Position numbers and translations under genes: made by a program. A stretch of DNA of 26,687 bases from an uncultured Flavobacteriales bacterium (GTDB lineage: Bacteria > Bacteroidota > Bacteroidia > Flavobacteriales > Crocinitomicaceae), in NCBI GenBank assembly GCA_946479985.1, contig CAMLIF010000048.1, positions 1 to 26,687 of the forward strand. The letters run 5' to 3'. The first letter of the stretch is position 1; each line of letters opens with the position of its first letter. Under the pieces are notes generated by a model. That model did no database searches and had not been told where the DNA came from. It saw only the letters and a list, made by a program, of their open reading frames with translations. Positions 1 through 26,687 of the stretch are shown one piece after another.

Positions 1-441
1 GTTAACCTTAATCTTTTTACTGACTCCTTCAGCAATTTCCTCTAAAGTCAGCTTCATTTTTACACGAAGATTTGTACCTCGTGTAACACGTTGTCCGCCG
101 CCTCTTGAACCACCGAAGCTGCCGTTTCCACCGCCGAATGCTCCACCGAAGATATCCCCGAAATTCTGGAAAATATCATCCATGTTCATTCCGCCGCCAA
201 AGCCTCCTGCGCCACCGCCTAAACCAGCATGGCCATATTGGTCGTAACGTGCTTTTTTATTGGCATCTGAAAGAACTTCATACGCTTCTGCAGCTTCTTT
301 GAATTTGTCTTCTGCCTCTTTATCTCCTGGATTCTTATCTGGGTGATACTTCAACGCCATTTTCCGGTAAGCCTTTTTAATTTCGGCTTCCGTTGCGTTT
401 TTCGCAATGCCCAATACTTCGTAAAAATCTCTTTTATCCAT
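1..441 (-). CDS. dnaJ: Chaperone protein DnaJ (Hsp40), N-terminal part
   Basis: Co-chaperone that stimulates the ATPase of DnaK and delivers unfolded substrates to it in the cytoplasm. The 147 visible codons begin [11 protein letters not shown] and hold a complete J domain (about residues 4-70) with the diagnostic HPD motif at residues 33-35. A Gly/Phe-rich linker follows at about 75-122, then the start of the substrate-binding region ([20 protein letters not shown]). The zinc-finger CxxCxGxG repeats and C-terminus lie beyond the window edge, so the gene is incomplete here only because the window starts inside it. It lies downstream of grpE on the same strand, 94 bp away, and is probably co-transcribed. 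The linker followed by a DnaJ-type rather than CbpA-type continuation, together with the grpE neighbour, favours the main DnaJ. The identification is secure. Confidence 0.97.
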
Positions 442-451
442 CTTTATCTTT

Positions 452-533
452 GATTACGGATTACAGATTTGCGGACTACGGATTTTTTGGCTTTGAACCA
501 ATCCGAAATTCGAAATCAACAACCCGAAATTTT
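452..533. repeat. Head-to-head arrays of degenerate 7-bp repeats
   Basis: Bases 452-487 read as consecutive units GATTACG, GATTACA, GATTTGCG, GACTACG, GATTTTT. Bases 500-533 read AATCCGA, AATTCGA, AATCAAC, AACCCGA, AATTTT, which is the same kind of unit on the opposite strand (TCGGATT, TCGAATT). A 12-bp spacer (488-499) separates them, so the transcript could fold into an imperfect hairpin between the grpE stop and the dnaJ start. The periodicity is directly visible. The role is unknown; I infer either a dispersed intergenic repeat or an mRNA-processing or stability structure. Confidence 0.65.
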
Positions 534-535
534 CC

Positions 536-1102
536 TTACTGTCCTACAACTACTTTCGCGAAACGAATTACTTTGTCATTCAAATAGTAACCACGTTCTA
601 CATCGTCAACTACTTTACCTTTCAATTTTTCGTTCGGTGCAGGAACATTTGCAATTGCTTCGTGTAATTCGGAATCAAAGACCTCGCCTTTCGCCTGCAT
701 TTGTTTTAATCCTTTCGCCTCAAGTCCTGATTTCAATTTGTTATAGATCAATTGAAAACCTTCTCTAACCGCGTTGATATCATCTACTTTTTCATTGTTG
801 ACGATGGCACGTTCAAAATCATCCAGAACAGATAACATGTCTTTCAATACACCTGCGCTGGCAGTTGCAATCAGATCTATCTTTTCTTTATTCGTGCGTT
901 TTCTGTAATTGTCAAATTCGGAATAGAGACGCAAGTATTTGTCGTTTAGAGCAGCCATTTGCTCTTCAGGTGTTGCAGGTTTGCTTTCTGTCGAATTGTC
1001 AGTGTTTTCATCAGTGTTTCCTGCCACATCTTCCGCGCCTGTCTGTTCGTTTGTCACATGATCCTCGTTCAAGGCATCCTTTTGTTCTTTATTATCTGAC
1101 AT
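536..1102 (-). CDS. grpE: Nucleotide exchange factor GrpE
   Basis: Releases ADP from DnaK and so resets the DnaK-DnaJ cycle. The protein has an acidic, low-complexity N-terminus (about residues 1-45), a long helical dimerisation segment (EEQMAALNDKYLRLYSEFDN), and the conserved GrpE region. That region includes the family hallmark YRKRTNKEK, a second helical part (DMLSVLDDFERAI), and the C-terminal beta-wing ending VDDVERGYYLNDKVIRFAKV. About 188 residues is normal for the family. I chose the ATG at 1102 (MSDNKEQ) because homologues usually begin with a short acidic tail. An in-frame ATG at 1132 would add ten basic residues (MTKRSQKTSK) and cannot be excluded. It is followed by dnaJ and is probably the first gene of a heat-shock operon. 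Confidence 0.95.
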   Translation of the reverse strand: MSDNKEQKDALNEDHVTNEQTGAEDVAGNTDENTDNSTESKPATPEEQMAALNDKYLRLYSEFDNYRKRTNKEKIDLIATASAGVLKDMLSVLDDFERAIVNNEKVDDINAVREGFQLIYNKLKSGLEAKGLKQMQAKGEVFDSELHEAIANVPAPNEKLKGKVVDDVERGYYLNDKVIRFAKVVVGQ

Positions 1103-1146
1103 TTTTGATGTTTTTTGACTTCGCTTTGTCAACTATCTTGCCAATA

Positions 1147-1172
1147 CAAAATTTCAGACAAGGTGTCAGACA
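1147..1172 (-). promoter_or_regulatory. Candidate grpE promoter with direct-repeat operator
   Basis: On the minus strand the heptamer TGTCTGA occurs twice with a 12-bp offset (plus-strand TCAGACA at 1154-1160 and 1166-1172). It is directly followed by AAATTTTG (1154-1147), which matches 7 of 8 positions of the Bacteroidota -7 box TAnnTTTG. The repeats therefore occupy the stretch just upstream of the putative -7 box. This is not the CIRCE sequence. A role in heat-shock control is inference. Confidence 0.4.
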
Positions 1173-1288
1173 GCAGGAATAGTCTCATGAAAGTGTATTT
1201 CGACGTAATTTTTATTTTAAATCATTCTGAACACAGGTTTAACATAAGTTTAGTGTTGAAAAATGCCTTCAAACCCATTAATAAGCGT

Positions 1289-1296
1289 TAATTTTG
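1289..1296 (+). promoter_or_regulatory. Bacteroidota -7 box upstream of the LtaS-like gene
   Basis: TAATTTTG is a perfect match to the -7 consensus TAnnTTTG known from Bacteroides and Flavobacterium. It lies 20 bp before the ATG at 1317. No TTG (-33 element) sits at the usual spacing; the nearest, at 1256-1258, is about 30 bp away, which is too far. The leader would be short and A-rich. Confidence 0.5.
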
Positions 1297-1316
1297 CGTA
1301 ACTGAAAAAAACTCGA

Positions 1317-3179
1317 ATGCTTCGACCATTTCGCGATTTATTGTTACTCATTCTTTTTTGGATCATCTGTTTCGATTTTCATCGGCTTGCTTTTTCATTG
1401 CACCATTTTGAAAAATTAAGCGATGTAAGCTTCGGAGAATGGTTCCTCTCTTTTGTTTATTCCATAAGAGTAGATTTAGCTACTGCATGTGCTTTAAGTG
1501 CTATTCCGTTTATTTTCAGAACGCTTAATCATTATTTTTCCTGGAAAGGATTTAATCGATTATACAAATGGAGTTTCTTCATTCTCTTCGGCGCCGTAAT
1601 AGCGGTACACGCCGGCGAAATTGTTGCATACGGTGAATGGAACCACAAGCTAAACGCGCGCGTTTTCATGCATCTTTCCAACCCGGATGAAGTTGTACGA
1701 ACGGCAAACTACAGTATGATCTTCTGGTTTTTTCTTTATGCTCTTTTGGAAGTTGCATTCGGATTATGGCTTTACCGACTGATCTTAAAAAAACGAACGT
1801 TACATGTTCGTAAAAACAACCTTGAATTGCTGGCGCTTATTCCAACACTTTGTATAGGGGTTTTTCTGCAGTTTCTCGGACTGCGCGGCGGGCTTCAGCA
1901 AATTCCCCTCAACGTTGCGTCTGCTTTTGTTTCAAACAAGGCTATTGCGAATGATATTTCAATTAATTCAAATTACTACTTCGGAAAAGAATATTTGATG
2001 TACCTGACAAGTAACATTGACAGTTTTATGCCTAAAGTAGACCGGAAACTGGCGGATCAAAAAGTAAAATCATGGTATGCTTATCCGAAGGAACACAACC
2101 AGATATTCCTGGAGAACCGACGCCCGAATGTGATTGTGATTGTTCTTGAAGGCTGGTCGGCGGAAGCAATCGGAAGTTTGAGCGAAACCAAAGGAGCCAC
2201 ACGTAACTTTGATAAATTAACGAAATCTGGCGTGTTGTTTACGGATGTTTATTCAACCGCTACAACAAGTGAAATAGGAAACTCAAGTATTTTTTCCGGA
2301 AATCCTGCAGTTCCGGAAGTTTCTATTTCCATGCACCCGGATAAATACCGTAAAATACATTGTATCAATGAAGATATGGAAACCTGGGGCTATCACAGTT
2401 CTTATATTTTCAGCGGCGATTTAAAGTACGGAAACATCGGCGGTTATTTTATGGATCATGGCTTTGACGTCGTAAAAGATGAAAGCAACTTCCCGAGTGA
2501 CTTACCAAGAGGTAAATTAAATTTCTACGACGAAGATCTTTACGGCTTTCTTATCAAGGAAATTAATAAACATGGTGAACCTTTCCTTCAATGTGCGTTT
2601 ACCGGAAGTACCCATGCACCATACGATCAGCCGAAAGGTAACGGAAAAGTATTTACCGGTCAGGAAGCTGATTACATGAATTCGTTGGTTTATTCAGACG
2701 AAGCATTGGGGAAATTTATGAAGGACTGCAAAAAGTACCCCTGGTATAAGAACACATTGTTTGTATTTGTATCGGATCACGGACATGCCACACCAACTAT
2801 TGCTGATCCGGGGCGAAGCTTATTCTACCATGTTCCGCTATTATTCTTCGGCGAACCAATTAAGAAATCGTTTAGAGGAAAAAGATTGGCAACTGTTGGT
2901 TCTCAGTCAGACATAGCCGCAACGCTGTTGTACCAGATGAATGGTGATTGCTCACGTTATCCGTGGAGTAAAGATCTCATGAATCCTAAAGTTCCGCAGT
3001 TTGCATTCCATGCCATTATTAATGGTTACGGCTGGGTAACTCCAAAAGGTAACTTTGCTTATCACATGGAACAAAAAACCAATGTTGATGACACATATAA
3101 ACCAGGTGATCTTTCAAAAGAAGTTCAAAACTGTCACTACTTCCTGACTTCCCTTTACAATAACTATAAAGATCTGTAA
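1317..3179 (+). CDS. LtaS-like membrane sulfatase/phosphoglycerol transferase family protein
   Basis: Inner-membrane enzyme of the alkaline phosphatase superfamily. Relatives transfer phosphoglycerol or phosphoethanolamine groups to envelope polymers. Five predicted membrane helices lie at about residues 8-25, 43-68, 84-105, 133-156 and 169-190, followed by a periplasmic sulfatase fold (about 268-560). Visible active-site elements are the metal-binding Glu of VIVLEGWS (about 278), a Thr in ATTSE (about 317) that best matches the LtaS nucleophile, a His in GSTHAPY (about 432), and SDHGHA (about 486). At 620 residues it has the usual LtaS length. The substrate is unknown: a Gram-negative member is unlikely to make true lipoteichoic acid, and modification of lipid A or capsule is equally possible. 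Its TAA overlaps the ATG of rlmN by one base. Confidence 0.85.
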   Translation: MLRPFRDLLLLILFWIICFDFHRLAFSLHHFEKLSDVSFGEWFLSFVYSIRVDLATACALSAIPFIFRTLNHYFSWKGFNRLYKWSFFILFGAVIAVHAGEIVAYGEWNHKLNARVFMHLSNPDEVVRTANYSMIFWFFLYALLEVAFGLWLYRLILKKRTLHVRKNNLELLALIPTLCIGVFLQFLGLRGGLQQIPLNVASAFVSNKAIANDISINSNYYFGKEYLMYLTSNIDSFMPKVDRKLADQKVKSWYAYPKEHNQIFLENRRPNVIVIVLEGWSAEAIGSLSETKGATRNFDKLTKSGVLFTDVYSTATTSEIGNSSIFSGNPAVPEVSISMHPDKYRKIHCINEDMETWGYHSSYIFSGDLKYGNIGGYFMDHGFDVVKDESNFPSDLPRGKLNFYDEDLYGFLIKEINKHGEPFLQCAFTGSTHAPYDQPKGNGKVFTGQEADYMNSLVYSDEALGKFMKDCKKYPWYKNTLFVFVSDHGHATPTIADPGRSLFYHVPLLFFGEPIKKSFRGKRLATVGSQSDIAATLLYQMNGDCSRYPWSKDLMNPKVPQFAFHAIINGYGWVTPKGNFAYHMEQKTNVDDTYKPGDLSKEVQNCHYFLTSLYNNYKDL

Positions 3180-4252
3180 TGGAAAAAGGACAGATCAATA
3201 TCAGATCCCTGACGTTAGAAGACATCACGGTTTTTGTTCGCTCTATCGGTGAACCGGCATTTCGTGCAAAGCAGGTTTACGAATGGTTGTGGAAGAAAAG
3301 CGTTACCAGTTTCGACGAAATGGCTAATTGCGGGAAGAAACTCATCGATCAGCTTAAAGAACATTATTATATTGATGCCATATCACTTGCCGATAAACAG
3401 GTGAGTTCTGATAAAACCATTAAATGCGCTTTTAGTATTGGCGGACAAACCCAGGTTGTTGAAGGAGTTCTAATTCCAACAACCAACCGGATGACCGCCT
3501 GTATTTCATCTCAGGTGGGATGCAGTTTGTCTTGTGCGTTTTGCGCCACCGGAAGATTGAAAATGCTTCGAAACTTAAGTCACGGAGAAATTGTTGATCA
3601 GGTTGTTTTCCTGAAAAATCTGGCAGAAAATCATTACGCAACCCCGCTTACGAATATTGTTTACATGGGAATGGGCGAACCGCTTCTGAATTACAAGAAT
3701 GTAGTTCAAAGTGTTCACTATCTGTGTTCGGAAGAAGGATTGGGATTGTCACCGAAAAGAATAACTATTTCTACTGCCGGAATAGCGAAAATGATTATGA
3801 AACTGGGTGACGACGACGTGAAGTTCAATCTTGCACTCTCTCTTCACGCGGCAAATGATAAAAAGCGTTCAAAGATCATGGAGATCAATGATTCGAATAA
3901 TATTGAAGCTTTGCGCGATGCGTTGATTTATTTCCATGAAAAGACCGGCTCCCGTGTTACATTTGAATACATCATTTTCAAGGATTTTAACGACGGAATG
4001 GAAGATGCCCGTGAACTGGCAGATTTCGCGAAAGCTGTTCCCTGTAAGATCAACATTATTGAATACAATCCGATCGACGACGGTATTTATCAGCAGGCCG
4101 ACAGAGAAAAAGTAGATGCTTTTGCCCGTTTCCTGGAAGAGAAATGCAACCTGATTGTAAACGTACGCCGAAGCCGCGGAAAAGACATTGATGCTGCCTG
4201 CGGTCAATTAGCCAACAAGAACAAACTGATCGATCAGCGCGTACTGAAATAA
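3179..4252 (+). CDS. rlmN: Dual-specificity 23S rRNA/tRNA adenine-C2 methyltransferase RlmN
   Basis: Radical-SAM enzyme that methylates C2 of A2503 in 23S rRNA and, in E. coli, A37 of some tRNAs. It affects peptidyl-transferase fidelity and drug sensitivity. The radical-SAM cluster motif CxxxCxxC is at residues 115, 119 and 122 (CSLSCAFCATG), followed by the SAM-contacting GMGEPLLNY and the SLHAAND segment. The C-terminal catalytic cysteine is in DIDAACGQL (about 341). Its 357 residues fit the family, and the central and C-terminal motifs follow RlmN throughout. The start codon overlaps the upstream stop (TAATG), which implies translational coupling to the LtaS-like gene. That partnership has no obvious functional logic. 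Confidence 0.97.
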   Translation: MEKGQINIRSLTLEDITVFVRSIGEPAFRAKQVYEWLWKKSVTSFDEMANCGKKLIDQLKEHYYIDAISLADKQVSSDKTIKCAFSIGGQTQVVEGVLIPTTNRMTACISSQVGCSLSCAFCATGRLKMLRNLSHGEIVDQVVFLKNLAENHYATPLTNIVYMGMGEPLLNYKNVVQSVHYLCSEEGLGLSPKRITISTAGIAKMIMKLGDDDVKFNLALSLHAANDKKRSKIMEINDSNNIEALRDALIYFHEKTGSRVTFEYIIFKDFNDGMEDARELADFAKAVPCKINIIEYNPIDDGIYQQADREKVDAFARFLEEKCNLIVNVRRSRGKDIDAACGQLANKNKLIDQRVLK

Positions 4253-4301
4253 GGATTGCAAATCATTCACTGCTAATTCACCCGCGAAAACCGGTTATCC
4301 C

Positions 4302-4517
4302 TTTCTGAACAACGCTCATGCTCTTACACAAAGTGATGATTCTTTGCCACTTACGAAAAGTGGTCATGCAGTGATACAAAGTAATGATTCCTCCCCGCAC
4401 AACGCTCATGCTCTAACACAAAGTGGTGATTCTCTGTCTCACAACGATGAATTCCTTACTAAAAGTGGTCATGCAGCGATACAAAGTCCCGGTGCGCTAT
4501 TGAAAAGTTATCCTGCG
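4302..4517. repeat. 21-bp periodic tandem repeat, organised as two ~105-bp copies
   Basis: This fills most of the 312-bp gene-free stretch after rlmN. Consecutive 21-bp units resemble CTTACAAAAAGTGGTCATGCT. Five units form a higher-order block seen twice, at 4302-4391 (15 bp shorter) and 4392-4496, with one further degenerate unit at 4497-4517. One plus-strand frame is open across the whole array and from inside rlmN. It reads heptads such as LTKSGHA, VIQSNDS, SPHNAHA, LTQSGDS and LTKSGHA, ending at a TAA at 4533-4535. It has only a TTG (4344) as a possible internal start. I see no leader, promoter or signal peptide, so it is listed as a repeat and not a gene. Bases 4518-4564 hold nothing recognisable. 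Confidence 0.75.
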
Positions 4518-4564
4518 ATGATAATTAGATTCTAATGCAGCTCATTGAGCAACACATGCTAACC

Positions 4565-5143
4565 CTACAACGTAAATTTCAATTTCTCGTTTCCTTTAAT
4601 CAGCGTGTAAACGGCCATATCCAAAAAATTCCCTTCAAAAAAGATCCGGTCTTTAAAATGAGCTTCTTTTTCAAACCCCATATTTTCAAGCAGGAAAATG
4701 GCACCTCTGTTATTGGGCGAAACTTTTGCTTCTATGGTATGCAGATCGAGCTGGTTCAATCCAAAATGAATAATCGCTTCAACCGCTTCCCAGGCTATGT
4801 TCTTTCCCCAGAAATCTACAGAAAGCTCCCCTCCTATTTCGGCACGGTGATTTTGAAAATCAATACTGTTAAACCCGCAAGTGCCAATGATTTCTTTACC
4901 ATCGCGCAAAACACCAGCCCATCCAATACCCGTTTTGTTTTCATACAACTGCATGGTTTTGTGCACCAGTTCAATTGAATCATCTAAAGAATGGATATTT
5001 CTGCGGGCAATAAACTGATTCACCCTTCCGTTGGAACGCATTTTGAAAATTGCAGCAGCATCTGTCATTTTCACTTCGCGAAGTGTTAACCTGTCGGTTC
5101 TTAACTCCGGGAACTCTTCGAATAATTCGGGTTTCATATTCAT
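4565..5143 (-). CDS. GNAT-family N-acetyltransferase (RimJ/RimL-like)
   Basis: Acetyl-CoA-dependent transferase of the GNAT fold, similar to the RimJ/RimL group that acetylates protein N-termini or small amines. Visible features are the opening beta strand of the group (ELRTDRLTLREVKMTDA), an acetyl-CoA binding loop equivalent (LSVDFWGKNIAWEAVEAII), and the C-terminal signature SPNNRGAIFLLENMGFEKEA. I prefer the start MNMKPELFEEF at 5143, or 5137, giving about 192 residues, because the open frame upstream to 5242 encodes residues unlike any GNAT N-terminus. It is monocistronic, convergent with rlmN and divergent from the polyprenyl synthase. The substrate cannot be told from sequence. Confidence 0.88.
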   Translation of the reverse strand: MNMKPELFEEFPELRTDRLTLREVKMTDAAAIFKMRSNGRVNQFIARRNIHSLDDSIELVHKTMQLYENKTGIGWAGVLRDGKEIIGTCGFNSIDFQNHRAEIGGELSVDFWGKNIAWEAVEAIIHFGLNQLDLHTIEAKVSPNNRGAIFLLENMGFEKEAHFKDRIFFEGNFLDMAVYTLIKGNEKLKFTL

Positions 5144-5378
5144 ACTGTTGCTTTTAGGGTTTATAACTAATGGAAATAAGCAACGGATAAAGCAGTACTC
5201 AACAAGTTTATTTTGTACAGCATTAAAGTTATGAAAAGCCAAACGATTATTCTAAAGAAAAATGATGCTTATCGAAGCAAAAACTGTTAAATATTCTCTC
5301 GGCAAAAATGGTTGTCCATTCTTTCCGGCTTTAAGCAATTTTGTGTTTTTTCTCAAAAATCTAATCAATCGACTAGTT

Positions 5379-5407
5379 CTATTATCAGTCTATTAGTAGT
5401 ACATTTG
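5379..5407 (+). promoter_or_regulatory. Polyprenyl synthase promoter with two 11-bp repeats
   Basis: TACATTTG at 5400-5407 perfectly matches the Bacteroidota -7 box TAnnTTTG. Directly upstream, two 11-bp units, CTATTATCAGT (5379-5389) and CTATTAGTAGT (5390-5400), are tandem and one helical turn apart. The ATG at 5414 is only 6 bp after the box, so a transcript from this promoter would be almost leaderless. No TTG lies at normal -33 spacing. The box is a clear match; the regulator and transcription start are inferred. Confidence 0.5.
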
Positions 5408-5413
5408 TAAGGC

Positions 5414-6382
5414 ATGACAGTAGACCAATTATTGGAACCGATTCAGGAAGAAATGAAGATCTTCGAAGCGCGCTTTAAGGAGTCTATGCGTTCGAAAGTT
5501 CCGCTTCTCGATAAAATCACTCATTACATTATTAAACGTAAAGGCAAGCAGATGCGCCCCATGTTTATGTTTCTTACGGCAAAAATGCTTGGGGAAATGA
5601 ACGACAAAACGTACCAGGCTGCTTCTATGGTGGAATTGCTGCATACGGCATCGCTGGTTCATGATGATGTAGTGGACGATGCCAATGAACGCCGCGGTTT
5701 TTTCTCTGTGAATGCTTTATGGAAAAACAAAATTGCGGTTTTGGTGGGCGATTATCTTCTGTCACGCGTTTTGCTCCACTCCATTGAACACGATAATATT
5801 CGTGCCTTGCAGATAGTTTCCAAAGCTGTTCGTGAGATGAGCGAAGGAGAATTGTTGCAAATCGAAAAAGCACGTAAGCTGGATATCACGGAAGAAATTT
5901 ACTTCGAAGTGATCCGTCAGAAAACTGCCAGTTTGATTGCTGCGGTTTGTGAAGCAGGTGCGGCTTCCGTCGACAGAGAGGACATGGCGGCTAAAATGTA
6001 CCTGTTCGGAGAATATGTTGGCCTGGCTTTTCAGTTAAAAGACGATATTTTCGATTTTGGTTCGGGTGAGGAGATTGGAAAACCATCCGGAAACGATATT
6101 CGAGAGCGCAAATTGACACTGCCAATTATTTATGCGCTGAACAACGCATCCAAAGAAGACGTGCGCACATTGAAGTACATCATCAAACGACGTAACGAAG
6201 AGAAAGTGTGGGTTCAGAAAGCCATGGAGATCGTTATTGCAAGCGGTGGAATTAATTACGCACATACACGAATGATGGAACTGAAAGAAAAAGCCCTGGA
6301 ATGCATTCAGGATGTTCCGGATTCAGCAGCGAAAAGAGCTTTGATCGGGTTGGTAGAATATACTGTACAGCGAACCAAGTAG
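5414..6382 (+). CDS. ispB: Trans-polyprenyl diphosphate synthase (IspB-like)
   Basis: Chain-elongating prenyltransferase that condenses isopentenyl diphosphate onto allylic diphosphates. In this phylum it most likely makes the side chain of menaquinone. The two Asp-rich metal-binding motifs are present: the first DDxxD in SLVHDDVVDDANERRG (about residue 78) and the second in QLKDDIFDFG (about 209). The substrate-binding GKQMRPMFMFL (about 44) precedes them. Length (322) and order match long-chain E-type synthases and not farnesyl synthases. The gene stands alone on the plus strand. Its stop lies 2 bp from the stop of a convergent gene, leaving no room for a terminator between them. Product chain length is not readable here. 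Confidence 0.93.
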   Translation: MTVDQLLEPIQEEMKIFEARFKESMRSKVPLLDKITHYIIKRKGKQMRPMFMFLTAKMLGEMNDKTYQAASMVELLHTASLVHDDVVDDANERRGFFSVNALWKNKIAVLVGDYLLSRVLLHSIEHDNIRALQIVSKAVREMSEGELLQIEKARKLDITEEIYFEVIRQKTASLIAAVCEAGAASVDREDMAAKMYLFGEYVGLAFQLKDDIFDFGSGEEIGKPSGNDIRERKLTLPIIYALNNASKEDVRTLKYIIKRRNEEKVWVQKAMEIVIASGGINYAHTRMMELKEKALECIQDVPDSAAKRALIGLVEYTVQRTK

Positions 6383-6384
6383 TC

Positions 6385-6831
6385 TTATTCTATCGGTTCA
6401 GCGGTTTCTACAGTATGCTGCATTTTAACTTCAACTATTGCTTTAGCAAACTCACACCCTGCCTGCGAGTCGAGTAATGTAATAAATCGCATATTGAGAT
6501 CATCCTGTTCAGTTAAACCATAGATCTGGTGATATTTCTTAGTCAATTTGCTATTAAACCTGTTCATTTCTGTTTCCATTTCCTGTATTTCCGTGACGTC
6601 TTTCGTAAATTGTTCAGGATTCTGCGAAATCAGATCAGTCAAAATCTCAACCAGAGGCGTACCTGTTTCACCTGAAAAAATGATGGCGGCCTTGGTTTCT
6701 TCGGAAATACCTTTGGAGAATTTATTTACTCCTTTACAGTATTCGGCCGTTAAGTTTTCCCAATCGGAATCGGTCTGTGCATTTAATGAAATTGGAAATA
6801 GTAAAAGCAAAAGCGGTATCAAAACTTTCAT
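6385..6831 (-). CDS. Small exported protein, four-Cys family paralogue lacking two cysteines
   Basis: A 148-residue protein with signal peptide MKVLIPLLLLLFPISLNAQ. The ATG at 6831 is chosen because the upstream frame adds only unrelated residues before this clear leader. It shares with the next two genes the pattern YCKGVNKFSKGISEETKAAII, a helical middle, and QAGCEFAKAI. It retains Cys32 and Cys126, but the second Cys of the CxC is Gly34 and the mid-protein Cys is replaced (about Phe92). It lies 10 bp after its paralogue and is probably in the same transcript. I do not recognise the family. A soluble, mostly helical periplasmic or secreted protein is likely. Confidence 0.8.
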   Translation of the reverse strand: MKVLIPLLLLLFPISLNAQTDSDWENLTAEYCKGVNKFSKGISEETKAAIIFSGETGTPLVEILTDLISQNPEQFTKDVTEIQEMETEMNRFNSKLTKKYHQIYGLTEQDDLNMRFITLLDSQAGCEFAKAIVEVKMQHTVETAEPIE

Positions 6832-6841
6832 GTGAAATGAT

Positions 6842-7297
6842 TTACTCGTCGTAATAATAGTAATCATCTTCGTCATCTCCCTGCTGCCCCAAAATCATCA
6901 GTGCCCAGGTAAACTCACAGCCTTTCGCCCCGCTTAGGGCTTCCAGCAATTTAGTTGTTGCTTCATCTGCACTGTCAGTATTTTCAAATACTTCGGGGAA
7001 CTTCTTTTCAATCTTCTCAGTACACTTACCGATATCTTCACCAATTTTCTGAAGCAGTTCTGCATCTTTCATTAATTGATCGGCATCTTTCTCTGCAAGT
7101 TCCGTAAATAAAACTTCCAAATCTGTTCCGTCAGTTGCTGATTTAATAATGGCGTTGCGGGTATCGCTGGAAATCCCTTTTGCTTCTCCGTTTACACAGC
7201 TGCATAATTCTTTGGCAATTTTGGGATACAGGTCCTGGGCAAATAACTTGCTGTTTAATAATCCTGTAAAAAGGATAAGTATTATAACTGGTTTCAT
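6842..7297 (-). CDS. Small exported four-cysteine protein of unknown function
   Basis: A 151-residue protein with signal peptide MKPVIILILFTGLLNSKLFA. The mature part begins with LYPKIAKELCSCVNGEAKGIS (Cys32, Cys34), continues with a charged helical segment holding Cys92 (IGKCTEK), and has Cys127 in AKGCEFTWALM. It ends in an unusual acidic, tyrosine-rich tail (DDEDDYYYYDE). Four cysteines in an exported protein suggest two disulfides. It is followed at 10 bp by a paralogue and preceded by an intrinsic terminator at 7324-7349, so it must either have its own promoter in the short space between or rely on readthrough. The function is not recognised. Confidence 0.82.
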   Translation of the reverse strand: MKPVIILILFTGLLNSKLFAQDLYPKIAKELCSCVNGEAKGISSDTRNAIIKSATDGTDLEVLFTELAEKDADQLMKDAELLQKIGEDIGKCTEKIEKKFPEVFENTDSADEATTKLLEALSGAKGCEFTWALMILGQQGDDEDDYYYYDE

Positions 7298-7318
7298 AAA
7301 ATCGGGTTTATCTGGTAT

Positions 7319-7349
7319 AAAAAAACCGCTAACCTTTCAATTAGCGGTT
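7319..7349 (-). terminator. Intrinsic terminator after the lipoprotein gene
   Basis: The arms AACCGCTAA (7324-7332) and TTAGCGGTT (7341-7349) pair perfectly over 9 bp around an 8-base loop. On the minus strand they are followed by a run of seven T (plus-strand A at 7319-7325, overlapping the stem base). It sits 20 bp after the stop of the gene at 7370-7801 and just before the start of the next paralogue at 7297, so it partly separates the two. Confidence 0.85.
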
Positions 7350-7369
7350 CTGCAATATAATAAAGGAAA

Positions 7370-7801
7370 TTACATTCCGGCTTTCTGACTGATCTTAATC
7401 AAAGCATGTGTCAATTCACATCCTTTTGCAATTTTCAATTCAGCAGTGATCTTTTTCTGAATCTCAGCTTCCGTATCATCTGTGTAAATGTCTTCATACT
7501 TTTTTTGCAAGCTTGAAATACACGTTTCTACTTCCGTTCCGATTTTTTCCAATGCCTGCTGATCTTTCAATCCTTGCTCCACATCTTTCATGATCTGGTC
7601 GCCCATCAATTTCTCACTGTCAGCACCATCTTCACTTGCAGCAATCAATGTCTCACGCATTCCGTCAGAGAGCCCTGCCGAATGTTTATTGACACAATCA
7701 CACATATCTTTTGCTAAACTCTTGTAATCGTCATCGTTAGCCATATTACAAGAACCTAGTGCTAAGGTCATTACAAAAAGTGGTAGAATAAACTTCTTCA
7801 T
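7370..7801 (-). CDS. Four-cysteine family lipoprotein of unknown function
   Basis: A 143-residue paralogue of the two genes that follow. The ATG at 7801 gives the leader MKKFILPLFVMTLALGSC, whose LGSC is a plausible lipobox with acylated Cys18. The frame is open upstream to 7876, but a 25-residue extension before this leader is implausible. The mature part is ASN/ASP-rich at first (NMANDDDYKSLAKD), then carries CDC (Cys34, Cys36), Cys94 (VETCISS) and Cys128 (AKGCELTHALIKI), the same four positions as its neighbour. It differs from the others in being membrane-anchored. A TATCTTTA box lies 16 bp upstream and a strong terminator downstream, so it may be its own transcript. The function is unknown. 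Confidence 0.82.
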   Translation of the reverse strand: MKKFILPLFVMTLALGSCNMANDDDYKSLAKDMCDCVNKHSAGLSDGMRETLIAASEDGADSEKLMGDQIMKDVEQGLKDQQALEKIGTEVETCISSLQKKYEDIYTDDTEAEIQKKITAELKIAKGCELTHALIKISQKAGM

Positions 7802-7816
7802 AGTTTCAATTTTTTC

Positions 7817-7824
7817 TAAAGATA
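7817..7824 (-). promoter_or_regulatory. -7-like box TATCTTTA upstream of the lipoprotein gene
   Basis: Minus-strand TATCTTTA matches 7 of 8 positions of TAnnTTTG, 15 bp before the chosen ATG. The same octamer recurs upstream of the genes at 21873 and 24895. This also supports the inner start at 7801, because a promoter here would exclude the longer frame. Confidence 0.35.
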
Positions 7825-7892
7825 ATAACATCTCTAAAAGTTCGAGACGAAATTTGTTAAATATTGTCCACAACAACTTGTTCGGATCAGTT

Positions 7893-8861
7893 TTAGTTTA
7901 CTAAACGCGGAAATTCGCTTCCACCCCATTCCAGGATATGATTTGCCGAACGATCAAATTTCTTTAAGTTACTCAGGTTGGTTTTCGGATCGGCCGATTC
8001 TGTTTCTCTGAAAACCACATACATTCTGAGAACTTTAAACGCAGGATCTGAAACACTTAACTCGCCGATTAATTGAGAAACATTATCAGTTAGAACACAA
8101 ACCTCAACATATTCGCTTTGTGCCATTCTGGGCCCCCAGTAAGTAATGAGATCTGTTTTTTCAGTGGCTGTCAATCCTAATTTCAAACAAACTTCTTCCA
8201 GGTATTGAATGGTTTCGGAACCTTTGATGGTGGAGCTTTCCGACCAATTTACACGCATAGATTCTGCCGTTTGATTTGCTTCCCAGAACAAATAAGGATA
8301 AGTGATTCCGGCAATTTCAAATCCTCCGGATTCTTTTACTTTTCCAGACCAGATTCCTTTCGTATTCGGATATGTAAATGTAAAATCACCAACAGGCTTA
8401 ACAGAAATCTCAAGCGGAGTATCCATTGGTGCATAGCAGTAAATAACCGGTTTTTCAGTCATAATGACCCGGTTATTCTCAACCGAGGTAAAGGTCAGCT
8501 GGTAACTGCTTTTGTGCTTCGATTCAATCACCAACGGTCCGGAGTAAATCTCCTCATGATATTCATTCAGGTAAAACTGGAAATCATACGTTCCCGGTTC
8601 AACCTTTAATTCGAAGGAGTTATTGACCAGGCTGACGGTTTTCCAAACTCCGTTCAACGAAAGTCTTATTTCCTGGCGATTTGGCTTATTGAAATCTATC
8701 TGAACGGGGTTTCCGACGTTGAAATGAAAAACAGCTTCTGCTACGCTTAATTTCTCATCTACATTATCACTTAACAAATAGATATTCGGAATCATTTCTT
8801 TTCCAAAACTCACTTGAGTTCCTGATACCAAAACCAGCAAGGCTAACATTATTTTTCTCAT
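7893..8861 (-). CDS. Exported KPVIY/YPYLFWE-family protein, array copy 5 (last)
   Basis: A 322-residue protein with signal peptide MRKIMLALLVLVSGTQVSFG. The N-terminal half carries SLNGVWKTVSLVNNSF, VEPGTYDFQFYLNEYHEEIYSG and a closing strand. The pattern resembles carboxypeptidase-regulatory/PEGA-like beta-sandwich domains. The C-terminal half begins KPVIYCYAPMDTPLEISVKP and continues GDFTFTYPNTKGIW, TYPYLFWEAN, KTDLITYWGPRMA and LEWGGSEFPRL. It is the most divergent copy with the outermost one: the Cys pair seen in the three middle copies is missing here. I recall this C-terminal pattern from uncharacterised bacterial proteins but know no function. It ends the five-gene run, with no obvious terminator directly after it. 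Confidence 0.85.
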   Translation of the reverse strand: MRKIMLALLVLVSGTQVSFGKEMIPNIYLLSDNVDEKLSVAEAVFHFNVGNPVQIDFNKPNRQEIRLSLNGVWKTVSLVNNSFELKVEPGTYDFQFYLNEYHEEIYSGPLVIESKHKSSYQLTFTSVENNRVIMTEKPVIYCYAPMDTPLEISVKPVGDFTFTYPNTKGIWSGKVKESGGFEIAGITYPYLFWEANQTAESMRVNWSESSTIKGSETIQYLEEVCLKLGLTATEKTDLITYWGPRMAQSEYVEVCVLTDNVSQLIGELSVSDPAFKVLRMYVVFRETESADPKTNLSNLKKFDRSANHILEWGGSEFPRLVN

Positions 8862-8865
8862 GATC

Positions 8866-9849
8866 TTATTTTATTGACCCAACGTTTTGTAATTGAAAAC
8901 TGAATCCGCCCCATTCTAAAATGTACCACTCGCTTTTTGGAATGGGTGAGAACGAAACATCTTCCAGGTAGTTTTCAAACTGAGAATCCCATTGTGAAAT
9001 CTGGATATAAACTCTTCGTGTGAAATCTGGTGCCGGAGAGCAGGTCATCTCTGCAAATTTGTCACAATTATAGTCCACTGTAAATTGTACGAACGACGTT
9101 TCATTTTCTGCTAATTGTGGCCCCCAATAGGTTATGAAATCTGTTTGTTCGCGTTGATTCAAGCCTAATTCGGTTAGCTTTTTCTGAAGAAAAGAAACTA
9201 CAGCCGACTTCTCTACTTTGTAACCGTTTCCTTCGGAATGAAATGCGTATTGCTGATTGCTTTCCCAAAACAGGTAAGGATAATTCGTTCCTTCAATTGC
9301 AATTTCACCATTCGTTTTTGCAATTCCTTTCCAGGATTCGTTCATTTCCGGATAAACGAAAGTGAAGCTTCCTACCGGCTTTACCGATAGGTCAAAAGTT
9401 CGTTCTTCATTGGTATGAAAGTAAATCACGGGTTTATCTACAGTAATTTGTTCAGGATAATAAGAATTCCTGTAAAAAATCAATCGAACGGTTGTTTCGT
9501 GCTGCTTACGGATTTCCACTTCCCGGCTCGTAATTTCAGAGAACATTTCATTCACATAAAATTGGAATTTGTACTTTCCCGGCTCAACTGTAAAGTTGAA
9601 TCCACCATATTCATCCGGTGTGATTTCCTTCCAAACACCATTAACAGAAGCCTGCATGATGATGGGAAAAGGTGGGTTTTGAAATTCTTCATTAAAGATC
9701 TGGAACGAAAATTTCGCTTCATTCGGTGTCAGGTTCTTATTCACTGAATCGGAAGTCACATGGAACGGCATGGCGATTATTCTTTGATCATACTCCGCAA
9801 AACCGGAAAGGGAGATCAGAAGGAATGAAATAATAGAAAGTAATTTCAT
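8866..9849 (-). CDS. Exported KPVIY/YPYLFWE-family protein, array copy 4
   Basis: A 327-residue paralogue with signal peptide MKLLSIISFLLISLSGFA. The ATG at 9849 is chosen because the open frame further upstream only reads through the conserved 3' end of the preceding gene. The N-terminal beta-sandwich-like half has ASVNGVWKEITPDEYGGF and VEPGKYKFQFYVNEMFSEI. The C-terminal half has KPVIYFHTNEERTFDLSVKP, FTFVYPEMNESWKG, NYPYLFWESNQQYAFHSEG, QTDFITYWGPQLAENE and ILEWGGFSF. Two cysteines (NCDKFAEMTC) could form a disulfide. It starts 5 bp after copy 3 ends and is followed 4 bp later by copy 5, so it is internal to one operon. The function is unknown. Confidence 0.86.
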   Translation of the reverse strand: MKLLSIISFLLISLSGFAEYDQRIIAMPFHVTSDSVNKNLTPNEAKFSFQIFNEEFQNPPFPIIMQASVNGVWKEITPDEYGGFNFTVEPGKYKFQFYVNEMFSEITSREVEIRKQHETTVRLIFYRNSYYPEQITVDKPVIYFHTNEERTFDLSVKPVGSFTFVYPEMNESWKGIAKTNGEIAIEGTNYPYLFWESNQQYAFHSEGNGYKVEKSAVVSFLQKKLTELGLNQREQTDFITYWGPQLAENETSFVQFTVDYNCDKFAEMTCSPAPDFTRRVYIQISQWDSQFENYLEDVSFSPIPKSEWYILEWGGFSFQLQNVGSIK

Positions 9850-9854
9850 AAGAA

Positions 9855-10835
9855 TCAATTTTGAGTAAGTTGTTCCGGTTTCGTAAATGAAAATCCGCCC
9901 CATTCAAGCAGCGACCAGTTTTCATTTAGAATGGAAGAAAAAGTAATATCATTCAGAAATAATTCGAAATACGGATCCCATTTGGCTATCTGAATAAAAA
10001 CCCTGTGAACAGATTCGGGCTGTGGAGAACAACTAAGGGTTGCAAACTGATCACAATTTTCATCTACAGAAAACTGGACAAAAGAACTTTCATTTGCTGC
10101 CAATTTCGGACCCCAGTAGGTAATAAAATCAGTTTGTTCCTTTTGATTCAAGCCAAATTCCGTCAGTTTTTTCTCTAAAAAGGAAATTGCAGCTGCCTTT
10201 TCTACTTTGTAACCATTTCCTTCTGAATGAAAAAAGTATTGCTGACTACTTTCCCAGAATAAATATGGATAATCGACGCCGTTAATATTCAAATCACCGT
10301 TCGGATAAGCTATGCCTTTCCACGAATCGTTCATTTCCGGATAAACAAATGTAAAATTGCCTGCGGGGTTCACCGACAAATTAAATTCTTGCTTACTAGC
10401 AGTATGGAAATAAATAACTGGTTTACACGGAACAACACGGAGAGGTTCTTCTTTCTTAAAAGGTATTGAAACACTGGTTTCATGCTGACTGAGAATAGTT
10501 AAACTCTGAAAAGTTGTTGCATAAAGAAAACTGTTGGTACTCAACTGAAAGCCTAAACTATAAGTTCCCGGCTCAATCACAAGACTAAATCGCCCGTGTT
10601 CATCCGTTCTAATATAATCCCAGCTTCCGTTTACACTTGTAAGTACAACATTTGGAAGACGTACATTTTCAAAATTACTCGTATCCAGAATGAAACTGAA
10701 TTTGGACTCACTAGTTGATAAGTTTGGGTTTAATGAATCATTCTCAATCCGGAAAGCAAGCGAATCAAGATGCGTTGATTGGGCAGTACCAAAGAAAGCC
10801 GACAATAGAAACGAAATAAGAAAAAGCGCTTTCAT
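9855..10835 (-). CDS. Exported KPVIY/YPYLFWE-family protein, array copy 3
   Basis: A 326-residue paralogue with signal peptide MKALFLISFLLSAFFGTAQ. Its C-terminal half is very close to copy 2, with shared runs such as SPQPESVHRV and AKWDPYFELFLNDITFSS and the same ending WGGFSFTKPEQLTQ. Its N-terminal half (TSVNGSWDYIRTDEHGRF, IEPGTYSLGFQLSTNSFLY) has diverged much more, and the usual FYxNxxYxEI pattern is lost. The cysteine pair NCDQFATLSC is retained. The start at 10835 lies 2 bp after the copy 2 stop. The uneven similarity suggests recent duplication or gene conversion of the 3' halves. The function is unknown. Confidence 0.86.
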   Translation of the reverse strand: MKALFLISFLLSAFFGTAQSTHLDSLAFRIENDSLNPNLSTSESKFSFILDTSNFENVRLPNVVLTSVNGSWDYIRTDEHGRFSLVIEPGTYSLGFQLSTNSFLYATTFQSLTILSQHETSVSIPFKKEEPLRVVPCKPVIYFHTASKQEFNLSVNPAGNFTFVYPEMNDSWKGIAYPNGDLNINGVDYPYLFWESSQQYFFHSEGNGYKVEKAAAISFLEKKLTEFGLNQKEQTDFITYWGPKLAANESSFVQFSVDENCDQFATLSCSPQPESVHRVFIQIAKWDPYFELFLNDITFSSILNENWSLLEWGGFSFTKPEQLTQN

Positions 10836-10837
10836 GC

Positions 10838-11809
10838 TTAACGTTGTGTTAGTTGTTCCGGTTTCGTGAATGAAAATCCGCCCCATTCAAGCAGCGACCA
10901 ACTTTCATTTACAGCTGAAGAAAAAGTAATGTCATTCAGAAATAATTCAAAATACGGATCCCATTTGGCGATCTGAATGTAAACCCGGTGAACCGATTCC
11001 GGCTGAGGAGAACAAGTGAGTTCGGCAAACTGATTACAGCTTTCATCAACAGAGAACTGGACGAAAGAACTTTCATTTTGCGTTAGTTTCGGACCCCAGA
11101 AAGTAATAAAATCGGTTTGTTCTTTTTGGTTTAATCCTAGTTCAGTCAGTTTTTTCTGCAGGAAGGAAACTACATCGGCTTTTTCAATCTTGTAACCGTT
11201 TCCTTCGGAATGAAATTGGTATTGCTGATTGCTTTCCCAGAATAAATACGGGTACTTGTTTCCATCAATGCTTAAATCTCCATTCGGGTAAGCAGTGCCT
11301 TTCCATGAATTGTTCATTGGAGGATAAACGAAGGTGAAATTCCCGGCTGGATTTACTGAAAGATCAAATGTGCGTTCTGCTTCCGTATGCACATAGATAA
11401 CCGGTTTAAAAACCATAATTGACTGTGCCTGCATAAACTGAAGACCAATAGTCATTTCATGCTGTGGAGCAATTGACAAACTACTCCATTGGATTTCGGA
11501 ATATTGGTCGTTAAAATAAAACTGAAAGGAATACGTGCCTGGCTCTACAATACTGCTGAAACTTCCGGTTTGATCAAGGGTTCTTTCACGCCAAACACCG
11601 TTCACAGAAGTTCGGATTACTAAAGTGGACGAATCAATATTTAATTGTGCGTTTTCAATACGGAATACAAATCTGCACTGATTAGAAGGTAAAGTAGAAT
11701 TTACACTGTCGCTCAAAACAGTAAAATCTCTTGCCATCCATCTGCCATTTTCCTTCGAAAAGGTAAAAGGTGCTAACAAAAGGAATAAGAAAAGTGCGCT
11801 GAATTTCAT
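10838..11809 (-). CDS. Exported KPVIY/YPYLFWE-family protein, array copy 2
   Basis: A 323-residue paralogue and a good reference for the architecture: signal peptide 1-18 (MKFSALFLFLLLAPFTFS), beta-sandwich-like domain about 30-125 (TSVNGVWRERTLDQTGSF, VEPGTYSFQFYFNDQYSEI), then the second domain from KPVIY at 135. This holds FTFVYPPMNNSWKG at 158, YPYLFWE at 186, SEGNGYKIEK at 201, TDFITFWGP at 232, the Cys pair CNQFAELTC at 258-266, and LEWGGFSF at 307. I use the ATG at 11809; a TTG two codons earlier is less likely. It is separated by 6 bp from copy 1 and by 2 bp from copy 3. No catalytic motif is evident. Confidence 0.86.
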   Translation of the reverse strand: MKFSALFLFLLLAPFTFSKENGRWMARDFTVLSDSVNSTLPSNQCRFVFRIENAQLNIDSSTLVIRTSVNGVWRERTLDQTGSFSSIVEPGTYSFQFYFNDQYSEIQWSSLSIAPQHEMTIGLQFMQAQSIMVFKPVIYVHTEAERTFDLSVNPAGNFTFVYPPMNNSWKGTAYPNGDLSIDGNKYPYLFWESNQQYQFHSEGNGYKIEKADVVSFLQKKLTELGLNQKEQTDFITFWGPKLTQNESSFVQFSVDESCNQFAELTCSPQPESVHRVYIQIAKWDPYFELFLNDITFSSAVNESWSLLEWGGFSFTKPEQLTQR

Positions 11810-11815
11810 AATCAA

Positions 11816-12793
11816 TTAGTTTGTGTAAGCTGTTTCGGGTAATGTAAAGGCTACTCCGCCCCATTCAAAAACAGTAAATCCTTCTTCTGATGGAAATGAG
11901 AATGTTTTGTCGTTTAAATACGGTTTCATCACATCACTCCAGGGAGTAAATTCAATATAAACACGCTTAATACTTGCCGGAGCTGGTGAAATGGTAAGTT
12001 CCGCATATTGATTACACGTTTCATTCACATTGAACTGAACAAAAACTGCTTCGGAAGCACTTAAACGCGGTCCCCAAAAGGTAATGAAATCGGTTTTTTC
12101 CTGCTGGTTGAAACCAAATTCCGCACATTTCTTTTCCAGGAACGGAATAATGTTATTTCGTGCTACTTTAAAACCATTATCAGCAGGTTTGAAACTGAAT
12201 TCTCTGTTCGATTCCCAAAACAAATACGGATAAGTAATTCCATTTGAGGAGAATGTCCCGTCTTCATTTACTGTTCCGTTCCAGCCATTCTTTATTTCCG
12301 GGTATGTAAATGTAAACTCACCAACCGGCTCAACATCAACAGAAACATTCAAGGCCTTATCCGTATGAAAGTAAATAACGGGTTTCATTACTTCTTCCTG
12401 CTGATAAGAAGGCTGAATACGAACATGAGCCGTACTTGTAGTTTGACTTTTAAATTCAATGGAATCTGTTATGATTTCCTGATAACCGGGTCCGCCCCAA
12501 ATTTTGAAAACGTATTTTCCCGGATTCAGATCATAAAGAACCGGGGCACCTGTTAAAACCAGGTTTTCCAAAACACCGTTTATGCTCATGTAAACCCGTC
12601 GGCCTACAACCATGGTATCACCAAAATTAAAATTCAAAATAACCTGGCATTGCTGTGGAATAAGCTGGGGATTTGTCTTTGTTTCTGCTATATAGAAATC
12701 AGGAGATGATTTACGCGATTCAATATTGCCACTATGAGCGTATGTTGTGCTCAGAGAAAAAAAGAGCAGAAGTCGGGATAAATTCTTTAGCAT
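11816..12793 (-). CDS. Exported KPVIY/YPYLFWE-family protein, array copy 1 (first)
   Basis: A 325-residue protein with a signal peptide (MLKNLSRLLLFFSLSTTYAHS), the first gene of the five-gene run. The N-terminal half has MSINGVLENLVLTGAPVL and LNPGKYVFKIWGGPGYQEI, a more divergent version of the SVNGVW...EPGxYxFxFY pattern. The C-terminal half is typical: KPVIYFHTDKALNVSVDV, GEFTFTYPEIKNGWNG, TYPYLFWESNREFSF, KTDFITFWGPRLSASE and VFEWGGVAFTLPE. Only the first of the two C-terminal cysteines is present (ETCNQYAELTI). A perfect 7-bp hairpin lies one base before the ATG. The leader probably carries the operon promoter, but I found no convincing -7 box there. Confidence 0.85.
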   Translation of the reverse strand: MLKNLSRLLLFFSLSTTYAHSGNIESRKSSPDFYIAETKTNPQLIPQQCQVILNFNFGDTMVVGRRVYMSINGVLENLVLTGAPVLYDLNPGKYVFKIWGGPGYQEIITDSIEFKSQTTSTAHVRIQPSYQQEEVMKPVIYFHTDKALNVSVDVEPVGEFTFTYPEIKNGWNGTVNEDGTFSSNGITYPYLFWESNREFSFKPADNGFKVARNNIIPFLEKKCAEFGFNQQEKTDFITFWGPRLSASEAVFVQFNVNETCNQYAELTISPAPASIKRVYIEFTPWSDVMKPYLNDKTFSFPSEEGFTVFEWGGVAFTLPETAYTN

Positions 12794-12794
12794 G

Positions 12795-12812
12795 CTTGTT
12801 ATTTGTAACAAG
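12795..12812 (-). promoter_or_regulatory. Perfect inverted repeat abutting the start of the five-gene array
   Basis: CTTGTTA (12795-12801), TTTG loop, TAACAAG (12806-12812). The palindrome ends one base before the ATG at 12793, exactly where a ribosome would bind. In RNA it would fold into a 7-bp hairpin and could lower initiation; as DNA it could be a dimeric regulator site. The structure is directly visible and its role is inferred. Confidence 0.5.
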
Positions 12813-12921
12813 ATACAATGCTTTTGAGATTTGGTTCAATATAGGGTGGAAATAATCGTTTTGGATGTCTCACCAATGAAACGGAGAAAGTTGAGAAGGA
12901 GTGCGGAAAGCCCCACTATAT

Positions 12922-14214
12922 TTAAAACAGCTTATTCAGATCAGTGATCAATTGATGAGCAATTTCACCGGATGAAAATTGTTCTTTATTGACAATAGAA
13001 ACGTTCAAATCATTGTTCGTGTATGCTTCAAATGAATGCATTACAAACTGTTTTACCAATTCCACTTCGTCATATCCGAAAAAAGAGCCACTTGCTGTTT
13101 GTTGAATGATTGTTTCCAAATCACTGTCGCGTTCACCGATAGCCAAAATCGGCCGTTCTGCGCCCAGGTATTCGAAGAATTTCCCGGTGAGAATTCCTTT
13201 TACATTCGGTGTTTTATTAGCCACGAGCAACAGTAATTGTGTACGCTGCTGCTGCCGGATACTTTCTCCATGATTGACATACGGAATATGTTCAACGAAA
13301 GTTGATAATTCATGTTCAGCAATTCGGTCAAAGACCTGTGCATCAACCGGGCCAAGTAAGCGGATCTTTAATACTCGTGAAAAAACTTTATTCGCTCTGA
13401 CCAATTCCGACAAAGCTATCCATAAAACTTCCGGATTTCGGGGAAATGACATAGAACCGAAATGCGCAATAGTAAATCCTTCGTCTAAAACACGTGTTCC
13501 CAGTTCAGGAAAAATGAAACCGTTAGTGATCACTTCAACCGGTCGACCGCCAATTCGCTGCAAACCTGCGGCACAATCGTTCCCAATGGAAATCACTTTA
13601 TCAGCAGTTTGCAGCACTTGTTTTTCTAAACGTTTGTGTTTTGAATCGGCGCGTTTACCAATTGCCAGTTCATTGTAGAAATCTATTTCTGTCCACGGAT
13701 CACGAAAATCTGCCACCCATTTCAGGTTGGGGAACTTTTTCTTCAATTTCAACGCTATCAAATGGCAGCTGTGTGGCGGACCTGTAGAAATGATTACATC
13801 AATTTTCGGATTTTGCTTCAGGTATTTTTTCAGTCGTTTAACACTTGGTTTGATCCAAAACACTCTTGCGTCCGGCACAAAAAGATTTCCACGCACCCAA
13901 ATGATCAGTTTCTGAAGCATTCCGGCTTTTTTCTGCTGTGTTAAACCACCGCCAACATTCGGGTTATTTTTCTTCCCGAGCATGGTGTGCGGCTCAAAAA
14001 TGGGCGCGCGCACTTCAATGACTTCTCTTGGGATTTCTTTCGTTAATTCGTCATCGCGCATTGGCCATGAGGCGTCTTGCGGAGCGTAAACGTGTAATTT
14101 CCAGGCGTTGGGTTGAAAGTAACGCGAAAAACGCAACCAGCGATGCACTCCCGGTCCACCTGATGGAGGCCAGTAAAAGGTTATCAGTAATGCCGTATGT
14201 TTCGCGTTATCCAA
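12922..14214 (-). CDS. Glycosyltransferase, GT4-like
   Basis: A GT-B-fold glycosyltransferase, probably acting in the cytoplasm on lipopolysaccharide or exopolysaccharide precursors. The N-terminal domain opens with LLITFYWPPSGGPGVHRWLRF, the typical Gly-rich acceptor loop of Bacteroidota members. A further conserved stretch, VISTGPPHSCHLIALKLKKK, precedes the conserved WVADFRDPWTE. The C-terminal donor domain has VEVITNGF, IAHFGSMSFPRNPEVL and the donor-binding LTGKFFEYLGAERPILAIGE, with the Glu-rich pattern of the GT4 family. Its 430 residues are normal. The best start is a TTG at 14214, 2 bp after the alaS stop, since no ATG lies near the conserved N-terminus. It is likely co-transcribed with alaS. 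Confidence 0.85.
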   Translation of the reverse strand: MDNAKHTALLITFYWPPSGGPGVHRWLRFSRYFQPNAWKLHVYAPQDASWPMRDDELTKEIPREVIEVRAPIFEPHTMLGKKNNPNVGGGLTQQKKAGMLQKLIIWVRGNLFVPDARVFWIKPSVKRLKKYLKQNPKIDVIISTGPPHSCHLIALKLKKKFPNLKWVADFRDPWTEIDFYNELAIGKRADSKHKRLEKQVLQTADKVISIGNDCAAGLQRIGGRPVEVITNGFIFPELGTRVLDEGFTIAHFGSMSFPRNPEVLWIALSELVRANKVFSRVLKIRLLGPVDAQVFDRIAEHELSTFVEHIPYVNHGESIRQQQRTQLLLLVANKTPNVKGILTGKFFEYLGAERPILAIGERDSDLETIIQQTASGSFFGYDEVELVKQFVMHSFEAYTNNDLNVSIVNKEQFSSGEIAHQLITDLNKLF

Positions 14215-14216
14215 AA

Positions 14217-16832
14217 TTATTTCAAAAAGGCTTTTGCCTCAGTAAGTGCTTTTTCCAATCCTGCTGCATTTTTACCACCTGCAGTTGCGAAGAACGCCTG
14301 TCCGCCCCCGCCACCCTGAATGTGCGCTGCTACTGATTTTACCACTGATCCTGCGTTCCAGCCTTTCGAAGAAACCAAAGCTTCATCGATCAAAACACTG
14401 ATCGCACATTTATCTGCTTCTTTCGAACCTATAATAGCAACCAGGTTCTGAACTTCTCCTTTTAACTGGAATAAAATATCTTTCACAGAACCTGCATCCA
14501 GATCAATGATTGCATCCAGGTAAGCATTCTCACCAATAGAAGTGATTTTCGATTTCAGTTCTGCCTTTACCAAACGAGCCTGATCTTTTTTGAATCCTTC
14601 AACTTGTTTTAAAAGCTCATTGTTTCTGATCATCAGATCTTCTACAGCTTTTGCCAAATCTTTCGGATTCTTCAACAGGTCATTCAATTCCTGCACTTTC
14701 GAGTTTTGCGATTTATAGTATAACTCAACTGCATCGTTCGTAATGGCTTCAATTCTGCGAATTCCGGCTGCAACTGCAGATTCTGACTGAATGCGGAATA
14801 AACCGATCTGACCCGTATTCTGAACATGTGTTCCACCACAAAGCTCAATGGATTCACCGAATTTGATTACACGAACCGTATCACCGTATTTCTCTCCGAA
14901 AAGCGCCATTGCACCCATTTCCTGAGCAGCATCAATCGGAACATCACGACTTTCTTCCAACGACATGTTCTGACGGATTCCATCAATAACAATTGCTTCA
15001 ATTTTCGCCAGTTCCTCATCAGTTACTTTCGTAAAGTGCGAGAAATCAAAACGCAGATAATTTGGATTTACCAATGAACCTTTTTGTTCTACATGCGGCC
15101 CAAGAACAGTTCTAAGTGCATGATGCAGCAAATGCGTTGCCGAGTGATTGCTTGCTGATAAACGACGTGCTTCCTCATTTACGCGAGCCGTATACTGGCC
15201 TTCAATTTTTGTTGGCAGTTCTTCGACCAAATGTATAATGAGTCCGTTTTCTTTTTTTGTATCGAAAATGGTTACCGATTCGTTTGCATTTGAAATAGTT
15301 CCGGTATCTCCAACTTGTCCGCCACCTTCAGCATAAAAAGGAGTTAAATTGAATACCAACTGGTAAAATGAACGCTGTTTTTGTTTCACTTTACGGTATT
15401 TAACGATCTCAACTGTTGTAGTTAAATGGTCGTAACCAACAAATTCTTCTTCCGAATCTTTTTTCAGAATAACCCAGTCGTCGGTTTCAATACTTGTTGC
15501 AGCGCGTGAACGTTCTTTTTGTTTTTGGAGTTCGGTATCAAATCCGTCTTCATCCACCAGCAGGTTATTTTCTCTTGCAATCAGTGAGGTTAAATCGATG
15601 GGGAAACCGAACGTATCATACAATTCAAAAACTGCAGGTCCCTGCAAAATAGTTTCACCCGATTTACGCACCTGGGCAATCAGGTTATCCATACGTTTCA
15701 ATCCTTGCTCCAGCGTTTTGAAGAAACTATTTTCCTCTTCACGGATCACTTTTTCAATGATCTCACCCTGATTTCTCAATTCAACAAAGGCTTCGCCCAT
15801 TACTTGACCGAGAACTCTTGACAAGCCTGATAAAAACGATTCCTGCAAACCAAGTGTCTGGTAACCGTAACGAACAGCTCTTCTTAAGATTCTGCGGATT
15901 ACGTAACCGGCGCCGGTATTCGACGGTAATTGTCCGTCGGCGATTGAAAAAGCAATAGCACGCACGTGATCTGCGATTACACGCAATGCAATATCCGTTG
16001 CATCGTTTTCGCCATATTTTTTACCCGAAACTTTCTCCATGTGCTGAATTAAGGTCTGGAATAAATCGATATCGTAATTGGAAGTTTTTCCCTGAAGTGT
16101 CATAGCCAAACGTTCCAATCCCATTCCTGTATCAACGTGTGTTGCAGGCAATGGCTCCAAACTTCCGTTTGCTTTGCGGTTAAACTGCATGAAAACATTG
16201 TTCCAGATCTCAATTACCTGCGGATGGTCCTGGTTTACGAATTGTTTCCCGGGAACAGCCAAGCGTTCAGCTTCCGGACGGTTATCCACATGAATTTCGG
16301 TACACGGTCCGCAAGGCCCGGTATCACCCATTTCCCAAAAGTTATCTTTTTTAGAAGCAAGAAGAATACGATCTTCAGCTATAAAGCGTTTCCAGATATC
16401 ATACGATTCCTGATCTTTAGGAACTCCGTCGGCAGTATCACCTTCAAAAACTGTAACATATAAACGATCGACCGGGATTTTGTAAACTTCTGTCAGCAAT
16501 TCCCAAGCCCACGAAATAGCTTCTTCTTTGAAATAATCACCAAACGACCAGTTTCCGAGCATTTCGAACATGGTGTGGTGGTAAGTATCAACACCTACTT
16601 CTTCCAAATCGTTGTGCTTTCCTGAAACACGCAGACATTTTTGAGAATTGGCTACACGCGGATTTTTCGGCACGGCATTTCCCAAAAAGTAATCTTTAAA
16701 CTGGTTCATACCGGCGTTCGTAAACATCAATGTTGGATCGTTTTTAACTACCATTGGCGCCGAAGGCACAATTTGATGTTGTTTCGAAGCGAAAAATTCG
16801 AAGTAATGATTGCGAATCTCTTGTACTGTCAT
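14217..16832 (-). CDS. alaS: Alanyl-tRNA synthetase
   Basis: Charges tRNA-Ala in the cytoplasm. Domains in order: a class II catalytic core opening with the family hallmark EIRNHYFEFFASKQHQIVPS and continuing PTLMFTNAGMNQFKDYFLG and GDNF-type DNFWEMGDTGPCGPCTEIH; a tRNA-recognition helix region with ADHVRAIAFSIADGQLPSN and GYVIRRILRRAVRYG; the editing domain with HxxxH in NHSATHLLHH (about 561-565) and CGGTH (about 663-667); and a C-Ala domain ending with GGGGGQAFFATAGGKN. Its 871 residues are full length. The ATG at 16832 begins MTVQEIRNHY, the expected N-terminus. A perfect -7 box lies 41 bp upstream. Nothing is unusual within the protein. Confidence 0.99.
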   Translation of the reverse strand: MTVQEIRNHYFEFFASKQHQIVPSAPMVVKNDPTLMFTNAGMNQFKDYFLGNAVPKNPRVANSQKCLRVSGKHNDLEEVGVDTYHHTMFEMLGNWSFGDYFKEEAISWAWELLTEVYKIPVDRLYVTVFEGDTADGVPKDQESYDIWKRFIAEDRILLASKKDNFWEMGDTGPCGPCTEIHVDNRPEAERLAVPGKQFVNQDHPQVIEIWNNVFMQFNRKANGSLEPLPATHVDTGMGLERLAMTLQGKTSNYDIDLFQTLIQHMEKVSGKKYGENDATDIALRVIADHVRAIAFSIADGQLPSNTGAGYVIRRILRRAVRYGYQTLGLQESFLSGLSRVLGQVMGEAFVELRNQGEIIEKVIREEENSFFKTLEQGLKRMDNLIAQVRKSGETILQGPAVFELYDTFGFPIDLTSLIARENNLLVDEDGFDTELQKQKERSRAATSIETDDWVILKKDSEEEFVGYDHLTTTVEIVKYRKVKQKQRSFYQLVFNLTPFYAEGGGQVGDTGTISNANESVTIFDTKKENGLIIHLVEELPTKIEGQYTARVNEEARRLSASNHSATHLLHHALRTVLGPHVEQKGSLVNPNYLRFDFSHFTKVTDEELAKIEAIVIDGIRQNMSLEESRDVPIDAAQEMGAMALFGEKYGDTVRVIKFGESIELCGGTHVQNTGQIGLFRIQSESAVAAGIRRIEAITNDAVELYYKSQNSKVQELNDLLKNPKDLAKAVEDLMIRNNELLKQVEGFKKDQARLVKAELKSKITSIGENAYLDAIIDLDAGSVKDILFQLKGEVQNLVAIIGSKEADKCAISVLIDEALVSSKGWNAGSVVKSVAAHIQGGGGGQAFFATAGGKNAAGLEKALTEAKAFLK

Positions 16833-16873
16833 TGTTGCGTTTCTTGAAGACTAAAGTCTATGTTTTATGAGCG

Positions 16874-16881
16874 CAAAGATA
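16874..16881 (-). promoter_or_regulatory. alaS -7 box
   Basis: Minus-strand TATCTTTG matches TAnnTTTG perfectly, 41 bp before the alaS ATG. I see no TTG at the usual -33 spacing. The leader implied is about 35 nt and contains no obvious T-box or other riboswitch. Confidence 0.5.
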
Positions 16882-16894
16882 GCTAAAAGAGGAA

Positions 16895-16917
16895 CACTTC
16901 GGCTCCGCTCAGTATGA
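16895..16917. repeat. Possible dispersed-repeat fragment upstream of alaS
   Basis: The stretch around CTTCGGCTCCGCTCAG is GC-richer than its surroundings and resembles short intergenic sequences of the type CTTCGACTCCGCTCAG that I recall as recurring in Bacteroidota genomes. Only one copy is in this window, so repeat status rests on memory. It is followed by a purine-rich run (two GAGGAAA units). Confidence 0.3.
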
Positions 16918-16966
16918 AAAGAGGAAAGAGGAAAGAATCTTACCTTATCTAATCGAGCGAATTATG

Positions 16967-17036
16967 AATTATCAATACAGCAATTATCAAGAAAGACAAA
17001 TCCACTTGGTAATTGCTAATTATTCCATTGATAATT
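16967..17036. repeat. Long AT-rich nested inverted repeat after the ABC permease gene
   Basis: Outer arms AATTATCAAT (16967-16976) and ATTGATAATT (17027-17036) pair perfectly over 10 bp. Inner arms AGCAATTATCAAG (16979-16991) and CTTGGTAATTGCT (17005-17017) pair 12 of 13 around a 13-base loop. It starts 3 bases after the permease stop on the minus strand. No T-run follows on either strand, so it is not a classical terminator. It may act as an mRNA 3'-end stabiliser or be a small mobile or REP-like element. Confidence 0.55.
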
Positions 17037-17038
17037 TT

Positions 17039-18781
17039 CTAATCCGGTTTCGCAATCAGTTTTTTGATCGTCAGCGTGTACAACAGAATTCCAACAGCAG
17101 AAAGTGTAAATATAAATCCCGGGTCTTCGATCCATTCTTTCAGGAAAATGTATTTAGTCTGATAATAATCACATTCCTGAATGTCGGTTTTAGTCAAAAA
17201 AACCAGCAATCCGGCAATTCCAATCAGAAAAACAGTTGAAATCAAGCCTGTAAGATATCCCAACGCGTGCGTTATTCTCCTGGAAGCACCCTGCTTCAAC
17301 AAATTGAGCACATAAAAAATGATGATTCCTGCGGCAAAAGACAATGGAACAAAGAAGAGGTGATCATCACTTCTAACCATAGAATACAGCAATACGCAAA
17401 GCATGACGTTGATGATGATCAACACACCTGTAACCGGAATTGTGACAACCAGAATAATGAAATCGGCAAATGAAAACATCAGAAACAAAAACGCCAGACC
17501 AAGTGCTATAATCAGAAAGATCATTGCTTCAACATAAAATGATTTCCAATAGTAGCAGTTTTTAGCATTTTGGAATACATTTCTAAGTTGCGAATTATCA
17601 ATCATAAAGAACCGATCTGTTCCATTGTATTCTTCCAGATCGGCAAGTGTTGTGTTCCGCGACTGCTCCTTGCGTTTCTCTACTGCAAGAAGATATGCTC
17701 TGCCGTAACCCGTGATGTTTGACTCATAGTAATCATTATACTCGTAAGATTTCAAACCATTATCAACAAAAGCATTCAGGAATTCTCCATTGTGTTTGCT
17801 AAAATAGTGTGCTATTACATTTGAATTGAAAGCATGGGGAACATCATATTTATTCAGGAACGCCTCAAATTGGTCCAATTCCTTTTTGATTTTCATCCGG
17901 CTTCCTGAGATTTCCCGGATCTGATTATTGAACTTTAAACTTCCGTTGGAATAATCCCCGTAATAGTAGTAATAATCATAAAATGAGTTAGACGGCTCTT
18001 TATTGTAATCATCAAAAGAAATGAATTCGTCTACCAGGTAATTTACAGTGATTGTTTGATCCAGATATTCTTGCGGAACATCTCTGAAACCACTAAAACA
18101 TTCCGAATAGGTATTATCGCATTCGATATAGGTTTTTTCTGTTTTTAAACATTGAACAATTATATCGTTATTGGTAAGTGTATCATTGTTTTCAGGATGG
18201 GAAAATGGCTCGTAATCACAAGTATTCACTTCTCCTATAGCCCATGCATTTTCAGGAAGAATTTGATAGCCCGGATTCCGCAATTCAAATAATCTCTTGA
18301 AATCGTAGTCATTGGCATCAGTAGGTAAAAAAGCCTGAGCACGGTTTACCATTGTCAGTTCTTTCTTCAAATCGTTGTAATTGGCTAGCTGACCAACTTT
18401 CGCATATACTCCGGACCGGAAACTCAAATACGGTGTAACGATGAGTAAGAAATTGATAAAAAGGAGAATCAGTAATCGTGTGAAGTAGAATTTTTTAATG
18501 GGATACAAGTGCCTAACCGCGCTCTTCTTGAAATAAGCAATTGCCCATAGAATAAGGAACATAATTGCGACAAGCAAATAGAAATAAATGGCATAAGAAT
18601 CAATGAAAATTTCTTCGCTGATTCGATTCCGAAGCACTTTCAGGTTGACATAAGTAAATCCCCAAAACCAAAACGCAAGGTTTACCAGGATACTGATCGG
18701 TAAAACATAATGCAGCTTGGTCATCCAGATCAACGGATGGTTTTCGATTAAATATTGGTCTAGTTTATTGAGCAATTTCAT
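17039..18781 (-). CDS. Polytopic membrane partner of an ABC ATPase
   Basis: A 580-residue inner-membrane protein without a clear match to FtsX, MacB or classical ABC-2 permeases. Three membrane helices lie at about 25-45, 62-84 and 100-119. A long extracytoplasmic segment (about 120-400) rich in Tyr, Asn and Asp follows (for example SFYDYYYYYGDYSN). Five helices fill the last 170 residues. The N-terminal LDQYLIENHPLIWMTKLHYVL is an amphipathic stretch I associate with Bacteroidota membrane proteins encoded beside ABC ATPases. I chose the ATG at 18781, which overlaps the 3' end of the ATPase gene by 17 bp; the longer frame from 18835 lies inside that gene. The overlap and order indicate one transporter or mechanotransmission complex. 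The substrate is unknown. Confidence 0.75.
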   Translation of the reverse strand: MKLLNKLDQYLIENHPLIWMTKLHYVLPISILVNLAFWFWGFTYVNLKVLRNRISEEIFIDSYAIYFYLLVAIMFLILWAIAYFKKSAVRHLYPIKKFYFTRLLILLFINFLLIVTPYLSFRSGVYAKVGQLANYNDLKKELTMVNRAQAFLPTDANDYDFKRLFELRNPGYQILPENAWAIGEVNTCDYEPFSHPENNDTLTNNDIIVQCLKTEKTYIECDNTYSECFSGFRDVPQEYLDQTITVNYLVDEFISFDDYNKEPSNSFYDYYYYYGDYSNGSLKFNNQIREISGSRMKIKKELDQFEAFLNKYDVPHAFNSNVIAHYFSKHNGEFLNAFVDNGLKSYEYNDYYESNITGYGRAYLLAVEKRKEQSRNTTLADLEEYNGTDRFFMIDNSQLRNVFQNAKNCYYWKSFYVEAMIFLIIALGLAFLFLMFSFADFIILVVTIPVTGVLIIINVMLCVLLYSMVRSDDHLFFVPLSFAAGIIIFYVLNLLKQGASRRITHALGYLTGLISTVFLIGIAGLLVFLTKTDIQECDYYQTKYIFLKEWIEDPGFIFTLSAVGILLYTLTIKKLIAKPD

Positions 18782-19940
18782 TGGAATCTGTTTTGATGAA
18801 TAAGCGGCGAGTGGATGCTGAAATATCCCGTACATAGCGAATTTCGACGTTATTGTCGATTAAGCACTGCAGCGCTCTATTCATAATTTGCTGTTCTTTG
18901 AATTCGGCTATAAAAACACCGCCGTTATAGGTTAAACTGGATAAGCCAACCGTTGAGAGCATTCGCTGCAACAGTTCTTTTTCGCAATTAACGTCCAACT
19001 CAAGAATGGAGTGCTGTTCCGCTAAATGGTTATCGTTTTGGTTTACATAAACGGCTTTTCCTTCTTTCAGGAAGATCAGTCGATCGGCCACTTTTTCCAC
19101 TTCAAAGAGCTGCTGTGAACTCAGGATGATTCCAACCGGGTTGGAAATACTGCTCGCCAGATTTTTCAGGTCTTCCAGTATCAGCTGCTGTGCAAGCACA
19201 TCCAGGTTTGCCAATGGCTCATCCAGCAATAGCAATTTTGGCGAACGCAAAAACGTTCGTGCCAGCTCAAAACGCATTTTATAACCGGAAGAAAGCTCGT
19301 TCCATTGATGTTTGCGGAATTTCCAAAGTCCGAAACGAATGATATAGAGATTCACCAGCAATTCGTTTTCTTCGCCTTTTATTCCGTAATGACAAGCCGT
19401 AAATTTCAGGTTACTCATTAATGAACCGTACCATTTCGGGGTACGCTGCGGAATATATGTCAACTTTGTTCTGAGGTCGTAATCGCCCAGATTATTTAAT
19501 TCTCCGAAATAGGTGATTTCGCCGGCAGTGTATTTGAGATCTTGCGCCAAAATTCTTAACAGCGAAGTTTTACCGTTTCCATTTTCTCCTACCAATCCCC
19601 ATACTTCTCCTGTAGAAACTTCCAGGTTAATCGGTTTCATGGTGAAATTGCTTCGGCGATAACGTTTTTGAAGATTTGTCACTTCAAACAACTGCATTTT
19701 GCTGCTTGCCTGTATGTTCAGTTCGCGTAAACGATTCAAACAATCGGTTAGTTGCTGCGACAACCCAAACTTATCTGTTTCATTTTCTTCCTGCCATTCT
19801 GCAATGGCAACCGCTTCTTTGTAAAAATCAAGATTCTTAGAATCCAGAACACAATCTATAAACAAACGGTACCCCAGATCAACATCACCGTGCTGAATAT
19901 GACTGAGACATTTGTCTACCTTTAGTTGAAACTCACTCAT
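18765..19940 (-). CDS. ABC transporter ATP-binding protein with N-terminal extension
   Basis: A cytoplasmic nucleotide-binding subunit of 391 residues. Residues 1-80 form an extra charged, helical region (MSEFQLKVDKCLSHIQHGDV...) not usual in ABC ATPases. The ATPase domain follows: Walker A GENGNGKT (118-125), Q-loop IPQR (about 165), signature LSSGY (216-220), Walker B LLLLDE (236-241) and D-loop NLD. The switch-histidine position reads SSQQLFE (Gln276) instead of the usual His, which may weaken hydrolysis or reflect a subfamily trait. A C-terminal 100-residue extension (from about 300) follows. It overlaps the membrane gene downstream by 17 bp. Substrate and direction are unknown; the ABC-2-exporter-like sequence suggests export or envelope remodelling. 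Confidence 0.88.
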   Translation of the reverse strand: MSEFQLKVDKCLSHIQHGDVDLGYRLFIDCVLDSKNLDFYKEAVAIAEWQEENETDKFGLSQQLTDCLNRLRELNIQASSKMQLFEVTNLQKRYRRSNFTMKPINLEVSTGEVWGLVGENGNGKTSLLRILAQDLKYTAGEITYFGELNNLGDYDLRTKLTYIPQRTPKWYGSLMSNLKFTACHYGIKGEENELLVNLYIIRFGLWKFRKHQWNELSSGYKMRFELARTFLRSPKLLLLDEPLANLDVLAQQLILEDLKNLASSISNPVGIILSSQQLFEVEKVADRLIFLKEGKAVYVNQNDNHLAEQHSILELDVNCEKELLQRMLSTVGLSSLTYNGGVFIAEFKEQQIMNRALQCLIDNNVEIRYVRDISASTRRLFIKTDSNEIAQ

Positions 19941-20044
19941 TCATTTATGAATTAATACTTTCTAAACGTTCAAATACGAAAGCTCATTCATCAATGTTGA
20001 ACTCCGGTAAAGGTAAACGTCCAAAAAAAAGAATATTAAAAAAC

Positions 20045-21727
20045 CTAGCTCTTCCTTCTCAGGATCAATCGAAGGACCATTATGATCGCGATAACAACCG
20101 TTACAACGAAGAAATAGTCAGGAAATTCACCAAAAATCCGGTGCTCCTGCAATTTGCCTTTTACTTCGATTCGCTGAATATTGAAAATTTTCAAAAGTGT
20201 TGAACAAATAACCAGGACACCGATCAGTAAATACGAGCCTATGAGATATACATGATTTCGGATTTGCTTGTTGGTAGTTCCTTTTTCATCAAGTAAGATC
20301 TTGTGGCGTAAACCTTCCGTTTTGAAGGTAGAAACAATCTCCTTGACGTCTCGCGGAAATCCGTCCAGGAAATACAAATAATCTTCTGCCGCACCAATAA
20401 TTTTCGATTTGATGCTTGTCCAGGAAAAACTCTCGAGAATCTTTTCTTTCGCATAAGGACGGATCATATCAATCAGCGACAGTTTAGCATTGAGTGATTC
20501 AGCAACTTTCTGAATAGTTACAAGCGTTTTAAGCAGCATGTACAAGTTACTTGGGATCTTGATCTCGTACCTCATCAATAATTTGAACGTATCGGTAAAT
20601 AAATTCGAGAATTCAACCTTGTCGTAAGGCAGATAGGAATATTTATGTATCAATTCATCTATGTCGAATTCCAGATCTTCTCGTTCTTTCAAATAATGCA
20701 CCTGGGTTAAAAGCAGCAAACTCTTCACAATCTTGTGCGGGTTCTTATCAGCGAAACCAATTAAGAAGTTGATCAATCCGGTAATTTGCTTTGGTTTCAG
20801 CGAAGCACACATTCCGTGATCGATCATTACAATCTGGTTGTTCCCGCGAATAAACAAGTTTCCCGGATGCGGATCTGCATGGAAAAACCCATGTTTCAGG
20901 ATCATTGTGAGAATGATATTTACTCCGTTTTCAGCAATTTGCTGCGGATTATAACCTTCTTCTTTCAAAACTGCTGCAGACTGTGGCACTGTTCCTTCAA
21001 TGTATTCCATAACCAGTAATCGCGGTGTACAATGCCGTTCGTAAACTTTTGGAATATAACAACGCTCATCGCCCGCAAACATGTGCCGGAAACGAAGCAT
21101 ATTGGAAACCTCATTGTTGAAATCAAGTTCTTTCAGGATCGATTCACCGAAATCTTCGACAAACGCCACGATGTTAAATGAATTCAGTTCAGGGAAACCA
21201 CGCTGAATTTTCATGGCGAGAAGACGAATCAGGATGATATCCAGTTTAATCTTGGTTTGAACCCCGGGCCGCTGAACTTTCAGCACTACTCTTTCACCAT
21301 TTTTCTTTAGACGGGCAAGATAGACTTGTGCTATGGAAGCAGACGCAATATGTTCAGTACTGAATTCAGAAAAAACATTTGATATAGCATCACCCAATTC
21401 CTGTTCAATGATGGCAATTGCGTGATCATCATCGAACGGGCGGGCCGCCGACTGCAGTTTTTTCAATTCGATGCGAAGATTTTCAGATGCCAGGTCGGGT
21501 CTGTCGGCAAGTATTTGACCGAATTTAATGTATGTTGGCCCCAAATCTTCAATAATGTATCGCAAACGCTCGGCACGTGTCATTCTTCTTCTTCCTTTCC
21601 GATCGAAGAGTTTTCGGAGGAAACCTGTGGTCAGCCAATTTTGAATTCCGTGTTTTAACAGGATTCCAATAATTGTTAGCAGTCGAAAGAAGTTTCTAAT
21701 AAATTGTCGAAATCTGAAAATCCACAT
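20045..21727 (-). CDS. ABC1/AarF/UbiB-family atypical kinase
   Basis: A 560-residue member of the UbiB/ADCK protein-kinase-like family, which supports quinone or isoprenoid lipid metabolism at the inner membrane. Hallmarks are the KxGQ motif in YIKFGQILADRPDL (Lys68-Gln71), the Ala-rich nucleotide loop ASASIAQVY (about 128-136) that replaces the Gly-rich loop of classical kinases, Lys150 in VVLKVQRPG, the catalytic ADPHPGN, and the metal-binding IDHGMCASL. Two C-terminal membrane helices (YLLIGVLVICSTLLKI and FFVVTVVIAIIMVLRLIL) tether it. The length matches UbiB. In a menaquinone-using phylum its role is less defined. The gene stands alone, with its own -7 box. Confidence 0.92.
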   Translation of the reverse strand: MWIFRFRQFIRNFFRLLTIIGILLKHGIQNWLTTGFLRKLFDRKGRRRMTRAERLRYIIEDLGPTYIKFGQILADRPDLASENLRIELKKLQSAARPFDDDHAIAIIEQELGDAISNVFSEFSTEHIASASIAQVYLARLKKNGERVVLKVQRPGVQTKIKLDIILIRLLAMKIQRGFPELNSFNIVAFVEDFGESILKELDFNNEVSNMLRFRHMFAGDERCYIPKVYERHCTPRLLVMEYIEGTVPQSAAVLKEEGYNPQQIAENGVNIILTMILKHGFFHADPHPGNLFIRGNNQIVMIDHGMCASLKPKQITGLINFLIGFADKNPHKIVKSLLLLTQVHYLKEREDLEFDIDELIHKYSYLPYDKVEFSNLFTDTFKLLMRYEIKIPSNLYMLLKTLVTIQKVAESLNAKLSLIDMIRPYAKEKILESFSWTSIKSKIIGAAEDYLYFLDGFPRDVKEIVSTFKTEGLRHKILLDEKGTTNKQIRNHVYLIGSYLLIGVLVICSTLLKIFNIQRIEVKGKLQEHRIFGEFPDYFFVVTVVIAIIMVLRLILRRKS

Positions 21728-21745
21728 GTTTGTTTGATTTTAGTT

Positions 21746-21753
21746 CAAAAATA
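21746..21753 (-). promoter_or_regulatory. -7 box of the UbiB-family gene
   Basis: Minus-strand TATTTTTG matches TAnnTTTG perfectly, 18 bp before the ATG at 21727. A second TTTG lies 4 bp further upstream. No TTG occurs at the usual -33 spacing. Confidence 0.45.
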
Positions 21754-21835
21754 GCACAAAGGATCATACAGTTGCTTTAAAATAGTGGAAATGGGCAGAT
21801 GATTACGGATCGGTAGATATCGTTAACAATTTTTA

Positions 21836-21843
21836 TATCTTTA
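21836..21843 (+). promoter_or_regulatory. -7-like box of the first APC transporter
   Basis: TATCTTTA matches 7 of 8 positions of the -7 consensus, 29 bp before the ATG at 21873. A short palindrome (CTATAA, AA, TTATAG at 21855-21868) lies in the leader. The promoter shares a 145-bp divergent intergenic space with the UbiB-family gene. Confidence 0.35.
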
Positions 21844-21872
21844 GCCACCCGAAACTATAAAATTATAGAATA

Positions 21873-23417
21873 ATGGCTAAAAATATATGGCGAGTAAAGC
21901 CAATGAGTGCCTTTGAGGCAGACATGAAAAAAAGCGAATTAAAACGCGTTTTAACGAAATGGGGATTAACCTCATTGGGAATTGGAGCAATAATCGGAGG
22001 AGGGATTTTTACTCTAACCGGTATTGCTGCTCATAATCATGCCGGCCCAGGTTTGGCAATTGCATTTGCTATTGCTGGTATCGGATGTCTTTTCGCTTCA
22101 TTGTGTTATGCTGAATTTGCTTCTGTCTTACCCGTAGAAGGTAGTGCATACGCTTATTCTTACGGAACAATGGGTGAAGTTTTTGCCTGGATTATTGGCT
22201 GGAATCTGATCCTGGAATACATGATGGGCGCCACCACCGTTGCAGTTGCCTGGAGTGGATATTTTGAAAAACTCCTCCATCAGTGCGGTATAAATCCCCC
22301 CATGTGGCTAATGAACGATCCTGTTACTGCTGCAACCAAAGCGCATGATATGGGAATTGCAGAGCCTTCATTCGCGTTCAATCTTCCTGCATTTTTAATT
22401 ACTTGGGTGGTAACTTCGGTTCTTGTTAAAGGAATTAAAGAAGCAGCGAAAACGAATAACCTCATCGTAATCCTGAAATTGGCTGTGGTTCTTTTCGTAA
22501 TCTTCGTTGGATTCTTCTTTATCGATACAGCAAATTACACTCCTTTCGTTCCTGAAAAAGAAATCATCGACGGTGTTTCTCACTATGGTTGGGGATTTGG
22601 CGGAGTATTAACCGCTGCGAGTATTGTATTCTTCGCCTACATTGGTTTTGATGCAGTTTCCACACAATCGGGAGAAGCTATCAACCCGAAGAAAGATGTT
22701 CCGTTTGCGATTATAGCATCTTTAATTATATGTACTGTTCTCTATATAGCCGTTTCGCTTGTATTAACAGGAATGGTTGGATTTAAAGATTTGGACATTA
22801 AGGCTCCGGTAGCGTCTGCATTTGAAGGAATCGGAATGCCATGGGCCACGGTTCTTATTACTATCGCAGCTGTAGCCGGTTTAACTTCTGTAATGTTAGT
22901 AATGATGTTGGGGCAAACACGCGTATTCTTAGGAATGGCGAAAGATGGTTTGCTACCTTTCAAAATCTTCGGTGTAGTTCATAAAAAATTCAAAACGCCT
23001 TATAGAAGTACTTTAATTGTAGGTTTGATCATCTCAATTGTTGCTTCATTGACTCCAATTGATAAGGTTGCTGAAATGTGTAGTATGGGAACTCTGTTAG
23101 CCTTCTCTATGATTTCGGTTGCCGTGTTGATTTTGAGAATCAAACAACCTGATTTGCCAAGACCGTTTAAAACGCCATTCTTGCCTGTTGTTTCTGTTCT
23201 CGGAACACTTTTCAATGTTGGTTTAATGTTCTTCGTAAAACCGGAAACCTGGGTTGCATTTTTAATCTGGACAGGTATCGGATTTTTAGTATACTTCGCT
23301 TACAGCCGAAGACACAGTAAAGTGAATCAATATAATTTCGAACAATCGTTAGGCGGGCATGATGCCATCGTAAATGTTTCAGAAAACCTGAGCGATGACG
23401 ACGACGATGACAAATAA
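21873..23417 (+). CDS. APC-superfamily amino acid permease, CAT/YfnA-like
   Basis: A 514-residue inner-membrane transporter with about 12 helices, predicted to import amino acids. After a cytoplasmic N-terminus (WRVKPMSAFEADMKKSELKR) the first helix carries the unwound substrate-binding motif GAIIGGGIFTLTG, followed by ALCYAEF-type SLCYAEFASVLPVEGSAY, and FAYIGFDAVSTQSGEA in the sixth helix. These place it in the cationic amino acid transporter group (TC 2.A.3.3). The substrate is not readable. The C-terminus ends in an acidic tail (LSDDDDDDK). It is probably monocistronic: it has its own upstream box and a strong terminator after the stop. Confidence 0.93.
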   Translation: MAKNIWRVKPMSAFEADMKKSELKRVLTKWGLTSLGIGAIIGGGIFTLTGIAAHNHAGPGLAIAFAIAGIGCLFASLCYAEFASVLPVEGSAYAYSYGTMGEVFAWIIGWNLILEYMMGATTVAVAWSGYFEKLLHQCGINPPMWLMNDPVTAATKAHDMGIAEPSFAFNLPAFLITWVVTSVLVKGIKEAAKTNNLIVILKLAVVLFVIFVGFFFIDTANYTPFVPEKEIIDGVSHYGWGFGGVLTAASIVFFAYIGFDAVSTQSGEAINPKKDVPFAIIASLIICTVLYIAVSLVLTGMVGFKDLDIKAPVASAFEGIGMPWATVLITIAAVAGLTSVMLVMMLGQTRVFLGMAKDGLLPFKIFGVVHKKFKTPYRSTLIVGLIISIVASLTPIDKVAEMCSMGTLLAFSMISVAVLILRIKQPDLPRPFKTPFLPVVSVLGTLFNVGLMFFVKPETWVAFLIWTGIGFLVYFAYSRRHSKVNQYNFEQSLGGHDAIVNVSENLSDDDDDDK

Positions 23418-23435
23418 ACTGAAATCTATTTATAG

Positions 23436-23472
23436 AAAATCCCGTTTGCCATTGGTAGACGGGATTTTTTTT
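23436..23472 (+). terminator. Intrinsic terminator of the first APC transporter
   Basis: The arms AAAATCCCGT (23436-23445) and ACGGGATTTT (23459-23468) pair over 10 bp around a 13-base loop. They end in a run of eight T (23465-23472), beginning 18 bp after the stop at 23417. The minus strand reads T-rich after the stem as well, so it could also serve the convergent gene. Confidence 0.85.
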
Positions 23473-23479
23473 AAACGAC

Positions 23480-23507
23480 GAAGGCTTCCCACTTACGGAA
23501 AGCCTTC
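23480..23507 (-). terminator. Weak hairpin after the T9SS-type gene
   Basis: GAAGGCTTCC (23480-23489) pairs with GGAAAGCCTTC (23497-23507) with a single bulge. It lies 21 bp past the stop of the minus-strand gene. The T-run expected right after the stem on the minus strand is poor, so termination here may depend on the neighbouring stronger hairpin. Confidence 0.45.
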
Positions 23508-23528
23508 TCGCGCTTTGTTTATTTGATG

Positions 23529-24530
23529 TTATCTGTACATGCTTTTTCGTGAGCCATCGCTGTATATCATAATGACATGTCCTTTTGCCGATTCATCTAC
23601 TTCCTGCCCCATTGTATTGACCATTTTGATCAGTTTAACTGAGTTTTGAGAATTATCAATTGCAGCCGTTTTTAGCATTTCGACATGACCATCTTTGTCT
23701 GTTTGACTTAAACGGTAATAATTTTCTAATCCCGAAATGAAGCTGTAATCTTCATAACGATATTCTGTTTTCTCAGTTGTATTTCCTTTGCTCGATTGAA
23801 CAGAAATGGTCGACCAATTCTCCCCGTCAACAGATCGCTCAAGTGTAAAGTAATCGTTGTTGAACTCTGATTCTGTATACCATGACAAACTGTTTGTCTT
23901 TCTGCTTTCATTGTAATAAGCAATCATACTTGAAAGCTCAACCGGTAATACAACCGGCGTGCAATTAAGCGTTGCGCCGTTACTAAATGTCCAGTCTAAG
24001 GTAAATGCAGTGCCGCTTGCTGTAAAGTTATCGATCAGCATAATGTATGTTTGTCCGGCAACAACATTCAAAGGCATTACCCAGGCATCACCGCTTGCAT
24101 CTTCCGAAGCATCCACTACAGCTGAAGGAGGACAGGGACCAAGCCCCAGAAATCCACAACCTGTTGATGTTCCCTGATTCATAGATGCCAACCCTGTGTT
24201 TCCAGCGTCTGCAGAGAATGAACAGCGTACCGGAGCTCCTAGCGCACCGCAATTCCCCGTTGCCCAAATAGCAAAGTCGTAATCTACGGTTGTTGTAATT
24301 GTTAATTCAACTGTGCCCGAAGTAACCGGCTGAAAATAATACCACGACGATTGATGCTCAACACCCAAGCAGCCCTGATTGCCGGCGTTCAGATCGGCAG
24401 TACCAGCTCCCGAACTGTTTCCACTAAAAGCAACATCGTTACAAACTTGTGTTGCTCCGGAACAGTTGGTTGTTTGCGCAAATGTCATCCCGAAAAATCC
24501 GCAAAATAAGATAGATAACACCGTTCTCAT
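23529..24530 (-). CDS. Secreted protein with short T9SS-like C-terminal tail
   Basis: A 333-residue exported protein, probably released or surface-attached through type IX secretion. It has a signal peptide (MRTVLSILFCGFFGMTFAQ), then a Cys-rich beta domain (about 20-190) with CSGATQVCNDVAFSGNSSG, GCLGVEHQSSWYYFQP and DYDFAIWATGNCG, typical of Bacteroidota adhesion-like modules. Next comes the linker domain LPVELSSMIAYYNESRKTNSL, then SWYTESEFNNDYFTLERSVDG. It ends in a short tail VNTMGQEVDESAKG...IYSDGSRKSMYR. The tail lacks the NP-containing start of the classical type A sorting domain. Its ATG overlaps the upstream stop (ATGA), so the two genes are translationally coupled. Ligand unknown. 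Confidence 0.85.
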   Translation of the reverse strand: MRTVLSILFCGFFGMTFAQTTNCSGATQVCNDVAFSGNSSGAGTADLNAGNQGCLGVEHQSSWYYFQPVTSGTVELTITTTVDYDFAIWATGNCGALGAPVRCSFSADAGNTGLASMNQGTSTGCGFLGLGPCPPSAVVDASEDASGDAWVMPLNVVAGQTYIMLIDNFTASGTAFTLDWTFSNGATLNCTPVVLPVELSSMIAYYNESRKTNSLSWYTESEFNNDYFTLERSVDGENWSTISVQSSKGNTTEKTEYRYEDYSFISGLENYYRLSQTDKDGHVEMLKTAAIDNSQNSVKLIKMVNTMGQEVDESAKGHVIMIYSDGSRKSMYR

Positions 24531-24895
24531 TGTTTCGAAGAATTAGATTCTGCGTTTGCCACAGAGGAAAATGAGAGAAGTACCAACCCGAAATGATCAA
24601 GCACACCGGATAACTGGGTTTCCGAAACATGAACACTTGAAACAAATTCAAACTGGCCGCTTGTAGTATTAAACCAGGGGAAATATTCAAAACGTTTCTC
24701 TTCAGTGTTAAACAACGGACGGATATAATCAGTCATTTCCTTGGCAGAAGCAGCATCATTAACATCCTGAACAGAGAATTGATACTTTACCAGGTCAGCA
24801 TTTACATGCTCCTGGGCGTAACTTACAGCCGGGAAAGCGGTAATAACCGCCAGCGGGGAAATGAGATAAAAACAGAATAGGAGTTTTGTTTTCAT
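24527..24895 (-). CDS. Small exported protein, possibly ferredoxin-like fold
   Basis: A 122-residue protein with signal peptide MKTKLLFCFYLISPLAVITAFPAVSYAQ. I use the ATG at 24895; the frame upstream is open to 24976 but would bury the leader. The mature part alternates strand, helix, strand, strand, helix, strand: VKYQFSVQDVNDAASAKEMTDYI, FEYFPWFNTTSGQFEFVSSV, HVSETQLSGVLDHFGLVLL. This pattern recalls heavy-metal-associated-type domains but has no CxxC, so metal binding is unlikely. The end is Ser/Asn-rich (SSVANAESNSSKQ). Its stop overlaps the start of the T9SS-type gene by 4 bases, so the two products probably act together. The family is not recognised and the fold is inference. Confidence 0.75.
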   Translation of the reverse strand: MKTKLLFCFYLISPLAVITAFPAVSYAQEHVNADLVKYQFSVQDVNDAASAKEMTDYIRPLFNTEEKRFEYFPWFNTTSGQFEFVSSVHVSETQLSGVLDHFGLVLLSFSSVANAESNSSKQ

Positions 24896-24908
24896 GAATA
24901 GCATTTTT

Positions 24909-24930
24909 TGGTTATATCTAAAGATAACCA
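24909..24930 (-). promoter_or_regulatory. Inverted repeat overlapping a -7-like box
   Basis: TGGTTAT (24909-24915) and ATAACCA (24924-24930) are perfect 7-bp arms with an 8-bp centre. On the minus strand the box TATCTTTA (24926-24919) lies within it, 23 bp before the ATG at 24895. The layout fits a repressor site on the promoter of the two-gene secreted operon. This is an inference from position. Confidence 0.4.
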
Positions 24931-25062
24931 TCCGAATAAGTGCTTTTAAACAAAACGAGTATTTTGACACGTTCAATGTTCAAATTACAGTGTTCGTCGA
25001 AAATTCACTTGTTAAAAACCGTGATTCCGTTAAAAAAACATCAAAACAGCACAGTCGCACCT

Positions 25063-25085
25063 TATTTTTAAACAAATTAAAAATA
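25063..25085. repeat. AT-rich inverted repeat in the divergent intergenic region
   Basis: TATTTTTAA (25063-25071) and TTAAAAATA (25077-25085) pair perfectly over 9 bp around a 5-base loop. It is 30 bp upstream of the -7 box of the second APC transporter. It could be an UP-like or curved-DNA element, or chance in AT-rich sequence. Confidence 0.35.
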
Positions 25086-25115
25086 GACCCGTATCTATCT
25101 TTTAAATTGGATATA

Positions 25116-25123
25116 TATCTTTG
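25116..25123 (+). promoter_or_regulatory. -7 box of the second APC transporter
   Basis: TATCTTTG matches TAnnTTTG perfectly, 38 bp before the ATG at 25162. It is identical to the alaS box. No TTG lies at the usual -33 spacing; a TTG at 25107-25109 is too close. Confidence 0.5.
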
Positions 25124-25161
25124 GCACTCCCTGAAAAATACATCAGGTGAATACTTAACTT

Positions 25162-26687
25162 ATGGAAAACAACTCAAAGAAATCGCTTGGTTTACTTGAC
25201 GCTACTTTTTTAGTGGCCGGAAGCATGATCGGATCAGGAATCTTCATTGTTTCATCAGACATGGCAAGAGATCTGGGAAGTTCAGGCTGGCTTCTGGTAA
25301 CCTGGCTGATTACCGGTGTAATTACTCTTTTCGGTGCTTTGAGTTATGGTGAATTGGCAGCTATGTTCCCAAAAGCCGGTGGGCAATTCGTTTACATTCG
25401 TGAAGCCTGGGGGAAATTAATTGCTTTTCTTTACGGCTGGACAGTATTCGCCGTGATTCAAACAGGAGTTATAGCAGCCGTTGCAGTTGCTTTCGGGAAA
25501 TTTGCCGGAATTCTCCTGCCAGGTTTGAACAAAGTAATATTCAGCTACGCAAGTGTTGATGTGAAATACGCCAATCTCGTTGGTGTAGCAACTATTCTAT
25601 TGCTTACATGGTTAAACGTAAAAGGAATTCAATACGGAAAGATCATTCAAACCATTTTCACAAGTTCGAAACTGCTGGCTCTCACAATCCTGATAATTGC
25701 AGGAATCTGGTATGGTTGTTCATCCGGCTTTTTCGAAGAAAACCTGGGACTTTCGTGGAACAGCGCAGATAGTGTTTTCGACTGGGATTCGCACGCCATG
25801 TGGGACGCGAAGAAAGTAACCGTTGATTCACAGGGAAACAAGATCATTGAGACTTTCCTTCCTATCGGGATTATGATCGCTATTTCAACTACAATCATCA
25901 ACTCGCTGTTTTCAAGTGACGCATGGAACAACGTAACCTTCATTGCAGGAGATATCCGTAATCCGGAAAAAAACCTGCCCCGTTCACTTTTCCTCGGAAC
26001 GTTCATTGTAACACTTCTATATATCCTTGCAAATGTTGCCTATCTTGGTTTGCTGCCACTTGACGGAACTCCGCTTCCCGCCGGAGCCGATCCTTACACA
26101 CAGGAAAACGTTGTTGCAAGCGGAATTCAATTTGCATACGAAGGGAGAGTTGGCACATCTTCGGCATTTATGCTCTTCGGAAACGTAGCAAATGTTCTGA
26201 TGGCTGTTCTTATCATGATTTCCACTTTCGGGTGTAACAACGGATTGATCATGGCAGGTTCCCGCTTGTTCTACGCGATGTCTAAAGACGGATTATTCTT
26301 CAAAAAAGCAGGCGAATTGAATAAGTTCGGTGTTCCGGCCTGGGCTATGTGGGTGCAGGGAATTTGGGCAATTATTCTATGCTGTTCCGGTTCCTACACA
26401 ATCCTGATCAAATTTGCCACATTCGGATCGATGATCTTTTACATTGTAACGATTGCCGGTTTATTCAAACTGAGAAAAACAATGCCTGATGCGGTTCGTC
26501 CGTATAAAGCTTTTGCTTATCCGATTGTTCCGGCATTGTATCTCATCCTTGCATTAACAATTTGTATTTCACTGACACTTTTCACGTTTTGGGACACGTT
26601 CGGCAGTATTGTATTGATTTTGGCAGGAATTCCGATTTATTTCATTGTATTTAAAAATAAAAAATCAGATAATCCGGGCACTTTAGA
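25162..26687 (+). CDS. APC-superfamily amino acid transporter, LAT-like (3' end cut by window)
   Basis: Inner-membrane amino acid transporter of the L-type/LAT group (TC 2.A.3.8-like). The 508 visible codons begin MENNSKKSLGLLDATFLVAG. The first helix has the binding motif GSMIGSGIFIVSSDMARDLG, followed by GALSYGELAAMFPKAGGQFVYIREAWG and FSSDAWNNVTFIAGDIRNPEKNLPRS, all typical of the group. About 12 helices are visible, ending with a basic tail (FKNKKSDNPGTL). The frame is still open at the last base, so the stop lies just beyond the window. A long extracytoplasmic insertion (about residues 180-230, WNSADSVFDWDSHAMWDAKK) is present. It differs clearly from the transporter at 21873, so the two are not recent duplicates. 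Substrate unknown. Confidence 0.93.
   Translation, partial: MENNSKKSLGLLDATFLVAGSMIGSGIFIVSSDMARDLGSSGWLLVTWLITGVITLFGALSYGELAAMFPKAGGQFVYIREAWGKLIAFLYGWTVFAVIQTGVIAAVAVAFGKFAGILLPGLNKVIFSYASVDVKYANLVGVATILLLTWLNVKGIQYGKIIQTIFTSSKLLALTILIIAGIWYGCSSGFFEENLGLSWNSADSVFDWDSHAMWDAKKVTVDSQGNKIIETFLPIGIMIAISTTIINSLFSSDAWNNVTFIAGDIRNPEKNLPRSLFLGTFIVTLLYILANVAYLGLLPLDGTPLPAGADPYTQENVVASGIQFAYEGRVGTSSAFMLFGNVANVLMAVLIMISTFGCNNGLIMAGSRLFYAMSKDGLFFKKAGELNKFGVPAWAMWVQGIWAIILCCSGSYTILIKFATFGSMIFYIVTIAGLFKLRKTMPDAVRPYKAFAYPIVPALYLILALTICISLTLFTFWDTFGSIVLILAGIPIYFIVFKNKKSDNPGTL

Follow-up and report, generated by a model that had tools for sequence, protein, structure and literature searches.

Five tandem genes for exported two-domain proteins in a member of the Crocinitomicaceae share a widespread and undescribed C-terminal domain

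The stretch of DNA considered here, which we call the window, is a contig of 26,687 nucleotides (CAMLIF010000048.1, assembly GCA_946479985.1) from an uncultured Flavobacteriales bacterium of the family Crocinitomicaceae. On its minus strand lie five intact open reading frames, placed head to tail between 7893 and 12793 and separated by gaps of only 4, 5, 2 and 6 bp. They are named g1 to g5 in coordinate order, g5 being transcribed first (Table 1), and their start codons are those of a preliminary description made from the sequence alone, whose account of five tightly spaced tandem genes on this strand (322-327 aa, gaps of 2-6 bp) is recovered at the same coordinates. Each has a single stop codon, at the end of the frame. 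Judged by this tight spacing, the array is probably co-expressed, and the five genes would be transcribed together. Downstream, on the same strand, are three copies of a small exported four-Cys family (6385-7801), which adjoins arrays in 7 of the 71 loci described below; an exported family of ~160 aa adjoins arrays, again on the same strand, in 11 loci and a ~239-aa protein in 10.

Table 1. The five array genes, in order of transcription, and the small genes downstream of them
Feature	Position (strand)	Length	Remarks
g5	11816..12793 (-)	325 aa	Array gene 1; export signal, sandwich N-domain, KPxIYxY-EWGG C-domain
g4	10838..11809 (-)	323 aa	Array gene 2; C-domain modelled from 10838-11428
g3	9855..10835 (-)	326 aa	Array gene 3; N-domain sub-threshold for CarboxypepD_reg (PF13620)
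g2	8866..9849 (-)	327 aa	Array gene 4
g1	7893..8861 (-)	322 aa	Array gene 5; most diverged copy
Small four-Cys protein	7370..7801 (-)		91 bp downstream of the array; lipobox-like signal LALGSC (by eye)
Second small exported protein	6842..7297 (-)		Same family as 7370..7801
Third small exported protein	6385..6831 (-)		Same family, more diverged

The five proteins have one layout, an export signal followed by a predicted transthyretin/CnaB-like N-domain and a C-domain of ~185 residues (KPxIYxY ... YPYLFWE ... EWGG), and the chain ends shortly after the latter; the earlier description of an exported two-domain family thus holds for every copy. A hydrophobic export signal can be read from the sequence at the start of all five and, by a simple hydrophobicity rule, is present in 156 of the 157 two-domain copies of the locus set, two of which also have a lipobox-like site (2/157); the five proteins would be located outside the inner membrane. 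Aligned end to end, g1-g5 have 53 invariant columns. These include three of the motifs singled out for the C-terminal half in the preliminary description (KPVIY, YPYLFWE and EWGG); another, TDFITYWGP, is altered in three copies, reading TDLITYWGP in g1 and TDFITFWGP in g4 and g5. No type IX sorting domain was found in g1-g5 with Pfam or NCBIfam at E<=1, and the C-terminus is the KPxIYxY-EWGG domain itself.

The N-domain is predicted by fold search to be a transthyretin-like sandwich, with CnaB/pilin domains among its fold matches. At the level of sequence it matches the transthyretin-like or carboxypeptidase regulatory-like families (PF13620, PF13715) and CnaB below the Pfam cut-off only; the best score, for CarboxypepD_reg in g3, is 18.6 bits against a gathering score of 32.3. 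Unlike the known transthyretin-like and CnaB systems, the window proteins have this domain fused to an unrelated and undescribed C-domain. Streptococcal pilins gave full-length fold matches (E about 1e-4 to 1e-3, rmsd 17-20 A), which were attributed to chance between strung beta-sandwiches.

The preliminary description had also put the family forward as a candidate for an undescribed system, and profile searches with the C-terminal half bear this out: no characterised family was found that explains the five copies. No cut-off is reached by g1-g5 in Pfam or NCBIfam, and PHROGs and PADLOC return nothing for four queries (g4, g1, g5 and the C-domain of g4). At E<=1e-3 a search with full-length g4 gives 213 homologues; few of the 120 that were listed are named, mostly as Fluviicola (F. 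taffensis included) or Crocinitomicaceae, and besides these there are a Bacteroidetes MAG, a MAG that bears the label Arenicella and a compost metagenome. A C-domain profile of 29 rows matches 3286 proteins out of 4386 candidates, with no Pfam label on any of the 120 listed and no match among PDB sequences up to E 10; the one member of the 29 that reaches DUF5119 in a Pfam scan (E 0.0069) was taken as a chance hit. Matches to the C-domain include one phage record and one Ruminococcus albus plasmid, which encodes a BspA-type protein. Because most fold matches of the full-length model fell on the N-domain, a separate model of the C-domain was searched by itself, and no confident structural match was obtained. 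The mu-homology domain of AP complexes, which is eukaryotic and cytosolic, resembles it too weakly for kinship. A viral structure library gave one strong match, to a Terrestrivirus protein (E 2.6e-14, 212 columns), probably on the C-domain; the other 15 matches at E<=0.001 were set aside for their little coverage (TM 0.16-0.23 on the model). The 82 pattern matches found in viral contigs included no confirmed relative. In those parts of the open-licence literature that were covered, the strings KPVIYLYP, YPYLFWE and KPVIYLY do not occur, and KPVIY occurs once, in an article whose title concerns mannosidases (PMC5930347).

Conservation of the C-domain extends across phyla. Of the 64 C-domains in our alignment, 40 belong to loci L050-L092 and 24 to five Crocinitomicaceae-type loci (L002, L031, L038, L047 and the window); L053, L055, L070, L072, L088 and L092 were excluded, being duplicates or Bacteroidota, and so were matches that were weak or incomplete at the 5' end. 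Eleven residues are invariant in 64/64 (K3, P4, Y7, P31, W37, E98, W106, R143, W177, G178 and G179, counted from the start of the C-domain), and position 101 is D or E throughout. Removal of near-duplicates at 90% identity leaves 59 C-domains, 35 of them from the 40 above, and all 59 retain these eleven residues. Single-copy KPxIYxY-EWGG proteins of Treponema, Patescibacteria, Clostridia and other Bacteroidota have a homologous C-domain with these 11 residues wherever compared, but differ from the window proteins in being mostly one per genome and in their N-terminal parts, which are SLH domains (as in Anaerotignum, L056 and L058), an Ig-like domain (L066) or lipoprotein stubs. Judged by eye, little besides a lipoprotein or membrane signal precedes the C-domain in L054, L086 and L090, and one spirochaete ORF has three C-domains in tandem. 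The domain ends 0-5 residues before the stop codon in the ORFs examined, with the exception of L089, whose reading frame contains at least two copies and runs into the edge of the locus.

Among the genomes sampled, the C-domain is present in 17/296 Bacteroidota (one copy in 15 of the 17), 31/192 Patescibacteria, 4/149 from the phylum of Treponema and 5/249 from that of Anaerotignum. It is found in 72 of 240 genomes of the Crocinitomicaceae, the family of Fluviicola chungangensis, at 1 to 7 copies per genome, with at least two copies in 53 of the 72 and at least five in 11; these counts may be lower bounds, as only 13 candidates were scored in many genomes. Within this sampling the multi-copy arrays are a Crocinitomicaceae trait, and the C-domain itself is not.

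Copy number and synteny were surveyed in GTDB species genomes, where the best 80 of 327 relatives gave 70 loci, or 71 with the window; some of these loci share one genome, and contig ends can cut an array. Two or more copies, fragments counted, are present in 49 of the 71, with no case of mixed strands: 15 loci have 2 copies, 19 have 3, 8 have 4, 4 have 5, 1 has 6 and 2 have 7. The array is therefore not a chance arrangement, given this recurrence of at least two same-strand copies and the 213 homologues found with one full-length copy. In five of six array-bearing genomes all copies lie on one contig (3, 3, 7, 3 and 7 copies), and in the sixth (G006) 5 of the 6 do. Many arrays occupy one syntenic place. 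The window and several Fluviicola-type loci have alaS and a glycosyltransferase gene, then the array, and on the far side of the array in many loci are an NtrC-type regulator, a Ppx/GppA-like gene and an ABC exporter (all gene names read from the sequences). The concern, raised in the preliminary description, that the copies might mostly be pseudogenes in relatives is not borne out by the sequences compared: internal stops occur in five rows among the matches listed for the 240 family genomes, and a few copies are split or truncated (e.g. in L020, L021 and L055).

Of particular interest is the order of the copies. For six arrays of one layout (L002, L005, L008, L010, L013 and L016), which were chosen from the 49 and are close relatives rather than independent cases, the best match lies at the same position in 80/80 comparisons, both domains included. 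Identity of the N-domains is 66.6% at the same position vs. 20.1% at different positions, and that of the C-domains 67.2% vs. 40.4%. More broadly, a FastTree phylogeny of 152 proteins from 47 arrays requires 47 changes of the label first, middle or last; 300 within-array shuffles require 74.1 on average and never fewer than 65. On this tree g5 is nearest the first genes of Fluviicola-type arrays and g1 nearest their second genes. Within the locus set g2, g3 and g4 are mutual nearest relatives in both domains, so that part of the window array is a lineage-specific expansion. Close orthologues of the individual genes exist among the proteins compared, with best N-domain identities of 81% for g2, 87% for g3, 76% for g4 and 85% for g5, but only 47% for g1.

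Such a fixed gene order and position-specific sequence, together with the tight gene spacing and the fold matches that the N-domain has to CnaB/pilin domains, might be expected if the five proteins built one hetero-oligomeric structure (a fibre, a shell or an outer-membrane-associated complex) in which the C-domains pack against each other and gene order is the order of assembly. We regard this as rather unlikely, because the C-domain is single copy in most of the genomes sampled elsewhere and because a copy number that ranges from 1 to 7 within the family means that no fixed stoichiometry has been conserved.

Outside the Bacteroidota the C-domain gene often has a Memo-like gene (PF01875) for a neighbour. 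Such a gene is found on the same strand in 8/8 Treponema loci, all of one genus, and in 5/5 Patescibacteria/Planctomycetota loci among the best 80 relatives; in a less selected sample it is near the C-domain gene in 15/31 Patescibacteria loci. It overlaps or is at most 300 bases away, measured between stop-to-stop ORFs, in 8/8, 3/5 and 14/15 of these cases, respectively. Some of the Memo-like neighbours are fused to PGA_cap (PF09587), and many of the Memo proteins beside C-domain genes have export or lipoprotein signals (by eye). A Memo-like neighbour is also found in 1/4 Spirochaetota loci from the genomes sampled in that phylum, but in 0/5 Firmicutes loci and 0/5 others. Among 192 Patescibacteria genomes, Memo is present in 17/31 with the C-domain vs. 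31/161 without it (Fisher p 1.4e-4, a value that ignores relatedness). An M23 peptidase was considered as the neighbour family in Treponema; Pfam scans gave Memo and PGA_cap instead.

The window array differs in this respect from Treponema and many Patescibacteria: a Memo-like neighbour is seen in 0/52 Crocinitomicaceae-type loci, nowhere in the window, in 0/16 single-copy or two-copy Bacteroidota loci and in 0/1 extra G006 locus, and Memo occurs in 0/240 genomes of the family, with control genomes positive in 5/14. PGA_cap, frequent as an adjoining neighbour in Treponema and Patescibacteria, is found in only 2/52 Crocinitomicaceae-type loci, 3-4 kb off and on the other strand; L001 and L014, the two loci of this type with a member in the neighbour cluster of Treponema, proved in a Pfam scan to have PGA_cap only. 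Given its absence from the 240 family genomes, the Memo link bears on the C-domain and not on the mechanism in the window. A broader evolutionary account, which we offer only tentatively, is that KPxIYxY-EWGG is a new extracytoplasmic module, ligand-binding or catalytic and of a fold for which no relative has been solved. In Spirochaetota and Patescibacteria it would have exported Memo-like enzymes as partners, and in the Crocinitomicaceae it would have been freed from Memo and expanded into a modular array, with N-domains swapped onto a constant C-domain to yield specialised envelope proteins.

The Memo-like neighbour, sometimes fused to PGA_cap, would also suit a C-domain that is itself an unrecognised extracytoplasmic enzyme, the five proteins then being isoenzymes aimed at different substrates by their N-domains. 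The eleven invariant residues, which include K, E, R and three W, with D/E at a twelfth place, point the same way, as do the small lipoproteins in which the C-domain is nearly alone. We nevertheless think this unlikely, since no His, Cys or Ser is invariant among the 64 C-domains, no confident fold match was obtained and Memo was found in none of the 240 family genomes; furthermore, the extra Arg of RxGFxxxEWGG, present in 60/64 C-domains, is substituted in g2, g3, g4 and g5, the only exceptions and all but one of the copies in the window.

In some pairs the two halves of the protein have diverged to very different extents. Between g3 and g4 the C-half is 82% identical and the N-half 30%. Synonymous sites have diverged to 1.21 in the former and to saturation in the latter, and the nucleotide sequences become 88-90% identical at the 3' end. 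L045 compared with L038 and L043 gives 82% for C and 30-31% for N. The simplest reading of these sequence patterns is that recombination has replaced the N-domain, or converted the C-domain. Swapping of N-domains across arrays is not to be overstated, as the C-domains are only moderately more alike than the N-domains over 204 within-array pairs (means of 48.0% and 31.7%); 1 pair differs by at least 35 points, and one pair in L035 is reversed (C 58%, N 73%). For 157 proteins, the best matches of both domains lie elsewhere in 105 and in the same array in 24, that of C only in 16 and that of N only in 12. Orthologous N-domains are under purifying selection and do not appear to be racing: in the 21 of 24 close cross-locus pairs usable for both halves, dN/dS (NG86) has a median of 0.131 for N and 0.148 for C; the N value is the higher of the two in 10/21 and reaches 0.685 at most.

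These figures bear on two of the three readings of the five copies put forward in the preliminary description. One, a repertoire of binding specificities, taken here as adhesins or as phage or predator decoys under diversifying selection, could draw on the strong differences between N-domains within arrays and on the swap-like pairs just described; it is weakened by N-domains that evolve about as slowly as C-domains and keep their array position, and by the four queries without a defence-family match, and we consider it very improbable. The other, that the copies are redundant and serve only to raise expression, may be discounted almost entirely, since for all the likeness of the C-halves of g2, g3 and g4 (65-82% identical) the copies are not interchangeable, the N-halves among the five being 17-42% identical and yet conserved, for each of g2-g5, in its own orthologues.

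The third reading was a multi-subunit assembly. Specialised subunits or partner-specific proteins fit best, and the position-specific matches and the purifying selection make such subunits more likely than dosage or an arms race. We hold with moderate confidence that the five are co-exported, non-interchangeable envelope or surface proteins, each with the common C-domain job and its own N-domain partner, and that they are specialised subunits used together. The two-domain proteins would be exported together to the cell envelope or the cell surface, where the C-domain would do the same job in every copy, most likely by binding a single ligand common to all five, either a glycopolymer or a partner protein, in the envelope or outside the cell, while the transthyretin/CnaB-like N-domain would provide each copy with a partner of its own, so that the set would work as specialised subunits used together. 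Direct support comes from the export signals, the two domains, the fixed order in related arrays, the position-specific orthologues, the purifying selection and, in some pairs, a divergence of N far above that of C; the replacement of N-domains by recombination, the ligand and the joint action of the five are what we infer beyond this. Counting against the specialised-subunit reading, the C-domain needs no paralogous partners, being single copy in most genomes sampled elsewhere. The lineage-specific expansion of g2, g3 and g4, the distant best match of the g1 N-domain (47%) and the close kinship of the six arrays compared by position also tell against it. Nor is five a defining number: members of the family have 1 to 7 copies, and in the other phyla sampled there is mostly one C-domain with other N-terminal parts.

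Modular exported proteins are a known theme; what is undescribed is the widespread domain around which they are built here. The C-domain represents a clear annotation gap, since databases contain thousands of its members and its invariance from phylum to phylum is strong, yet neither a family model nor a solved structure was found for it. Its association with Memo-like genes in other phyla offers the first testable handle on its function. The arrays themselves amount to a natural experiment, with one domain kept the same and its partner domain specialised by position. Overall, the locus most likely encodes specialised envelope proteins that are exported together and share one functional domain, acting on a ligand and through an assembly that are so far suggested by inference.

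Within the conserved RxGFxxxEWGG segment of the KPxIYxY-EWGG domain, the roughly 185-residue C-terminal domain common to g1-g5, the arginine is kept in 60 of the 64 domains compared (40 from L050-L092 and 24 from five Crocinitomicaceae-type loci, the window included). The only replacements in this set are in g2-g5, so that g1 alone among the five window copies keeps the arginine.

Genes adjacent to the array in the window
Feature	Position	Place
Tandem run of three small genes of one Cys-bearing family, for exported proteins or lipoproteins	6385-7801	after array

Members of this small Cys-bearing family are found next to arrays at 7 of the 71 loci (the window and 70 from the best 80 of 327 matches). 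Two other families flank arrays. An exported family of about 160 aa lies after the array on the same strand in 11 loci (L007, L011, L015, L017, L020-L024, L026 and L036), directly or within 164 bases in ten of them and at 2.1 kb in L021. Directly before the array in ten loci (L025, L027, L032-L035, L040, L047-L049), at 36-161 bases, is an exported protein of about 239 aa which, by eye, resembles carboxypeptidase-regulatory proteins. The Fluviicola-type array at L002 is on CP034120.1, titled Glaciecola amylolytica; genome G352, placed in the family of Fluviicola chungangensis, has matches at coordinates identical to those of L002, and the title is probably a wrong label.

In Treponema and Patescibacteria (L050-L069, L099-L149), a Memo-like gene often overlaps or lies beside the KPxIYxY-EWGG gene; one is present near it in 8 of 8 Treponema loci and, in a less selected sample, 15 of 31 Patescibacteria loci, and some of these Memo-like neighbors are fused to PGA_cap. 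A single spirochaete ORF of 1125 residues (L089, L091, L092; genome G752, C70) carries three KPxIYxY-EWGG domains, and starts with sequence that appears, by eye, ankyrin-like.
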